Source: Candidatus Cloacimonadota bacterium
Lineage (GTDB): Bacteria; Cloacimonadota; Cloacimonadia; JGIOTU-2
Assembly (NCBI GenBank): GCA_016932035.1
Contig: JAFGDR010000040.1
Coordinates: forward strand, 62,001-126,000
DNA length: 64,000 nt
Reading direction: 5' to 3'
The translations under genes and the position numbers were made by a program. This document shows positions 1 to 64,000 of the stretch, piece by piece; positions within the stretch are counted from its first letter, which is position 1; the number at the start of each line of letters is the position of its first letter. The notes below the pieces were generated by a model that saw only the letters and a program-made list of their open reading frames with translations, was not told the origin of the DNA and searched no databases.

Positions 1-116
1 GGGGATTGCTTTCCAAGATATTCCATCCAAGCATGACCAAAAAGATCTTCTATCAAACCGGTCTGCCCATCCTCACTTTTCATGATACCGCAGAAGAGGA
101 TGATTCGATAGAATAG
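1..116 (+). CDS. C-terminal end of a probable universal stress protein (partial)
   Basis: Frame 3 is open from the window edge to a TAG at 114-116 and reads GLLSKIFHPSMTKKIF followed by a GLPILTFHD-like strand. That pattern, a Gly-rich turn, a helix ending in hydrophobic residues and a final beta strand of the type P-[IV]-L, is how universal stress protein (UspA) domains end. The N-terminus lies outside the window. It converges on the next gene with a gap of one base. The assignment rests on about 37 residues and is tentative. Confidence 0.4.
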   Translation, partial: GLLSKIFHPSMTKKIFYQTGLPILTFHDTAEEDDSIE

Positions 117-117
117 T

Positions 118-1773
118 TCAGAATTTTAATGTTCTTGGATGGATGGGATCCACGAACACTGTTTTCTGATTTTTATAAACCACAAACCCGGGAGCGCTTT
201 TCCTAGGTTTTGTTACATACCGAACTTTTGTAAAATCCACCGGAACTTTTGTCGAATGTTTTGCCTTGCTGTAATATGCTGCGATACCTGCTGCAACTTC
301 TCTCACCTTCTCAGGCAAGTGATCGAGTTTCGATGGATTCTTTACAATGACATGTGAACCGTGATAAACCCTCGTATGGAAAAACCAGTCGTCGGGCTTT
401 GCATAATGCGTTGTTAATTCATCATTCTCTTTATTTGATCGTCCGGTAAGGATCTCCCAATTTTTCCCTTCTGCTGAAATAGTAAATCGTCTGAATGGAA
501 GAGTTGTTTTATCTTTAGGCACAGTATCTTTTTTCCCAACAAATCCTTTGAGACTATTCACATCCTCGAATGATCTGATGTCAGAGATTTCCTTTTCAAG
601 TTGAGTTATTTTTTTCTGATTGTTTGTAATATTTCTACTGAGTTTCTCTTTGCCGGATACTGCTTTCTTGTACTTCTTGAAATAGAATTCCATATTCTGC
701 TGTGGGCTTTTATCTGCCTGCAGAGGAATTATAATACTAGGATTTTCACTCTCAAAATAATCAATGACTTCGACTTCATCAATTCCTTCTTTGATCGCAT
801 GCAGATTGATCTTTAACAACTCGCCTAATTTCTGCCAGTGTGATGCATCCTCAAGTTCTGTCATATCCTTTTTTTGTTGAGCAAGCGTTTTGAGTAACTT
901 CTTTTTCTTTCGCTCCAGTTCATGCAGGATTTTCTCTTTAGTTTGATGAAGTTGCGATTGAACGATCTCGTTTTTGAAGTAATACTCATAAGCACTATTT
1001 ACCGATTCCATCTCAAGGCAGTCTTCACAATTGAATACGTTGAAGTATTTGCCTTTGGGATCATAATATAATTTGTTTGATGCAGACCATCTCTCGCACG
1101 TTGAGCGAATGATATTTATGAATTCCCACATTTCTTCAGTACGCATCTCAGGCTTAAAAAAATTCTTGAGAAATTTTGGTGTATTGCTGAATTGCGTTAT
1201 AAAATCTTTCCATAAAACGGGCAATGTATTTGGATATAGCTCAAAGTACATTTCTCTACTCACAGCAAAAATATACGGTTTTTCAGCTGCTGGAGGTGGC
1301 GTATATGAAATTCCAGGATACAATTGCCGGTATGCGCTATCCGAGATATGGACTCTTCGATGGCAATCAAGAATAACATCCTCACCTTTTTCCTCTCGTG
1401 TGAGTATCAGGTTTTCATAGCGTGGGATTAACTCTAAAATAAGTTTGTAATATGAGGTTTCTCCATAAAAGGATTCTTTTTCAAATGCGAGAACAAGCAC
1501 CTTGTCGTTTTTCTGCAATTCAATACCCATTATCGTACTTTTTAAGAGGTGTTTTCTCAGCAACAATGAAAGGTGATTATCAGTCCAATCATTATCATCG
1601 ATATTTTTCGACAGAAAGCAAAGTGGGTTTTTACCATTAAGCGAGATGACAAATTGTATAGATGCAAGATCGAGAACATACGTCGTATCATGGAAATACA
1701 CTTCTTTTACATCCCTTTTTGTAAAGTGGATCTTATTTTCTTTTTGCCATAAATCAAGAAACGTATATTCCAT
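118..1773 (-). CDS. rqcH: RqcH/Rqc2-type NFACT protein (ribosome-associated quality control)
   Basis: 551 residues, close to the 560-580 usual for bacterial RqcH. The N-terminal NFACT-N domain is followed by a lysine- and glutamate-rich coiled coil (about residues 270-410) and the C-terminal NFACT-R (DUF814) domain, recognisable by HYAKPDDWFFHTR and the following GSHVIVKNP. In the family the protein binds 60S/50S subunits carrying peptidyl-tRNA and drives C-terminal alanine tailing of stalled nascent chains. It is a single gene, convergent with the partial gene at the window start. The older name, fibronectin-binding protein A, comes from homology and should not be read as function. Confidence 0.85.
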   Translation of the reverse strand: MEYTFLDLWQKENKIHFTKRDVKEVYFHDTTYVLDLASIQFVISLNGKNPLCFLSKNIDDNDWTDNHLSLLLRKHLLKSTIMGIELQKNDKVLVLAFEKESFYGETSYYKLILELIPRYENLILTREEKGEDVILDCHRRVHISDSAYRQLYPGISYTPPPAAEKPYIFAVSREMYFELYPNTLPVLWKDFITQFSNTPKFLKNFFKPEMRTEEMWEFINIIRSTCERWSASNKLYYDPKGKYFNVFNCEDCLEMESVNSAYEYYFKNEIVQSQLHQTKEKILHELERKKKKLLKTLAQQKKDMTELEDASHWQKLGELLKINLHAIKEGIDEVEVIDYFESENPSIIIPLQADKSPQQNMEFYFKKYKKAVSGKEKLSRNITNNQKKITQLEKEISDIRSFEDVNSLKGFVGKKDTVPKDKTTLPFRRFTISAEGKNWEILTGRSNKENDELTTHYAKPDDWFFHTRVYHGSHVIVKNPSKLDHLPEKVREVAAGIAAYYSKAKHSTKVPVDFTKVRYVTKPRKSAPGFVVYKNQKTVFVDPIHPRTLKF

Positions 1774-2029
1774 ATTTCAACCTGAATCTTTTAACAAAAT
1801 ATTATGTGATTAATCTCACATATTGTCACCAAGGAATTTATTGTGAATATAGGCAAGATTTATCATATCTGCTTCATTCAACATTGCGGGAATAGTAAAC
1901 GGAAATTCAACAAAAATATTTCGATTTCTACTTGACAGCTTTTCTATCCTTGCAAAGAAGCACCTTTTAAGTGGTTATTTATGAAATTCTTTGTATATTT
2001 TTCATATATTCACTTTAGGAAAGGTTGAA

Positions 2030-2992
2030 ATGCAATTAATTTATAATCCTGTCTTTTTAGAACATGACACCGGCATGCACCCCGAGAATAAGAAGCGGCT
2101 CACTTCGCTTGGAGAGCTGCCCGTTACAGAACTCGAGAATGGTGAAAAATATCTTACACTCGTCCACACACCGGAATATGTTACACAGATAAAAGAAGCG
2201 TGTATGCGTGGTGGTCATATCGATAATGATACGATCGTTTCTCCTGGCAGTTACGAAGCAGCAATCTATGCAGTTGGTGCTACGATCATGGCATCAGAAA
2301 CCGGTGACTTTGCCCTTACACGCCCCCCAGGACATCATGCTCATATTAGCAGATCGAGCGGTTTCTGTCTTTTTAACAATGTTGCTATAGCATCACAGTA
2401 TCATGTTAACCAGGGAAAACGAGTGCTTATTTTCGACTTTGACGGACACCTCGGCGACGGCACGGTGAAATTTTTCAACGATACTGACAGAGTTTTATAT
2501 TGGTCACTTCATCAATATCCGGCATTTCCCGGCGGTGGAGACGCTGATGAGATTGGGATTGGCAAAGGTGAAGGATACACAATAAATTTACCTCTCCCTC
2601 CCGGAGCTGGTGATGAAATTTTTATGGATGCTGTCGAAACCTTCCTCCCGATCGCAAAGGAATTCGATCCGGACATAGTTGCTGTTTCAGCCGGCTTCGA
2701 TTCCCATCAATATGACCTTCTTCTCGATCTTCGACTTTCGATCAATTCATATTATAAGATTGGAAGGATGCTAACCGATAACTTCGATAAGGTCTTTGCA
2801 ACACTCGAAGGTGGATACAACATCGAGATGTTCCCCAAGTGCCTTTACAGCTTCCTCGATGGAATCAATCATGATGAAATGAGGTTCCAGGAACGGGAAA
2901 CGGATTCTATGATACAGACGTACTACGAGTGGGAGGGCAGAAAAGCCATGGCACGACAAGCGCTATCAAAATATTGGAAATCAAAAATTTAA
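2030..2992 (+). CDS. histone deacetylase-fold (AcuC/HDAC family) amidohydrolase
   Basis: 320 residues from the ATG at 2030, chosen because AGGAAAGG lies just upstream; an in-frame TTG at 1991 has no such site. Conserved elements of the arginase/deacetylase fold are visible: PPGHHAH (His102, His103), the metal-binding DxDxH of DFDGHLGDGT (Asp138, His140), AGFDSH (Asp224) and the catalytic Tyr263 in LEGGYN. One deviation: the usual second His of DxDxHHG is Leu141. The family removes acyl groups from lysines or polyamines. It is followed after 11 bases by an acyl-CoA synthetase/acetyltransferase fusion, so the pair may be an acetylation/deacetylation module; that is inference. Confidence 0.85.
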   Translation: MQLIYNPVFLEHDTGMHPENKKRLTSLGELPVTELENGEKYLTLVHTPEYVTQIKEACMRGGHIDNDTIVSPGSYEAAIYAVGATIMASETGDFALTRPPGHHAHISRSSGFCLFNNVAIASQYHVNQGKRVLIFDFDGHLGDGTVKFFNDTDRVLYWSLHQYPAFPGGGDADEIGIGKGEGYTINLPLPPGAGDEIFMDAVETFLPIAKEFDPDIVAVSAGFDSHQYDLLLDLRLSINSYYKIGRMLTDNFDKVFATLEGGYNIEMFPKCLYSFLDGINHDEMRFQERETDSMIQTYYEWEGRKAMARQALSKYWKSKI

Positions 2993-3003
2993 AGGATATA
3001 TTA

Positions 3004-5676
3004 ATGGGTACAAAAAAACTAACCAAACTTTTTAATCCAAAAGTAGTTGCTGTTATTGGTGCAACTGCACGAGACGGAACTGTAGGATTTTCTTTGATGA
3101 ACAACCTGATCGGTTCGGGATTCGACGGTATTGTATATCCCATCAATCCTAAACGCACGAATGTTCTTGGTGTGAAAGCCTACAAGAATATTAGTGAAGT
3201 GCCTGATAAGGTTGATCTTGCAGTTATTGCCACTCCCGCTAGAACCGTTCCGGCAATTGTCGAAGAATGCGGTGAAGTAGGTGTTGATGGCATAGTACTG
3301 ATCTCAGCCGGTTTCTCGGAAATCGGCAAAGAGGGCAAGGAACTCACCAAACAGATCCTTGAAATCCTTAGAAAATACGGGATGAGGATGATCGGACCAA
3401 ACTGTCTTGGATTCATTAAACCTTCTATCAATCTGAATGTCAGTTTTGCTAACAAGATGGCGCTCACCGGAAAAATCGCTTTCATCTCTCAGAGTGGTGC
3501 GCTCTGTACAGCTATTCTCGACTGGTCTGTCGATCAGAATGTCGGATTCAGCCATTTTGTCTCAATCGGTTCAATGGTCGACGTCAGTTTTCATGACCTT
3601 ATCGACTATTTCGGCAGTGATCCCCACACCACGAGTATCGTAATCTATATGGAATCCCTCACCGATGCCAGAAGCTTCCTGAGCGCTGCGCGTGCATTTG
3701 CCCGTAACAAGCCGATCATTGTGCTCAAATCAGGAAAGAGCTCGGAAGGTGCGCAGGCAGCGAAGTCGCATACCGGTAGTCTTGCAGGTAATGATTTTGT
3801 TTTTGATGCTGCATTCAAAAGAGCGGGTGTTATTCGCGTTAACACAGTCGATGAGCTTTTCCATATCGCACAATCACTTGCGATGCAAAACAAACCGGAA
3901 GGAAATCGTTTAGCAATCATCACAAATGCTGGTGGACCCGGTGTTATAGCTACCGATACTTTGATAGAAAAAGGTGGTAAGATCGCCAAGCTCTCCAAAG
4001 AGACGATCGATGAATTGAACAAACACCTTTCACCCAACTGGAGTAAGGGTAATCCGGTCGATGTCCTAGGAGATGCAGGTCCTGAGCAATATGAAAGAGC
4101 AGTGGAACTCTGTGCAAAAGATAAAAGTGTCGATGGCATCCTTGTTATCCTCACACCTCAGGAAATGACAGATCCGACCGGTGTGGCAGAAAAAGTTGCA
4201 ACACTCAGCAAGAAATGCAAGAAAACACTACTTGCTTCATGGATGGGTGCCGAAGATATCGCTGAAGGACAAAAGGTGCTGGAAAGTCATCAAATTCCAG
4301 TGTATCAAACCCCTGAAGATGCTGTGAAATGCTTCATGTATATGTATGATTATACCCGTAATCTCGATATCCTTCATGAAACCCCGTCTCAAATTCCTCA
4401 TGAATTTGTTCCGGAAAAAGCAAAAAGCAAACAACTTATCAATGAAGTATTAGCCGATAAGAGAACGGTCATGACCGAGTTCGAGGCAAAGCAGCTTCTT
4501 GATTATTACGGCATACCTGTTATCAAAAATGGACTTGCAAAGACCGAAAATGAGGCAATCAAACTCGCAGAAAAGATCGGATATCCTGTTGTTATGAAGA
4601 TCGCATCACCGGACATTCTTCACAAAACAGACGTTGGCGGTGTGATACTCAATATTGTTAATAAGGAAGAAGCAAAGAAGGCATACAACAAGATCATGAA
4701 ATCCTCAAAGGAACAAGCGCCCGATGCAGACATTCGAGGTGTATTCGTCGAGCAGATGCTCAAACGTAAATACGAGCTGATCATTGGGTGTAAAAAAGAT
4801 CCTATCTTTGGACCTACGATTGTATTCGGTATGGGGGGTGTTGCTGTCGAAGTCTTTAAAGATACGACCATCGGACTTCCTCCGCTCAACATGGCGCTGG
4901 CAATGAGAATCATTGAGGATACCAAGATATATAAACTGATCAAAGGATATAGAGGCATGCCCGGTGCGGATATTCCATCGATACAATTCCTTCTGTATAA
5001 ATTTGCATACATGATCATGGATTTCCCGCAGATCAAAGAAGTGGACATCAATCCTTTTGGTGTTGATGAGCGCGGGGGTGTTGTCCTCGATGCAAAAATA
5101 ATTCTCGATGATAAAGTCAAGGTATCTGCTGAACATCCAAATGAACATCTTGTCATCTCTCCATATCCTTCAGAGTATATAACAGAATACACAATGAGCA
5201 ATGGGGAAAAAGCGATCCTTCGTCCCATTAAACCAGAAGATGAATTAATGGAAAAAGAGATGTTCTCCAATTTCTCAGAAAGAACACAGCGATACAGATT
5301 CTTCCAGCTTATCAAAGATATATCTCACGACGAACTCGTCCGTTACACACAGATCGACTATGATCGTGAAATTGCCATCATTGCTATTGTTAAGGAAAAC
5401 GGCAAAGAAAAGATGGCTGGTGTAGTGCGATTGATCGCCGATCAATATAATGAAACTGCTGAGTTTGCTATCGTGATTGCTGATCCGTGGCAGAATCTTG
5501 GACTTGGTAATAAATTTACAGACTACATCATGGAAATTGCAAAAGCTCGTGGTATTCAGAAGATTTATGCAAACATTCTTGCAGATAATCATATCATGCT
5601 GCACATGTTCAGGTCACGTGACTTCAAGATGATCAAGACAGAAGACAGCTTCTATGCTGAAAAAGTTATCAACTAA
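3004..5676 (+). CDS. ADP-forming acyl-CoA synthetase fused to a GNAT acetyltransferase (Pat/Pka-like)
   Basis: 890 residues from the ATG at 3004 (AAAGGA at 2991-2996). Order: CoA-binding Rossmann domain (about 1-140, VAVIGATA), succinyl-CoA-ligase-like domain (about 150-450), ATP-grasp domain (about 480-700, HKTDVGGV), and a C-terminal GNAT domain (about 725-890, acetyl-CoA loop near QNLGLG). In ADP-forming acetyl-CoA synthetases a His in the SHTGSLAG motif is phosphorylated; here it is present as His256, so the ligase half may be active. Bacterial proteins of this architecture (E. coli Pka/PatZ, Salmonella Pat) acetylate protein lysines. It could therefore make acyl-CoA plus ATP, acetylate proteins, or do both. 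It forms an operon with the upstream deacetylase and ends at a terminator. Confidence 0.85.
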   Translation: MGTKKLTKLFNPKVVAVIGATARDGTVGFSLMNNLIGSGFDGIVYPINPKRTNVLGVKAYKNISEVPDKVDLAVIATPARTVPAIVEECGEVGVDGIVLISAGFSEIGKEGKELTKQILEILRKYGMRMIGPNCLGFIKPSINLNVSFANKMALTGKIAFISQSGALCTAILDWSVDQNVGFSHFVSIGSMVDVSFHDLIDYFGSDPHTTSIVIYMESLTDARSFLSAARAFARNKPIIVLKSGKSSEGAQAAKSHTGSLAGNDFVFDAAFKRAGVIRVNTVDELFHIAQSLAMQNKPEGNRLAIITNAGGPGVIATDTLIEKGGKIAKLSKETIDELNKHLSPNWSKGNPVDVLGDAGPEQYERAVELCAKDKSVDGILVILTPQEMTDPTGVAEKVATLSKKCKKTLLASWMGAEDIAEGQKVLESHQIPVYQTPEDAVKCFMYMYDYTRNLDILHETPSQIPHEFVPEKAKSKQLINEVLADKRTVMTEFEAKQLLDYYGIPVIKNGLAKTENEAIKLAEKIGYPVVMKIASPDILHKTDVGGVILNIVNKEEAKKAYNKIMKSSKEQAPDADIRGVFVEQMLKRKYELIIGCKKDPIFGPTIVFGMGGVAVEVFKDTTIGLPPLNMALAMRIIEDTKIYKLIKGYRGMPGADIPSIQFLLYKFAYMIMDFPQIKEVDINPFGVDERGGVVLDAKIILDDKVKVSAEHPNEHLVISPYPSEYITEYTMSNGEKAILRPIKPEDELMEKEMFSNFSERTQRYRFFQLIKDISHDELVRYTQIDYDREIAIIAIVKENGKEKMAGVVRLIADQYNETAEFAIVIADPWQNLGLGNKFTDYIMEIAKARGIQKIYANILADNHIMLHMFRSRDFKMIKTEDSFYAEKVIN

Positions 5677-5700
5677 GCAAGAAATCACAAACTATCATTC

Positions 5701-5733
5701 AGGAGCATGACCACAAGTTGTGCTCCTTTTAAT
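5701..5733 (+). terminator. rho-independent terminator after the synthetase/GNAT gene
   Basis: AGGAGCA (5701-5707) pairs with TGCTCCT (5721-5727), and the stem is followed by TTTTAATTT. It lies 24 bases after the stop codon. Confidence 0.75.
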
Positions 5734-5887
5734 TTCACCAAAGAAGATCGTTTTATTCTTGTCAGGAAATTCATAATGCACTTCTAAAACAAGTTAACAG
5801 GAATATTATGAAAACTGGAGAAAGAAAACAGGTCGATCACATATACTTTGAATTCTATATAATTTATCAACAAGACATAACGAGGGC

Positions 5888-6295
5888 ATGAATACCTTAT
5901 CCGCAGAAAACCAACGAAAAAAGCTGATCATGATGAAGCTTCAACACACACTGACGTATGTAGGAACATCTGCACTCATATTTGCCGGATACAGCATCAT
6001 CGGATATTTTGTAGTTATTACCATCCTTACAGTTACTGCAATCATATACACTCCCTACCTGATCAAAACATTGGTACAACTAAAAAAATGGAAATGGATT
6101 ATCGGTTTTGTGATATTCGTACTGGGACCGATGATGTTGAGTCGTTTCGTTGTTCGAGGATTACTGCTCATACAAATATTGTCATCAATTACATTTTTCA
6201 TGTATTTTTTATATTGCTGTATATTACGCTACTGTTTACATGACTGGATCGAAGAGATTGACATAGCGGAAGCGGAAATGGATTTTGATGAATAA
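5888..6295 (+). CDS. small integral membrane protein, unknown
   Basis: 135 residues. Three hydrophobic segments are visible: about 24-58 (long, probably two crossings), 70-88 and 92-112, with a short basic N-terminus and an acidic C-terminal tail (EEIDIAEAEMDFDE). The ATG at 5888 follows ACGAGGG. I recognise no family. The gene stands alone between the terminator at 5733 and the PH-like gene. The call that it is coding rests on length, a plausible ribosome site and a membrane-protein composition. Confidence 0.55.
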   Translation: MNTLSAENQRKKLIMMKLQHTLTYVGTSALIFAGYSIIGYFVVITILTVTAIIYTPYLIKTLVQLKKWKWIIGFVIFVLGPMMLSRFVVRGLLLIQILSSITFFMYFLYCCILRYCLHDWIEEIDIAEAEMDFDE

Positions 6296-6421
6296 CTATT
6301 ATTACACATCACTCAGTTTACAATGGATGTCGGTATAAAGGTTGCAATCGTAAATATCCTATTTCATTGACATTTTATCCTTACATTTCAAAAATACCTT
6401 ATCATCAACCAAGGAGTCTGT

Positions 6422-6829
6422 ATGGCCATAACCCGGGCACAGCTGAAAGATTCACTTACAAGGCTTAACAAACTCCCACTTTTAGATGATGACAATCTGA
6501 AAAGAGCATTCGAAAACATAGCTGAAAGAATGCAAGCGAATGAAGATATCGAGTATGTCTTCAGCTCTGATAACATTCCTTCCACCTATCTGCTTGTCGC
6601 GACGAATAGGAGAGTCCTTATCATAAGCAGACCTCTCCATGGCAAAGAACACGAATTTGAATTATCCTATAAAAACACACGTAATGTAACATTAAAAAAA
6701 GGTATATTTTCACCAAAAATTATCATTCAAACAAGAGATGGAAGGATCTATCGTTTTAGAACTCGAAGTTATGAGGAGTGTATCATGTTCGCTGAATTTA
6801 TAAATAAAAAGATCAAGTATATCTTATAA
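6422..6829 (+). CDS. bacterial PH-like domain protein (YokE/YvbH type)
   Basis: 135 residues, AAGGAG just upstream of the ATG. After an N-terminal helical part (about 1-45) comes a beta-rich domain with LLVATNRRVLIISR, the signature of small bacterial PH-like domains, then a repeated strand pattern and a final helix (MFAEFINKKIK). Such domains are thought to mediate protein or membrane contacts; no enzyme activity is implied. It is followed after 12 bases by a small exported protein and may be co-transcribed with it. Confidence 0.6.
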   Translation: MAITRAQLKDSLTRLNKLPLLDDDNLKRAFENIAERMQANEDIEYVFSSDNIPSTYLLVATNRRVLIISRPLHGKEHEFELSYKNTRNVTLKKGIFSPKIIIQTRDGRIYRFRTRSYEECIMFAEFINKKIKYIL

Positions 6830-6841
6830 AAGGGAGAAACC

Positions 6842-7300
6842 ATGAAAAAAATATTAGTAACATTTACAGCAGTATTACTGCTTGTTTCGATGTCTTCAAT
6901 GCTTTGTGCATATGATGACGACACACAGGTTATGCTAGAAACGATAGGTGCATTCTGTGCTCAGGGACTGTATCTTACGTATAGTGCGATCGGCACAACG
7001 ATCGATGCCTGGAGTTTTGATACATACACCGACGAAGACGCTGTTGCAATGATATCGGAATATGTTGGAATGTGTGAAGCCGTAAAAGAACAGTTGGAAA
7101 TCCTTCTCGATTCAGGTGTCATGAACACTGAAGATGATACGTATGTATCAGAAGTCAACGAAACATTCGACCTTCTGGTCGCTCAAGGTGATGCTGCAAT
7201 CGACTATATCAACACATACGAAGAGAGTTACCTGGACAGGTTTGAAGTAAAACGCAATGCTGCCTGGGATATGATCGAATATTTGCTTGGATTGGAGTAA
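6842..7300 (+). CDS. small exported protein, unknown
   Basis: 152 residues with a clear signal peptide (KK, hydrophobic core to about residue 20, cleavage probably in SSMLCA-YDDD). The mature part is acidic and predicted helical, with no cysteines apart from C39, C76 and one in the signal region by eye, and no motif I recognise. AAGGGAG precedes the ATG. It sits 12 bases after the PH-like gene, which suggests a shared transcript. Confidence 0.55.
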   Translation: MKKILVTFTAVLLLVSMSSMLCAYDDDTQVMLETIGAFCAQGLYLTYSAIGTTIDAWSFDTYTDEDAVAMISEYVGMCEAVKEQLEILLDSGVMNTEDDTYVSEVNETFDLLVAQGDAAIDYINTYEESYLDRFEVKRNAAWDMIEYLLGLE

Positions 7301-7451
7301 TTTCTCGAATTTATTTTCAAATAATGGCAGCTGCAAATAGAATACAGATACTCACTGATAAAACGGATTTCCACTGTTAGTGAATTAATTGTTAATTAAC
7401 TGCGTATTTAATATTTCATTCCGGTTGACCAGTTCAACCGCTACTTCATCA

Positions 7452-7486
7452 TTGAAAATTGAATATTGGCTATTGGATATTCTCTT
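7452..7486. repeat. degenerate 7-bp tandem repeat (heptad array)
   Basis: Successive heptads read TTGAAAA, TTGAATA, TTGGCTA, TTGGATA and a degenerate TTCTCTT, directly abutting the stop codon of the decarboxylase beta-subunit gene (7485-7487). The period matches the TGGAAAC heptads that bracket the four-helix-bundle gene near 39 kb, though the unit differs. A small inverted repeat (CGGTTGA 7422-7428, TCAACCG 7434-7440) lies just before it. Confidence 0.6.
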
Positions 7487-8603
7487 AGTGTCCCAATATC
7501 CCCCACAGGACACCTGCTGCTACTGCTGAACCGATCACACCGGCTACGTTCGGCGCCATGGCATGCATAAGCAGATAGTTTGATTTATCATATTTTTGAC
7601 CTTCCTGCTGAACAACACGTGCTGAGTCCGGCACAGCAGAAACGCCTGAGGCTCCAATAAGTGGATTTATCTTCCGTTTAAGGAAAAGATTCATTAATTT
7701 TGCAAAAAGTACACCCGCAGCTGTGGCAATAGCAAATGAAAATGCACCAAGTACAAAAATTTTCAGTGATTTATATGTAAGAAATACACTTGCCTGAGTA
7801 CTTGCTCCAACTGCAATTCCCAGTAGAATCGTTACAATATCTGTCAGGGCATTTCGTGCAACATTGGCAAGACGCTCCGTAACACCGGATTCTTTGAGTA
7901 AATTCCCAAAGAAAAGCATACCAAGAAGAGAAATTGCACGAGGTGCGATTGCTGCAGTGACGAGTACGCCGACAAGAGGAAATATAATCTTCTCACGTTT
8001 TTCAACAATGCGGGGACTCTTCATTTTGATGACACGCTCTTTTGGTGTTGTTAAAAGCCGCATAATGGGAGGTTGAATGATCGGCACCAATGCCATATAC
8101 GAATATGCAGCAATAGCGATTGGTCCTAAAAGGTGTGGTGCTAGTTGCGATGAAAGAAAAATCGAAGTCGGCCCATCTGCGCCGCCGATAATGCCAATTG
8201 CCCCAGCTTCAACGAGATTGAATCCTAAAAGTGTAGCGCCGAAAAAGGTTGCAAAAATGCCGAATTGGGCTGCTGCTCCAAGCAGAATAAGTTTAGGATT
8301 GGCAATAAGTGTGGAAAAATCAGTCATCGCACCAATACCAAGAAAGATCAATGGCGGGAAAAGACCGGATTTTACACCAAAATAGATATAGCTGAATACC
8401 GATCCCTCATCATACACACCCCCAAAAGTACCGGGAATGTTTCCTACGAGGATACCGAAGCCAATCGGAACAAGGAGCAGGGGTTCATAATGTTTAACAA
8501 TACCAAGTGTTATGAACACAAGCCCAACCACGATCATGATCAGATTAGTATACTGCAAATGGGCGAACGCAGTTGTTCCAAAGAAACTTATGATCTCATT
8601 CAT
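7485..8603 (-). CDS. mmdB: sodium-pump decarboxylase beta subunit (methylmalonyl-CoA decarboxylase)
   Basis: 372 residues from the ATG at 8603, which overlaps the preceding stop in ATGAATGA. A polytopic membrane protein of the OadB/GcdB/MmdB family: about nine or ten hydrophobic segments and the conserved GGADGPTSIFLSSQLAPHLL region that carries the Na+-site aspartate (D of GGADGPT). In the family this subunit decarboxylates carboxybiotin and couples it to export of Na+. It is the last gene of the korDABC-mce-mmd operon. Oxaloacetate or glutaconyl-CoA pumps share this subunit; the epimerase and carboxyltransferase context selects methylmalonyl-CoA. Confidence 0.9.
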   Translation of the reverse strand: MNEIISFFGTTAFAHLQYTNLIMIVVGLVFITLGIVKHYEPLLLVPIGFGILVGNIPGTFGGVYDEGSVFSYIYFGVKSGLFPPLIFLGIGAMTDFSTLIANPKLILLGAAAQFGIFATFFGATLLGFNLVEAGAIGIIGGADGPTSIFLSSQLAPHLLGPIAIAAYSYMALVPIIQPPIMRLLTTPKERVIKMKSPRIVEKREKIIFPLVGVLVTAAIAPRAISLLGMLFFGNLLKESGVTERLANVARNALTDIVTILLGIAVGASTQASVFLTYKSLKIFVLGAFSFAIATAAGVLFAKLMNLFLKRKINPLIGASGVSAVPDSARVVQQEGQKYDKSNYLLMHAMAPNVAGVIGSAVAAGVLWGILGH

Positions 8604-9039
8604 CTTTTGTTTCCTCGATCTCAACCAGTAGTTGGTTCTCAAGAACAGATTCACCAACCTTCACATTGACCTTTTTTATCTTTCCGTTGACCGAAGCCGC
8701 AATCTCAGATTCCATCTTCATCGCCTCAAGAATAAGAAGCAGGTCACCTTCTTTGACCTCATCACCTTCCTTGACTTTTACATCAAGAATAACACCGGGC
8801 AGAGGTGCTTTCACGTTGCCGGGGCTGAGAAGTGAATCAACATTCTTACCGCTAAGAGAAGGCTGTAGGGTTAGCACTTTTTTGGGGCGTTCGAGTGCTT
8901 CGGTACTCTTGCCGTACTCGGGTTCCATCTTGACTTTGTAGGTAATACCATTGATTTCAACTTTTGCATTCAAGCCATCATATTCAACGACCCGACCCTC
9001 GAATTTTTCGCCATTTACTTCCATCTTATATGTTTTCAT
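8596..9039 (-). CDS. mmdC: biotin carboxyl carrier subunit of methylmalonyl-CoA decarboxylase
   Basis: 147 residues from the ATG at 9039. The N-terminal half is a small beta domain; a spacer of about residues 45-75 is followed by a biotinyl domain in which EAMKMES holds the biotinylated Lys108, and PLPGVI marks the start of the lipoyl/biotinyl fold. It shuttles the carboxyl group from the alpha subunit to the membrane beta subunit. An upstream in-frame start at 9108 would overlap the gamma gene and has no better ribosome site. It overlaps mmdB by 8 bases. Confidence 0.9.
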   Translation of the reverse strand: MKTYKMEVNGEKFEGRVVEYDGLNAKVEINGITYKVKMEPEYGKSTEALERPKKVLTLQPSLSGKNVDSLLSPGNVKAPLPGVILDVKVKEGDEVKEGDLLLILEAMKMESEIAASVNGKIKKVNVKVGESVLENQLLVEIEETKDE

Positions 9040-9046
9040 AACTATC

Positions 9047-9553
9047 CTATCTTTTTTCTTTAACGGCCGCAGTTCGCTGGAAAACCGATTTGTTTCCCAT
9101 GCGTTCATTCGGCATGTGAAGTTTTGATGACTGGTGCCATTGACTGACCTTTGCTCTCTTCATTGTAAGCAGCATTTTGCTGTGATTTTCAACCTCGTTT
9201 TCATGAAGAAAAATCGTCATAACAACTGTTGTTAAGATTTTCTGGTTCAAGGGCACATTCTGTGTACGCGGCTGCACTGGTGAGATCGAAACGATCTTCT
9301 TTTTAACCCCCAACTCGTTCTCATCTTTTTCAACAGCTTTATCCCTTTTTCTAAGATGCTTGAGAAGATCGATGATCACCGCAACCAGCAGGAGACTTAA
9401 GAAGACAACCACCATACCTGCAAAAACGATATTTCCAGGTGTCGTTTGAGATGCTGTTTCTTCTTCAGTATTTTGAACCTCTGCAAAACAGATGGATGAA
9501 CTACACAGGAGAATCAAAGCAATAAGTATGAGTATCGAGGTTTTTATTTTCAT
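9047..9553 (-). CDS. mmdD: sodium-pump decarboxylase gamma subunit (OadG family)
   Basis: 168 residues. The ATG overlaps the mmdA stop (TAATG). Two hydrophobic stretches are visible, an N-terminal one resembling a signal peptide ending in CFAEVQ (about 1-25) and the OadG membrane helix (GNIVFAGMVVVFLSLLLVAV, about 40-60), then a charged tail with a LTMKRAK-x-SQWH motif near the C-terminus. OadG-type subunits anchor and stabilise the alpha-beta complex. The signal-like first segment is more than the single helix typical of OadG. Confidence 0.75.
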   Translation of the reverse strand: MKIKTSILILIALILLCSSSICFAEVQNTEEETASQTTPGNIVFAGMVVVFLSLLLVAVIIDLLKHLRKRDKAVEKDENELGVKKKIVSISPVQPRTQNVPLNQKILTTVVMTIFLHENEVENHSKMLLTMKRAKVSQWHQSSKLHMPNERMGNKSVFQRTAAVKEKR

Positions 9554-11103
9554 TATAAAGGAATATTTCCATGTTTTCTTGGAGGATTGGTATCCTTCTT
9601 TGAAGCGATCATTTCCATTGCCCGTATGAGTCTCTGCCTTGTTTCAGAGGGCTCAAAGATGTCATCAATATAACCTTTTGATGCAGCCTGGAATGGAGTA
9701 GCGAACTTTTTCCTGTATTCTTCTTCAATTTCTGCGAGATATTCATCTGGATTTTCAGAGCTATCAGCTTCTTTCCGAAAGATGATCTCAACTGCACCTT
9801 TCGGACCCATAACAGCGATCTCTGCTGAGGGCCATGCATACACAAGATCAGCACCAACATGCCTGCTGTTATATACGCAATATGCACCACCATACGCCTT
9901 TCGGATAATTACGGTGATACGAGGAACGGTTGCTTCAGCGATGGCGTAGAGGATCTTGGCACCTTCTTTTATGATGCCGCCATGCTCCTGGCTGATACCG
10001 GGCAAAAATCCTGGGACATCTTCGAGAAAGAGTAAGGGAATATTAAAGGCATCACAGAAGCGAATAAATCGAGCACCCTTTTTTGATGCATTGGTATCCA
10101 GACAACCGGCAAGATATTCCGGTTGGTTTGCAACAATACCGATAGAATGTCCATTAAGATGAGCAAATCCTACAACAATATTCGGGGCGAAATAGCGAGC
10201 CACTTCCAAGAATTTTCCATTATCAACGATACTTTTAATAATATTTACTACATCGTATGGCTTGGATGGATCATCCGGAACGATCGTATTAAGATTTTCA
10301 CAAATCCTGTCGATCGGGTCAGCACATGCAACAACGGGCGGATCCTCAAGATTGTTATTGGGGATATATTGAAGAAGGTTGCGGATGAGTGAATACGTTT
10401 CCTCTTCGGTTTCGGTAATAAATTGGGTAACACCGCTCTTTTGGGCGTGTACCATTGCACCGCCGAGTATTTCAGTTGTAACATCTTCATGTGTAACGGT
10501 TTTCACGACCTTTGGTCCTGTCACGAACATATAGCTGTTCTTTTTGTTCATGATAATGAAATCAGTGATCGCCGGAGAATACACAGCACCGCCTGCACAG
10601 GGTCCAACAATTGCTGAGATCTGCGGAACAACACCCGAAGCCATCACATTTCTATAAAAAATATCTGCATATCCTGCAAGCGAATCCACACCTTCCTGGA
10701 TTCGTGCCCCGCCTGAATCATTCAATCCAATAAGAGGAGCACCCATCTTCATCGCCATATCCATGATCTTACAGATCTTCTCGGATACTGTTTTTGAAAG
10801 AGAGCCACCAAAAATGGTGAAATCTTGAGCATAAACATACACAAGGCGACCATCGATCGTGCCGCATCCTGTTACAACACCATCGCTGAGATATTTCTGC
10901 TTTTCCATTTCGAAGTCGGTACAGCGATGGGTAACGAACATATCAAACTCTTCAAAACTATCCGGATCGACGAGTAGTTTTATTCTTTCGCGTGCAGTGA
11001 GTTTTCCTTTTTTATGCTGTGAGATGATCCGTCTTTCGCCACCTCCAAGCAATGCTTCTGCACGACCTGCCTTTAACTGTGCCAAACGTTTTTCTCTGTC
11101 CAT
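9553..11103 (-). CDS. mmdA: methylmalonyl-CoA decarboxylase alpha subunit (carboxyltransferase)
   Basis: 516 residues, the standard length of the acyl-CoA carboxyltransferase family. Both crotonase-like halves are present: N-terminal [23 protein letters not shown] and [12 protein letters not shown], and C-terminal [14 protein letters not shown] and [14 protein letters not shown] lies before the ATG. It moves the carboxyl group between methylmalonyl-CoA and biotin on MmdC. Downstream genes supply the gamma, biotin and beta subunits, so the membrane Na+ pump is likely. The same protein could also serve as the carboxyltransferase part of propionyl-CoA carboxylase; no biotin carboxylase is in the window. 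Confidence 0.92.
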
Positions 11104-11118
11104 GTATCTCCTTGGCTC

Positions 11119-11517
11119 TTATGCTTCCATGCAAAGTTCCAGCAGAACTCCGCTGGTTGATTTTGGATGAACAAAAGCAATCTTTGAACCATGAGCACCA
11201 TCACGTGGTGTTGTATCGATCATACGAACGCCTTGCTTTTCATACTCATGCAATGCTTTTTCGATGTCATCAACGCTGACAGCGAGATGATGAATGCCGG
11301 GTCTATTCTTCTCGAGAAATTTTGCAATCGGGCTCTCGTCAGAGGTCGGCTGTAACAGTTCGATATGACTTTCACCAATCTGGATCATTGCCACTTCCAC
11401 TTTCTGTGACTCGACAATTTCTCTTCCAACTACCGAAAATCCGAGATCCTTATATGTTTCGATCGCTGCATCAAGATCGGGTACAGCGATACCGATATGA
11501 TTTATTTTTTCTATCAT
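11119..11517 (-). CDS. mce: methylmalonyl-CoA epimerase
   Basis: 132 residues of the glyoxalase/VOC fold, a full-length epimerase. The opening INHIGIAVPDLDAAIETY, the central HHLAVSVDDIEKAL and the end GVLLELCM are those of methylmalonyl-CoA epimerases; the metal-binding His/Gln/Glu residues are expected in HIGIAV, HHLAV and LLELC. It interconverts (R)- and (S)-methylmalonyl-CoA, joining the B12 mutase (not in this window) to the decarboxylase encoded 15 bases downstream. Confidence 0.88.
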   Translation of the reverse strand: MIEKINHIGIAVPDLDAAIETYKDLGFSVVGREIVESQKVEVAMIQIGESHIELLQPTSDESPIAKFLEKNRPGIHHLAVSVDDIEKALHEYEKQGVRMIDTTPRDGAHGSKIAFVHPKSTSGVLLELCMEA

Positions 11518-11520
11518 AAT

Positions 11521-12069
11521 TTATTTTCCTCTTTCCTTTAAATATTTATCTGCAAGAGATACTCCCACGGCAACCGCTTCCATGTTCATCTCAACATAAC
11601 GTTCCTTGACCCTATTCTTAATTGCTTCTTTCAATGAATTCATTTTTACAATACTGGTAATCCGGCACAAGTAAGCAAGAGAAATAATATTTGTTACGAT
11701 TGCTTTCTTGAATTTTTCGATTGCAATATCTGTAAAAGGCACACCGATCGATTTGCCTTCAATTGGATTAACTTTTATGGCTGAGGAATCATAGAAAAGG
11801 TATCCCGTACATTTCAGGTTCGGAAGGAATTTGTCGGCTGACTCTTGTGTCAGGCAAAGAAGAATATCCAGATCTACGGCACGAGGAAAAAAGATAATTT
11901 CATCACTGATGATAACATCTGCACGGCTTGATCCACCCCGGGATTCAGGTCCGTAACTTTGTGATTGCAAAACTTTTTTACCATCTTTGATCGCTGCCTC
12001 GGCAAGGATAATGCCAGCAAGGATCAATCCCTGTCCACCGCTTCCACTTAATCTAATTTCATGTTTCAC
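11521..12069 (-). CDS. korC: 2-oxoacid:ferredoxin oxidoreductase gamma subunit, copy 1
   Basis: 182 residues starting at GTG 12069 (AGGAG upstream). SGSGGQGLILAG is the family's N-terminal loop, followed by QSYGPESRGGSSRADV and the central domain of KorC/PorC proteins. It is the gamma subunit of a four-part complex with KorD, KorA and KorB encoded directly upstream. The most probable substrate is 2-oxoglutarate, giving succinyl-CoA, CO2 and reduced ferredoxin; branched-chain 2-oxoacids cannot be excluded from sequence. Confidence 0.88.
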   Translation of the reverse strand: MKHEIRLSGSGGQGLILAGIILAEAAIKDGKKVLQSQSYGPESRGGSSRADVIISDEIIFFPRAVDLDILLCLTQESADKFLPNLKCTGYLFYDSSAIKVNPIEGKSIGVPFTDIAIEKFKKAIVTNIISLAYLCRITSIVKMNSLKEAIKNRVKERYVEMNMEAVAVGVSLADKYLKERGK

Positions 12070-12077
12070 ATCTGCTC

Positions 12078-12965
12078 CTAAACTTCACACTCTTGAGATG
12101 TCGGTTTTGACGTCTTGCCGGATTCTTTAACCTGAATTGGTTTCGATACCCGATCCACCAATGCTTGATATTGATCGATGAACTCTGGTTTCTCGATATC
12201 ATAGAGAATGCCGCGAATGATCTTACCCTGCCGTTTATCTTCGGGGAGTTTATCGTACGCCTCCCTCATCAATGTGCCGTCACGCTGCATTTCAAGCATT
12301 TTGACTGGTGAGGAAGTATTATTCATCTTTCCATAAGAAACCGGACATTGTGATATGACCTCGACGACCGAACAACCCTTTTTCATTAATGCTTTCTCAA
12401 AGATGGTTCTCGTTTCTGTGGTATGATAGGCAGTACTTCGTGCAACAAAAGATGCTCCAGCACATTTCGCAAGTTCGCAGATATCAAAATTAGGTTCAAT
12501 GGATCCATAGGGTGCTGTGGTTGCGAATTTACCGATAGGTGTGGTCGGCGAGCACTGTCCGCCTGTCATGCCGTAAATATTATTATTGATCACAATGATC
12601 GTAAGATCGATATTTCTACGTGCAGCATGAATGAAATGATTTCCTCCAATCGCTGTCGCATCTCCATCACCTGTAATAACGATCACTTTCAATTCGGGCT
12701 TTGCCATTTTGATGCCTGTTGCAAAAGCGATCGCTCGTCCGTGGGTTGTATGAAGTGTATTGAAGTCAACATACACGGGCATTCTGCTCGAACACCCAAT
12801 ACCGGATACCATTGCGATATCATCTTTTTCAAGTCCCAAATTATAGATTGCACGGAGCAGGTCACCAAGAATGATGCCGTTACCACAGCCTGCGCACCAC
12901 ACATGGGGAAACTTCTTATCGTGCCTGAGATATTGATGAATTACTTTTTGCGGAATATTTCTCAT
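12078..12965 (-). CDS. korB: 2-oxoacid:ferredoxin oxidoreductase beta subunit (TPP-binding), copy 1
   Basis: 295 residues. HVWCAGCGNGI near the N-terminus, VSGIGCSSRMP, and the thiamine diphosphate motif from GDGD to NNNIYGMTGGQ are all intact. KorB holds TPP and in some members a [4Fe-4S] cluster. The ATG overlaps the end of korA by 4 bases (ATGA), so the two are translationally coupled. Confidence 0.92.
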   Translation of the reverse strand: MRNIPQKVIHQYLRHDKKFPHVWCAGCGNGIILGDLLRAIYNLGLEKDDIAMVSGIGCSSRMPVYVDFNTLHTTHGRAIAFATGIKMAKPELKVIVITGDGDATAIGGNHFIHAARRNIDLTIIVINNNIYGMTGGQCSPTTPIGKFATTAPYGSIEPNFDICELAKCAGASFVARSTAYHTTETRTIFEKALMKKGCSVVEVISQCPVSYGKMNNTSSPVKMLEMQRDGTLMREAYDKLPEDKRQGKIIRGILYDIEKPEFIDQYQALVDRVSKPIQVKESGKTSKPTSQECEV

Positions 12966-14116
12966 GCGACCTCCGCAATCTTTTGTAGGATTTCTTCTGG
13001 TGTGATGACCAGTCCGTTATATTTCTGAATGCGGTAAAAACGGTTATGCTGACCGTATTTCGTAACTCGTTTCACTTCATTGATGAGCTGTCCCTGGTTC
13101 ATCTCCGCAATGATGACAGCTTTTGTCGACTCGAGCATATCTTCGACATCCTGATCCGGGAAAGGCCAGATAGTCAATGGACGGATGAGTCCAACCTTTA
13201 TCCCCTTTTTTCGTGCCTGAAGAATAGCTTCTTTGGCTGAACGAGCAACAACACCAGCAGCAAAGATCGCAATCTCGGCATCTTCCATGTAGAAGGGCTC
13301 TATCTGTATGAGGTCATCCAAATTGTCTGTGATCTTCTTAAGAAGACGATCCATCATATCTTTAGCTTCATCGTGTCTATTGGTCGGGAAACCGCTTTCA
13401 TCATGTGTCAGTCCTGTAATATGGAATCGGTATCCTTCACCAAAACTGGCAACAGGTGAAATGTACTTCGGGTTATTTTTATAATGCTTATACCATTCAG
13501 GAGGAACATTCGGTTTTATCCTTCGTATGATCTTCAGCTTATCTTTTGCAGGAAGTACAACCGATTCTCTCATGTGAGCAAGCACCTCATCCATAAGAAG
13601 AATGACCGGTGTACGATATTTTTCTGCAAGATTGAATGCTCTGATCGTCAATTCATAACATTCTAAAATCGAGTCGGGATAGAGTGCGATCACTGGATGA
13701 TCACCGTGCGTTCCCCAGCGTGCCTGCATGATATCACCCTGCGCTGGACTCGTGGGTAAACCTGTGCTTGGACCACCACGCTGCACATCGACGATCACAC
13801 AGGGTATCTCTGCTTCCATACCAAAACCGATATTTTCCTGCATCAAAGAGAAACCAGGACCGCTGGTTGCTGTCATTGCTTTCAAACCGGCAATGCTTGC
13901 ACCGAGAACCGATGCGATACTGCCAATCTCATCTTCCATTTGAATAAATTTATCTCCTCTTTTGGGGAGTTCTTCTGATAAAATTTCTGCTATTTCCGTT
14001 GAAGGAGTAATGGGGTAACCTCCAAAGAATTGCACACCTGCATCGAGTGCGCCAAGTGCCACAGCTGCATTCCCCTGGAGTAATATTGGCTTTCCTGCAT
14101 GCCTATCTGTTGACAT
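12962..14116 (-). CDS. korA: 2-oxoacid:ferredoxin oxidoreductase alpha subunit, copy 1
   Basis: 384 residues from the ATG at 14116, preceded by AAAGGAGAAAG; an in-frame start at 14143 lacks a site. GGYPITPSTEIAE, MEDEIGSI, ATSGPGFSLMQEN and QRGGPSTGLPT are the hallmark motifs of KorA. The C-terminal part (from about residue 255) is the pyruvate:ferredoxin oxidoreductase domain II. It overlaps the ferredoxin gene korD by 14 bases. A paralogue with the same motifs lies at 39668-40825. Confidence 0.92.
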   Translation of the reverse strand: MSTDRHAGKPILLQGNAAVALGALDAGVQFFGGYPITPSTEIAEILSEELPKRGDKFIQMEDEIGSIASVLGASIAGLKAMTATSGPGFSLMQENIGFGMEAEIPCVIVDVQRGGPSTGLPTSPAQGDIMQARWGTHGDHPVIALYPDSILECYELTIRAFNLAEKYRTPVILLMDEVLAHMRESVVLPAKDKLKIIRRIKPNVPPEWYKHYKNNPKYISPVASFGEGYRFHITGLTHDESGFPTNRHDEAKDMMDRLLKKITDNLDDLIQIEPFYMEDAEIAIFAAGVVARSAKEAILQARKKGIKVGLIRPLTIWPFPDQDVEDMLESTKAVIIAEMNQGQLINEVKRVTKYGQHNRFYRIQKYNGLVITPEEILQKIAEVA

Positions 14117-14432
14117 TCTTTCTCCTTTCGCTCTTGGCAGCACCAGTTATTGCATAATCAGGACACAGCATATCACAGCGTTCACAGTGTACACACTTAT
14201 CGGGATTTTTTACATACGGTGCGCCATCGTCTCTAAGACCTAATGTTCCAGTAGGACAAAAGGCAACGCAGATGCCGCATTTTTTACACCATTCATAGTA
14301 AATATGCACCGGCGTCTCTCGATAATCGCCGGCATCATCTACCATCGAATCTTTAACTTTCACCTTTTCAATAGTGTCAGCTTCCTGAACAGATTCTTTA
14401 ACAAATTTACCTTGAGAATTCTTTTTTACCAT
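14103..14432 (-). CDS. korD: ferredoxin-type delta subunit of 2-oxoacid oxidoreductase, copy 1
   Basis: 109 residues from the ATG at 14432. Two [4Fe-4S] motifs are complete: CKKCGICVAFCP and CVHCERCDMLCP. The N-terminal 40 residues are charged and rich in Lys/Glu/Val, longer than in copy 2 (86 residues in all). The start is uncertain: AGGAG lies 19 bases before the ATG and immediately before two in-frame TTG codons (14450, 14447). It begins the korDABC-mce-mmdADCB operon. Confidence 0.85.
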   Translation of the reverse strand: MVKKNSQGKFVKESVQEADTIEKVKVKDSMVDDAGDYRETPVHIYYEWCKKCGICVAFCPTGTLGLRDDGAPYVKNPDKCVHCERCDMLCPDYAITGAAKSERRKNVNR

Positions 14433-14619
14433 AATGACTTGTTGCAACAAACTCCTATGAGCTTGTCAAATATTAGTACCTTTTTTTATTTACCTTATTT
14501 TTTCATATTTTCTCTATAATTAAAATTGAGGATATAGTATAATAATTCTAAATTAGTTGACAAATAATTCCCTGTTTTTTGCTTTCAAAAAACCTAATCA
14601 AATATTGAAAGGAGTAGGT

Positions 14620-15918
14620 ATGAAAAAAGGACTCTTAGTTCTTGCAATGATAACAATATTCGCAGTATCATCACTTATTGCGAATGGATTAAGCTTAAAC
14701 AGCCTTGGTCCGAGGGCATTAGGAATGGGTGGTGCAATGGTCGGTCTGGCAGATGACCCCACCGCTATCTACTGGAATCCTGCAGGTCTTGCAGGTCAAA
14801 ATTCCTCTCTCCTTATATTCGGAACTGATGTGATACCTTATGCTTCATATAAAAATGCAACATACGGTATTGATGCAAAAGCAAAAGTAAACAATTATAT
14901 TAGCCCAAATCTATTCTTCAATTACAATCTTGGTAAATTAGCATTAGGGCTAGGTGCCTATGTTCCCGCAGGTCTTGGTACTGAATGGGATGGAAAAGAC
15001 TTAGTAGTTTTTAATGGTCCTAATCCAATACCAGTTGTAATACCAGGTGACACCATTTATGTGGACAATCCCTATGCTGGGAAAGCATTTAAATGGAAAA
15101 GCAAAATTGCAGTTTTTGATTTCAGTCCAAACCTTGCATATAAAATCAGTGACATGATATCTGTTGGTGCTGGCTTAAATGCTTATTACGGAATGATGGA
15201 GCTAGAAAGAGCTGAAGATTTAGTCAACCTTCTTGCACAATTCGGATTAGATCATGATGGATTGCTTGATACTCAAGTAGATTATAAAATCAACGGATGG
15301 GGTTTTGGTGGTTTAGCTGGAATCAAAATTTGCCCAATGGATAATTTAAGTATTGGATTTACGTATAAAACACCCGTTAACGTTAATTTCAGCGGTGATG
15401 GACATATTGGCGAAAATGCTATAACTGTGGATAAATTAGAGATTGAATGGCCAATGTGGCTTGGGGGAGGAATTTCATTCAATATTACAGATAAGTGGCT
15501 TATTTCTTTCGATGCACAATATTCAAACTGGAAATCACTTAAAGAATTATATGCTAATATCAAATTACCTGATGGTTCAACAAAAGTTGATACAATGTAT
15601 TTAGATTGGAAAGATGCAACTCAAATACGTGTCGGTACAGAATATATGCTTAATGAACAACTAACTATTAGGGCGGGTTACTACTATGATCCAGCTCCTG
15701 CTCCAGATGAAACACTCAACATTCTCTTCCCATCATCAACTAATAATGTAATTACTGGTGGTTTAGGTTATGTAATAAACAAATTTAAAGTAGATTTTGG
15801 TATTGAATATCTTATGGGAAAAGAACGTGATGTTGCTCAGGCAGAACATAATATGCCAGGTATACATAAACTAGATGTTCTAGCATTTAGTCTTGGTGTT
15901 TGCATAGGTTTAATGTAA
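14620..15918 (+). CDS. FadL/TodX (OMPP1) family outer-membrane transport protein
   Basis: 432 residues from the ATG at 14620 (GGAGTAGGT site). Signal peptide to about residue 22, then the family's opening, LNSLGPRALGMGGAMVGLADDPTAIYWNPAGLA. The rest alternates short strands rich in aromatic and Gly residues, as expected for a 14-strand barrel. FadL proteins import long-chain fatty acids and other hydrophobic compounds. The gene diverges from the kor/mmd operon. Ligand unknown. A good terminator follows. Confidence 0.85.
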   Translation: MKKGLLVLAMITIFAVSSLIANGLSLNSLGPRALGMGGAMVGLADDPTAIYWNPAGLAGQNSSLLIFGTDVIPYASYKNATYGIDAKAKVNNYISPNLFFNYNLGKLALGLGAYVPAGLGTEWDGKDLVVFNGPNPIPVVIPGDTIYVDNPYAGKAFKWKSKIAVFDFSPNLAYKISDMISVGAGLNAYYGMMELERAEDLVNLLAQFGLDHDGLLDTQVDYKINGWGFGGLAGIKICPMDNLSIGFTYKTPVNVNFSGDGHIGENAITVDKLEIEWPMWLGGGISFNITDKWLISFDAQYSNWKSLKELYANIKLPDGSTKVDTMYLDWKDATQIRVGTEYMLNEQLTIRAGYYYDPAPAPDETLNILFPSSTNNVITGGLGYVINKFKVDFGIEYLMGKERDVAQAEHNMPGIHKLDVLAFSLGVCIGLM

Positions 15919-15936
15919 ATTCACTTATATTTCTTT

Positions 15937-15970
15937 CGGCTCGTGTAATTGTTGCTCGAGCCGTTTTTTT
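15937..15970 (+). terminator. rho-independent terminator after the FadL-like gene
   Basis: CGGCTCG (15937-15943) pairs with CGAGCCG (15957-15963), followed by seven T. Confidence 0.85.
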
Positions 15971-15972
15971 AT

Positions 15973-16009
15973 TTGACAAAATTCTCTTAGTAAACCTGTT
16001 TGGTATAAA
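15973..16009 (+). promoter_or_regulatory. putative promoter of the RDD gene
   Basis: TTGACA at 15973-15978 and TATAAA at 16004-16009 are separated by 25 bases, not the usual 17. The box lies immediately after a terminator and about 65 bases before the next ATG, where a promoter is needed. The same spacing recurs at 30411-30447. Confidence 0.35.
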
Positions 16010-16072
16010 ATAAATCGGGACAGATTGAGATCATATTCATAGGAATTTTGATTGGGGTTTCCCGGAGTGAAG

Positions 16073-16489
16073 ATGAGTCCAACAAAGTATGCAAGCATAT
16101 TTCGACGGGCAGCAGCACTAGTCCTCGACCTGCCCTTTATTATCATTCTATACTATTTTTGCGACTCAGTTTGTATTTTCCTGCGCGATGCATGGGGAAC
16201 GCTGTTTGGCACCAACATCAGTATGTATATCATCTTCATCGTTGTATATTTCTGCGCTTTTGAATGTTCATCTCTTAAAGGGACTATTGGTAAGATGCTT
16301 ATTGGCATCCAGGTTTGTAAACAAAATCCAAATAAAAAAATATCCTTTGCAACCGCTCTTCTACGATTTTTCATAAAAGTTCTATCCCTTCCGATACTTC
16401 CTATTGTAGTACTTCTGATTATCATTACAAAAAAACATCAGGGATTACATGACCTTATTGCAGAAACGGTTGTGATCAATGAACAATAA
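16073..16489 (+). CDS. RDD-family membrane protein
   Basis: 138 residues from the ATG at 16073, with GGAG six bases upstream; the TTG at 16052 has none. The RDD layout is visible: an N-terminal FRRAAALVLDLPFI (Arg then Asp in the first helix), a second helix, then GTIGKMLIGIQV and, before the end, HQGLHDLIAETVVI. Three or four membrane segments. The family is of uncertain function; some members have been linked to ion exchange or stress. It is convergent with malic enzyme across a shared hairpin. Confidence 0.8.
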   Translation: MSPTKYASIFRRAAALVLDLPFIIILYYFCDSVCIFLRDAWGTLFGTNISMYIIFIVVYFCAFECSSLKGTIGKMLIGIQVCKQNPNKKISFATALLRFFIKVLSLPILPIVVLLIIITKKHQGLHDLIAETVVINEQ

Positions 16490-16490
16490 A

Positions 16491-16524
16491 TAATACGGCT
16501 CAAGAATTCTCTTAAGCCGTATTA
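16491..16524. terminator. bidirectional terminator hairpin between convergent genes
   Basis: TAATACGGCT (16491-16500) is perfectly complementary to AGCCGTATTA (16515-16524). It begins right after the RDD stop and 24 bases from the end of the malic enzyme gene, and its A/T-rich arms can serve both directions. Confidence 0.7.
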
Positions 16525-16547
16525 TGTTATATATAGGAAATTACGAG

Positions 16548-18002
16548 TTATTGAACCTGCCCGACTGCCCAGTCCAAGGCATCTTGAAGCATTTGCTGTT
16601 CCGGTGAACTAATATAGCCATTCTCGGTGAGTGATGTTGTCAGATTACGTGCATATTCAATATCCCTTTTTGCAATATTGAATGCTTCTTCACGAGTCAA
16701 TGTGATTCTGGCAACACCGTCTATGATCGCCTGCATTGCGACATCAGCAGCTTCTTCCGGGAATACATTCGCTTCGTCCATTGTCGGCACAATATTATTA
16801 GGATCTATACCACGTTTTTCTGCATAATTCGCAAGTGAATATGCGGCAGCAATAGCCATCTCATCCGTAACTTTTTTTGCACGGACCATGAGTGCTCCTT
16901 TGAGGATACCCGGGAATCCAAGTGAGTTATTGACCTGGTTCGGGAAATCACCCCGTCCGGTAGCAACGATGAATGCGCCAGCTTCTTTTGCTGCATACGG
17001 ATAGATCTCAGGCACCGGATTTGCACAGGTAAACACAATAGATTTGTCTGCCATTGAGCTGATCCATTCTGGTTTTACCGTATCTGGTCCCGGTTTTGAA
17101 AGTGCGATCAGTACGTCTGCACCTTTGCATGCCTCTGCAAAATCATTGATCCTGTTTGGATTTGTTTTTTCGCAGAGCTCCCATTTTCGATAGAAACGCG
17201 TATCAGCCTTGATATCCTCTCTTCCTGCATGCAATCCGCCCTTTGAATCAAACATGATTAACTTTTTAGGGTCACCACCGGCAGCAATAATGATTCTAGC
17301 AATGGTTGTATTGGATGCGCCTGCCCCAAGCATCGTGATACGAACATCGGAAAGTTCTTTCCCTGCAAGTTTCAGTGCATTGATAAGACCGGCAAGTGTC
17401 ACACATGCAGTGCCCTGTGCATCATCGTGCCAGACCGGGATATCACACTCTTCTCGAAGTGTATCCAGAACTTTATAACAATTGGGCTGTGAAATATCTT
17501 CGAGATTGATTGCACCAAAACTCGGTTGGCACATCTTCACAAAATCGATGATCTTGTCAGGATCGTGCTCGCCTTTGTCATTATAACTGTCTACACACAA
17601 TGCAACAGCATCAACACCTCCCAGATATTTCATAAGAAATGCCTTTCCTTCCATCACTCCGAGTCCTCCCGGAGGAGTACAATCGCCATCACCAAGCACA
17701 CGCGTGGAATCACTGACAACTGCGACGAGATTACCCCTATTCGATAGTTCAAAAGACGCGTCATTATCATCGCGAATTGTCGTTGAGATCTTCGATACAC
17801 CAGGGGTATACCAAACATTGAACCAGTTAAAACCAAAAACCGCTGCTTTTGGCACGGTCTGGATCTTTCCATTGTAAAAGCGGTGTGAGAGTTCAGCGAG
17901 TTTTTTCAGGAAAAATGTTTTAGCTTTAGCTTTCTGTTCTTCGGTGAAGTCGTCTGGAAAGACTTCATCCAGATTTTTCAGTGAGAATTCGACTTTTTTC
18001 AT
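16548..18002 (-). CDS. malic enzyme (malate dehydrogenase, decarboxylating)
   Basis: 484 residues. The malic enzyme N-terminal domain shows WYTPGVSKIS, DSTRVLGDGD and the metal/substrate segment VWHDDAQGTACV; the NAD(P)-binding domain follows with MLGAGASNT and ACANPVPEIYP (seen as TCANPVPE). It converts malate to pyruvate and CO2 with NAD(P)+. Cofactor preference is not evident by eye. It would carry carbon from the fumarase product (35-39 kb operon) to pyruvate. Encoded downstream of an efflux adaptor on the same strand, 35 bases apart. Confidence 0.88.
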   Translation of the reverse strand: MKKVEFSLKNLDEVFPDDFTEEQKAKAKTFFLKKLAELSHRFYNGKIQTVPKAAVFGFNWFNVWYTPGVSKISTTIRDDNDASFELSNRGNLVAVVSDSTRVLGDGDCTPPGGLGVMEGKAFLMKYLGGVDAVALCVDSYNDKGEHDPDKIIDFVKMCQPSFGAINLEDISQPNCYKVLDTLREECDIPVWHDDAQGTACVTLAGLINALKLAGKELSDVRITMLGAGASNTTIARIIIAAGGDPKKLIMFDSKGGLHAGREDIKADTRFYRKWELCEKTNPNRINDFAEACKGADVLIALSKPGPDTVKPEWISSMADKSIVFTCANPVPEIYPYAAKEAGAFIVATGRGDFPNQVNNSLGFPGILKGALMVRAKKVTDEMAIAAAYSLANYAEKRGIDPNNIVPTMDEANVFPEEAADVAMQAIIDGVARITLTREEAFNIAKRDIEYARNLTTSLTENGYISSPEQQMLQDALDWAVGQVQ

Positions 18003-18037
18003 CAGTTGTGTTCCTCCACATCCATATTTATAAATTA

Positions 18038-19168
18038 TTAATGCATTCTGAATCTACGACCAAAATTCTGCTCACCTTGATTCGGATTATATTTTTCAAC
18101 AAGAGAGACCGTATCACCTTCTGCCACACCTTCGATAATTTCAACCTTCTGCAAGTCGTTGATGCCAGTCTTCACTATTGATGGTGTTATAAGTGTATCC
18201 AATGTAACGACATAGACAACGTCATTTCCATTATCATCCTGGAATATTGCCTGGATCGGAACGGTAACCACACCTTTTCGCGTCTGCCCGATAATCGTAA
18301 CATTTGCACTCATGCCGGGACGTAAGTCTATAAGTTCATCATCGATGGACACCTTCACCTCGAATATGCGGATATTATTATTACCGACAGTTGCCATCGG
18401 AGAAATATGTATGATCTTACCCTTGAATTTCTTATCAGGGAATGCATCGATCGTTATCTTTGCTTCTCTACCAAGTGCCACTTTGCCGATATCGACTTCA
18501 TTGATATCAGTGAGAATGATCATCTGCGAAAGGTCTGCGATCGTTATGAGAACAGTTCCACCTGAATAGGATTCACTGGACACGACCATTTCACCCTCTT
18601 CAACATCTTTGTGTATGATCATCCCGGATACCGGAGCGGTGACTTTGAGATTCTTCTCAGTAATGCCCACTTCTTCTACCAATTGATGCTGCTCGAGTGC
18701 AGAGTCATAATCGATTTGAGCTAATTTCAAGGCATTTTGAGCATCACGCCAAACCTCATCGGATATAAGACTTTTATTATAGAGTTCTTTACTGGATTCA
18801 TAATCTTTTTTTGCATTCTCAAGGTTGATCTCAGTAGTTTTCAGGTTGCTTTTGATGCGTGAAAGTGTTTGCGCCTGCGACATATCGGGCTCGATCTCAG
18901 CAATAATATCCCCTTCATAGATATACTGTCCTTCTTCAACGTACATTTTAATAATACGACCACTCAGTTTGGACTTCACATTCACTTCTTTTACGGGTCT
19001 GATCTCACCCACTTCATCGAGAATGATAGAAATATCATCAAGCTTTGCTATCGCAGTAGGAGTTTTTTTCTGCTCTGCTTCCGGTGCTGTCTTCTTTTTC
19101 CCAAATAGTGAAAACGCAACCACAGCAACAATGATAATTATGATTATGATCCAAATAAATTTTTTCAT
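18038..19168 (-). CDS. periplasmic adaptor (membrane-fusion) protein, MacA/HlyD type
   Basis: 376 residues: one N-terminal membrane helix (FIWIIIIIIIVAVVAFSLF), a split barrel-sandwich (lipoyl-like) domain around GRIIKMYVEEGQYIYEGD and VTAPVSGMI, a central helical hairpin (about 95-160), a beta-barrel domain and a membrane-proximal domain. Such proteins link an inner-membrane pump to a TolC channel. The TolC-like gene is 11 bases upstream; no permease is encoded nearby, so the partner must be elsewhere. Confidence 0.85.
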   Translation of the reverse strand: MKKFIWIIIIIIIVAVVAFSLFGKKKTAPEAEQKKTPTAIAKLDDISIILDEVGEIRPVKEVNVKSKLSGRIIKMYVEEGQYIYEGDIIAEIEPDMSQAQTLSRIKSNLKTTEINLENAKKDYESSKELYNKSLISDEVWRDAQNALKLAQIDYDSALEQHQLVEEVGITEKNLKVTAPVSGMIIHKDVEEGEMVVSSESYSGGTVLITIADLSQMIILTDINEVDIGKVALGREAKITIDAFPDKKFKGKIIHISPMATVGNNNIRIFEVKVSIDDELIDLRPGMSANVTIIGQTRKGVVTVPIQAIFQDDNGNDVVYVVTLDTLITPSIVKTGINDLQKVEIIEGVAEGDTVSLVEKYNPNQGEQNFGRRFRMH

Positions 19169-19179
19169 ACCTGCCTTCT

Positions 19180-20421
19180 TTAATACCTGTTTAAAAGTTT
19201 ATCATTATTTATAAGATGAATATTTTCCTGTGCCATGATCAGCAAATAGTATTGGCTGATCCTGTTGCTCATACTCTGGAAACGCTCCTGGCGTGCATTT
19301 TCAAGTTCCGTCAGATCTGCTTGCCCGAGACGATATTTCTCGTTCACCAGGTTGAAGTGCATCTCGGAAAGAGCTTCCTGCTTCTGAGCAAGTTCATAAC
19401 TCTGCTGAAGTTGGTTATAGTATTTTACTGCCTGCAAGAAATCCTGCTGCTCCTGTTTCTTTGTATGTTCATAAAGCAGTTTTGCTTGTTTATAACTGTA
19501 GTGCGACGTCTTATTCGAAGGAAGATTAGTCAGTGGATTCAGAAGCGGGTAGGAAAGGGCAATCGTATATTGGATTGGAGAACTTTTTGAATTAAAATCG
19601 AAGAGTCCACCTTTTTCCCAGTCGAGAGATTTATTCACGGAAAAGCTCAGGGTCGGGATGAACTCAAGCCAGTTCTGAATGTAGTTCATTTTGGATTGCT
19701 TTAAGCTTTCTTTGTAGGAGTTGACCGAAAGGTTGTTGTCTATATCAAGACTGTATTTCTGGTCCTGCATAATTTCATAGTCGATATCATCAAATGTGTA
19801 ACTGTCTTTGTAATCAACACTTATCATGAAACAGAGATCCATCTTGCTGTTCTCGAAATTATAATTATTTTTAAGGGAATCGATCTGAGCCCGTGATAGG
19901 TCTATCTCTGCCTGCCTCATGTCAATTTCGGATACTTTACCGTAATCCCGTAGTGTTTTGGTTTCATCATAGTTCATCTGTGCTATTTTCAGTGCCATTT
20001 TCGATACATCAAAAAGCTTTTCCTGTAGAAGAACATTCAGATATGAGGAAATAATATTGTAGATCAGATTCTTGCGGGTGATCTCGAGATCGATCTTGCT
20101 TTTCTTCAGCGACGAAAGACCATTTGTGATGCTGAAGTAACGGTAGTCATCACTATAAATGGTTTCTGAAATATTGATACTTCCTGATTTTGTTGTCGTA
20201 CCTGCTGCTTCTGTTTGTGAGATTGAATAGTTAGCATTGGGAAGAATGTCCAGAACAGATGAATATAAACTCTGTTTGGACTTTTTCATCGAATAGGTTT
20301 GATTGGTGATGTCATAGGAGTTTTCCAAACCAATCTGGATAACCTTGTCGATGGTAAAACTTTCTGCAAAAGCTGTGCCTGCAAAGACAAGCATCAAAGC
20401 GCATAGAAATATTTTTTTCAT
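19180..20421 (-). CDS. TolC-family outer-membrane efflux protein
   Basis: 413 residues with a signal peptide (MKKIFLCALMLVFAGTAFA). The mature protein shows the two-fold helical repeat typical of TolC: long helices around ISSYLNVLLQEKLFDVSKMA and AVKYYNQLQQSYELAQKQEA, each followed by a region like YRLGQADLTELENAR. Partner of the adaptor encoded just downstream. The ATG follows GAGAGGTCTCC. Confidence 0.82.
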   Translation of the reverse strand: MKKIFLCALMLVFAGTAFAESFTIDKVIQIGLENSYDITNQTYSMKKSKQSLYSSVLDILPNANYSISQTEAAGTTTKSGSINISETIYSDDYRYFSITNGLSSLKKSKIDLEITRKNLIYNIISSYLNVLLQEKLFDVSKMALKIAQMNYDETKTLRDYGKVSEIDMRQAEIDLSRAQIDSLKNNYNFENSKMDLCFMISVDYKDSYTFDDIDYEIMQDQKYSLDIDNNLSVNSYKESLKQSKMNYIQNWLEFIPTLSFSVNKSLDWEKGGLFDFNSKSSPIQYTIALSYPLLNPLTNLPSNKTSHYSYKQAKLLYEHTKKQEQQDFLQAVKYYNQLQQSYELAQKQEALSEMHFNLVNEKYRLGQADLTELENARQERFQSMSNRISQYYLLIMAQENIHLINNDKLLNRY

Positions 20422-20445
20422 GGAGACCTCTCTTGTCTATTTTCT

Positions 20446-21018
20446 TTAGAAGATTATAAGCAAAATCAGGTTTAAAAAACCAAAAAGCAATCCGAAAAAA
20501 GCCCCTATGATTACTAATGGTTTCGTGAGATAATATTTTGCTTTATCTTCGATAAATTTCATTTTTTCATCAGATAAGAGATCGAAAACTTTCTCTTTGA
20601 CCTGATATTTTTCGGCTAAGTCAGGAATAAAATTCCTGAACAGTTCTTTTAAAAAAAAATCGGTTGTGACCTCAAGGAAAGAAAAAACCGGTTTATATAT
20701 AAATGGAGGAAGATTCTGAAGGAAGGATTTCTCTTCGAGCCAATGCTGGATCTTTTTCTGAGTATCAAGAAGGAATTCTTCCTTTTTTACATTCACTGCA
20801 CCGCCAGGGAAACGCTCTATATAGGTTTCATATTTCTCAGTAACAATTTTTGCTATTTTATTCCTGAGGAATACAAGTATTCCAACAATTGGTAGTTCTT
20901 TCCCAAAGACTTTTGGCTTTTTCCTCGGATGGAAAAAGATCAGGAAAAGGAAATAGAAAAAACCAATTCCCCACAGAATATTAAGAATAAAAATGATAAT
21001 AATAAGATACCAGGGCAT
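20446..21018 (-). CDS. DUF445-like membrane protein
   Basis: 190 residues with a hydrophobic segment at each end (about 3-30 and 168-190) and a charged, helical middle. The stretch FFHPRKKPKVFGKELPIVGIL, then a run of KI/AKI helices, and the final GAFFGLLFGFLNLILLI resemble the beginning and end of DUF445 (YheB-type) proteins, which are usually longer. The function of the family is not known. Its ATG overlaps the stop of the TPM gene (TAATG). Confidence 0.55.
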   Translation of the reverse strand: MPWYLIIIIFILNILWGIGFFYFLFLIFFHPRKKPKVFGKELPIVGILVFLRNKIAKIVTEKYETYIERFPGGAVNVKKEEFLLDTQKKIQHWLEEKSFLQNLPPFIYKPVFSFLEVTTDFFLKELFRNFIPDLAEKYQVKEKVFDLLSDEKMKFIEDKAKYYLTKPLVIIGAFFGLLFGFLNLILLIIF

Positions 21019-21767
21019 TAGAAACCTCTACCGACTCCTCCCCCACCACTCATACCTCCGCCAAACCCTCCAAAGCCTCCGAATCCACCGCTGCCGCTAC
21101 TCCAGCTTCCGCCAGAACTTCTACCTCCCCGCATTCCTCCAAGAAAGAGAAATGGCAGGAATCCCATGCGACTGCCGAAGATCAACATAAGGACTATAAA
21201 TCCTATAATAAATTTAATAACACGTCTTGGATCATCTTGCCCATCTATGGGATATGGTCCTTCTGGAACTCCATCGAATTGCACACCATAATGCCTGCCA
21301 ATGACAGAGGCAAGCGCAAGATACCCTTGCAATACACCCTGGTTCCAGTTGTTATTCCTGAGATAAGGAACCATATACGTATCTGCGATCTCGCCTGCAA
21401 GTCCGTCCGTAATAAAACCTTCAGCGCCATAGCCAACTTCAATCTTCAATTTCCGTTCATCGATAGCAACAAGGATAAGGCAGCCTTCGTCATCTTTTGA
21501 GCCAACTCCCCACGTTGCATATAATTTATTAGCATACGTATAATAATCCTCACCTTGCAGATCTTTTACGATTGCTACTGCAAGCTCGAAGCCGGTTTTT
21601 TGCTTGATCTCAAGCGCAAGGCTGTTGAGCTGCTGTACGGTACTGCTCGAAAGCACACCCGCAAAATCATTCACCCATTGTGTCGGTGTGGGATACGTGA
21701 CTTTCGCTGATATCAGAAGAGGTATGAGTAGCAGTAAACCGATGAGAACTATTGATCTTTTTTTCAT
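21018..21767 (-). CDS. TPM-domain (TLP18.3/Psb32/MOLO-1) exported protein with Gly-rich tail
   Basis: 249 residues: signal peptide (to about 21), the TPM domain opening with PTQWVNDFAGVLSSSTVQQLNSL and continuing through GKVGSKDDEGCLILVAIDERKLKIEVGYGAEG, one membrane helix (about 190-206) and a C-terminal tail made mostly of Gly and Ser with FGGFGGFGGG. This is the YgcG-type arrangement. Members of the TPM group have been proposed to be phosphatases or photosystem repair factors; the role in anaerobes is unknown. First gene of a probable operon with DUF445 and the TolC/adaptor pair. Confidence 0.85.
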   Translation of the reverse strand: MKKRSIVLIGLLLLIPLLISAKVTYPTPTQWVNDFAGVLSSSTVQQLNSLALEIKQKTGFELAVAIVKDLQGEDYYTYANKLYATWGVGSKDDEGCLILVAIDERKLKIEVGYGAEGFITDGLAGEIADTYMVPYLRNNNWNQGVLQGYLALASVIGRHYGVQFDGVPEGPYPIDGQDDPRRVIKFIIGFIVLMLIFGSRMGFLPFLFLGGMRGGRSSGGSWSSGSGGFGGFGGFGGGMSGGGGVGRGF

Positions 21768-21976
21768 TTAACGTATATACTTTTTTTATAATTTGGTTTT
21801 ACAAAAAATGAAGCTGAAAAATTTACGTCAACTATTATATTGGATTTGCCATGACAGGCATTCATTATAACAAGTATATGTAAACAATCAAACTGCTCTT
21901 TATGCTGTTTGTAAGCTGATACAATGACAAGATATTCTATTTATTTTTATCCAATAATTATTTCCCCAGATCCTTA

Positions 21977-22965
21977 TCAATATCGATACACAGTCGCATT
22001 ATCTTCGGGAAGTTTTCTCCACATTTTATCTGTTATGATAACAACGATAGCCGCAACATCGATCAGAATGCTCAATATGATCATGAAAGATGATCCGTTC
22101 ATTCCAGCGGGAAAAGAGAGCACGGTAGCAGTGGAATTGAAAGAGGTATGAAGTAGTGTTGTCAAAAGCAGACTGCCCTTTGAATGATTGATAACCATGT
22201 AATGAGAAACGTTATCCCAATATTATAATAAAATCTCACGATGAATCCATCGATCCCGCCAGCATAAATTCCACTGAGATGTAACGGCAGATGCCAGACA
22301 GTCCATATTATTCCAAGAATAAGTGTTGCAACAAGCGGTGAGTATCGATACTGCAATCGTGGAAGGGCAAATCCTCTCCATCCGATCTCTTCCCGTAAAG
22401 GTCCCCTGACAAGAGTAACATATCCACATGCAATGAACACTGAAGACACACCCCCGAAAGACAGTTGAGGAATAAGTTCACGTAATGAAATACCGGCATG
22501 CAACGTACAGATAATTGCCGTTAACACGATGAATATGGGAATCATTATGAGGACTACGATATACGATTTCAAATTTACTCTACCAATATAGAGTTTGTTC
22601 AAGAGTTCCTTAATCCCTTTTCGGGGATGTAGTCCTCCGCTTATGATAAACGCAGTGATACCTGCATTGATTAAAACGAGCAGCAGCAGGAAAATGGATG
22701 CGGATGCCCTGATGTGCAGGTACAATACTATCAGAGCTGCAGTGATTAGGGCTGCGATGGAAAAAACTACCCAGTACTTTTTCCTATCTGTTTTTACAGG
22801 TTCCGGTTTTATAATTTGTGAAATGATCATGGCAGCAAATGCTGGTCCGGTACCGCCTATTGCCATAAGAAGAATCTCAGTAGCCATATCCTTGATCGTT
22901 ACAAACAGCGGTATGAAAAAAATTAACCACGTAATAATGAAGGTCAGTACAAAGTATGATATCAA
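21977..22965 (-). pseudogene. CPBP-family intramembrane protease, frameshifted near its C-terminus
   Basis: The first 267 codons (from TTG 22965) encode a polytopic CPBP/CAAX-like protease with the motif EEIGWRGFALPRL (catalytic Glu-Glu and Arg) and WTVWHLPLHLSG (His). Near 22190 the frame reads LITWLSIIQRAVCF and stops at 22162. One added base in the TTATCAAT stretch would give WLYNHSKGSLLLTTLLHTSFNS, the conserved end of the family, which is present in the next frame and runs to 21977. The start is also odd: ATG at about 22991 is one base out of frame with the FIKKYQLISYFVL opening. Decay or sequencing error are both possible. Confidence 0.7.
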
Positions 22966-23115
22966 CTGATATTTTTTGATGAAACCATTAAGTAAGCCAT
23001 GCAGTCACACCTTTCGCACGAAATCAGTTTCGTTTTTTTATTATTTTTTGTAACGTGGTTTTACTAACCAGAACCGATGCTTTTACGTCAATATTATTAC
23101 ATGAACATTGAACGA

Positions 23116-23146
23116 TAAAAAAAGTCCGCATCAAAAGACACGGACT
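23116..23146 (-). terminator. terminator of the 655-residue secreted protein gene
   Basis: Read on the minus strand, AGTCCG (23146-23141) pairs with CGGACT (23128-23123) and is followed by TTTTTTTATC. It lies 22 bases after the stop. Confidence 0.8.
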
Positions 23147-23167
23147 GAATGAATGAAGAAGAAAATA

Positions 23168-25135
23168 TTAACGGACGATCAACATTTTTCCTATTGGCGA
23201 TATCATAGAACCAGTTAGTTTATAGAAATAAATACCATTCGCAACATCACTCCCAGCAGCGTTCTTGCCATCCCAGTCCGCATAACCACTTTGAGGTATT
23301 TCACGCGTTAATGATAGCAATCGCACAAACTGACCTTTTGTATTGTAGATTACGACCTCAGCATCTTCCGGGATTATTCTTTTACTGCTGAACGAAATCC
23401 TTGTTGAAATTCCGAATGGGTTTGGATAATTTTCGCATATGATTTGATGTTGCTCGGATTCCGGATTTGTACCAAGAAAACTGAAATCCATTTGAACGAT
23501 ACATTCGTTTATCTGACCACCAGTACATGGTCCCTGTCCCTGAATATATGAACCAAAATCATTGTCATCCATATACATAATGACAAATTTCCCATCACTA
23601 TCATCGACATCCCGAATGACCTTTTGAGTATATGGATAAACAGTAATTTGGTCCGCAAAATTATAATTTGGATTATAAATATCAGTAAGGTAAAGCGGCT
23701 CCGACCAGGTTTCTCCATTATCATTGGATGCGGAAATCGCAATGAGCGGATGGTTAAGATATTCATCATAACCGGGAATGCCGTTCAAGGCAAAGTAGTG
23801 ATACGTACAGTCTGTCCAGAGCTGCATCATCCATTCATTGTCTAAAGAAAAGGATTGTGCCTGTACACTGCCCCACGGATAAGGAGTATCATAGAAATAA
23901 TGACCTTGAACATATTGGAGAAGCGTATCACTCGTTACAGGATCGATTCCCCAAGGTACATCATGTCCAGAACCACCAGTATCCATCCACGGAAAAGCAG
24001 GTACATTTCTAAAGATAAATTCATCACCGTCCCATACAAATTCTGCCTGAGGGAGAAATTCTATCTGAAAATAATAGTATCCATCGGCATCTTCCATGGT
24101 ATATTCCTGCAAATAAGGAAAATGAACATTTCCCTCATTATCGATGATCGCTGTACTCTTATATCCGCCGGCTCGTGTGTAGAGTTTATCAGGTATGTCT
24201 CCATTGGGGAGTTCGAACTGCGGCAGATTATCAACGTCGTAAAATGCTGATCCTGGACCATCGTCATGTAAATTCGCAGTATCCCAGGTGGCACCATAAT
24301 CGAAGGACTCCCAGACAAATGCACCCTCCTGTACGGGCATATTACCCAGATCTCCTTCTAACCAAAATGCTAATCCGATAATTGCCACATGGCCTGGATT
24401 TACATAGTCTATTGCAAAGGATGCACTCGGTCGGCACGACACGTCACGCCAGCTATATAAGGGACACACTTCAGTCCAGTTTGCTTGATTGATAAGCAAA
24501 TCGAGATCCACAGGTTGGACATTTTCAATATCAAGATAGAGAATGCGTATATCTTCACACGGATGATCAAAATTATCGTGAGTAGCATTATATGATATAT
24601 GATAGTATCGTATCCAATCATCACCAAACGGTGACGGTCCTCTATGAATTTGAGGCCAGATATACTCATCCGGTGGTGTTGAATAAAAAATGCCTTTGGG
24701 CCAAGGTTCGATTGCATCTGGATTATGGTAAGTTATAACGCATACAGTCTCTAAATCAAGCTCATGCCACGTAACAATTGGGCGTCCGCTTGCCGGGTGT
24801 ATGTTTATATCTCCATAACCTTGATAATGATTGGGAGGTGAGAAGGGTCCAAGACTATTTACAGTGCCATTAGCATTTAATAAAGCACCGTATTGTAAAC
24901 GATTGGAATCAAATGTTTCTTTTGCCATAAATGTTAGATATGTTCCATCACCACATTCAGTTTGAGGTGCTATCGGGTATGTATTCAAGCCACCGGGCAG
25001 ATAATCATAATACGATGTCATGATCGTTGTGGGATAGGTAAGGAATTGGTATTGGGGAACTTGATTGTTCTCAGCAATTACAAGCTGTGAGCTCAAAAAT
25101 AATATCACAGCAAACATAAAAATCACTCTTTTCAT
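23168..25135 (-). CDS. secreted Asp-box (sialidase-like) protein with type IX-like sorting domain, paralogue B
   Basis: 655 residues: signal peptide (to about 21), a beta-rich body with at least two Asp-box-like turns, ESFDYGATWD and SNDNGETWSEP, typical of beta-propeller BNR repeats, then a C-terminal sorting domain (from about residue 570: NYPNPFGISTRISF, VVIYNTKGQFVRLL, GIYFYKL). Sialidase catalytic residues are not evident, so glycan binding or an unknown role is as likely. AAAGGAGG precedes the ATG. The neighbouring 685-residue protein has the same layout; the two are a tandem duplication. Confidence 0.75.
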   Translation of the reverse strand: MKRVIFMFAVILFLSSQLVIAENNQVPQYQFLTYPTTIMTSYYDYLPGGLNTYPIAPQTECGDGTYLTFMAKETFDSNRLQYGALLNANGTVNSLGPFSPPNHYQGYGDINIHPASGRPIVTWHELDLETVCVITYHNPDAIEPWPKGIFYSTPPDEYIWPQIHRGPSPFGDDWIRYYHISYNATHDNFDHPCEDIRILYLDIENVQPVDLDLLINQANWTEVCPLYSWRDVSCRPSASFAIDYVNPGHVAIIGLAFWLEGDLGNMPVQEGAFVWESFDYGATWDTANLHDDGPGSAFYDVDNLPQFELPNGDIPDKLYTRAGGYKSTAIIDNEGNVHFPYLQEYTMEDADGYYYFQIEFLPQAEFVWDGDEFIFRNVPAFPWMDTGGSGHDVPWGIDPVTSDTLLQYVQGHYFYDTPYPWGSVQAQSFSLDNEWMMQLWTDCTYHYFALNGIPGYDEYLNHPLIAISASNDNGETWSEPLYLTDIYNPNYNFADQITVYPYTQKVIRDVDDSDGKFVIMYMDDNDFGSYIQGQGPCTGGQINECIVQMDFSFLGTNPESEQHQIICENYPNPFGISTRISFSSKRIIPEDAEVVIYNTKGQFVRLLSLTREIPQSGYADWDGKNAAGSDVANGIYFYKLTGSMISPIGKMLIVR

Positions 25136-25210
25136 GGTTCCTCCTTTGAGAATACTATTCCCAAATTGTATCGCATATCAAATACGTATTATTTAATAAT
25201 TCTTGTCAAA

Positions 25211-25241
25211 TAAAAAAGTCCGCATTTTTCAATGCGGACTT
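25211..25241 (-). terminator. terminator of the 685-residue secreted protein gene
   Basis: AAGTCCGCATT (25216-25226) pairs perfectly with AATGCGGACTT (25231-25241) around a TTTC loop. On the minus strand the stem is followed by a run of T. It separates the two paralogous secreted-protein genes. Confidence 0.9.
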
Positions 25242-25265
25242 GTAATCGAAATATTGCTCTTTACA

Positions 25266-27323
25266 TTACCTTGTTAAGATCATCTTTCCGACAGAGTTTT
25301 TTGACCCTGAAAGTTTATAGAAGTAGATACCATTTGTGACATTATGACCGGTATCAGCTTTTCCGTTCCACTCAGCATAACCACTTTGTGGGCTTTCAAT
25401 TGTCAGATCGAGTGTTCTTACGAGTTGGCCTTTTGTATTATAAATATGTACTTCTGACTGCTGATCGAATCCCTGCTTGCTGCTGAACGAAATCCTTGTT
25501 GATGCAGCAAATGGATTGGGATAGTTATTCATTTTCACTATATTGACAACCGGGTCATCAGTACTCCACAGCGTAAAATCGATCTGGATCCTGCATTCGG
25601 TGATCTGGCCACCATTAAATTGACCCTGCCCCTGGATGTAAGAACCGAATGAATTATCATCCAGGTAGAAGAGAGTTACTTCTCCCCAATTATCACCAAT
25701 ATCTTTTATGTTATGAGAAATGTAGGGATAGACAGTTATCTGGTTAGAGAAATCAAAATCAGGATAATAAATATCAGTCAGTTCGATTGGTTCTGACCAG
25801 TTCTCACCGTTATCGATTGATGCAGAAAGGTACAGTATCGGGTGTTCGGCATATGCTTGATAATCAGGATCACCATCTTCTGCAAGCTGGACATAGGTGC
25901 CGTCAGCCCAGAGCTGAAGCATCCAGTTATTTTCAAGATTGATTGCTTGTTTTTGTGCATTTTCATGGAATATGTTTGAATCACCGGGATATTTCGAGAA
26001 TCCAACTGTATAAATGTACATAGTATCTGCGCGGATCTCACCCCAGGGTACATCATGCCCGGAACCCCCTTCATCCATAAAGGGGAATGCCGGCACATTT
26101 CTGTATTCGAACTCAACACCATCCCAAACCAGTTCTGCCTGTGGAAGGAAGTGGTTGAAATAGTAGCTTGATCCATCTTCTGTATATCCGTAGGATTGCA
26201 TATACGGAAAGTGAAGATCTCCATTGGAGTCAAAGGTTGCAGTGCTGTGGTAAGCAGTTGCACCCACTTCGAGATTAGGAAGAATAGTTCCTGACTGGTT
26301 TGTGAATTGTGGAAGATTTGCTACAGTGTAGAAATAATCTGTCGGTCCATCGGAATGTAGGTTATCCGTGCTCCAGGTTTCTCCATAATCGAAGGATTCC
26401 CACACAAATGCACCTTCATCTACGGGCATATCTTCTAAATCTCCGGAAAGCCATGCGGCACATCCTATAAATGCAACATGTCCTGGAATTGTTGGATCAA
26501 CAGCAAATGATTGGAATGGGCGGCAATCCTTATCTCTCCATGAGGTAAAAACTGTTGTCTGATTCCAATTCGCTGTATTCATGATGGTTGAGAAATCTGC
26601 ATACAGGGTATTTTCAATATCTGCGTAAAGAATGCGTACATCTTCACAGGGATTTCCGAAGGGATCGTCTGCTGCATTATTAGAAAGGAGATAAATTCGA
26701 ATATAATTATCACCCATTGGAGAAGCACCCTTATACAAATAAGGCCAGCAGTATTGATCCGGAGGTGTGTTATAGAAAATCACAGAGGTTGACCAGAATC
26801 CCGGGATATTCAGCAGAGCATAGTCATCATAGGTGAAGGGAAGTTTGGGGTCTGTGCCAAAATCCTCATGCCATGTTGCGAAACAGTTACCGGATGCAGG
26901 ATGAACCACAATGCTTCCGTAGCCCTGATAATAATCATAGGTTGAGATCGTCCCCCATGCCTCAGGAGTGTTACCATTTCCATAGTAAGCATAGTATTGA
27001 CGTCTGTTTGCAGTAGTGGTTGGTCTTCCGAAAAAACCGAGATAGGTCCCGGAACCATTGCCGGTTTGAACATCGATTGGGTAGCTACAATAACTCCCCG
27101 GCATGTAGTCATAATAGGATGTCATAATATCATTTGGGTAAACGATAAAATCATAGTCCGGCACCGGATAATTATCTCTTGCACCTGTGTACGTTTTCAT
27201 TTTGTTGATATCATAATTTTGAACAGGCTGCGGCTCGTTGCCGCTTGGTCGCATGATATCAGTTGCATTCAGTGATGCTGCTACCAGGAGCAGCACAGCG
27301 AACAAAGTAGTAATTTTTTTCAC
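25266..27323 (-). CDS. secreted Asp-box protein with type IX-like sorting domain, paralogue A
   Basis: 685 residues starting at GTG 27323 (AAAGGAGG five bases upstream). Signal peptide, an Asn/Gly/Tyr-rich beta body with Asp-box-like turns (ESFDYGETWS, SIDNGENWSEP), and a C-terminal sorting domain (NNYPNPFAASTRISF, VHIYNTKGQLVRTL, GIYFYKLSG). Large blocks match the neighbouring 655-residue protein, for example the segments around GHDVPWG, EGAFVWESFDYG and DDNxFGSYIQGQG. The protein is probably carried to the cell surface. No catalytic residues can be named. Confidence 0.75.
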   Translation of the reverse strand: MKKITTLFAVLLLVAASLNATDIMRPSGNEPQPVQNYDINKMKTYTGARDNYPVPDYDFIVYPNDIMTSYYDYMPGSYCSYPIDVQTGNGSGTYLGFFGRPTTTANRRQYYAYYGNGNTPEAWGTISTYDYYQGYGSIVVHPASGNCFATWHEDFGTDPKLPFTYDDYALLNIPGFWSTSVIFYNTPPDQYCWPYLYKGASPMGDNYIRIYLLSNNAADDPFGNPCEDVRILYADIENTLYADFSTIMNTANWNQTTVFTSWRDKDCRPFQSFAVDPTIPGHVAFIGCAAWLSGDLEDMPVDEGAFVWESFDYGETWSTDNLHSDGPTDYFYTVANLPQFTNQSGTILPNLEVGATAYHSTATFDSNGDLHFPYMQSYGYTEDGSSYYFNHFLPQAELVWDGVEFEYRNVPAFPFMDEGGSGHDVPWGEIRADTMYIYTVGFSKYPGDSNIFHENAQKQAINLENNWMLQLWADGTYVQLAEDGDPDYQAYAEHPILYLSASIDNGENWSEPIELTDIYYPDFDFSNQITVYPYISHNIKDIGDNWGEVTLFYLDDNSFGSYIQGQGQFNGGQITECRIQIDFTLWSTDDPVVNIVKMNNYPNPFAASTRISFSSKQGFDQQSEVHIYNTKGQLVRTLDLTIESPQSGYAEWNGKADTGHNVTNGIYFYKLSGSKNSVGKMILTR

Positions 27324-27339
27324 GTGAACCTCCTTTTGG

Positions 27340-27531
27340 TTAACGTTTGTTCATTTTAATAAAATATTCGATACTACGATCGTAGGTTCTTTCCTGCTCT
27401 TTTGTGAAATAACAGGCAGGAAGCTCTCCCCTTTTTCTGTGATAGGCAATGCATTCGCAGCACATACCTTTCTTGTCACACGGGTACGTGCAATTGCACA
27501 TATGCATGTTTTCACTTTTTTTACATTCCAT
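27340..27531 (-). CDS. small cysteine-rich protein (DUF6485-like)
   Basis: 63 residues from the ATG at 27531 (GGAGCG upstream). Seven cysteines: [21 protein letters not shown], then [10 protein letters not shown] and one in LPACYF. The pattern CNCxYPCxxKGxCCECIxYHR is characteristic of a small family seen in anaerobes, probably binding a metal or cluster. Function unknown. It lies between the beta-barrel gene and the secreted paralogue, on the same strand. Confidence 0.7.
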
Positions 27532-27590
27532 AGACGCTCCAAGAATTTTCAACACGACATACAATATTTCGTGTATTTCGTGGTTCCTAA

Positions 27591-29375
27591 CTAATTAATG
27601 AAATTCCATTGAACACCAAAACCAACACCAAAGGGATTAACTTCATTGAGTCTGAACATAAAGTAATTTGAGTCAAGAATATTAAATATGTTTGTGAGTT
27701 TCAGGTAGATCATAAAACGCTTGATACTCAACCCAACTTCAGCATTGCAAAAGAGTTGATGGTCGATCTTCGTTCCTTCAATATCGAGGGTATTACCAAG
27801 GTATGATAGATCAGCATTGGCATAAATAAAATTTTTATGTGTAAAATGACGTTTATTTGTCCACTCGACCTTTGCTCTATATGCCGGATAATTTACCAGT
27901 GAATCAGGGCGTTGTGAAAACATCCCGGAAAATCGAAGATGAGAATCAATCGTCAGATAATTAAAAGCCAGTTCGCCAGAAAGATTTCCCCCATAAATAT
28001 GATAGTTATCAAATTCTTTATAATATGGAGAATCAGCACTGGATGAAGAAAGCCACTGCCATTGACCGTCATTCCTGAACTCCTCATAAAATGCTCCAAT
28101 TCTCAGCTTGAGAGGATTTGAATGTATATCTATTGTACCTTCCGTAAAGATGACTTTTGTTTTATTATTCAAAGCATATTGCCCGTCATAATAGAAGTTC
28201 TTCTCTTTCCTTCGGGCACCGACAGACAGTGAAGAATGAATGGATTCTGTGATTGGAATATCAAATATAAGCTCCGGCATGATAAATGTCGTGTCCGGTT
28301 TTTGTGAAAAGATCACATCATTGATGATCTTGATAGAATAGAAATCTGCAAAAATACCCGGTGAATTTATTTCCACCCGTACCAAATAGTCATGCAGCCA
28401 ACCATCATAATACACATTATCCATATCCTGCACATCTGCTCTCAATAGAAGTTTTGTGGCATATTCTTCCATCGGCAGATTGATACCGATATTAAATTGG
28501 TATCTGTTCAGCGTATTCTTGAACTGTCCTGTAACATTCTCCCGGTTATACTGATGGAGAAAAGATACATTGAATATCTTATCAAATAAGCTTGCTGATG
28601 CGATATTGCTGATATTCTCTGTTTTTTGAAAGTATTTTTGGGCAGTACCCGGATATTCCGGATTGAAAACATTATACGTTTCAAGCGCTGAGAACATTTT
28701 AAAGAATGAATATGAAAAGGTGTGAGATGAAAAGCTCTTTGTGAGTAGATTTTTCTGAACATGAAAAACGAAATTATCAAAATAACTCTTCTTTCCCCAT
28801 GGACTCGTGTGTTCCCCACTATGAGCATAGAGCTGAAGATCAGCAAGTTCCAGAAATCTATTCTTAATAAATCCGATCCGCTTATCTTCGTTATTGTAAT
28901 CTCCGTTTCCATATTGCACATCTGTAAGAAGAGCTCTGATGGAGTTTTGTAATGGTGAAAGGTTATAATTATCATTTCTTTGCTGAAGAACAAAATAGTT
29001 CAAAAGCGGATAGAATTGCTTCTTTGGTTGTGCATAATTATCCAGCCGGACATTCAAGAAATCAATCGAGCCCTCATGATCAGGTACAACATATCGATTA
29101 TTCCCAAAAGAGTAGTACTCATCAGTTAAAAAGGATTTTGTTTCATATGAAAAGAATGTATCCTGTAGAGAAACGATATATTCTTCGAGTTCTTCGATCG
29201 GCATGATGTCGAGGGTATCTGTTTTTGCTGTTGTGATGGTACTTTTCAGAGAATCGATAGACGTGGAGTCAGGAATAAAGATCCTTTTCTCTTTTCCGGG
29301 TTTTGCTTCCTGTGCATAAAGGGAAAAAGCACATACAAGTAAAACCACTAATAAAATATATTTTTTCAAATCCAT
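27591..29375 (-). CDS. putative outer-membrane beta-barrel protein (TonB-receptor-like or porin)
   Basis: 594 residues with a signal peptide (to about 21, ending LYAQ). From about residue 130 the protein is a series of alternating 10-15 residue amphipathic strands rich in Tyr, Phe and Asn, and it ends in [13 protein letters not shown], an aromatic C-terminal strand as barrels have. No plug domain or TonB box is clear. The gene overlaps the upstream epimerase gene by 10 bases. Confidence 0.6.
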
Positions 29376-30349
29376 TGATGTTCCTTATACCATTGATAGG
29401 TTCTGTTAACTCCCTCTTGCAATGAAAACTGCGGTTCATACCCGAGAAGGTTCTTTGCCTTCTGTATGCTGCACAGCCAGTAGCATTGCTTCATTTCTTT
29501 GACTTTTTGCACATTAACAATTGCTTGCCTGTGTGTGATATATTTTAACCCCTCGTTCGCGATGGCAAGTAAGTAACTTAGGAAAATAGGGATATGTACC
29601 GTAACTGCTTTTCTGCCAACTGCTTTCTCAACCGCTGTAATAAAATCTTTAAGAGCATAAATATTCCCATCACCTGCGAAAAAGATCTGGTCGTCTGCTT
29701 CAATACTCGCTGCGGCTTCGATGATCATGTTTACAAGATCATCAATATAAACAAGACTGAGATACTTTTTCTTGAATCCGGCAAGGGGTGCGATGTGTTT
29801 TTGTACCATCTTAAAGTATTGTAAAAAATCCATATCATACGGTCCATATACACTTGGCGGACGAATAATAACCCACGGTACCGAGCACTCTTCCCGTATA
29901 ACCTTCTCAGCTTCCAGCTTGCTCTTACCATAATATGAAACAGGGTTACAGACAGAAGTCTCGGTTTTTGGATCTAAGCCATCGGCTGGACCTGCGGCAG
30001 CTTGTGTGCTGAGAAAAATAAATTTTTGGATATTGGTTCCTTCAATCGCTCGGAGCACATTCCTTGTTATACCGACATTCGCATCATAATAACGTTTTTC
30101 AGAGATCTCACGAACTTTTGCTGCAATATGAAAAATAATATCCTGATCTTTACATGCATCCCGAACTGATGGAACAGAATGATAGTCTGCATAGGTGAAG
30201 GTTACCGGCAAATCCTCAAGCGATTTTAGGTTCGATGTTTTTCTGACAAGGCAGGTAACCTCGTACTGCTTTTTCAGTAATGCACGTACAAGATTACTAC
30301 CGACAAAACCATTTGCTCCGGTTACCAGTGCCTTCTTTTTCATGAGCAT
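29366..30349 (-). CDS. NAD(P)-dependent epimerase/dehydratase (extended SDR)
   Basis: About 327 residues. ALVTGANGFVGSNL is the nucleotide-binding GxxGxxG, FLSTQAAAG holds the Ser/Thr, and YYGKSKLEAE the catalytic YxxxK. The closest visible likeness is to sugar-nucleotide epimerases and dihydroflavonol reductase-like SDRs (HIAAKV). Starts at 30349 or 30343; neither has a good ribosome site, and a TTG at 30379 is part of a TTGACA sequence. Substrate unknown. Confidence 0.8.
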   Translation of the reverse strand: MLMKKKALVTGANGFVGSNLVRALLKKQYEVTCLVRKTSNLKSLEDLPVTFTYADYHSVPSVRDACKDQDIIFHIAAKVREISEKRYYDANVGITRNVLRAIEGTNIQKFIFLSTQAAAGPADGLDPKTETSVCNPVSYYGKSKLEAEKVIREECSVPWVIIRPPSVYGPYDMDFLQYFKMVQKHIAPLAGFKKKYLSLVYIDDLVNMIIEAAASIEADDQIFFAGDGNIYALKDFITAVEKAVGRKAVTVHIPIFLSYLLAIANEGLKYITHRQAIVNVQKVKEMKQCYWLCSIQKAKNLLGYEPQFSLQEGVNRTYQWYKEHQWI

Positions 30350-30410
30350 AGAAAGAAAATTCTGCTCATTTTTTGTCAATTGAAACTCCAGAAAGTTTAT
30401 TCAAAAAAAT

Positions 30411-30447
30411 TTGACAATAATTTGCCACAATTCAGTTTGCCTATAAA
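30411..30447 (+). promoter_or_regulatory. putative promoter of the M14 carboxypeptidase gene
   Basis: TTGACA at 30411-30416 and TATAAA at 30442-30447, 25 bases apart; the ATG is at 30480. A TTTG also lies between them (TTCAGTTTG), reminiscent of the Bacteroidota -7 element. Position between divergent genes fits a promoter; the spacing is unusual. Confidence 0.35.
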
Positions 30448-30479
30448 TTATAGAAAAAACAACATTTGTGGAGATAGAT

Positions 30480-32975
30480 ATGAAAAATACTTTTTTATTT
30501 GTACTCGTTCTTGCACTTCTGATTTCAATACCGCTTTTTGCTGAAAAGGTAATCATTCGCATCGACAATCCGGGGCAAGCCATTGCTTCTTATTTTCTAG
30601 ATAATGGTTATGATATAGCATCATATTTCCCCGGAAAATATATCGATATTATGATCGCAGAAGAGAAACTTCCTGAGATTACAGCTCTTGGATATGATTT
30701 TAAGATCACGAATACCGAATCTGCATGGAAACAGAATCTCGTCACACGAGCTAAAGATATTTATGGATACCGTACTTACGACGATCTCGAAACCGAACTC
30801 CTTCAGCTTGCATTTTTAAATCCTTCACTCATTACATTCTCAACGATCGGAGAATCACGTGGAAAATACTACTCAACCTGGGGAAACACGAACTATGATG
30901 ACTACCAGCACGATATTTTCTGCCTGAAGCTCTCGGATAACGTGGGAGTTAATGAGGATGAAGTAAATATCATCTTTGACGGAGGACATCATGCAAGAGA
31001 GCCTATTGGTGTCGAGCTGGTCATGCTGATCCTGAACTATCTTGTTGATAACTATGGTACTGATCCTGATGTGACCTATTGGGTAAATAATGCACAGATC
31101 TGGTTTGTTCCATTGGTAAATCCTGACGGGCATAAGATCGTGATCAATCAGGATGATACTTCATGGAGAAAAAATATCAGAGACAATGACCTGAACGGAC
31201 AGATCACCTGGGGAGGATACTCCTATCCTGACGGTGTTGATCCAAACCGAAATTATGGACCTCTCGAATGGTTTGGCGGTGCAGGCACAAGCGGACCAAC
31301 AGGTGAGACCTATTGCGGACCGGAACCGTTCTCTGAGCCGGAAACCAGCGCACTCAGAAATCTTCTCGCACAGTACAGATTTGATATTGGCATGTCCTAT
31401 CATAGTTACAGTGAGCTCATCATGTGGCCACTTGGTTATAATATGTCATGCCAAGCGCCTGATGAAAGTGCAATGGCAAACCTTGGTCAGGAAATGGCTG
31501 TTACGGTTCCCTCACAATATGGCGGACACTATACACCCCAGCAGACAAATGCCCTTTATCCCTGCTCAGGTACAACAACTGACTACGGTTATGGAGTAGA
31601 AAGAATTTTCTATTTTATTACAGAACTTGGCACGACCTTTATTCCTGATGCGACAACAATGAACAACATAATCAACAATAATCTCTCAGCAGCCCTCATC
31701 CTGATCGAACGAATGTTTGATAGAGTTGTGACCGGTATTGTAACCGACAGTCTGTCCGGTGACCATCTCGAAGCAGAAGTTTTCGTGCATGGTGTGGATG
31801 ATACGGGTACGGAGGTCGAATCTTATATGAGCGGTCAGCATTTTGGTCGTTACTATCGTATTCTGATCCCTAACACATATGACTTCACGTTCTCAGCTTT
31901 TGGATATGAACCAAAAACCATCGACGATGTTCAGGTTGTTACCGGTTCTCAAACCGAACTGGATGTTCAGCTCGTTCCAGCTCCCACAACAAACGTACAT
32001 ATCAATCTTGAAGATGAAAATGGATTGGCAATCCCCAATGCAGATGTATGCGTGCTTGATACCCCTCTTGATACTGTTTATACGAATACTACCGGTCATG
32101 CTTTGATAGAGGATGTTCCGTATGGAGACTACGATGTTCAGATCTCATCACCTGCTTTTGGTACATTCACCTATCAAATGGATGTTACACAATCACAATA
32201 TATATTTAACTTTGTTATGGTCGAGCCCTTCTTTATCGACGATCTTGAACTCGGTGCAGGCAAGTGGACTACTACTGATGAATGGGGGTTGTGCTCCACT
32301 CAGAGTTATAGTGGGACCAATTCACTTACCGACAGTCCTGTAGGTGAATATGGTAATTACGAACTTTCTTATGCAACTCTTAATGAAGCAATTGATCTGA
32401 CCAGCGCACTCTCTGCGCATGTTGAATTCATGACGAAATTTGAGATTGAATCTGGTTATGATTTTGTCTACTTCCAAATATCAACAAATGGTACGACCTG
32501 GACTGACCTAGACAGCTTCACGGGCAATCTTTCATCATGGCAGCTCAAGAGCTATGACCTCATTGATTATCTCGGTCAAACCGTTTACTTCAGATTTAAA
32601 CTCGATACGGATACATACGTAACTGAAGATGGTATCTATATCGATGATTTTAAGATTTATCGATTTGAAAATAATTTCTCAAATGATGATCCTGCAATAC
32701 AGAACATCTTTGCACTGTATCAGAACTATCCGAATCCCTTCAAAAATTCCACCCGTTTATCCTTCTCGCTTCCTGCAAATACAGAACAGGCAGAGATCTC
32801 TATCTACAACCTGCTCGGACAGCTTGTTGACAGGATCGAACTCACACCTGAAGATATTATGAACAGGAACATTACCTGGGATGCAGAAGGAAATGAAATC
32901 CCTTCCGGTGTGTATTTCTACAAACTCTCAACCGAGAAGAACGAAACGATCAAAAAAATGGTTTTAATGAAGTAA
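30480..32975 (+). CDS. secreted zinc carboxypeptidase (M14) with CarboxypepD-like domain and type IX-like sorting domain
   Basis: 831 residues from the ATG at 30480 (GGAG seven bases upstream). Signal peptide; an N-terminal propeptide-like region (about 20-95); the M14 catalytic domain with zinc ligands His171 and Glu174 in HHAREP, the DPNRNY substrate-binding segment, the third ligand in SYHSYSE and the catalytic Glu in FITELGT. Then carboxypeptidase-regulatory-like beta domains (about 420-570), a jelly-roll-like domain (about 585-745) and the sorting domain (NYPNPFKNSTRLSF, ISIYNLLGQLV, GVYFYKL). Probably digests peptides outside the cell. A terminator follows. Confidence 0.9.
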   Translation: MKNTFLFVLVLALLISIPLFAEKVIIRIDNPGQAIASYFLDNGYDIASYFPGKYIDIMIAEEKLPEITALGYDFKITNTESAWKQNLVTRAKDIYGYRTYDDLETELLQLAFLNPSLITFSTIGESRGKYYSTWGNTNYDDYQHDIFCLKLSDNVGVNEDEVNIIFDGGHHAREPIGVELVMLILNYLVDNYGTDPDVTYWVNNAQIWFVPLVNPDGHKIVINQDDTSWRKNIRDNDLNGQITWGGYSYPDGVDPNRNYGPLEWFGGAGTSGPTGETYCGPEPFSEPETSALRNLLAQYRFDIGMSYHSYSELIMWPLGYNMSCQAPDESAMANLGQEMAVTVPSQYGGHYTPQQTNALYPCSGTTTDYGYGVERIFYFITELGTTFIPDATTMNNIINNNLSAALILIERMFDRVVTGIVTDSLSGDHLEAEVFVHGVDDTGTEVESYMSGQHFGRYYRILIPNTYDFTFSAFGYEPKTIDDVQVVTGSQTELDVQLVPAPTTNVHINLEDENGLAIPNADVCVLDTPLDTVYTNTTGHALIEDVPYGDYDVQISSPAFGTFTYQMDVTQSQYIFNFVMVEPFFIDDLELGAGKWTTTDEWGLCSTQSYSGTNSLTDSPVGEYGNYELSYATLNEAIDLTSALSAHVEFMTKFEIESGYDFVYFQISTNGTTWTDLDSFTGNLSSWQLKSYDLIDYLGQTVYFRFKLDTDTYVTEDGIYIDDFKIYRFENNFSNDDPAIQNIFALYQNYPNPFKNSTRLSFSLPANTEQAEISIYNLLGQLVDRIELTPEDIMNRNITWDAEGNEIPSGVYFYKLSTEKNETIKKMVLMK

Positions 32976-33000
32976 CTCAACGCGAGCTACTTATACATGA

Positions 33001-33031
33001 AGAGGCGTACGAAAGTGCGTCTCTTTTTTTT
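33001..33031 (+). terminator. terminator after the carboxypeptidase gene
   Basis: AGAGGCGTAC (33001-33010), loop GAAA, GTGCGTCTCT (33015-33024) pair with two G-U wobbles; T-rich tail follows. Confidence 0.8.
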
Positions 33032-33060
33032 ATTATAAATGAAAGAATCAATTAAATTTT

Positions 33061-33075
33061 GTACATGTACTAAAA
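33061..33075. promoter_or_regulatory. putative TetR operator, distal copy
   Basis: GTACATGTAC (33061-33070) is a perfect palindrome, continuing as TAAAA. Read on the minus strand it gives TTTAGTACATGTAC, similar to the plus-strand TTAGTACACGTCC at 33169. It stands just before a TTGACA at 33083-33088, upstream of the TetR gene. Confidence 0.45.
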
Positions 33076-33168
33076 ATAAAACTTGACAAAATTATTAATT
33101 CACATTCACCTATGGCAAAATTATATGAATGTTTTATGAATTTCGATGTATCGGTTATATATCAATAA

Positions 33169-33184
33169 TTAGTACACGTCCTAA
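33169..33184. promoter_or_regulatory. putative TetR operator, proximal copy
   Basis: TTAGTACACGTCCTAA is an imperfect palindrome (12 of 16 positions symmetric) sharing TTAGTACAyGT with the distal copy. It ends seven bases before the ribosome site of the TetR gene, a natural place for autorepression. Confidence 0.45.
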
Positions 33185-33203
33185 GAAAAGAAAGGATTTT
33201 TTT

Positions 33204-33830
33204 ATGATCAAAGAAATGAAACAGCAGCTTATAAAAGATGCTATTGTCAACGAGACAAAAAAGCAATTCCTCGAAAAAGGGATTAATAAAACCACGCTCC
33301 GGGCTGTAGCAAAAGAACTCGGTATTGCGGTAGGTAATATTTACTATTATTTTAAATCAAAAGATGACATCTGCGGTATCATCTGGTGCGATTTCACCCA
33401 TGAATATCTTGATCAGTTCGATGCACAGCTCGAAGCCGATGAACTAAAAACCAAATCAGGACTTAATAAACTGCGACACTATTATGAACACCTTTTCAAT
33501 TATTTCGAGAATAATCCGCTTTATGCAGATATTATTGCATTCTCAATGGGAGAAAAACCACGCTACCTGAGATTGCCAAAAGAGATAAAAAAGATTGCAA
33601 AAATCGCACGAACACGTATCCAGAACACACTTGTTTCTCTCTACAATGAAGGGATCAAAGACGGCAGCATTAAAGCAGAGATACCCAATATATGGTACGA
33701 AGCATGGAGCTTTAATATTTCTTATGTTGCCATCATTATCAATATCATCCGTTACCATGAGATCGGAGAAGATGTATATGATTATTACGTAAGTATGTAT
33801 ATGAATAGATTAGCAAAAAACGGAGGTTAA
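33204..33830 (+). CDS. TetR/AcrR-family transcriptional regulator
   Basis: 208 residues from the ATG at 33204 (AAAGGA seven bases upstream). N-terminal helix-turn-helix: KQFLEKGINKTTLRAVAKELGIAVGNIYYYFKSKDD, the canonical TetR pattern. The C-terminal ligand domain is not diagnostic. Its stop lies one base before the next gene, whose ribosome site is inside its last codons, so the beta-helix protein gene is in the same operon and probably under its control. Two similar palindromes upstream suggest autoregulation. Confidence 0.88.
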   Translation: MIKEMKQQLIKDAIVNETKKQFLEKGINKTTLRAVAKELGIAVGNIYYYFKSKDDICGIIWCDFTHEYLDQFDAQLEADELKTKSGLNKLRHYYEHLFNYFENNPLYADIIAFSMGEKPRYLRLPKEIKKIAKIARTRIQNTLVSLYNEGIKDGSIKAEIPNIWYEAWSFNISYVAIIINIIRYHEIGEDVYDYYVSMYMNRLAKNGG

Positions 33831-33831
33831 C

Positions 33832-35250
33832 ATGCTACACAAAAGGGCTTGCTTGTTCATCCTTTGCATGACAAGTATTTTATTTGTTTTTACAACCGCC
33901 CAAGGGGAGATCATTTCTGTACCCGATGATTTCACAACCATTCAACAAGGCATCAACAATGCTGTTGACGGTGATACTATCCTCGTCAATCCGGGCACGT
34001 ATTATGAAAACATTAATTTCTCAGGTAAGAACATTACACTCACAAGTCATTACATCTTTAGTAAGAACCCTGATTTTATTTTTGATACGGTCATCGATGG
34101 AAGTACGGCAACCAATCCGTATGAAACAAGCACCGTTATTTTTAAGAACAATGAGACAGAGCAGGCGATTCTGCAGGGATTTACTATCAAGGGTGGAAGT
34201 GGTACACGCTGGGTCGATCCGCAATATCCTGCTTGGACATGGTTCAGCGGGGGTGGTATTTTCATGTATATGGCTTCCCCCACCATAAAGAATAATCTCA
34301 TTACCGAAAATATTATCGCTACTTCAGGCAGCTATGGTGGCTTATCTGGCGGAGGTTTACTCTGCTTCAGAGGAAACCCGGAAATATCGAACAATATTGT
34401 ATCGCATAACGAAGCAGAATACGGTGGAGGTATTGTTGTCGACTATTCCGGTGCAATGATCAAAAACAACATCGTTGCGTATAATTCAGCAGGACTTTCC
34501 TATGGCGGAGGAGGATTCTATTGCATCAGGAATGACACTGAGCCGATCATTATCGAGAATAATACGATCGTGTATAATCATTCGGATTCCAATGGAGGTG
34601 GGATACGTATGTACAGCAGTTCGGGTTACATCAGAAATTGCATTGTTTGGGGTAATACACAGAATTCAGGAGGAACGGTTCATGGTGGCACAAACTCCAC
34701 GATCTCCTACTGCGATATCGATGCTGTTATCTCAGGTATAGGTAATATTAATGAAGAGCCTGTCTTTGCCGATACACTCTTTCATCTTACCGAAGATTCT
34801 CCGTGCATTGATGCCGGTGATCCTGAATTCCTTTATTATGATAAAGAAGACACTGGCAACCCCGGTTTCGCTCTCTACCCCGCAATGGGTACCATAACAA
34901 ATGATATGGGCGCTTATGGTGGACCGGGTTATTTTGTGCCACCCTTGAGTGATGATGATCCGCCAGTTATAGAAAACATGAACTTTAGAGTATTTCCTAA
35001 TCCATTCAACAATTCAACAACAATATCAATGTCCATTTCTTGTCCTCTTGAATTTACAGAAGTTACAATATATAATATGAAAGGACAGCTTATTCAGAGA
35101 TTACAATCTTCATTACTTCACGAGAATCCAATTGAAATAACCTGGAATGGAAGAAATAGTTCAAACAATATGATTGCACCTGGCGTATATTTTGTTCAGG
35201 CAAAAAGTAAAAATCATTTGTATACTCGAAAAATCCTTAAACTCGAATAA
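33832..35250 (+). CDS. secreted right-handed beta-helix protein with type IX-like sorting domain
   Basis: 472 residues. Signal peptide, then the opening of parallel beta-helix repeats (DDFTTIQQGINNAVDGDTILVNPGTYYENINFSGKNI as seen, in two parts), with repeated GGGI/GGGG turns and N-x-I-x-x-N strands to about residue 330. The C-terminal sorting domain begins near FPNPFNNSTTISM and contains VTIYNMKGQLI and GVYFVQA. Such helices commonly bind or cleave polysaccharide or act as adhesins; no lyase motif is visible. GGAGG of its ribosome site lies in the end of the TetR gene. Confidence 0.8.
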   Translation: MLHKRACLFILCMTSILFVFTTAQGEIISVPDDFTTIQQGINNAVDGDTILVNPGTYYENINFSGKNITLTSHYIFSKNPDFIFDTVIDGSTATNPYETSTVIFKNNETEQAILQGFTIKGGSGTRWVDPQYPAWTWFSGGGIFMYMASPTIKNNLITENIIATSGSYGGLSGGGLLCFRGNPEISNNIVSHNEAEYGGGIVVDYSGAMIKNNIVAYNSAGLSYGGGGFYCIRNDTEPIIIENNTIVYNHSDSNGGGIRMYSSSGYIRNCIVWGNTQNSGGTVHGGTNSTISYCDIDAVISGIGNINEEPVFADTLFHLTEDSPCIDAGDPEFLYYDKEDTGNPGFALYPAMGTITNDMGAYGGPGYFVPPLSDDDPPVIENMNFRVFPNPFNNSTTISMSISCPLEFTEVTIYNMKGQLIQRLQSSLLHENPIEITWNGRNSSNNMIAPGVYFVQAKSKNHLYTRKILKLE

Positions 35251-35296
35251 TGATATATTTCGCGTGAACACACCCGGTCTGAGGAGGTCTTTTCAG

Positions 35297-35330
35297 GAAA
35301 AATCTCACTAAATGTGAGGAGGGATTTTTC
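35297..35330 (+). terminator. terminator before the sucC operon
   Basis: GAAAAATCTCAC (from 35297) pairs with GTGAGGAGGGATTTTTC (to 35330) with a small bulge, followed by a short T-rich region. Confidence 0.6.
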
Positions 35331-35450
35331 ATCATTCTATATAAAATAATACAAGAATCTGAAAAAAATACATATAATTTCCAAATCACTTGACAAGCAA
35401 TATGCAGAGTTCTTACGAGCACACTAAATTTTTTAGATTGATAAAATCAT

Positions 35451-36620
35451 ATGAATATTCATGAATATCAAGCGAAACAGCTTTTAAAAAATTACGGTGT
35501 GACAATCCCCCACGGCAAGATGGCCGAAACTCCAGAGCAAGCATTAGAGGCAGCACGGGATATCGACAGTCAAAAATGGGTGGTCAAAGCACAGGTCCAT
35601 GCAGGTGGTAGAGGAAAAGGCGGCGGTGTAAAAATCGCATCTTCGATTGAAGAGATTAACACCATTGCAGAGAACATGCTCGGCATGAAATTAGTCACTC
35701 ACCAAACAGGTCCAAAAGGGATACTCGTTCAGAAGATCTATATAGAAGAAGTCGCCCCTATAAAGAAAGAATATTATCTTGGATTGGTTCTTGACCGTGG
35801 ATCAGAAATGCCCGTGATGATCGCTTCGACCGAAGGTGGCATGGAAATCGAGAAAGTTGCCGCAGAATCCCCGGAAAAGATCATCAAAGTCATCATCGAT
35901 CCGCTGATCGGTTTTAGAAATTTCCATAGCAATGCATTGGCTCATGGTCTTGGACTGGATAAAGAACAAGCACGTTCTTTATCAAAATTCACGAAAGCAT
36001 TATACAAACTTTATAAAGAAAAAGATGCGAGTCTCATAGAGATCAATCCACTTGTGTTAAAATATGATAATACGTTCATAGCTCTGGATGCAAAGATCAA
36101 CTTCGATGACAATGCTCTTTTCCGTCATCCAGATATCCTCGAGATGCGAGACCTTTCTGAGGAAGAACCTACAGAGTTGGAAGCAAGTAATTTCAATCTG
36201 AACTACATTAAACTCGACGGAAACGTGGGCTGTATGGTCAACGGTGCAGGCCTTGCGATGTCTACTATGGACATCATAAAGATCAAAGGTGGAGAACCTG
36301 CGAATTTCCTCGATGTCGGTGGAGATGCATCAGCAGAAACGGTCGCAAAAGGTTTCGAAATCATCCTGAGAGATAAGAATGTAAAAGCGATCTTTGTGAA
36401 CATATTCGGTGGAATTGTCCGTTGTGACAGGATCGCCAATGGTATCCTCGATGCAGCAAAGAAAATAAATGTTGAAGTGCCAGTTGTGGTTCGACTTGAT
36501 GGAACTAATGCAGAAATTGCTGCAGTTATCCTTAAAGAAGCACACATTTCAAACATCATCACTGCGTATGACCTCGCTGACGGTGCAGAAAAAGCAGTGA
36601 AAGCAGCTCAGGAGTTTTGA
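35451..36620 (+). CDS. sucC: succinyl-CoA synthetase beta subunit
   Basis: 389 residues, the standard length. [12 protein letters not shown] opening, ATP-grasp domain with [16 protein letters not shown] and EINPLV, and the C-terminal ligase domain with [11 protein letters not shown] and [12 protein letters not shown]. With SucD it interconverts succinyl-CoA and succinate with substrate-level phosphorylation. First gene of the long plus-strand operon; the sequence upstream of its ATG has only a weak ribosome site. In a propionate or 2-oxoglutarate route this is the energy-conserving step. Confidence 0.95.
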
Positions 36621-36622
36621 TC

Positions 36623-37492
36623 ATGGGAATTCTCGTAGGCAAACATTCAAAAGTAATTGTTCAGGGCTTCACCGGAAAAGAAGCAACCTTCCACGCACAG
36701 CAATGCATCGATTACGGCACTCATATTGTCGGCGGTGTTACTCCCGGGAAGGGTGGACAGATCCATCTTGACAGACCGGTTTTCAGCACAGTTAAAGATG
36801 CAGTCGAACATACCGGAGCTGACACATCGCTTATCCTTGTTCCGCCTTCTTTTGCAGCAGATGCTATCATGGAAGCTGCTGATGCAGGCATCAAAGTTAT
36901 TGTCTGCATCTCTGAGGGAATCCCAACACAGGATGTCATGTACGCAAAAATGTATGTGACTAAAAAAGGTGCCGTTCTTATTGGACCGAATTGTCCGGGC
37001 ATCATCACTGCTGGTGAGGCAAAGATCGGCATTATGCCGGGAAATATTTTTAAGAAAGGTAATGTCGGCGTTATATCAAAATCCGGCACACTTACCTATG
37101 AAGCTGCAAACCAGGTTGTTAAAGCTGGATTGGGTATCACCACTGCAATCGGCATAGGTGGTGATCCTATTATCGGATCAACATTTGTCGATCTGCTCAG
37201 AAGGTTTGAAGAAGATCCCGAAACTCATGCTGTGGTTATCATCGGCGAAATTGGCGGTGACCTAGAGATCCAAGCAGCTCATTTTATAAAGGAACACATG
37301 AAAAAACCGGTTGTAGCTTTTATCGCAGGACAGACCGCTCCAAAAGGAAAAAGAATGGGACATGCAGGAGCAATCATTGCAGGCAGCAAAGGAACCGCTC
37401 AGGAAAAAATGTCCGCCCTCGAAAAAGTAGGTGTTCGTGTTTGTAAATCTCCAGCAGATGTTGGAATGGCAACCAAAGAAGTTTTATCATAA
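36623..37492 (+). CDS. sucD: succinyl-CoA synthetase alpha subunit
   Basis: 289 residues from the ATG at 36623 (AGGAG eight bases before), three bases after the sucC stop. CoA-binding domain with [24 protein letters not shown], and [11 protein letters not shown]; the phosphohistidine loop is in [20 protein letters not shown], where GHAGA carries the catalytic His. Partner of SucC. Confidence 0.95.
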
Positions 37493-37501
37493 GGAGTTTT
37501 C

Positions 37502-38347
37502 GTGAGAGAAATCAATGTTAATGAAATCATTCCTGTTGTAAGAAAATTGTGTATCGATGCCAATTACTATATCGGCGAAGATGTTCTCGACAAGATCAAA
37601 GAGTTTTATGAGAAAGAAGAATCCCCGACAGCAAAAGAGGTGCTTTCCATCCTTCTTGAAAACTATGAACTTGCAGCAAAAGAAAAAATGCCATCATGCC
37701 AGGATACAGGTGTTGCTGTTGTATTTATCGAACTTGGTCAGGATGTTCACCTTGTTGGTGGAGATTTTTATGAAGCCATTCATGAAGGTGTTCGACAGGG
37801 TTACAAAGACGGATATCTGCGGAAATCTCTTGTTCATGATCCTATCATAGACCGGGTTAACACAAAAGATAATACACCAGCTCTCATCTATACAGATATC
37901 GTTCCCGGTGATAAGATCAAGATCACTGTTGCACCAAAAGGTGGCGGATCTGAAAACATGAGTGAAGTTAAAATGATGAAGGCCGCTGATGGCATCGAAG
38001 GTGTCGTCGATTTCGTGGTTGACCGTGTCCGTCGATCGGGCGGAAATCCCTGTCCACCAATCGTTGTTGGAGTTGGGCTTGGCGGCAATTTTGAGCAAAG
38101 TGCACTTCTTGCAAAAAAAGCTCTTTTGCGTCCTCTTAATGAAAAACACCCTGAAGATAAATGGTCTAAAATTGAAGAAGAAATACTGGAAAAAGTCAAT
38201 AACCTTGGAATTGGACCTCAAGGATTTGGTGGAAGAACAACAGCTCTCGGTGTATCCATCATGCATAAACCCTGTCACATTGCATCGATGCCTGTTGCAG
38301 TAAACATTCAATGTCACGCTGCCCGTCATAAAAGCTCAGTTATATAA
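37502..38347 (+). CDS. class I fumarase, alpha (N-terminal) subunit
   Basis: 281 residues starting at GTG 37502 with AAGGAG upstream. Two-subunit class I fumarase/tartrate dehydratase: PSCQDTGVAVVF holds one cluster cysteine, and GGSENMSEVKMM, CPPIVVGVGLGG and the terminal HIASMPVAVNIQCHAARH further typical segments. The [4Fe-4S]-dependent enzyme hydrates fumarate to malate. Tartrate dehydratase shares the fold; its place between succinyl-CoA synthetase and Kor/Frd genes favours fumarase. Confidence 0.9.
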   Translation: MREINVNEIIPVVRKLCIDANYYIGEDVLDKIKEFYEKEESPTAKEVLSILLENYELAAKEKMPSCQDTGVAVVFIELGQDVHLVGGDFYEAIHEGVRQGYKDGYLRKSLVHDPIIDRVNTKDNTPALIYTDIVPGDKIKITVAPKGGGSENMSEVKMMKAADGIEGVVDFVVDRVRRSGGNPCPPIVVGVGLGGNFEQSALLAKKALLRPLNEKHPEDKWSKIEEEILEKVNNLGIGPQGFGGRTTALGVSIMHKPCHIASMPVAVNIQCHAARHKSSVI

Positions 38348-38359
38348 GAAGGAGTACAC

Positions 38360-38914
38360 ATGGCACAAACGATAAAATTACAAACTCCTCTGACAGATGA
38401 AGATGTTTCCAAACTTTCTATTGGTGATAAAGTACTCATTTCCGGAACGATCTACACTGGACGTGATGCGGCACATAAACGGCTAGTCGAGCTTGTTGAA
38501 GCTGGCAAAGAACTACCTTTTGATATAAAGGGACAGATCATATATTACGTTGGACCAGCCCCAGCTCCTCCCGGAAAGCCGATCGGCTCTGCAGGTCCCA
38601 CAACGAGTTACAGAATGGATCCCTATGCCCCCGTGTTGATGGATGTCGGTCTTAAAGGTATGATTGGAAAAGGTCCTCGCAGTCAATCAGTAATAGATTC
38701 AATGAAAAAGAACAAGGCAGTGTATTTGGCTGCTATCGGCGGTGCGGCAGTTGTTGTAGCAAAAGCTATCACAGATGCCAAAGTAATTGCTTATGATGAT
38801 CTCGGCACTGAAGCGATTCGTGAACTCACAGTTGAAGATTTCCCGTGTATCGTAGCCAATGATATTTATGGAAATGACATTTATAAAGAAGGTGTAGAAA
38901 AGTATAAGAAGTGA
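38360..38914 (+). CDS. class I fumarase, beta (C-terminal) subunit
   Basis: 184 residues, AAGGAG six bases before the ATG. LTDEDVSKLSIGDKVLISGTIYTGRDAAHKRL is the family's opening; YYVGPAPAPPGKPIGSAGPTTSYRMD and GKGPRS mark the substrate loop. It completes the fumarase with the preceding gene. The operon is then interrupted by a repeat-bracketed four-helix-bundle gene before the second kor set. Confidence 0.92.
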   Translation: MAQTIKLQTPLTDEDVSKLSIGDKVLISGTIYTGRDAAHKRLVELVEAGKELPFDIKGQIIYYVGPAPAPPGKPIGSAGPTTSYRMDPYAPVLMDVGLKGMIGKGPRSQSVIDSMKKNKAVYLAAIGGAAVVVAKAITDAKVIAYDDLGTEAIRELTVEDFPCIVANDIYGNDIYKEGVEKYKK

Positions 38915-38916
38915 AG

Positions 38917-38948
38917 CTTGAATTTGGAAACTTGAAATTTGATTCAAG
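38917..38948 (+). repeat. heptad repeat, upstream arm of the four-helix-bundle insertion
   Basis: Units read TTGAATT, TGGAAAC, TTGAAAT, TTGATTC (from 38918), three bases after the fumarase stop. The unit TGGAAAC is exactly the unit that occurs four times in the opposite orientation after the gene (39351-39378). Confidence 0.65.
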
Positions 38949-38959
38949 TATAATTTATT

Positions 38960-39310
38960 ATGAAAGAAGTTTTTGAATTAGATGTATATAAATTATCAGA
39001 GGAGTTATCGGATTTGATCTGGTATGCCTACGATAACTGGTCAGATAAAGCAAAAATGACTTTTGGATATCAAATCATCAGAGCTGCTGATAGCATAGCA
39101 GCAAATATTGCTGAAGGATATGGTAGATATACTCCAAGTGATAGAAAATTATTTTATCGATATGCAAGAGGTTCATTCGAAGAGACAAAATGTTGGCCTC
39201 GAAAAGCCATAAGAAGAAAAATTATCACAGATGCAAATGTCATGAAATTTACTGAAATCATAAATGAACTTGGACCAAAACTTAATGCTTTTTTCAAGAG
39301 TACAAAATAA
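38960..39310 (+). CDS. four-helix-bundle protein (23S rRNA intervening-sequence/Avd-like family)
   Basis: 116 residues. The family signature is clear: FELDVYKLSEELSDLIW, then QIIRAADSIAANIAEGYGRYTPSDRKLFYRYARGSFEET in pieces, with a last helix ending in LNAFFKSTK. First found inside 23S rRNA intervening sequences, these small proteins are also common as free genes in environmental bacteria; the function is unknown and a link to diversity-generating elements (Avd) is by fold. No ribosome site is evident. It sits between arms of inverted heptad repeats within a metabolic operon, so it looks inserted rather than part of the pathway. Confidence 0.85.
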   Translation: MKEVFELDVYKLSEELSDLIWYAYDNWSDKAKMTFGYQIIRAADSIAANIAEGYGRYTPSDRKLFYRYARGSFEETKCWPRKAIRRKIITDANVMKFTEIINELGPKLNAFFKSTK

Positions 39311-39348
39311 TGAATAATATTAATCAGCAACAAATTTTTAAATCATCG

Positions 39349-39385
<37 letters not shown>

Positions 39386-39407
39386 CATCATCCCCAAGGA
39401 GTTTTTA

Positions 39408-39668
39408 ATGAGATATTGGGAAAAACCTTTTGGGAAAGAAAAACCCAAAACAATATGCGGAGAGATCCACATCATTAGTGATCGATGCAAGGGTTGCTCC
39501 TTCTGTATCGAGTATTGTCCCCGTGATGTACTTGAACTTTCCACAGAGTTCAATCTCAAGGGATATCACCCTCCAGTTGTAGCAAAACCTGATCAATGTA
39601 CGTTTTGCGGATTATGCGAAATGATCTGTCCGGATTTTGCAATATTTGTAACTGAGAAGGAGGAGTAG
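39408..39668 (+). CDS. korD: ferredoxin-type delta subunit of 2-oxoacid oxidoreductase, copy 2
   Basis: 86 residues. Two [4Fe-4S] motifs, CKGCSFCIEYCP and CTFCGLCEMICP. CAAGGAG lies before the ATG. Shorter than copy 1 at 14103-14432, lacking its charged N-terminal extension. It overlaps the korA2 start codon by one base. Confidence 0.9.
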   Translation: MRYWEKPFGKEKPKTICGEIHIISDRCKGCSFCIEYCPRDVLELSTEFNLKGYHPPVVAKPDQCTFCGLCEMICPDFAIFVTEKEE

Positions 39669-40825
39669 TGTTTCAAGAATCACGACTACACGGCGAATTT
39701 TTTATGCAAGGTGATATTGCCTGTGCAGAAGGTGCACTGGCTGCAGGCTGCCGTTTTTTTGGCGGTTATCCCATTACTCCTGCTTCAGAGATAGCTGAAC
39801 GCATGGCTATGAGACTTCCGCTACTCAACGGTGTGTTCATACAATACGAAGATGAAATAGCCTCGATGGCTGGTATTCTGGGCGCTTCATGGGCTGGTGT
39901 TAAATCAATGACCGCCACATCAGGTCCCGGTATTTCTCTTATGAATGAGAATATTGGTCTTGGAATGATGATGGAAGCTCCCTGTGTGGTCATTAATGTC
40001 CAAAGAGGTTCACCTTCAACTGGTCTTCCAACAACCTGGGGTCAATCCGATATGATGCAGGCACGCTGGGGTTCACACGGCGATTATGGCAGCATCTCTC
40101 TTGTACCAAACTCACCCCAGGAATTCTTCGACCTGACAGTTACTGCTTTCAATTTTGCTGAGAAGTACAGATTACCGGTTTTCATTCTGGCAGACGCCCT
40201 TGTTGGTCACATGACTGAGAAAGTGGTCATCCCCCCCGTTGAAGAACTAACAATCATCAATAGAAAATATACAACCAAGAAACCCGGAGAATACCTTGCA
40301 TACGATTATGGCAAGGATCTCGTTCCTGACTTTGCAAAAGCCGGTGACGGATACCGGTATCATACAACAGGTCTTACACATGATAGACGCGGCTATCCGG
40401 ACATGACCGTTGAATGCCAGGAAGAACTTGTGCCCAGGCTTGTAAACAAAATCAAGAATAACATAAATGATATTTCTCTGACTGAAGAATATGATATTGA
40501 AGGTGCAGATGTTATAGTAATTTCCTATGGCATCACATCCCGAACGGTTCTTCCTTCAATCACCGCAGCAAAAGAAAAGGGCATAAAAGTTGGATATTTA
40601 CGTTTGAAAACCGTATGGCCTTTCCCAGAAGAAAAGATACGCAAATTGTCCGGGAACGTTGCTGGTTTTGTGGTTCCCGAGATGAACCTTGGACAAATAT
40701 CTCTGGAAGTTGAACGATGTGCATGCAACAATTCAAAAGTAAAGCTCGTTCCTCATCCCGGAGGTGGTATACATAAATTTGAAGATGTTCTGAAGGCAAT
40801 CGAAGAGGTCGCACATGGCAAATAA
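39668..40825 (+). CDS. korA: 2-oxoacid:ferredoxin oxidoreductase alpha subunit, copy 2
   Basis: 385 residues starting at GTG 39668 (overlapping the previous TAG), with AAGGAGGAG before it. Motifs GGYPITPASEIAE, YEDEIASM, ATSGPGISLMNEN, QRGSPSTGLPT and, in domain II, LRLKTVWPFPEE. Clearly paralogous to copy 1 but diverged at many sites. The neighbouring sucCD genes favour 2-oxoglutarate as substrate for this copy. Confidence 0.92.
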   Translation: MFQESRLHGEFFMQGDIACAEGALAAGCRFFGGYPITPASEIAERMAMRLPLLNGVFIQYEDEIASMAGILGASWAGVKSMTATSGPGISLMNENIGLGMMMEAPCVVINVQRGSPSTGLPTTWGQSDMMQARWGSHGDYGSISLVPNSPQEFFDLTVTAFNFAEKYRLPVFILADALVGHMTEKVVIPPVEELTIINRKYTTKKPGEYLAYDYGKDLVPDFAKAGDGYRYHTTGLTHDRRGYPDMTVECQEELVPRLVNKIKNNINDISLTEEYDIEGADVIVISYGITSRTVLPSITAAKEKGIKVGYLRLKTVWPFPEEKIRKLSGNVAGFVVPEMNLGQISLEVERCACNNSKVKLVPHPGGGIHKFEDVLKAIEEVAHGK

Positions 40826-41774
40826 TACAGCAAAACCCATTATAGAAGAAAAACCTCATCCAATGGAAGATCTCCTGAGGATGGACAGAATGCCTCATAT
40901 TTGGTGTTCAGGCTGCGGACTCGGCTCTGCAGTCACAACCTTTGTGGAGGGCTTAAAAAAAGCCGGTGTATCCTATGATAAAACAGCAATCGTTTCAGGC
41001 ATAGGTTGTACCGGTCGTGTTGCAGGCTATCTACGGCTTGATTCTTATCATACAACACACGGAAGAGCAATTCCTTTTGCAACTGGTTTGAAACTGGCAA
41101 ATCGTGAATTAACCGTCGTTGTATTTTCCGGCGATGGTGACCTGTTTGCAATCGGTGGCAACCATCTGATACATGCAGCAAGAAGAAATGTTGATATTAA
41201 TGTTATTTGTGTAAACAATTTTATATATGGTATGACCGGTGGGCAGAATGCACCTACCACTCCTCTCGGCGCTTATAGTTCCACCGCTCCTTACGGCAAC
41301 TATGAAATGCCCTTCAATCTTGTGGGACTGGCAGCTGCTGCTGGAGCAAGCTATGTGGCCAGATGGACGACCATGCATGCACGCCGTTTAACAGATTCTA
41401 TCGCAAAAGCGGCTAATAAAAAAGGTTTCTGCTTTATCGAGATCGTTTCCCCATGTGCAACAGTCTTTGCACGAAAAAACAAGGGTGGTTCCGGGCTCGA
41501 TCTTCTCAAAGAATTTCAGACACGAGCTATTATCGATCATGAAGCAGATCCCACACAAATACCTCTTAGCATGGATAATGAGATCGTTTGCGGTGAATTT
41601 GTTAATAAGGATAAACCTACTTTTTGGGAAAATGTTCAAACCGGAATTAAAGCAAAATTAGAAAAATTTTCAAACTGGGAGGAGCTGCAAAGCAATTCCA
41701 CAAAAATTCCCCATAAAAAATCTGTAACCTATACATCCAGCAGAGATACTTACAATTCCAGGAGCAACACATGA
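40815..41774 (+). CDS. korB: 2-oxoacid:ferredoxin oxidoreductase beta subunit (TPP-binding), copy 2
   Basis: 319 residues, overlapping korA2 by 11 bases. HIWCSGCGLGSAV, VSGIGCTGRVAGY, and the TPP motif from GDGD to NNFIYGMTGGQ. About 24 residues longer than copy 1, mainly a C-terminal tail rich in Lys/Ser. It overlaps korC2 in ATGA. Confidence 0.92.
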   Translation: MANNTAKPIIEEKPHPMEDLLRMDRMPHIWCSGCGLGSAVTTFVEGLKKAGVSYDKTAIVSGIGCTGRVAGYLRLDSYHTTHGRAIPFATGLKLANRELTVVVFSGDGDLFAIGGNHLIHAARRNVDINVICVNNFIYGMTGGQNAPTTPLGAYSSTAPYGNYEMPFNLVGLAAAAGASYVARWTTMHARRLTDSIAKAANKKGFCFIEIVSPCATVFARKNKGGSGLDLLKEFQTRAIIDHEADPTQIPLSMDNEIVCGEFVNKDKPTFWENVQTGIKAKLEKFSNWEELQSNSTKIPHKKSVTYTSSRDTYNSRSNT

Positions 41775-42313
41775 GTGAACTCAGAGTTAAGATATCAGGA
41801 TTCGGCGGACAGGGGATCATACTATCTGCGTTTATTCTTGGGAAAGCAGCATCAATATATGACCAGCAATACTCCTCCATGACCCAAGCATACGGACCGG
41901 AAGCACGTGGTGGTGCCTGTAGCTCGCAAGTCGTGATTTCCCCAAAAAGCGTTGAATATCCGTTGGTTGATACTGCAGATGTACTCCTTGCAATGTCGCA
42001 AGAAGGTTATGATACATTTCTCCCAATCCTAAAAAAGGGCGGCATTCTCTGCTATGATACTGACCTGGTTGAAAAGATGCAATCTCATAAAGACATAATC
42101 GCAAAAGGGATACCCGCTACTCGTCTCGCTGAAGAACTCGGCAAGAAGATCGTTGCAAACATTGTTATGCTCGGTTTTGCTACAAAACAGGCAAAGATCG
42201 CTACTCCCGAGGCAATGAAGGGAGCAATTACCGATTCGGTACCCAAAAAATTCACTGACCTGAACATGAAAGCATTTCAGGCAGGATATGACTATGACGA
42301 GGATAAATCATGA
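41771..42313 (+). CDS. korC: 2-oxoacid:ferredoxin oxidoreductase gamma subunit, copy 2
   Basis: 180 residues. SGFGGQGIILSAF at the start and AYGPEARGGACSSQVVIS are the KorC motifs. The ATG overlaps the korB2 stop and its own stop overlaps the hdrC start, so kor and hdr genes are translationally coupled. This places the Kor enzyme and the Hdr complex in one transcript, and reduced ferredoxin as their shared carrier. Confidence 0.9.
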   Translation: MSELRVKISGFGGQGIILSAFILGKAASIYDQQYSSMTQAYGPEARGGACSSQVVISPKSVEYPLVDTADVLLAMSQEGYDTFLPILKKGGILCYDTDLVEKMQSHKDIIAKGIPATRLAEELGKKIVANIVMLGFATKQAKIATPEAMKGAITDSVPKKFTDLNMKAFQAGYDYDEDKS

Positions 42314-42717
42314 CATTAAAGATCACTCGCGAACGAATAAAAAATTCCCTAGTTGATAAAATTGAAGAAATTTCAGGGCAAAATGTTTTCGATTGCTACC
42401 AGTGCGGTATCTGTTCATCAGGCTGTCCTGTTACAGATTACATGGATTACCCTCCGAATCAGGTAATGCGTCTTGCACAATTTGGTTGCATAGATGATAT
42501 CCTCAACTCAAAAACCATCTGGATATGCTCGACGTGTCTGCAATGCTCGACGCGCTGTCCCAAAGGTATCGAGGTTGCCAAAGTTATGGAAGCACTCCGA
42601 ACGATCAATCTGAGGCAACGTGAAGGAACCCTCAAACCGGAAGAACTCAAAACCAAAGAACTGAAAGATCTTCCGCAAATTGCGTTGGTTAGTGCGTTCC
42701 GTAAGCTTACAGGATAA
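42310..42717 (+). CDS. hdrC: heterodisulfide reductase subunit C-like iron-sulfur protein
   Basis: 135 residues, two [4Fe-4S] motifs: CYQCGICSSGCPV and CSTCLQCSTRCPKG. PPNQVMRLAQFG between them is conserved in HdrC, which passes electrons between HdrA and HdrB. ATG overlaps the korC2 stop. In an organism without coenzyme M/B, the partner of the HdrBC arm must be something other than the methanogen heterodisulfide. Confidence 0.9.
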   Translation: MTLKITRERIKNSLVDKIEEISGQNVFDCYQCGICSSGCPVTDYMDYPPNQVMRLAQFGCIDDILNSKTIWICSTCLQCSTRCPKGIEVAKVMEALRTINLRQREGTLKPEELKTKELKDLPQIALVSAFRKLTG

Positions 42718-42752
42718 ATTATTTGCATGAAAATTATTAAAGGAATCAACAT

Positions 42753-43631
42753 ATGAAACTTGGATATTTCCCCGGTTGTACTTTGAAAACCAATGCCAAG
42801 CATTTTGAAGACTCTGCAATGGAAGTCATGAAAGTGCTTGGGCATCCCTTGGAAGAGATGGCAAACTGGATTTGTTGCGGTACCGTATTCTCTATGACGA
42901 CAGACGATCTCATGCTCCAACTTGCTTCGATAAGAAATCTACTTCGTGCTGAAAATCAAGGTTATGATGAACTTGTTGCACTGTGCAGCATGTGCTATAA
43001 TACACTGAAAAGGGCTAAAGAATTTATTCTTAATGATGAGGAAAATCTACGAAAAGTAAATGACTTCATGTATAGAGAAGATTCCGCATTCAAGGGAACG
43101 ACCGATGTGGTGCATCTTCTGAGTATATTGAAGGACAGAATTACGTTTGATGCAATACAAAAAAAGGTCACGAAACCTCTCAAAGATTTGAAGATCGGCG
43201 CATATTATGGCTGCCTTCTTGTTCGTCCGAAAGAACTTGCAATCGATGATTATGAAGATCCAATTATCATGGAAGAACTGGTAGATAAACTTGGCGGTGA
43301 AGGTGTTGTATTTCCCTACCGGCTTGAATGCTGTGGAGCATATCAGACGATCACCGAAAAGGATGTGACGATAAAAAGAACGTATGAGATCATCAATTCT
43401 GCTCGTGAAGCAGGATGTGAAGCTCTTATAACAAGCTGTCCATTATGTGCATTCAATCTCGATCAAAGACAAAAGGAAACATCTGAAGAATTTTTAGAAT
43501 TTTCAACCATGCCCGTATTTTATTTCACTGAACTCATGGCTATTGCATTAGGGGTGAAATGGAACAAGGAATGGAAGAAACTGCATTATGTCAATCCCGA
43601 ACCCTTGCTAAAAGAAAAAGGTTTAATATAG
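42753..43631 (+). CDS. hdrB: heterodisulfide reductase subunit B-like protein (two CCG domains)
   Basis: 292 residues. Both cysteine-rich CCG domains are complete: FPGCTL...ICCG...CSMC (N-terminal) and YGCLL...ECCG...SCPLC (C-terminal), so both noncubane [4Fe-4S] clusters can form. In methanogens these clusters reduce the CoM-S-S-CoB disulfide. With FrdB encoded three genes on, the domain content equals that of thiol:fumarate reductase subunit TfrB, which is an SdhB-like part fused to an HdrB-like part. It starts 35 bases after hdrC. Confidence 0.92.
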   Translation: MKLGYFPGCTLKTNAKHFEDSAMEVMKVLGHPLEEMANWICCGTVFSMTTDDLMLQLASIRNLLRAENQGYDELVALCSMCYNTLKRAKEFILNDEENLRKVNDFMYREDSAFKGTTDVVHLLSILKDRITFDAIQKKVTKPLKDLKIGAYYGCLLVRPKELAIDDYEDPIIMEELVDKLGGEGVVFPYRLECCGAYQTITEKDVTIKRTYEIINSAREAGCEALITSCPLCAFNLDQRQKETSEEFLEFSTMPVFYFTELMAIALGVKWNKEWKKLHYVNPEPLLKEKGLI

Positions 43632-43640
43632 AGGATTATA

Positions 43641-45596
43641 ATGAAAAGAATCGGCGTTTTCATCTGCCATTGCGGTATTAACATCAAAGATACAGTTGAT
43701 GTCGAAAGACTTACACAAGAACTTGAAACTTATCCTGGTGTTACCTACATAGAAAATTACATGTTTATGTGCTCTGATCCGGGTCAGAACAATATCAAAA
43801 ATGCCATCCGCGAACATAAGCTTGATGGTGTAGTTGTTGCTGCCTGTTCTCCAACACTGCACGAATCGACCTTCCAGACAGTACTTAAAGAATCTGGCTT
43901 AAATGAATTTCAATTGGAAATAGCAAATATTCGCGAGCAGTGCAGCTGGGTACATAATGATATTGAGCAGGGAACACATAAGGCAAGACTTATCGTAAAA
44001 ACTGCAATTGAAAAACTCAAACTGAACGAGTCTCTCTATCCGGTATCTGCGCCTGTTACAAAAAAGGCTCTGGTGGTCGGTGGAGGAATTTCGGGCATTC
44101 AAGCAGCTCTCGATATTGCAGATGCCGGTTTTCAAGTGATCATGGTCGAAAAGAAGCCCTCGATTGGCGGACACATGATTCAACTTTCGGAAACCTTCCC
44201 AACCCTCGACTGCTCTCAATGTATTCTCACCCCTAAAATGGTTGCTCTGAGCAAACATAAAAACATCAAACTCTATGTGAATAGTGAAGTTGTAAGTGTT
44301 GATGGTTATATTGGAAATTTCAATGTGAAGATCAAACAAAGGGCATTATACGTTGATCCTGATAAATGCAATCTTTGCGACGACTGCACAGAAGTATGCC
44401 CTGTATTGGTTCCAAACGAACAAGAGGAAGGGCTGGCGTGGAGAAAAGCCATCTATATCCCCTTCCCTCAAGCAATTCCTGCAACGTATACACTTGATGT
44501 TGACCACTGCCTTGGACTTGAGCCGATCGCATGCGGTAAATGCCGCGAAAAATGTACTGCAGGTGCAATTAATTATGATGCTAAAGATAAAATAATTGAG
44601 GAAGAAGTAGGTGCTGTAATTGTTGCCACAGGTTTCGATCTGTATCCTGTTGAAAATATTCCCGAATATGGTTATGGAAAATATCCAGATGTAATCACAA
44701 GCTTGCAGTTCGAAAGAATTCTTTCTGCAACTGGACCAACTGGCGGAGAAATTTATAGACCATCTGATGGCAAAGTTCCCAAAGAAATCGTATTCGTACA
44801 GTGCTCTGGTTCTCGCGATCCCGAACATCACCTCTCATATTGCTCAAAAATCTGCTGTATGTACACACTAAAACATGCCAAACTCTATAAACATAAAATA
44901 CATAATGGGCAGCCCTATATCTTTTATATCGACATTCGTGCCGGAGGTAAGAGATATGAAGAGTTTGTCCAGCAGGCAGTTTCTGAAGAAGGTATTGTCT
45001 ATATTCGCGGTAAAGTCGCAAAAATATATAAAGAAGGCGACAAAATGATCGTTATGGGTATGGACACACTCAGTGGTAAAAAGATCGAGATTAAAGCAGA
45101 CCTTGTCGTGCTCGCCATGGGTATTGTGCCGAGTGAAGGTTCTCACGATCTTGTAAAAACACTGAAAATAAACACAGATGACAAGGGATTCCTTTCAGAA
45201 GCTCATCCCAAACTTCGTCCGGTTGAAAGCCTGCAGGCGGGATTTTATCTTGCAGGAACGTCTCAGGGTCCACGTGATATTCCTGACTCGGTTTCCCAGG
45301 CATCTGGTGCTGCCTCGAAGGTTCTTGCACTCCTGTCAAGCGACAAGATTTATCATTCACCAATCATTGCTTCTGTAGATAAAGATCTCTGTTCTGGATG
45401 TACCATTTGTGTAGGAACCTGTCCCTATGGAGCACGAGAGCTTGATGAAGTTACCAAAGTCGTTGAAGTCAATGAAATTCTCTGTGAGGGCTGCGGTGCA
45501 TGCATTAGTGCATGTCCATCTGGTGCTGCCCAACAGAAGAATCTGACAGATAACCAGATCGATAACATGATAAAAATAATAGCGAGCGGAAAATAG
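43641..45596 (+). CDS. hdrA: heterodisulfide reductase subunit A-like flavoprotein (electron-bifurcating)
   Basis: 651 residues. N-terminal RIGVFICHCG, a first iron-sulfur region, the FAD domain (VVGGGISGIQAALDIADAG, near 145), an inserted ferredoxin region with CNLCDDCTEVCPV (near 236) and a CGKCREKC stretch, and a C-terminal two-cluster ferredoxin domain (about 584-630). Same architecture as methanogen HdrA, whose FAD performs flavin-based bifurcation. It would take electrons from MvhD/hydrogenase and split them between ferredoxin and the HdrBC arm, or the reverse. Confidence 0.92.
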   Translation: MKRIGVFICHCGINIKDTVDVERLTQELETYPGVTYIENYMFMCSDPGQNNIKNAIREHKLDGVVVAACSPTLHESTFQTVLKESGLNEFQLEIANIREQCSWVHNDIEQGTHKARLIVKTAIEKLKLNESLYPVSAPVTKKALVVGGGISGIQAALDIADAGFQVIMVEKKPSIGGHMIQLSETFPTLDCSQCILTPKMVALSKHKNIKLYVNSEVVSVDGYIGNFNVKIKQRALYVDPDKCNLCDDCTEVCPVLVPNEQEEGLAWRKAIYIPFPQAIPATYTLDVDHCLGLEPIACGKCREKCTAGAINYDAKDKIIEEEVGAVIVATGFDLYPVENIPEYGYGKYPDVITSLQFERILSATGPTGGEIYRPSDGKVPKEIVFVQCSGSRDPEHHLSYCSKICCMYTLKHAKLYKHKIHNGQPYIFYIDIRAGGKRYEEFVQQAVSEEGIVYIRGKVAKIYKEGDKMIVMGMDTLSGKKIEIKADLVVLAMGIVPSEGSHDLVKTLKINTDDKGFLSEAHPKLRPVESLQAGFYLAGTSQGPRDIPDSVSQASGAASKVLALLSSDKIYHSPIIASVDKDLCSGCTICVGTCPYGARELDEVTKVVEVNEILCEGCGACISACPSGAAQQKNLTDNQIDNMIKIIASGK

Positions 45597-45628
45597 CTCG
45601 TAAAGATACATGTGGAGTAGAAGATCGC

Positions 45629-46045
45629 ATGAAAGATTTTGAACCAAAAATAGTATGTTTCTTATGCAAGTGGTGTACCTATTCCGGTGCCGATCTCGCT
45701 GGCACATCAAGAATGAAGTATCCGCCAAATGGTGTCGTGATCAAAACACTCTGTTCATCACGGGTTGATCCTCAACACGTAATGCTGGCTTTTAGCGAGG
45801 GATGCGACGGTGTGTTCATAGGTGGTTGTCATCCTGGTGATTGTCATTATCAGAGCGGTAACTATAAGACCAAACGAAGAGTTATTCTGCTAAAAAAGGT
45901 ACTCGAACAGCTAGGTCTTAATACAAATCGGCTTCGTCTCGAATGGATTTCTGCAAGTGAAGGAAAGAAGTTTGCAGAAACCATGAAAGAATTCACTGAA
46001 GAAATAAAAAAACTCGGTCCGATTCCAAAAATCGGCTGTAAATAA
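45629..46045 (+). CDS. mvhD: MvhD-like [2Fe-2S] subunit linking hydrogenase to HdrA
   Basis: 138 residues. Cysteine pattern of MvhD: CFLCKWCTYSGAD, then CSSRVDP and GGCHPGDCHY. In HdrABC-MvhAGD it bridges the [NiFe] hydrogenase and HdrA. The ATG at 45629 has only a weak site. It lies between hdrA and frdB. Confidence 0.92.
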   Translation: MKDFEPKIVCFLCKWCTYSGADLAGTSRMKYPPNGVVIKTLCSSRVDPQHVMLAFSEGCDGVFIGGCHPGDCHYQSGNYKTKRRVILLKKVLEQLGLNTNRLRLEWISASEGKKFAETMKEFTEEIKKLGPIPKIGCK

Positions 46046-46143
46046 ATATTCTGAAAGCCACCGAAAGGAATCAAAAATGTTATTTCCTGATTTACTAGAT
46101 ATTTTCAAAATATTTTTAAGTATAAATAATAGGAGGAGTCATA

Positions 46144-46830
46144 ATGCCTAAGAACGTTCCCATGGTGAAAGTATATATTTTAGGGGAAGGTTTTGATGTA
46201 CCAGAGGGCTCGACCATAATCGGTGCTCTTGAGTATGCAGGATTCCAGCTGACAGTTGGTGTTGGTTGCCGCGAAGGTTTCTGCGGAGCTTGTGCGACAC
46301 TGTACAGAGAAAAAGGCGACTATAAGCTGCAAGCGGGTCTTGCATGCCAGACGGTTGTCACCGATGGTATGAACATAGCTCAAATACCTTTTGTTCCTGC
46401 AGAAAAACCAATCTACGATATCAATAAAGTCGATCCTGATATCGAAGCATTCAAAACACTCTATCCGACACTTTTCAGGTGTGTTGGATGTAATACCTGT
46501 ACAAAGATATGTCCTCAGGATATTGAGGTTATGGATTATGTCCAGGCACTCATTCGTGGAGATGTCGCCAGAGCAGCAGACCTTTCTTTTGACTGTATTC
46601 GATGCGGACTCTGTGCATTGCGTTGTCCGGCTGAAATCGTACAATATAATGCAGCAATTCTTGCTCGTCGCCTCACAGGCAAATATCTTCTTCCAAAGAG
46701 TCCCGATCTTGAAGCCAGGGTAAAGGAAATTGCTGAAGGACTCTATAATAATGAGCTTGAAAAACTCACCACCTCAAACACAGAGACCATTAAAAAGCGA
46801 TATTATGATCGTGAAATCAAAACCGGATAA
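46144..46830 (+). CDS. frdB: fumarate reductase/succinate dehydrogenase-like iron-sulfur subunit
   Basis: 228 residues. N-terminal [2Fe-2S] domain with CREGFCGAC and the downstream LAC; then two cluster motifs, CVGCNTCTKICP and CIRCGLCALRCP. AGGAGGAG precedes the ATG. Compared with classical SdhB the cysteine pattern of the C-terminal part is that of a plain two-[4Fe-4S] ferredoxin, as in TfrB-like proteins. No membrane-anchor gene (SdhC/D, FrdC/D) accompanies it, so the enzyme is likely soluble. Confidence 0.85.
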   Translation: MPKNVPMVKVYILGEGFDVPEGSTIIGALEYAGFQLTVGVGCREGFCGACATLYREKGDYKLQAGLACQTVVTDGMNIAQIPFVPAEKPIYDINKVDPDIEAFKTLYPTLFRCVGCNTCTKICPQDIEVMDYVQALIRGDVARAADLSFDCIRCGLCALRCPAEIVQYNAAILARRLTGKYLLPKSPDLEARVKEIAEGLYNNELEKLTTSNTETIKKRYYDREIKTG

Positions 46831-46855
46831 ATTTTAAACATTTAGGAGAATAGAT

Positions 46856-48523
46856 ATGTATCCAGAATATATGCGCAAATCGATCAGAAAGGTCGAAAAG
46901 ACGCGACCCGAGAGACTGAAACTTGCACGTTCAGGCAAAGCAATCTTCCCTATGATGTCCGCAGAAGAACGACAGGAAGTGCTTGATAAATTTCATCCTG
47001 ACTATAAGAAAGATGCTCGAAAAAAAGTGCGAATAGGACCAAATAAAGGGGATAATATCACAACAGAAGTTGTTGATCAACTCGAAGCTTATTCAAGAAT
47101 TAAGCCTGATTATTTCGACTTAAAGAATCCTGACTATGAAACAGATGTCCTCGTTATCGGTGCCGGCTCAGCAGGTTTTTCCGCATCCCTTCTTGCAGCG
47201 GAAAACGGAGCTGATGTTCTGCTTGTAACAAAACTGAGAATTGGTGACTCTAATTCAATGATGGCGCAGGGTGGTATTCAGGCATCCGTTCGACCTGATG
47301 ATAATCCCGTACTCCACTATCTCGATGTTATGGGTGGCGGACACTTTGACAATATCCCAGAGCTCGTTAAAGCTCTTGTCGCTGAAGCTCCAGATGCGAT
47401 ACATTGGCTTCAGGATCTCGGGGTTATGTTCGACAGAAATGAAGATGGAACAATGCTCACGAAACCCGGTGGCGGAACATGCAGACCGCGTATGCATTCT
47501 GCTCGTGACTATACCGGTGCAGCTATCTGTAGGACAATCCGTGATGAGGTGCTGAATCGTCCAGATAAGATAAAGATTTTGGAACATCAACCAGCAGTCG
47601 AACTTATTAAAGATGAAAATGGGAATGTCGCCGGCGCTGTGTTGTATCATTTAGAAAACAGGAATTATTACACGGTTAAAGCTAAAGCGATCATTATTGC
47701 AACCGGTGGCTTTGGACGTCTGCACGTTAAAGGATTTGAAACGACCAATCATTACGGTGCTACGGCAGACGGACTTGTCGTTGCTTATCGCGCAGGTGCA
47801 AAACTTTTATATATGGATTCAGTCCAATACCATCCAACCGGTGCTGTGTATCCACCGCAAATTCTCGGATTCCTCTGCACAGAAAAACTGCGAGGTCTCG
47901 GTGCTCAACCCGTAAATAAGAATGGTGAATTATTCGTTCATCCACTCGAACCTCGTGATATTGAGGCGTCTGCATTCATTCGTGAATGCACAGAACGTGA
48001 TCTTGGTATTCAGACACCGGGAGGTCAAGTCGGTATCTGGTTGGATTCTCCACTGATCGAAAAGCTGAGTGGACCCGGTACGATCAAGAAGAACCTTCCG
48101 GCTATGCTTAGACAGTTCGAACGTTTTGATGTTGATATCACACAAGATCCAATACTGGTATATCCAACTCTCCATTATCAAAACGGCGGTATCGAAATTA
48201 ATGATCACTGCGAAACAAACGTGAATGGTCTTTTTGTTGCTGGAGAAGCTGCTGGAGGCATCCATGGACGCAATCGTCTGATGGGAAATTCTCAGCTTGA
48301 TCTGATTGTATTTGGGCGACGTGCCGGTATTTACGCAGCGGAATATGCTAAAAAAGCGAAGACCGGAAAACTAACACTCTCGCATATCACTGAATATGAC
48401 CAGGAAGTGAAAAAAATCGGTATTGACAGAAAACACATCTCACCGATGGTTCTTCCTGATTATACCCCTGCTTCTGTGAAAGAGCGTCAATACACAACTG
48501 AATATCAAGGAACTCTAAGATAA
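46856..48523 (+). CDS. frdA: soluble fumarate reductase/succinate dehydrogenase-like flavoprotein
   Basis: 555 residues, beginning with a charged extension of about 90 residues. FAD motif VIGAGSAGFSAS (100-111), active-site segments SVQYHPTG, LHYQNGGI and GEAAGGIHGRNRLMGNS are conserved. At the place of the FAD-linking His (E. coli FrdA SHTVAAEGG) it has SNSMMAQGG (Asn133), so FAD is probably bound non-covalently, as in L-aspartate oxidase. L-aspartate oxidase itself is less likely given frdB and hdr neighbours, but the fold is shared. AGGAG upstream of the ATG. Confidence 0.85.
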   Translation: MYPEYMRKSIRKVEKTRPERLKLARSGKAIFPMMSAEERQEVLDKFHPDYKKDARKKVRIGPNKGDNITTEVVDQLEAYSRIKPDYFDLKNPDYETDVLVIGAGSAGFSASLLAAENGADVLLVTKLRIGDSNSMMAQGGIQASVRPDDNPVLHYLDVMGGGHFDNIPELVKALVAEAPDAIHWLQDLGVMFDRNEDGTMLTKPGGGTCRPRMHSARDYTGAAICRTIRDEVLNRPDKIKILEHQPAVELIKDENGNVAGAVLYHLENRNYYTVKAKAIIIATGGFGRLHVKGFETTNHYGATADGLVVAYRAGAKLLYMDSVQYHPTGAVYPPQILGFLCTEKLRGLGAQPVNKNGELFVHPLEPRDIEASAFIRECTERDLGIQTPGGQVGIWLDSPLIEKLSGPGTIKKNLPAMLRQFERFDVDITQDPILVYPTLHYQNGGIEINDHCETNVNGLFVAGEAAGGIHGRNRLMGNSQLDLIVFGRRAGIYAAEYAKKAKTGKLTLSHITEYDQEVKKIGIDRKHISPMVLPDYTPASVKERQYTTEYQGTLR

Positions 48524-48618
48524 TTTCTAATGTATAATTAGATTAGTATTTTTATGATTTATAAATTTGAGTTATGTTCAATCTACGTTAATTCGTGGTT
48601 AGTAACCCTGGAGGTTTA

Positions 48619-49632
48619 ATGGCAAAACCGAAAGTTGCTTTTTATTGGTGTGCATCCTGTGGAGGATGCGAAGAAGCGATTGTTGATCTGCATGAAGATA
48701 TCTTGAAAGTAGCAGAGCTCGTTGATATCGTGTTCTGGCCTTGTGCAATGGATTTCAAGACCAATGACGTCAAAAATATGCAGGACAATGAAATAAATGT
48801 TTGTTTTATTAATGGAGCGATCCGAACAGATGAACAGGTAGAGATGGCGCATCTATTACGTAAAAAAGCTCAGATCATTGTTTCTTTTGGTTCATGCTCG
48901 CAGCTTGGAGGAATACCTGGTCTTGCCAACTTCTGGGATAAAGAATCGATCTTTGCATCATCCTATGGTGGCAGATGCCCTTCAGTTAATAATCCTGATG
49001 GTGTTGTACCACAAGAAATCTCTGAAGTGCCTGAAGGCGAACTAACCCTTCCAGCATTCCACAACACAGTAAAAACGACTGATCAGGTTATCGATGTTGA
49101 TTATTATCTTCCCGGCTGTTCTCCTGCTCCCTACCTCACTATGCGTGCGATCAATACAATTCTATCTGGTGATCTACCTCCAAAAGGAACCGTACTTGCA
49201 CCGAATAAAGCACTCTGCGAAGTATGCTCAAGAAATGAAACAAAGCCGGAGAAACTATCCATAGATAGAGTAAATCGTGTTTCATTGGTAGATGTTGATC
49301 CTGAAAAATGCTTCCTAGCACAAGGTATTATCTGCATGGGACCAGTCACACGCTCAGGATGTAACGGAGAAGCAGATGGGCGTTGTGTTGCCGCCAATAT
49401 GCCGTGCAGAGGTTGTTATGGACCAACAACAGAAGTTCACGATGTCGGCGCCAAGATGATCGCAGCTCTCGCTTCGGTCGTTGGACTCGATGGCGAAGAA
49501 AACATGAGTGAAACTGCTGTTCAAAAATTACTCGATCAAATCGTTGATCCTGCAGGCACGTTTTACCGATTCTCACTTGCAAAATCCTATTTCCGCAGGA
49601 AGATTATGACTGATCCAAAAGAGGAGAAATAA
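48619..49632 (+). CDS. mvhG: [NiFe] hydrogenase small subunit (MvhG-like)
   Basis: 337 residues from the ATG at 48619 (GGAGG site). The proximal-cluster residues lie in YWCASCGGCEEA, SFGSCSQLGG and LPGCSPAP; a C-terminal region with further cysteines (CEVCSR, CFLAQGIICMGPVTRSGC, MPCRGCYGP) binds the other clusters. No Tat signal, so it is cytoplasmic, as for group 3c hydrogenases. Confidence 0.92.
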   Translation: MAKPKVAFYWCASCGGCEEAIVDLHEDILKVAELVDIVFWPCAMDFKTNDVKNMQDNEINVCFINGAIRTDEQVEMAHLLRKKAQIIVSFGSCSQLGGIPGLANFWDKESIFASSYGGRCPSVNNPDGVVPQEISEVPEGELTLPAFHNTVKTTDQVIDVDYYLPGCSPAPYLTMRAINTILSGDLPPKGTVLAPNKALCEVCSRNETKPEKLSIDRVNRVSLVDVDPEKCFLAQGIICMGPVTRSGCNGEADGRCVAANMPCRGCYGPTTEVHDVGAKMIAALASVVGLDGEENMSETAVQKLLDQIVDPAGTFYRFSLAKSYFRRKIMTDPKEEK

Positions 49633-49638
49633 CCAATC

Positions 49639-51099
49639 ATGGGTACAAAAGTTACAATAGATCCAATCACCAGACTGGAAGGTCATGGTAAGATAGAAAT
49701 ATTTTTAAATGATGAAGGCAATGTTGATAATGCATACCTTCAAATACCTGAATTAAAGGGATTCGAACAGTTTTGTATCGACCGTCCTGTCGAGGAACTT
49801 CCTCGTATTACACCACGAATTTGCGGCGTATGCCCCATGGCTCATCACATGGCAGCCACAAAAACCGTCGATGCTGTCTATCATGTGCAGCCAACTGAAA
49901 CAGCAAAAAAACTCCGCCAGCTTGTGTATGATTGCTACATTTACGAAGATCACATGCTTCACTTCTTTTTTCTTGGTGGTCCAGACTTCGTTGTTACACC
50001 ATCAGCACCGGCAAAGGAACGAAATATCCTTGGAGTGATTGCAAAAGTCGGACTTGAGATTGGCACCCGGGTTATCAAGAACCGCAGACAGATTCGAAAT
50101 ATTGTCCAATACCTCTCAGGAAGGATCATTCATCCTGTAGGAGGACTCCCGGGCGGTGTTTCAAAAGGACTCACTGAAGAAAAAAGACAGGAGTTTTTGA
50201 AAGTTGCAATTGAAGCTCGTGATTTTGCAAAAGAAAGTATCGAGATTTTCAATAAAATTGTGCTGGGAAATAATGCCTATGTCGATCTTGTAGTCGGTGA
50301 TATTTACAAACACAAGACCTATTACATGGGTTTGGTTGATGAAAATAATAAAGTTAATTTCTACGATGGCAAAGTTCGTGTTGTCGATCCCGATGGGAAA
50401 GAATTTGTGAAATTCGGACCAGACGAATACCTTAAACAGATCGCAGAGCACGTCGAGCCCTGGAGTTATATGAAATTCCCCTTCCTCAAAACAATTGGCT
50501 GGAAGGGCTTCAAGGAAGGTAAACAAAACGGCATATACCGCGTCGCACCTCTTGCTCGTCTGAATGTTTCTGAAGGTATGGCTACACCTATGGCTCAGGA
50601 AGAGTACGATCGCATGTATGAAATCCTTGGCGGAAAACCGGCTCATAATACGCTGGCATTCCATTGGGCACGTTTGATCGAAGCTCTGTATGCTTCAGAA
50701 CACATCGTAGAATTACTCGAAGATAAATCAATTACCTCTCCCGACATCAGAAATATTCCAACAGAAGTTCCAACTGAAGGTGTCGGCATCGTTGAAGCTG
50801 CACGAGGAACGCTCATCCATCATTATAAAACTGATGATCATGGCATGGTAAAAGCAGTGAACCTGATCGTTGCAACAGTTGGCAACTCGGCAGCAATGTC
50901 ACTTTCCATTGCAAAAGCTGCAAAAGCACTTATCAAGAATGGTAAGGTTGATGACGGCTTATTGAATATGGTCGAAATGGCATTTCGCGCCTACGATCCG
51001 TGTATGGCATGTGCTACTCATTCATTACCCGGTTCTACTCCCCTTATTATAAATATCAATCAAGATAATTCGGTTATAAAAACAATCCGAAGAGATTGA
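49639..51099 (+). CDS. mvhA: [NiFe] hydrogenase large subunit (MvhA-like)
   Basis: 486 residues. Nickel ligands Cys62 and Cys65 in RICGVCPMAHH and Cys455 and Cys458 in DPCMACATH are all present; a C-terminal peptide of 25 residues after His461 would be removed by the protease encoded next. Group 3c-like by its partners MvhG, MvhD and HdrABC. Consumes or makes H2 in the cytoplasm. Confidence 0.94.
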   Translation: MGTKVTIDPITRLEGHGKIEIFLNDEGNVDNAYLQIPELKGFEQFCIDRPVEELPRITPRICGVCPMAHHMAATKTVDAVYHVQPTETAKKLRQLVYDCYIYEDHMLHFFFLGGPDFVVTPSAPAKERNILGVIAKVGLEIGTRVIKNRRQIRNIVQYLSGRIIHPVGGLPGGVSKGLTEEKRQEFLKVAIEARDFAKESIEIFNKIVLGNNAYVDLVVGDIYKHKTYYMGLVDENNKVNFYDGKVRVVDPDGKEFVKFGPDEYLKQIAEHVEPWSYMKFPFLKTIGWKGFKEGKQNGIYRVAPLARLNVSEGMATPMAQEEYDRMYEILGGKPAHNTLAFHWARLIEALYASEHIVELLEDKSITSPDIRNIPTEVPTEGVGIVEAARGTLIHHYKTDDHGMVKAVNLIVATVGNSAAMSLSIAKAAKALIKNGKVDDGLLNMVEMAFRAYDPCMACATHSLPGSTPLIININQDNSVIKTIRRD

Positions 51100-51101
51100 A
51101 C

Positions 51102-51563
51102 GTGAAAACGCTCGTTCTTGGACTTGGCAACACAATCATGTCTGATGATGGTGTTGGGATTTTCATAGCACGCAGAATAAAGGAACAATTACCAGAAATC
51201 GATGTCATCGAAGCAAGTGCAGCAGGTTTCCGCGTTATCGACGAAATCATTGGATATGATACATTGATCCTGATCGACTCGATCAAAACAAAAAACGGAA
51301 AGCCCGGCAACTATTACAAACTCGGAATTGAAGAATTCAAAACAACCCTTCACCATAGCTCTCCTCACGACATGGATATGTTCTCTGCGCTTGAACTGAT
51401 GAAAAAGCACGATGCTGATCTCCCGGATGAAATAGTCATCTATGCAGTTGAAGTCGAAGACACCTTGAGCTATTCAGAGCAATGCACAAAAAATGTTGCT
51501 GCTGCTATTCCAAAATTGACCTCAATCATAATCGAAGAGCAATTTCCAGACAGCAAAATTTGA
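51102..51563 (+). CDS. hydrogenase maturation protease
   Basis: 153 residues starting at GTG 51102, two bases after the mvhA stop. VLGLGNTIMSDDGVGIFIARRI is the conserved opening (metal-binding Asp in SDDGVG), with DEIIGYDTLILIDSI and SPHDMDMFSALEL (His) later. HycI/HyaD-type endopeptidases clip the large subunit tail after nickel insertion. The adjacent MvhA is the obvious substrate. Last gene of the operon. Confidence 0.9.
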   Translation: MKTLVLGLGNTIMSDDGVGIFIARRIKEQLPEIDVIEASAAGFRVIDEIIGYDTLILIDSIKTKNGKPGNYYKLGIEEFKTTLHHSSPHDMDMFSALELMKKHDADLPDEIVIYAVEVEDTLSYSEQCTKNVAAAIPKLTSIIIEEQFPDSKI

Positions 51564-51598
51564 CATAAAAACACGCACATAGATTTTACGCAACACGT

Positions 51599-51674
51599 GG
51601 GGCTATAGCTCAGCTGGGAGAGCATTTGTCTGGCAGACAAAGGGTCACGGGTTCGAGTCCCGTTAGCTCCACCA
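51599..51674 (+). tRNA. tRNA-Ala (anticodon GGC)
   Basis: Full cloverleaf: acceptor GGGGCTA paired with TAGCTCC, D arm GCTCAGCTGGGAGAGC, anticodon stem TTTGT/ACAAA with loop CTGGCAG (anticodon GGC), T arm with GGTTCGAGTCCC, and an encoded 3' CCA. The sequence directly following the CCA is a hairpin and the first copy of a repeat that also follows the next gene. Confidence 0.95.
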
Positions 51675-51707
51675 GTCTTCGTTTTGAGCAAAGCAAAAAC
51701 GAAGACT
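51674..51707 (+). other. 12-bp inverted repeat (hairpin) abutting the tRNA 3' end
   Basis: AGTCTTCGTTTT (51674-51685) and AAAACGAAGACT (51696-51707) are perfectly complementary around a 10-base loop. The first base is the last A of the tRNA CCA. No T run follows, so it is not a standard terminator. Confidence 0.75.
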
Positions 51708-51732
51708 GCAGCGGAGGAGTTCCTTCAGGAAC
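51683..51732 (+). repeat. 50-bp direct repeat, copy A (5' of the GIY-YIG gene)
   Basis: Begins TTTGAGCAAAGCA and ends GTTCCTTCAGGAAC. Copy B at 52046-52095 is identical at 48 of 50 positions. Its last part forms a small hairpin (GTTCC, loop TTCA, GGAAC). Confidence 0.9.
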
Positions 51733-51802
51733 GAAGCCGTGCTGATAATTATTGAGAATAAACCTACTCAAAACTACGCCCCGGTAAACCAAAAGGAGTG
51801 AT

Positions 51803-52045
51803 ATGATGTTTTATGTATATATCCTAAAAAGCCTCAACTTCAAAGATAAATTCTATATTGGTTATTCTACAAATCTAAAATCACGAATTGAAAAACATAA
51901 TAATGGACATGTTCCTTATACTACCAAACACAAACCCTGGAAAATCAAAACATATGTCGCATTCGAAGAAAAAGAAAAAGCAACTAAGTTTGAAAAATAT
52001 CTTAAAAGTCATTCGGGAAGAGCATTTATTAAAAAGCATCCCTAA
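51803..52045 (+). CDS. small GIY-YIG nuclease-domain protein
   Basis: 80 residues; AGGAG lies seven bases before the ATG. The fold's motifs are visible: FYVYILKS and FYIGYSTNLKSRIEKHN (GIY-YIG with Arg), then HKPWKI and a conserved Glu in VAFEEKEKATKFEKYLKSHSG. Proteins this small resemble the single-domain GIY-YIG family (UPF0213-like). Related domains nick DNA. It is bracketed by 50-bp direct repeats and follows a tRNA, as a mobile unit would. Whether it is active is unknown. Confidence 0.88.
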   Translation: MMFYVYILKSLNFKDKFYIGYSTNLKSRIEKHNNGHVPYTTKHKPWKIKTYVAFEEKEKATKFEKYLKSHSGRAFIKKHP

Positions 52046-52095
52046 TTTGAGCAAAGCAGAAACGAAGACTGCAGCGGAGGAGTTCCTTCAGAAAC
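52046..52095 (+). repeat. 50-bp direct repeat, copy B (3' of the GIY-YIG gene)
   Basis: Starts at the base after the GIY-YIG stop (or shares its neighbourhood) and matches copy A at 48 of 50 positions; differences at the 14th and 47th bases. The left half of the copy A hairpin is absent here. Confidence 0.9.
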
Positions 52096-52135
52096 TATAC
52101 TGTGCATGTAAGTGATATTGGAAGTTTTCTCTTGT

Positions 52136-54871
52136 CTATCTGAGAATTACTACCTTACAAACCTCTTTATCAACTCCATCAATCGAAAGTTTTGTAAAAT
52201 AAATTCCTGAACCAAATCCTTCTACTTGGTTTGTACATGTATAATTCCCCGGATTTTTATTTGTGTTTTCAATGGTTGAAACTAGCTGCCCTTTTATGTT
52301 AAAAAGCTGTATCTTCACATTACATGGTTTGTTAATGGAATAACTCACGGCGAGTGTAGCATTCTGCGAACCGACAGGATTGGGAAAAGCCATCAGCATA
52401 TTGCCGGTCACTTCCTGCGGTTCATCGATCGCGACAGTCTGGTGGAAATAGTACGCACCCATATCTGCAATGGTACCATCAGGATCAAAAGAAGTATTGG
52501 GACTCCCAACATCGATACAGGGAGATTTGGTTGAATCGGCAATGGGGAAATGTTCCCAGCTTAAGTGATAGTTCCCGTTAGCTGCATCGACAAACAAAGG
52601 ATCAGCATCAATATTTCCTACTTGCCAGTAAACAAGCCCGTTGTTATTGATCACAATGCCAAATTCACCACCTGCAACATCAGAGTACTGTATCTCTATC
52701 GTATTAGGATCATAGTTTTCACTGAAATACACCTCCTGAGGGTGATCGTTCCACATGATCGTATTGGTGAGAATTGGCGCTGAATTATTAAAACAGAATA
52801 GACCTCCACCCTGGTAATCTGAAACATTTCCTTCTATGGTTACATTCTCGAGTACGGGGAGTGACTTATTGCAGAAGATTCCACCGCCATAATATGTGCT
52901 GTTATTTTTTGCGATCGTAACATTCTTGAGATAGCTTGATGAGTTAAAGAGTAATATTCCCCCGCCGGACGTAGAGCTGTTTTCTACGATCCGAAGATCA
53001 TATAAACCGGGCGATGCATCGTTGCAGTGAATTCCACCACCAGTACTTGAATGTCCATTCCTGATAGTAAATCCGCTCAAGATTGCAGTTGAGTCTTCTC
53101 CCCCGGAAAATCGCACAACACAATCCTGCTCATTTCCATCAAGGATCGTCTGATCGATATACGAGGTATCTCTCGTTGTCAAATATTTGGAAGCAAGAGT
53201 TATATTCTTCCCGTTAAAATTAATGTTCTCGTAATAGACACCGGTATTAACGATTATCGTGTCACCCTCATCTGCGAAATCGATACCCTGCTGAATCGTA
53301 CCGAATCCGACATTCTGCGTTATATTGAAAATATCGGCAACCGATACATTCACGTACTGCTCTCTTACAAGTGTATCAGATGCATTATTAATATCAGTAA
53401 CAGTTAAAGAAACAGAGTATGAGCCCAAGTCTGGATAGGTGTAGGAAGGATTTTGTTGGTATGAATCGATGATGCCGTCATTTTGAAAATCCCATTCCCA
53501 TGTAACAATTTGATTTGGTGCATCGCTGAGGTCATTAAACTGAACAGCATGAGGTACAAATCCGCTCGCGGCATCTGCATCGAAGTAGGCATAAACCTGA
53601 TCATTTTCCGGATACTGCCTTCTCAAAGAGGGATCACCCTGAATGATCATGCCATAGAACCATGCGCGTTCCCAGCCGGAATAAGCAGCTGTATCAACAT
53701 TGTCCACCCACCAGAGACGTAGTGACTCGCCAATGGTTTTATCTTCTGAGAATGGCTGATAAAAATCATCGAATTCAAGCATGCTTCCTGTTTTTGTCGA
53801 ACCTATTGTTGCAAGACCATGATCACTGCAATAAATATATAATCCCCCAAGATTATTGTCCGATGTGTATCGTGAATTTGAGCATGCAAACAGGTTATAA
53901 AAGTGCGCATTAGGATAAATATCAGCGACCTGGAAATTATAAACAATTTGGTAGCTGTTGCTATTATTATAATAAAAGTAGTGCGATTCGGGACCAGAAT
54001 GGACGTGTACCTGAATCAATTCATAATTTGAGATCAACCTGTTATTCAGGTAATCGCTGGCAATTGTCTGCTCTATATCATCGACAAGTTCCACAGATGG
54101 ATATGCAAGGAGCATCGACTGCTGATATTGGCTTCCCCAGTATGACCAGTCATCATCGATATATGCCAGTGATGTATTATAACTCGAAATAATCCCGTCC
54201 CTGAAGAGATGATTGCGCTGAAAATAGGCATCAAGAATTTCTTTTTCAGTTTGATCAACCATATTCATATTGCCGGCAACAATCCTTCCCAGCCCGATTT
54301 CAGGATGCATCTCCCCTATGTGAAAATCAAAAACACCATCTTCGTCTACATCGCCCCATAGACCGTTTGTATCTGTGAAGAAAAGGTCGCATGGAAATTC
54401 GACCCAGTCCTCATCGGGATCTTGGGTTCCATTATCATTCCAGTCCTCAAACATCTCATACCATGCAACGGGCAGATTTCCGATAAGAACGACATTGATT
54501 ACTTCATCTAAATGATAGTAGGTCTGGATCTGTAACTTGAGGTCTGCCGGATATACGCCGTCATAGAGAAGCACAAAGGTGTTGAAACCATCATCTATCA
54601 GATCCTGTTGAAAGACAAGAAGTGATTGCTCGATTTCATAATAAAGATCGGGAGTGATGACGATCAGGAATCCCTCTCCTTCCATGTTGCCCTTTGACCT
54701 GCTTATTTCATAAGAAATAGTCTCACGGGGTGGATTTTTTGCAAACCAGTCCTTGTATGTATCATACTGAGCATTGGGATCGAGATCTCGTGTGACCGGA
54801 ATGTCTTTATTTTGTGCAAATGCAGCCGTGCAAACAAACAACAATACAATTATGATAATCTTTTTCATCAA
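52136..54871 (-). CDS. secreted caspase-like (C25-type) protein with PKD, beta-helix and sorting domains
   Basis: 911 residues. Signal peptide (to about 19); a large domain (about 50-430) with the layout of gingipain-like C25 peptidases: IGNLPVAWYEM, GRIVAGNMN, a His in VHVHSGPESHYF (near 300) and a Cys in NLFACSNSRYTSDNNLGG (near 335), the probable catalytic pair. Next a PKD domain (about 435-520, ending SVSLTVTD), a right-handed beta-helix (about 525-720) and a C-terminal sorting domain (from about 825: FPNPVGSQNATLAV, IQLFNIKGQLV, GIYFTKL). A terminator is not clear. A fragment of a related gene lies just upstream. Confidence 0.8.
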   Translation of the reverse strand: MMKKIIIIVLLFVCTAAFAQNKDIPVTRDLDPNAQYDTYKDWFAKNPPRETISYEISRSKGNMEGEGFLIVITPDLYYEIEQSLLVFQQDLIDDGFNTFVLLYDGVYPADLKLQIQTYYHLDEVINVVLIGNLPVAWYEMFEDWNDNGTQDPDEDWVEFPCDLFFTDTNGLWGDVDEDGVFDFHIGEMHPEIGLGRIVAGNMNMVDQTEKEILDAYFQRNHLFRDGIISSYNTSLAYIDDDWSYWGSQYQQSMLLAYPSVELVDDIEQTIASDYLNNRLISNYELIQVHVHSGPESHYFYYNNSNSYQIVYNFQVADIYPNAHFYNLFACSNSRYTSDNNLGGLYIYCSDHGLATIGSTKTGSMLEFDDFYQPFSEDKTIGESLRLWWVDNVDTAAYSGWERAWFYGMIIQGDPSLRRQYPENDQVYAYFDADAASGFVPHAVQFNDLSDAPNQIVTWEWDFQNDGIIDSYQQNPSYTYPDLGSYSVSLTVTDINNASDTLVREQYVNVSVADIFNITQNVGFGTIQQGIDFADEGDTIIVNTGVYYENINFNGKNITLASKYLTTRDTSYIDQTILDGNEQDCVVRFSGGEDSTAILSGFTIRNGHSSTGGGIHCNDASPGLYDLRIVENSSTSGGGILLFNSSSYLKNVTIAKNNSTYYGGGIFCNKSLPVLENVTIEGNVSDYQGGGLFCFNNSAPILTNTIMWNDHPQEVYFSENYDPNTIEIQYSDVAGGEFGIVINNNGLVYWQVGNIDADPLFVDAANGNYHLSWEHFPIADSTKSPCIDVGSPNTSFDPDGTIADMGAYYFHQTVAIDEPQEVTGNMLMAFPNPVGSQNATLAVSYSINKPCNVKIQLFNIKGQLVSTIENTNKNPGNYTCTNQVEGFGSGIYFTKLSIDGVDKEVCKVVILR

Positions 54872-54888
54872 GCCCTTATCGAGAATTT

Positions 54889-54996
54889 TTACCTCAACAC
54901 AACCACTTTTGAGATTGCTGAACTTCTCCCACTAATACTCAGATCGGTAAAATAAATACCCGGAGATAAATTGTCAACTGTGGTGGAAATTGAAAT
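54889..54996 (-). pseudogene. decayed C-terminal fragment of a sorting-domain protein
   Basis: On the minus strand 35 codons are open between an in-frame TAG and a TAA at 54891-54889, ending LSPGIYFTDLSISG and SKVVVLR. This closely matches the end of the adjacent 911-residue protein (GIYFTKLSIDG, CKVVILR). No start codon or upstream part remains. It is a relic of a tandem copy or a recombination scar. Confidence 0.7.
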
Positions 54997-55027
54997 CTAT
55001 TCGGCTTAATCTATACCTACAATAACT

Positions 55028-55894
55028 TTAAAATAACTCTTCCTGCTCGCTCTTCTTCTCATACACCTTCATCTTCCGTGAAATGTCATACTTCGCACAC
55101 AATTCATCTAAATATTTGTAAAGTTCATCTGCACTGGGAACTGCACACTGATATTGCTCTCCATACCTGATCTCATACTTAGTTCTCAGTCCGGGAAAGA
55201 GCTCATCTAATTTTGTATAAAAATATTCCCGTTGCCCACTCCGAAGTGACATACCAAACCACGGAAGAATATACGACGCGCCGCTTTCTTTTGCTTTCCC
55301 AACAATTGCTCTCACATTATCTTTTGTGTCTTCAATAAACGGAAGAACCGGCATGAGAAGCACGCCTGTATAAATTCCATTCTTGTGTAACTCTTTCATT
55401 GCAGCAAATCGTTCAGATGCAACTGGTGCACCTGGTTCGAGCTTTCTGCACAGGTTATCGTCTGCAGTTGTTATTGTGAAACTTACTGCTGCATATTGCT
55501 TAGCTATTTTTCCCAGGATATCAATATCGCGCGTTACCAATGTGCTTTTAGTCAGAACATGAATGGGAAATCTGTTTCTATGGATTACGTACAGTGCTTG
55601 TCTGGTCAGTTCTCTCTCTTTTTCGATCGGCATGTACGGATCGTTCATCGAGCCGAATCCAATCGTTCCTTTTATCCTTTTTCGTGGAAGTTCATCCTTG
55701 AGGATGTCGATGGCATTTGTCTTAACAAGAATATCAGCAAAATTCTCTATCCTGTAGCAATCACTTCTGGAATCACAATAGATACATTGGTGCTGGCATC
55801 CGCGGTAAAGGTTCAAATTATAACGCAATCCGAACCACGTATCCGGCTGCCTCACATGATTGAGGATTGTTTTTACTTGTATATCTTTGATCAT
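55028..55894 (-). CDS. SPL-family radical SAM protein
   Basis: 288 residues. The CxxxCxxC cluster motif is in YRGCQHQCIYCDSR (near 32-45), followed by FGSMNDPYMPIE and the TIM-barrel pattern of SPL/Rv2578c-like radical SAM proteins, including ISFTITT (here VSFTITTADD) and a Glu-rich tail. The family includes spore photoproduct lyase relatives; substrate here unknown. Single gene. Confidence 0.82.
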   Translation of the reverse strand: MIKDIQVKTILNHVRQPDTWFGLRYNLNLYRGCQHQCIYCDSRSDCYRIENFADILVKTNAIDILKDELPRKRIKGTIGFGSMNDPYMPIEKERELTRQALYVIHRNRFPIHVLTKSTLVTRDIDILGKIAKQYAAVSFTITTADDNLCRKLEPGAPVASERFAAMKELHKNGIYTGVLLMPVLPFIEDTKDNVRAIVGKAKESGASYILPWFGMSLRSGQREYFYTKLDELFPGLRTKYEIRYGEQYQCAVPSADELYKYLDELCAKYDISRKMKVYEKKSEQEELF

Positions 55895-55934
55895 CAGATT
55901 CTTCGCAAAAATTCCCTATCGAGTGATAATCTTC

Positions 55935-56786
55935 TTATTCGAGAATATTTTTTATCCTTGCTTCTGCAACAGCGCTCATCTCTTCATCATCAATAATGAC
56001 ATACATATCACGCGCGCGAATGTAACAACTCAATGCCATCTCCGCATCCATCAGATTTTCGTAGGCAACACCGATTGCATAGACATCATCGGCAAGTCCG
56101 CCCGTGTTCTCAATAAGCTGGTCGTATTCATGAGCAATCTCAAAGAATTCGATTGCTTTTATCCATTGCTTTTCTTTGCTCAGCGCATATCCAAGTGTAT
56201 ATGCAGCATAGGGAATGATCTTGGGGTCGTCGAGTTTGTTCTTTTTGAACATCGAACGTAAGGCGGGTATGTTACGCTTAACTTTGTCAAATTCCTGGTT
56301 ATAGGGCTGTTCTGTTTTTAGCAATGCCAGCAGCCTGTATGAAAGAAGCTCTGTCTGCATCTCTTTTTGATTTGTCTCGACTGCCAGTGAAAGCGTTATG
56401 ACCCTGCCATACTCTTCTTTATCAAATGCCACTTCCATCTGCAAAAGGTAGAGCAGCGGAATCAGGTCGGGTGCATCATTGTGCGCGATGACAGACATCT
56501 TCATATACCAGTCATCGTACTGCTCCATGTTATCAAGATAATAATACTGCCGGGCAACACTCAGCCCTGAAATAATGATGCCCTTCAGGTTGTCCACGCT
56601 TGAATAAAGATCATATGCCTTCTCAAAAAGGAGTTGTGCCTGGAAATATTTCCCGTCGGCTTCTACTTTCTGAGCGCGTTTCGTGATCTCATTTGCATCC
56701 TTTGTGGATTGCAATTCTACATATTTCGGCAAACTCGAACAGGCAAGAAGTCCAAAAAGTCCTATAAAAAGTATTATTTTTTTCAT
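55935..56786 (-). CDS. TPR-like lipoprotein
   Basis: 283 residues with a lipoprotein signal: MKKIILFIGLFGLLACSSLP, Cys16 as the lipidated residue. The mature part is helical, with TPR-like pairs such as AQLLFEKAYDLY and WIKAIEFFEIAHEYD. It overlaps the mlaD stop by 4 bases (ATGA) and so belongs to the Mla operon, perhaps as a periplasmic partner. No family name can be given. Confidence 0.7.
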   Translation of the reverse strand: MKKIILFIGLFGLLACSSLPKYVELQSTKDANEITKRAQKVEADGKYFQAQLLFEKAYDLYSSVDNLKGIIISGLSVARQYYYLDNMEQYDDWYMKMSVIAHNDAPDLIPLLYLLQMEVAFDKEEYGRVITLSLAVETNQKEMQTELLSYRLLALLKTEQPYNQEFDKVKRNIPALRSMFKKNKLDDPKIIPYAAYTLGYALSKEKQWIKAIEFFEIAHEYDQLIENTGGLADDVYAIGVAYENLMDAEMALSCYIRARDMYVIIDDEEMSAVAEARIKNILE

Positions 56787-57829
56787 TGGTCTAAATCCAT
56801 GAGTCTAATCTTTGTATTTTTTTGCTGGGTTGGTGCTTCCTCTTTGATTCCTCCGCGCAGGAAGGGATTATTGTTGAGGGCTTCCAGTGTTTTCTGAGCT
56901 GTTTGAAGTGATATCTTGCTCTTTGCAACAATATCCGCAAATTCCGGCATCTGCTGGTACATGAAATCCAAAATTTTGTTCATAGAGACAAGATTCTGGT
57001 TCAATGTCAATAGCATATCACGCATCGGGTAGATCAGGTTTTCCCTGCTGGGATCGATCAACTTGACCGCAAGATCATCGGGATCTTTGTAATTAGCAAG
57101 CATTTCATCTAGCTGCGCAGCAGTGCCTTTGAAATCATCGGTAAGGTCTGCCACATTACTGAGAATTCTGAACAATGCACCATCTTCGGGATTATTATCT
57201 TTTTGCAAGGAGGTCAAAATTGAGTTTATATTTTCCAGTGATACATCCATTTTGTCCGTCATATTTGCAAGGTTATATACCATACGGAAGAGCGCTCCCT
57301 GCTCGGGATTGTCATCCTGAGTAAGATTATAGAGAAGTTGATCCACATTCTTCAACACGGATTCCATCATATCCCCGCTCTTTTTGACGAACCCTTCTTT
57401 CAACAACCTTTTGCCTTCAGGAGTATCCAGCGACGGGATGAACTCCCCTTCTGCTAGCACTTTGCTCCAATCTGGTCCTTGCAAAAATTCCATGGTGCTT
57501 CGTCCGGTAACGGGATTCGTTGCCTTGAAGATTGCTGAATTCTCGACAATCTTGTTTCGGAATTCTTTATACACGATCAGTTCAGCATCGATTTGGTTAT
57601 TTATATTGAGTGAATACTTCTTTAACTTTCCAATTTCATATCCCTTAAAAAAGAGTTTCGTCGAATTCGACAGTCCGGTTGCATCTACGAACTGTGTTAA
57701 AAAATAATATTTCCTGTCAAAGATCCGTTTCGATATTGCGACCACAACAAGGGTAAAAATAAGTGCCATTACTGCAACAAAGAAAAAGATGCCAACGATC
57801 TTATCTGTATGCTTAAATTTAAACTTCAT
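56783..57829 (-). CDS. mlaD: MlaD-like MCE-domain protein
   Basis: 348 residues. One N-terminal membrane helix (IVGIFFFVAVMALIFTLVVV), an MCE domain (about 40-125: FVDATGLSNSTKLFFKGYEIGKLKKYSL in two parts, and RSTMEFLQGP), then a long helical region with repeated units around residues 150-260 (NPEQGALFRMVYNLANMTD and NPEDGALFRILSNVADLTD). MCE proteins form a periplasmic ring that ferries lipids between the membranes. Overlaps the ATPase gene by 11 bases. Confidence 0.85.
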   Translation of the reverse strand: MKFKFKHTDKIVGIFFFVAVMALIFTLVVVAISKRIFDRKYYFLTQFVDATGLSNSTKLFFKGYEIGKLKKYSLNINNQIDAELIVYKEFRNKIVENSAIFKATNPVTGRSTMEFLQGPDWSKVLAEGEFIPSLDTPEGKRLLKEGFVKKSGDMMESVLKNVDQLLYNLTQDDNPEQGALFRMVYNLANMTDKMDVSLENINSILTSLQKDNNPEDGALFRILSNVADLTDDFKGTAAQLDEMLANYKDPDDLAVKLIDPSRENLIYPMRDMLLTLNQNLVSMNKILDFMYQQMPEFADIVAKSKISLQTAQKTLEALNNNPFLRGGIKEEAPTQQKNTKIRLMDLDQ

Positions 57830-58565
57830 CTTCGACTCCTACCAAGTCCGATAATATATCTAATTTCTTAATGTTCTGTAAAAAGTTTTTATCTTCTTTG
57901 TATGATATTTTTTGGATAGTCCCCTTTTCGACATGCACAACCTGGTCTGCAACTGCCTTTATGATATCGAAGGAATTGCTTGAGATGATCATGGTCGTGC
58001 CTTTTTCTTTGAGATCTTTAAGCATCTGTATCACCTTGATCTGGTTCCTGATATCAAGATTGAAGAGTGGTTTGTTGATGATGATCAACTCGGGATGAGT
58101 GATGATAGCGCGAATAAAGGAGAGTATCTTTTTCGAAGTATAGGAAATGAATGCCGGTCTTTTTTCAAGCACTTGAGGTACATCAAAATAGGTGCATAAG
58201 TCCTTTATCTCTTTCATCACTTTGGATTTTATAAACTGCATTGAATAGAATTGAACCGGCAAAAGCAGATTTTCAAGCACGGTTAGATTTGAGAGAAATG
58301 CACCTTCTTGGAATACAAAGGATAACCGTTTCTTTGTTTCGATCAGTTCATGTTCCTCTTTTTCATAAAGATCGACTCCATCGATAAGCAACGTTCCTCT
58401 TAGAGGTTCATAAAAACCACCAAGTACATTGAGCAAAATCCCATTATAGTAACCATACGATCCTATGATAACGCATGTGTTTTTGTCTTTCACATCGAAA
58501 GAAATATTTTCCAGGATGACTTGTTCATCGATTTCAACTGACACATTTTTTATTTCGATATTCAT
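57819..58565 (-). CDS. MlaF-like ABC ATPase homologue with degenerate catalytic motifs
   Basis: 248 residues from ATG 58565 (ATG 58580 is the alternative). The ABC fold is plain: IEIKNVSVEID opening, Q-loop FQEGAFLSNLTVLEN (Gln86) and D-loop NLD. But Walker A reads GSYGYYNG (35-42; Lys replaced by Asn41, Ser/Thr by Gly), the signature LSGGQ reads ISYTS (140-144), Walker B ends INKP where DEP is expected (Asn164, Lys165), and the H-loop His is Asn197. The frame is intact and overlaps its neighbours tightly, so it appears to be kept by selection as a pseudo-ATPase. Partner of the MlaE permease and MCE protein. Confidence 0.85.
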   Translation of the reverse strand: MNIEIKNVSVEIDEQVILENISFDVKDKNTCVIIGSYGYYNGILLNVLGGFYEPLRGTLLIDGVDLYEKEEHELIETKKRLSFVFQEGAFLSNLTVLENLLLPVQFYSMQFIKSKVMKEIKDLCTYFDVPQVLEKRPAFISYTSKKILSFIRAIITHPELIIINKPLFNLDIRNQIKVIQMLKDLKEKGTTMIISSNSFDIIKAVADQVVHVEKGTIQKISYKEDKNFLQNIKKLDILSDLVGVEDEV

Positions 58566-58569
58566 GATA

Positions 58570-59355
58570 TTAGAGTACATAGAATAAAACGGTTATGACA
58601 ATATCAAAAACCACGACTGCGATAACCGATGACACTGCTGCTTTGATCGTACGCTGCGGCACTTCTGTTGTTGCGGTGGATACCTTCAAACCCTGGTAAC
58701 ATGAAATGAGCGCAATAGCCATTCCAAATACTATCGATTTTATCACAAAAATAATTATGTCTGCGAAAGATAATTCATAAAGGAACTGACTCACGAAATA
58801 ACCAAAATTGATCGGATAAAATATTGTTGAAAAAAGCCACCCACCAATCACTGCTGCAAGATTAAAATAAATCGTAAGAAGAAACATTGCAACGACAACA
58901 CCAATGAAACGTGACACCACGAGATATGAGATCGGTGAAATACCAAAGGATCGCAGAAGATTGATCTCATTATTAACGATCATATTGCCGAGTTCAGTGG
59001 AAATCGCTGTTCCTGACCTTGCTATTACGATAAGTGCAGTAATGATACTGCTCAACTCGCGTATCACCACTGTCACAAGGATCACATATACGAGCTGGCT
59101 CTTTCCAAAACCACCAAGTATATAGTTTCCTTCAAGAATGATAAGTCCACCGATACTCAGTGCTATGAAAATAATAAGAGGGAGTGCTTCGTAGCCGGTA
59201 AACATGATCTGACGGAGCAGTACAATGAATCCGATTTGTTTCTGGCGGTGAAAGGTAAGTGTTTTACGAAACACCTGCATCACAAAAAGATAGAACTCTT
59301 TTGTGTTTTCAAACCGTGTACGAAGACCGGCACCGAGAGATCCAAAAAGACTCAA
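58570..59355 (-). CDS. mlaE: MlaE-like ABC transporter permease
   Basis: 261 residues starting at TTG 59355, eight bases after AAGGAG. Five or six membrane helices and the conserved MlaE segment ARSGTAISTELGNMIVNNEINLLRSFGISPISYLVVSR. First gene of the operon mlaE-ATPase-mlaD-lipoprotein. Expected to move phospholipids at the inner membrane. Direction of transport unknown. Confidence 0.88.
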   Translation of the reverse strand: MSLFGSLGAGLRTRFENTKEFYLFVMQVFRKTLTFHRQKQIGFIVLLRQIMFTGYEALPLIIFIALSIGGLIILEGNYILGGFGKSQLVYVILVTVVIRELSSIITALIVIARSGTAISTELGNMIVNNEINLLRSFGISPISYLVVSRFIGVVVAMFLLTIYFNLAAVIGGWLFSTIFYPINFGYFVSQFLYELSFADIIIFVIKSIVFGMAIALISCYQGLKVSTATTEVPQRTIKAAVSSVIAVVVFDIVITVLFYVL

Positions 59356-59448
59356 ATATACTCCTTATCGTGCATCCTATATGAACAATTGAACATGAGA
59401 AGTGAGTGTGGCATGGAGTTAATTTTTGTCAATAAATGCATAAAGCAA

Positions 59449-59472
59449 AAGCGTTTACATGAGTAACCGCTT
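59449..59472 (-). terminator. terminator of htpG
   Basis: On the minus strand AAGCGGTTAC, loop TCAT, GTAAACGCTT, with one mismatch, followed by TTTGCTTT. It lies 25 bases past the htpG stop. Confidence 0.5.
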
Positions 59473-59496
59473 ATATAATTTTATCAATTAAGAATG

Positions 59497-61311
59497 TTAA
59501 TTGATCATTAGTAATACTTTATTCGATTTCTCGATAAAGGATTGAAGTTCTTTACCGGTAAGAGGTTTCTGTTCAATAAGACCAAGTTCATGGATGTAAC
59601 TGCAAAGCAGTTGTACCTCTTCGGTCTTACCTTTGTCATTGAGTGTGAGAATTTTTTTCACGGTATCATTTTCACTATTAACAACAAGTGTATGGTTTGC
59701 AAGCATATCTGCACCTTCTGGATTTGCAAACTGGCTCATTTCCTGGAATCGGCGCATATGCTCATTGAACACGACCATTGCAGGAATATCTTTCACTTTC
59801 AAGCTCTTCACTTCGATAGTGATCTTGTCATTATTCAATGCTTTTTCAAAGACACTTTTGATCTTATCTGAGGGAGTTTTATTATCCTGATCAACGATCT
59901 CCTTCTTATCTTTATTCACGATATTTTCATTAATTTCAGAATCGATGCGGACAAATGAAACATTACCCTTATCCATTTCTATCTTCTGGAATACATGTCC
60001 ATCGAGAATGGTCGGTGCAAAGATAACCTCGACGCCCTGCTCTTTCATCATATTCATATAAGTGACCTGAAGGTCTTCGCTCGGGGCATAGTATATCTTC
60101 TTCTGCTTGCCTTCCTGAGGATTTCTGAGAAGATACTCATCAATAGTAACGTAATCACCTTTCGTGGTTTTGAAAATGAGCTGCCCGATTAGATTTTCAT
60201 AGAATTTCTCTTCGGTCAGCATGCCGTATTTTATGAAATGATTTATGTCATTCCAAAGGTTTTCATAACGTTTTCTGTCTTCTTTGAAAATATCTTTCAA
60301 GCTGTCAGCTACCTTTTTGATGATATACTGTGAAATCTTCTTAACCTGTTGGTCTTCCTGCAAAAAACTTCGGGAAACATTCAAAGGAATATCCGGAATG
60401 TCCATTCCACCTCGCAGTAAGAGAAGAAATTCCGGCACAACACCTTTTAGGTCGTCTGCAACGAATACATCATGGCAATACAGCTTTATCTTCCCTCTAT
60501 TCAGATCGAAATCGAGCTGGTTGATTTTTGGGAAATAGAGTATTCCTTCTAGTTTGAAAGGATAATCAACATTAAGGTGTATCCAGAAAAGAGGATCTTC
60601 ATATTGATGGAAGAGTTCTTTATAGAATTCCTTGTATTCGTTTTCTTCGATGTCTTTCGGTTTTTTATGCCAGAGTGCCTTTTGAATGTTCACAACTTTC
60701 TTATCAAAAACAATAGGGAAGGGCATGAAATTACAGTATTTCTCGATAAGGTCTTTTACCTTCATGTCCTCGAGATAGTCTTCGTTTTCTTTGTTCAGAA
60801 ATATCGTGACGGTCGTACCTGGCTCTTTTCTCTTTCCTTCTGAAAGTTCAAAATCCGTACTGCCCTCGCACTCCCAGTATGCCGGAGTCGAATTCTTCTT
60901 ATATGAAAGTGAATCGATAGTGACTTTCTTTCCAACCATGAATGAAGAGTAAAATCCCAGCCCAAACTGCCCGATCATCTTACCCTGTCTATCTTTATAC
61001 TTTTCTACAAAATCCTCAGCGCTTGAGAATGCGATCTGGTTGATATATTTCTTGATCTCCTGCTGGGTCATACCGATCCCATTGTCGTTGATCTCGAGTG
61101 CTTTCTTGCGTTTGTTGATCTTAACCTCGACTTGAAGATCATCTCTTTTCACATCAGGATCCATTGCTTCACGTTTGTTCATTGCATCGACTGCATTGGC
61201 GATCAGCTCTCGGAGGAAAATATCATGCTCAGAATAGAGCCATTTCTTAATGATGGGAAAAATATTTTCGGTATGAACGGTTAGTTTACCTTGTTTTTTC
61301 TCTTGTGCCAT
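59497..61311 (-). CDS. htpG: molecular chaperone HtpG (Hsp90)
   Basis: 604 residues, slightly shorter than the 624 of E. coli. GHKL ATPase motifs: YSEHDIFLRELIANAVDA, DNGIGM and GQFGLGFYSSFMVG. The middle domain carries the catalytic-loop region (NVSRSFLQ) and the C-terminal dimerisation domain is complete. ATP-dependent cytosolic chaperone. Single gene with its own terminator. Confidence 0.95.
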   Translation of the reverse strand: MAQEKKQGKLTVHTENIFPIIKKWLYSEHDIFLRELIANAVDAMNKREAMDPDVKRDDLQVEVKINKRKKALEINDNGIGMTQQEIKKYINQIAFSSAEDFVEKYKDRQGKMIGQFGLGFYSSFMVGKKVTIDSLSYKKNSTPAYWECEGSTDFELSEGKRKEPGTTVTIFLNKENEDYLEDMKVKDLIEKYCNFMPFPIVFDKKVVNIQKALWHKKPKDIEENEYKEFYKELFHQYEDPLFWIHLNVDYPFKLEGILYFPKINQLDFDLNRGKIKLYCHDVFVADDLKGVVPEFLLLLRGGMDIPDIPLNVSRSFLQEDQQVKKISQYIIKKVADSLKDIFKEDRKRYENLWNDINHFIKYGMLTEEKFYENLIGQLIFKTTKGDYVTIDEYLLRNPQEGKQKKIYYAPSEDLQVTYMNMMKEQGVEVIFAPTILDGHVFQKIEMDKGNVSFVRIDSEINENIVNKDKKEIVDQDNKTPSDKIKSVFEKALNNDKITIEVKSLKVKDIPAMVVFNEHMRRFQEMSQFANPEGADMLANHTLVVNSENDTVKKILTLNDKGKTEEVQLLCSYIHELGLIEQKPLTGKELQSFIEKSNKVLLMIN

Positions 61312-61385
61312 TTGTTATGTCCTCAAATATTTTTTTAGAGATAATATAAGTGTAAGATGTACTATGTCAAAGTAAGACTATTGTA

Positions 61386-61952
61386 TTATGAATCAGTTGA
61401 ATCCAGATACACATAACATCCGGCTCTTGTTGGATGATCCTTCACAAGTGTTTTATAAGGAACCTTCCTGATAAGCCACATTATAAGAAGATCACCTCCG
61501 GAAAATAACAGAAAGAGCAATCCTATAATGAAAACAGGTCCGCAATGAAAGATCAGACCTACTATAATTGGAACCACACCGAGTATTACTGCAGGCGCGA
61601 GAAGTGCAATGCGATAATAAATGGCTTTTAGTGGTTTTTTGTAATGAGCATACGGTGTGAGAGAGTGCCATTGAATCCCAATATGGATATGTTCAAATCC
61701 AGTGTCGCTGAACATACCAAAGACAATTGCATGAAGCCCCTCATGGGCAAAAATCCCTGCTATAATTATTGGTATAACAAGCCACCATCCGAACACAAGC
61801 TTCTGTGCAGCAAAGATCAAACTCGTAACACCATAAATGTAAATATAGAGTGGTATCAGAATGATAATGAGTAAAAGTATGATCGGTATGCATTTGATGC
61901 TCGCAGTGAACATATCCGTAGATATATCTTCAAATGTATCACTCTCATTCAT
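61386..61952 (-). CDS. DUF3267-type membrane metalloprotease
   Basis: 188 residues from the ATG at 61952, which overlaps the preceding stop in ATGAATGA. Four membrane segments, and HEGLH (HExxH) in AGIFAHEGLHAIVFG with a second conserved region (GDLLIMW) near the C-terminus. Members of the family are putative zinc proteases. Last gene of the CcdA-thioredoxin-ArsC-CDF operon; no known link to arsenic. Confidence 0.75.
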   Translation of the reverse strand: MNESDTFEDISTDMFTASIKCIPIILLLIIILIPLYIYIYGVTSLIFAAQKLVFGWWLVIPIIIAGIFAHEGLHAIVFGMFSDTGFEHIHIGIQWHSLTPYAHYKKPLKAIYYRIALLAPAVILGVVPIIVGLIFHCGPVFIIGLLFLLFSGGDLLIMWLIRKVPYKTLVKDHPTRAGCYVYLDSTDS

Positions 61953-62844
61953 AGGGTTCAATGTGAATGACCGCATCGAGAATATTGTGCCCTTTCTTGA
62001 GTAAAACTTCCCGGACTTTTTCAGCGGTCTCGTGACCTTCCGAAACCGATTTGTTTCCATCAACAAGCACGTGCATATCGACAAATATACCATGACCTCC
62101 ATCCCGGGTTCGTATCGCATGCGCATCCTTAACTCCCTGCACTTCCATTGCAATCGCTCTGATCTGCTCTTTTTCCTTTGCTGTAACTCCTGAATCAGAG
62201 AGTGTCTTTAAGGTAGGATAAACAATATCCCATGATACTTTCAAAATAATGATTGCAACAACGATCGCCCCTATCCTATCGACCACAGCCCATTCCGGTT
62301 TAATAACAGCTACACCTACCGCAACTAAAGCGGGTATAGAACTAAAAACATCGGATCGATGATGCCAGGCATTTGCTTTCATTGCGGATGATTTTACTTT
62401 GTCGCCGATCTTTACATTCCATCGGTAAAGCAGCTCTTTCACTATGACCGAGACAGCCGCACCAATAATCGCTATCCAAGAAGGTGTAGCGATACAGGGC
62501 TTGTTCAATGATGTTATCGCGTTGTAGCCCAATCCGACTGCAACTGCTGCCAGTGCAACTCCTATAAATCCAGTAATGATTGTCTCGATTCGCCAATGTC
62601 CGTAGGGATGGTCTTTATCCGGAGGTGCAGACCAGTATTTAACGCCGATCAGGACTGCAAAATCCGTTGCCATATCAGAAAGGCTGTGAACAGCGTCTGC
62701 TACGACTGCCTGGCTTTTGCCGAGAATTCCGAGGATAAATTTCAATAATGCCAGAAAGACATTCGAGAATAATCCCACCCAGGTTACTTTTCGTATCTCC
62801 CTGTTTTCTTGTTCTACGTCTGAAACGTTAAGCTCGTGTTCCAT
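61945..62844 (-). CDS. cation diffusion facilitator transporter
   Basis: 299 residues, six membrane segments. Metal-site residues: VVADAVHSLSDMATD (second helix HxxxD) and AWHHRSDVFSS (fifth helix HxxxD), a HPYGHWRIET loop and a C-terminal cytoplasmic domain (DAHAIRTRDGGHG, DMHVLVDG). Exports divalent metal ions such as Zn2+ or Fe2+ in exchange for protons. Overlaps arsC by 17 bases. Confidence 0.9.
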   Translation of the reverse strand: MEHELNVSDVEQENREIRKVTWVGLFSNVFLALLKFILGILGKSQAVVADAVHSLSDMATDFAVLIGVKYWSAPPDKDHPYGHWRIETIITGFIGVALAAVAVGLGYNAITSLNKPCIATPSWIAIIGAAVSVIVKELLYRWNVKIGDKVKSSAMKANAWHHRSDVFSSIPALVAVGVAVIKPEWAVVDRIGAIVVAIIILKVSWDIVYPTLKTLSDSGVTAKEKEQIRAIAMEVQGVKDAHAIRTRDGGHGIFVDMHVLVDGNKSVSEGHETAEKVREVLLKKGHNILDAVIHIEPYE

Positions 62845-63295
62845 GCAATTCTTTTAGTGTGCGCTTCAACTCTGGCAAGTTATTTTCTAACCACTCGAGA
62901 ATACGATCTCGCGTTTCTCTGAACGCACATAATTTTTCATCATGTGATCCTTGCGTATTAGAAGGATCATCAAAAGGTGCATGTACAATAATCTTACCCG
63001 GGAAAAATGGGCATGCTTCTTTTGCACTATCACATACAGTGACCACAACTTCGAACATCCGATCCCTGAAAGTATCTATTGATTTCGATTCATGATGTGA
63101 AATATCTATACCGATTTCTTTCAGTGCTTCTACAGACATAGGTTTGACTTTAGTTTTCTCTGTGCCTGCACTTTGAGCAATCCATGACTCATTGTAAAAA
63201 TGATTCACGAGACCCTCTGCCATCTGCGACCGTGCAGAATTATGCGTACAGATGAAAAAAATTTTATTCTTTTCCGAAGAGTCTTTCGAGCTCAT
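62828..63295 (-). CDS. arsC: arsenate reductase, thioredoxin-coupled (low-molecular-weight phosphatase fold)
   Basis: 155 residues. P-loop CTHNSARSQMAEG (CX5R), then the redox Cys in TVCDSAKEACPFFPG and the DP of APFDDPSN. It converts arsenate to arsenite with two extra cysteines regenerated by thioredoxin. The adjacent gene encodes a thioredoxin-like CAKC protein overlapping it by 32 bases. No arsenite pump (ArsB/Acr3) is visible in the window. Confidence 0.9.
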   Translation of the reverse strand: MSSKDSSEKNKIFFICTHNSARSQMAEGLVNHFYNESWIAQSAGTEKTKVKPMSVEALKEIGIDISHHESKSIDTFRDRMFEVVVTVCDSAKEACPFFPGKIIVHAPFDDPSNTQGSHDEKLCAFRETRDRILEWLENNLPELKRTLKELHGTRA

Positions 63296-63500
63296 AAACT
63301 GTCCATATCTTTCCTGTGGATTTCACTGCACCCTCGACAACAAGCGCAGGTGTCATCATAACTTCATATTCCATTATCTTATTGATGTCTGTTACTTTTT
63401 CAACTTCTGCATCGATGTTAAGATTTACAAGTGCAGTCCGCACGTTTTTTTCAAGCTGCCTGCATTTTGCACAGCCAGCACCAAGTATTTTGATATTCAT
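63264..63500 (-). CDS. small thioredoxin-fold redox protein
   Basis: 78 residues, opening MNIKILGAGCAKCRQLEKNV with the active CAKC, and the cis-Pro segment MMTPALVVEG. This is the redox-active disulfide protein 2 (glutaredoxin/thioredoxin-like) group. Likely reduces the ArsC disulfide or passes electrons from the CcdA homologue encoded before it. GGAGCAA precedes the ATG. Confidence 0.88.
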   Translation of the reverse strand: MNIKILGAGCAKCRQLEKNVRTALVNLNIDAEVEKVTDINKIMEYEVMMTPALVVEGAVKSTGKIWTVYELERLFGKE

Positions 63501-63551
63501 TGTTGCTCCTTTTTCGAATTAAATAATTCTCAATTCATTTTCATTATAATA

Positions 63552-64000
63552 TTAAGAAAACAAGTTAAGGGTATTAAATAAAATATATATTCCACCTAAA
63601 ATTACAAGAACACCGCACACTTTTTTTACAATAATTGCGCCCTTTGTTCTTTCATTCCAATTTAGATATTTTTGTACAACATTCGCAAAAGTACCTGCAA
63701 AAACGATAACCAAACAATGACCCAATGCATATGCAAGGATCAGAATGATCGCATATATAATATTGCTTGCAGAAAGACTGAACACAAGCCCGAGCATGGG
63801 AGCCATATATGCAAACGTGCATGGTCCAAGAGCAATCCCAAATAATAATCCGATAATAAATGCTGCAAGTAGTCCTTTTCTTCTAAACTTCGGCTGATGG
63901 GTGTTTCCAATAAATGGAAAAGAAATTATGTCGAGTAAGTGCAAGCCGATAATAAAGAACAAAATCGCTATGAAGTAATTACCAAAGTTACCGATATCCC
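63552..64000 (-). CDS. CcdA/DsbD-type membrane electron carrier (partial, N-terminus beyond the window)
   Basis: The frame is open from the right edge; about 149 C-terminal residues are present. Conserved features: IIGLHLLDI, LLFGIALGPCTFAYMAPML (the second cysteine-containing helix) and a final helix GVLVILGGIYILF. CcdA proteins carry electrons from cytoplasmic thioredoxin across the membrane. In this operon it faces a thioredoxin and ArsC, an arrangement of known type. The start and first cysteine are outside. Confidence 0.85.
   Translation of the reverse strand, partial: DIGNFGNYFIAILFFIIGLHLLDIISFPFIGNTHQPKFRRKGLLAAFIIGLLFGIALGPCTFAYMAPMLGLVFSLSASNIIYAIILILAYALGHCLVIVFAGTFANVVQKYLNWNERTKGAIIVKKVCGVLVILGGIYILFNTLNLFS

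Follow-up and report, generated by a model that had tools for sequence, protein, structure and literature searches.

A degenerate MlaF-type protein retained across Cloacimonadota suggests an Mla-type conduit operating without an ATPase of its own

An Mla-type operon of Cloacimonadota encodes, in the MlaF position, an ABC protein that has lost its catalytic motifs, and this pseudo-ATPase trait is phylum-wide. The finding suggests that Cloacimonadota retain an Mla-type conduit running without an ATPase of its own, and a passive lipid conduit is our leading hypothesis. The window analyzed here is a stretch of 64,000 nucleotides from one such genome (2.44 Mb in 66 contigs). We refer to its operon as mla2 and to the products as MlaE2, MlaF2 and MlaD2, as distinct from the canonical Mla1.

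The mla2 operon and the motifs of MlaF2

The mla2 operon lies complete on the minus strand in the order mlaE2, mlaF2, mlaD2 and TPR lipoprotein gene. Gene calls and Pfam matches bear out the intact mlaE-ATPase-mlaD-lipoprotein operon described in a first-pass annotation of this sequence. Its genes are as follows:

58570..59355, minus strand: mlaE2, MlaE-family permease of 261 aa (Pfam PF02405, MlaE, 8e-60)
57819..58565, minus strand: mlaF2, first codon at 58565 and stop at 57821-57819, 248 aa; pseudo-ATPase, ABC fold without catalytic motifs
56783..57829, minus strand: mlaD2, MCE-domain protein of 348 aa whose C-terminal part is long (Pfam PF02470, MlaD, 1.1e-05)
55935..56786, minus strand: TPR lipoprotein gene, 283 aa; N-terminus MKKIILFIGLFGLLACSS, lipobox LLAC with Ser at +2; weak Pfam TPR_12 match

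The mlaD2 gene overlaps the end of mlaF2 by 11 bases. The PF02470 match of mlaD2 scores 26.0 bits (cut-off 25.1), so an MCE protein is encoded with the permease. At 57130-57320 (minus strand), mlaD2 encodes a repeat with the pattern DNNPExGALFRxxxNxAxxTD. No second ATPase gene was seen in the mla2 operon of the window or in the neighboring loci that were read. That MlaF2 is a nucleotide-binding domain with an ABC fold is indicated by Pfam (ABC_tran, 3e-13), AlphaFold2 and Foldseek, and its motifs are located as follows:

58440..58463, minus strand: degenerate Walker A, GSYGYYNG, residues 35-42, with Asn41 at the Lys position and Gly42 at the Ser/Thr position
58254..58319, minus strand: Q-loop with the stretch after it, FVFQEGAFLSNLTVLENLLLPV, residues 83-104; its conservation across all MlaF2 is among the highest in the protein
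58131..58148, minus strand: degenerate signature, ISYTSK, residues 140-145 (ISYTS, 140-144)
58068..58085, minus strand: degenerate Walker B, IIINKP, residues 161-166, NK replacing DE
57972..57986, minus strand: H-loop, ISSNS, residues 194-198, with Asn197 at the His position

E. coli MlaF reads GPSGIGKT, LSGGM, MFDEP and SHD in the same alignment columns, and when aligned to it, the MlaF2 of the window has no functional Walker A, Walker B, signature or H-loop. Gln86 in the Q-loop has been kept, as has the D-loop (LFNLD). The alignment thus agrees with the motifs first read by eye (GSYGYYNG, ISYTS, INKP and an H-loop Asn, with Q-loop and D-loop kept), and the losses support the central claim of the first-pass annotation, that this is a retained MlaF no longer able to be an ATPase. 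The motif loss is a solid observation, from which we infer that MlaF2 lacks ATPase activity.

AlphaFold2 predicts a confident ABC fold both for the window MlaF2 (pLDDT 90.6) and for a member of family f3 that lacks the P-loop (pLDDT 94.5), and the nearest solved folds found with Foldseek include MceG (8fed), MlaF (6xgz, 6xbd), MalK and LolD. Because the alignments behind both models include intact homologs (that of MlaF2 was built without the E. coli row), these predictions support an ABC fold rather than prove it. The best conserved columns of MlaF2 are not the catalytic sites; they fall in the stretch that follows the Q-loop (N-L-x-x-x-E-N-L-x-L-P) and close to RP...K. In ABC proteins, the Q-loop and the region that follows it face the coupling helix of the permease. 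MlaE2 retains E98, R111, E119 and K205 of E. coli MlaE together with the coupling-helix region, and it is more conserved than MlaF2 in seven of seven genome pairs, as expected if catalytic constraint were lifted from MlaF2 only. In Mla1, by comparison, ATPase and permease are equally conserved (two congeners) or the ATPase is more so (five distant genomes).

Distribution and history of the motif loss

Five other metagenome-assembled genomes (MAGs) of the genus (G001 and G003-G006) carry the same operon with the same substitutions at 64-73% protein identity, so that the loss is neither chance nor an assembly or sequencing error. Pairwise dN/dS of mlaF2 is 0.08-0.18 (NG86, pairs with dS < 1), indicating purifying selection. 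The first-pass annotation had held that normal motifs at this locus in relatives would mark a recently decayed gene and that a shared loss would mark a lineage trait; relatives carry the same loss, within the genus and, beyond it, phylum-wide.

Using the permease as the query, we found MlaE2 orthologs in 41 of 125 Cloacimonadota genomes. They are 44-93% identical and stand clearly apart from other MlaE proteins, which reach at most 34% identity. MlaF2 adjoins MlaE2 in 40 of these 41 genomes, the remaining locus being truncated by a contig end, and 39 MlaF2 sequences entered the motif table after one interrupted by unknown bases was left out. None of the 39 keeps LSGG or the H-loop His, and Walker A Gly-Lys is kept in seven (families f4, f6 and f11). 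The 24 sequences of family f3 are without P-loop, signature and catalytic Glu, and their Q-loop Gln is replaced by Asp, Asn, Glu or Ala. MlaF1 from Cloacimonadota has canonical motifs in all eight sequences compared.

An MlaD2 ortholog is adjacent in most MlaE2 loci, and the TPR lipoprotein gene holds the same operon position across phyla. Some operons are split, with mlaE2 and mlaF2 remaining paired (L178 in G018; L183 and L184 in family f7); in the single-contig genome G018, mlaD2 lies elsewhere in the genome. A loss of MlaD2 in f3 and f7, suspected from absent adjacency, was rejected: in the genomes searched, mlaD2 turned up at another place, with the exception of G081, an 82% complete genome with a weak match only. 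In the f7 loci, a predicted membrane protein of roughly 410 aa follows mlaF2. A single genome has mlaE2 spread over two frames (L038:1624-2420; G071, C89), which may reflect an assembly frameshift or a broken gene.

In a tree of MlaE proteins, obtained by a quick search with SH-aLRT support only, the Cloacimonadota MlaE2 form one clade, with Bacteroidota loci next and then Spirochaetota. The MlaF tree matches it in outline and has long branches. Both outside groups share the E-F-D-lipoprotein order with mla2, and 129 of 297 Spirochaetia genomes contain an mla2-type operon. Among 70 sampled Spirochaetia MlaF sequences, Walker A is kept in 67, the catalytic Glu in 46 and the His in 57, and most have LSxGE as the signature instead of LSGGQ. 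The partial losses of Glu and His in Spirochaetia are apparently independent (L232, L255, L271, L281, L284 and similar loci). MlaF of the Bacteroidota relatives has an LSQAQ signature and Gln in place of His.

Since the Spirochaetota homologs mostly keep their catalytic residues, the motif loss in Cloacimonadota appears to be derived and stepwise. Given the signature and His states of the Spirochaetota (LSxGE) and Bacteroidota (LSQAQ, Gln), the first losses from an active ancestor were probably those of the signature and the His. Assuming no regain, the Walker A Lys then disappeared on at least three occasions (genus g1, f3 and f7). Whether these relatives preserve stages in the conversion of a whole transporter class is a broader proposal that falls just short of probable in our estimate: a phylum-wide ABC-type lipid transporter would have given up its ATPase, keeping the nucleotide-binding domain as a scaffold only and MlaE2-MlaF2-MlaD2 as a passive bridge for phospholipids between the two membranes.

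A proposed passive conduit and its alternatives

Hydrolysis of ATP by MlaF is regarded as indispensable to Mla transport, and which way lipids flow through the system has been disputed. We find it somewhat probable that MlaF2 is a retained pseudo-ATPase with a structural role, seated at the base of the permease in a conduit that carries phospholipids passively across the envelope. Its catalytic site would have been dismantled in steps, with the fold and the permease-facing surface kept, and an MlaF2 dimer would most likely bind MlaE2 as a structural base or clamp. MlaE2, an MlaD2 hexamer and the lipoprotein would together form the conduit, through which phospholipids may move down their gradient, plausibly from the inner to the outer membrane, without hydrolysis by the mla2 complex; the canonical Mla1 of the same cell would perform the ATP-driven work. 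The strict linkage of MlaE2 and MlaF2, even where MlaD2 has moved, counts in favor of a scaffold role. MlaA and MlaC were found in none of 12 genomes searched, with positive controls in E. coli and Caulobacter, and for this reason the long MlaD2 and the lipoprotein probably span the gap to the outer membrane; a bridge of this kind has been proposed for Brucella Mpc and Veillonella.

Spontaneous, ATP-independent transfer of lipid from MlaD to MlaC has been reported, and ATP hydrolysis suppresses it (PMC10212509). An Mla complex without an ATPase could thus leak lipid outward, which makes outward passive flow a reasonable guess. Counting against the passive conduit, the Walker mutants K47A and E170Q of E. 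coli MlaF abolish function (PMC7367683) and Walker B mutants of MceG fail to stabilize Mce transporters (PMC9947336), indicating that a dead nucleotide-binding domain is harmful in related systems. The presence of active MlaF1 and MlaF3 in the same genome also weighs against it. We consider it likely that the mla2 complex works without ATP hydrolysis of its own. Operation without ATP and a structural or regulatory pseudo-ATPase, listed as separate options in the first-pass annotation, probably amount to the same thing.

MlaF2 might instead be a regulatory or inhibitory subunit that locks MlaE2 and releases it when a ligand, lipid or partner binds at the former ATP pocket. The substituted motif positions have a mean pairwise identity of 0.929 within the genus versus 0.759 for the whole of mlaF2, a conservation reached by 0.3% of circular shifts. 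Being better conserved than mlaF2 overall, the new residues are themselves under selection, which counts in favor of the retained pseudo-ATPase and also looks as if the old pocket had been repurposed. However, the motif residues are unlike between families f1 and f3, so that the phylum as a whole shares no one new ligand site, and we consider this regulatory role unlikely.

The passive conduit must also be weighed against an asymmetric dimer on MlaE2, in which MlaF2 would pair with an active MlaF (MlaF1 or MlaF3) and one ATP site would work. As one option in the first-pass annotation supposed, an active MlaF is encoded elsewhere: the source genome has a canonical MlaF1 (C45) and a third MlaF, MlaF3, with GESGCGKT, LSFGM for LSGGM, DEP and SHD (L222:3867-5459; C1:54866-56458 in its own genome). 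MlaF3 has an MCE protein gene and a MiaB-like gene as neighbors and no adjoining MlaE. Only two MlaE were found in the source genome, a count that favors sharing of MlaE2; three were found in the congeners G001, G004 and G006.

The dimer itself fared less well. An ABC dimer has two sites, and in each of them one chain supplies Walker A/B and its partner the signature. Because the MlaF2 chain has lost both halves, its homodimer would have no site, and a mixed dimer would have both sites defective and none complete. Asymmetric ABC transporters such as TAP and TM287/288 likewise have catalytic residues lost in a nucleotide-binding domain, but they place all defects in one composite site and keep the other complete, whereas MlaF2 would leave none. 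MlaF3 also does not depend on MlaE2, since G002, a congener without MlaE2, retains the MCE gene on the MlaF3 side as well as a second MlaE; furthermore, mlaF2 is the gene that stands alone with mlaE2. We therefore regard such a dimer as quite unlikely.

It is very improbable, in turn, that MlaE2 draws on a different source of energy, for instance an ion gradient, with MlaF2 as a leftover scaffold. ABC-free MCE systems are known (PqiABC and LetAB; PMC12436622), but the mla2 operon of the window has no extra membrane protein, and the acidic residues fixed in MlaE2 are all also common in MlaE1 or in Spirochaetota relatives whose MlaF looks active. A search for new acidic residues in MlaE2 that could support ion-gradient drive found none. 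Finally, although the joint loss of every catalytic motif resembles pseudogenization, a decaying gene or an assembly error can be dismissed almost entirely, as the changes are identical in six MAGs of the genus with frames open, the dN/dS values of 0.08-0.18 show no relaxed selection, and synteny is strict phylum-wide.

Comparison with known MCE systems

We found no described pseudo-ATPase nucleotide-binding domain of an Mla or MCE system in the open-access literature, in line with the remark in the first-pass annotation that no such Mla system was known. A natural dead-motor Mla complex under phylum-wide selection would mean that an MlaE-MlaD conduit can serve the cell without hydrolyzing ATP itself. 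The mla2 system would also offer natural proteins with which passive outward lipid flow could be tested, and its graded relatives a series for studying how an ABC transporter becomes ATP independent.

Like mla2, the MlaFEDB complexes of E. coli, Pseudomonas and Acinetobacter combine an MlaE permease, an ABC-fold protein in the MlaF position and the MCE protein MlaD. Unlike mla2, whose catalytic residues are all gone, they depend on K47 and E170 of MlaF (PMC7367683); mla2 further differs in having no MlaA or MlaC, a longer MlaD and an added TPR lipoprotein. Brucella Mpc (MpcEFDA) and the minimal MlaEFD of Veillonella share with mla2 the E-F-D operon and a long MlaD, proposed to reach across to the outer membrane (PMC12436622, PMC10665443). 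An outer-membrane lipoprotein belongs to Mpc as well (PMC12436622, PMC10665443); the lipoprotein of mla2 is TPR-like and not PqiC-like. In contrast to the apparently dead MlaF2, MpcF has been presented as an MlaF-homologous ABC ATPase. The gene order of mla2 is the same, with a TPR lipoprotein that may lie in the outer membrane, judging solely from a visually identified lipobox. PqiABC and LetAB are MCE lipid conduits without an ATPase (PMC12436622), as proposed here for mla2, but they use the membrane proteins PqiA and LetA and no ABC subunits, whereas mla2 keeps both the MlaE permease and the ABC fold.
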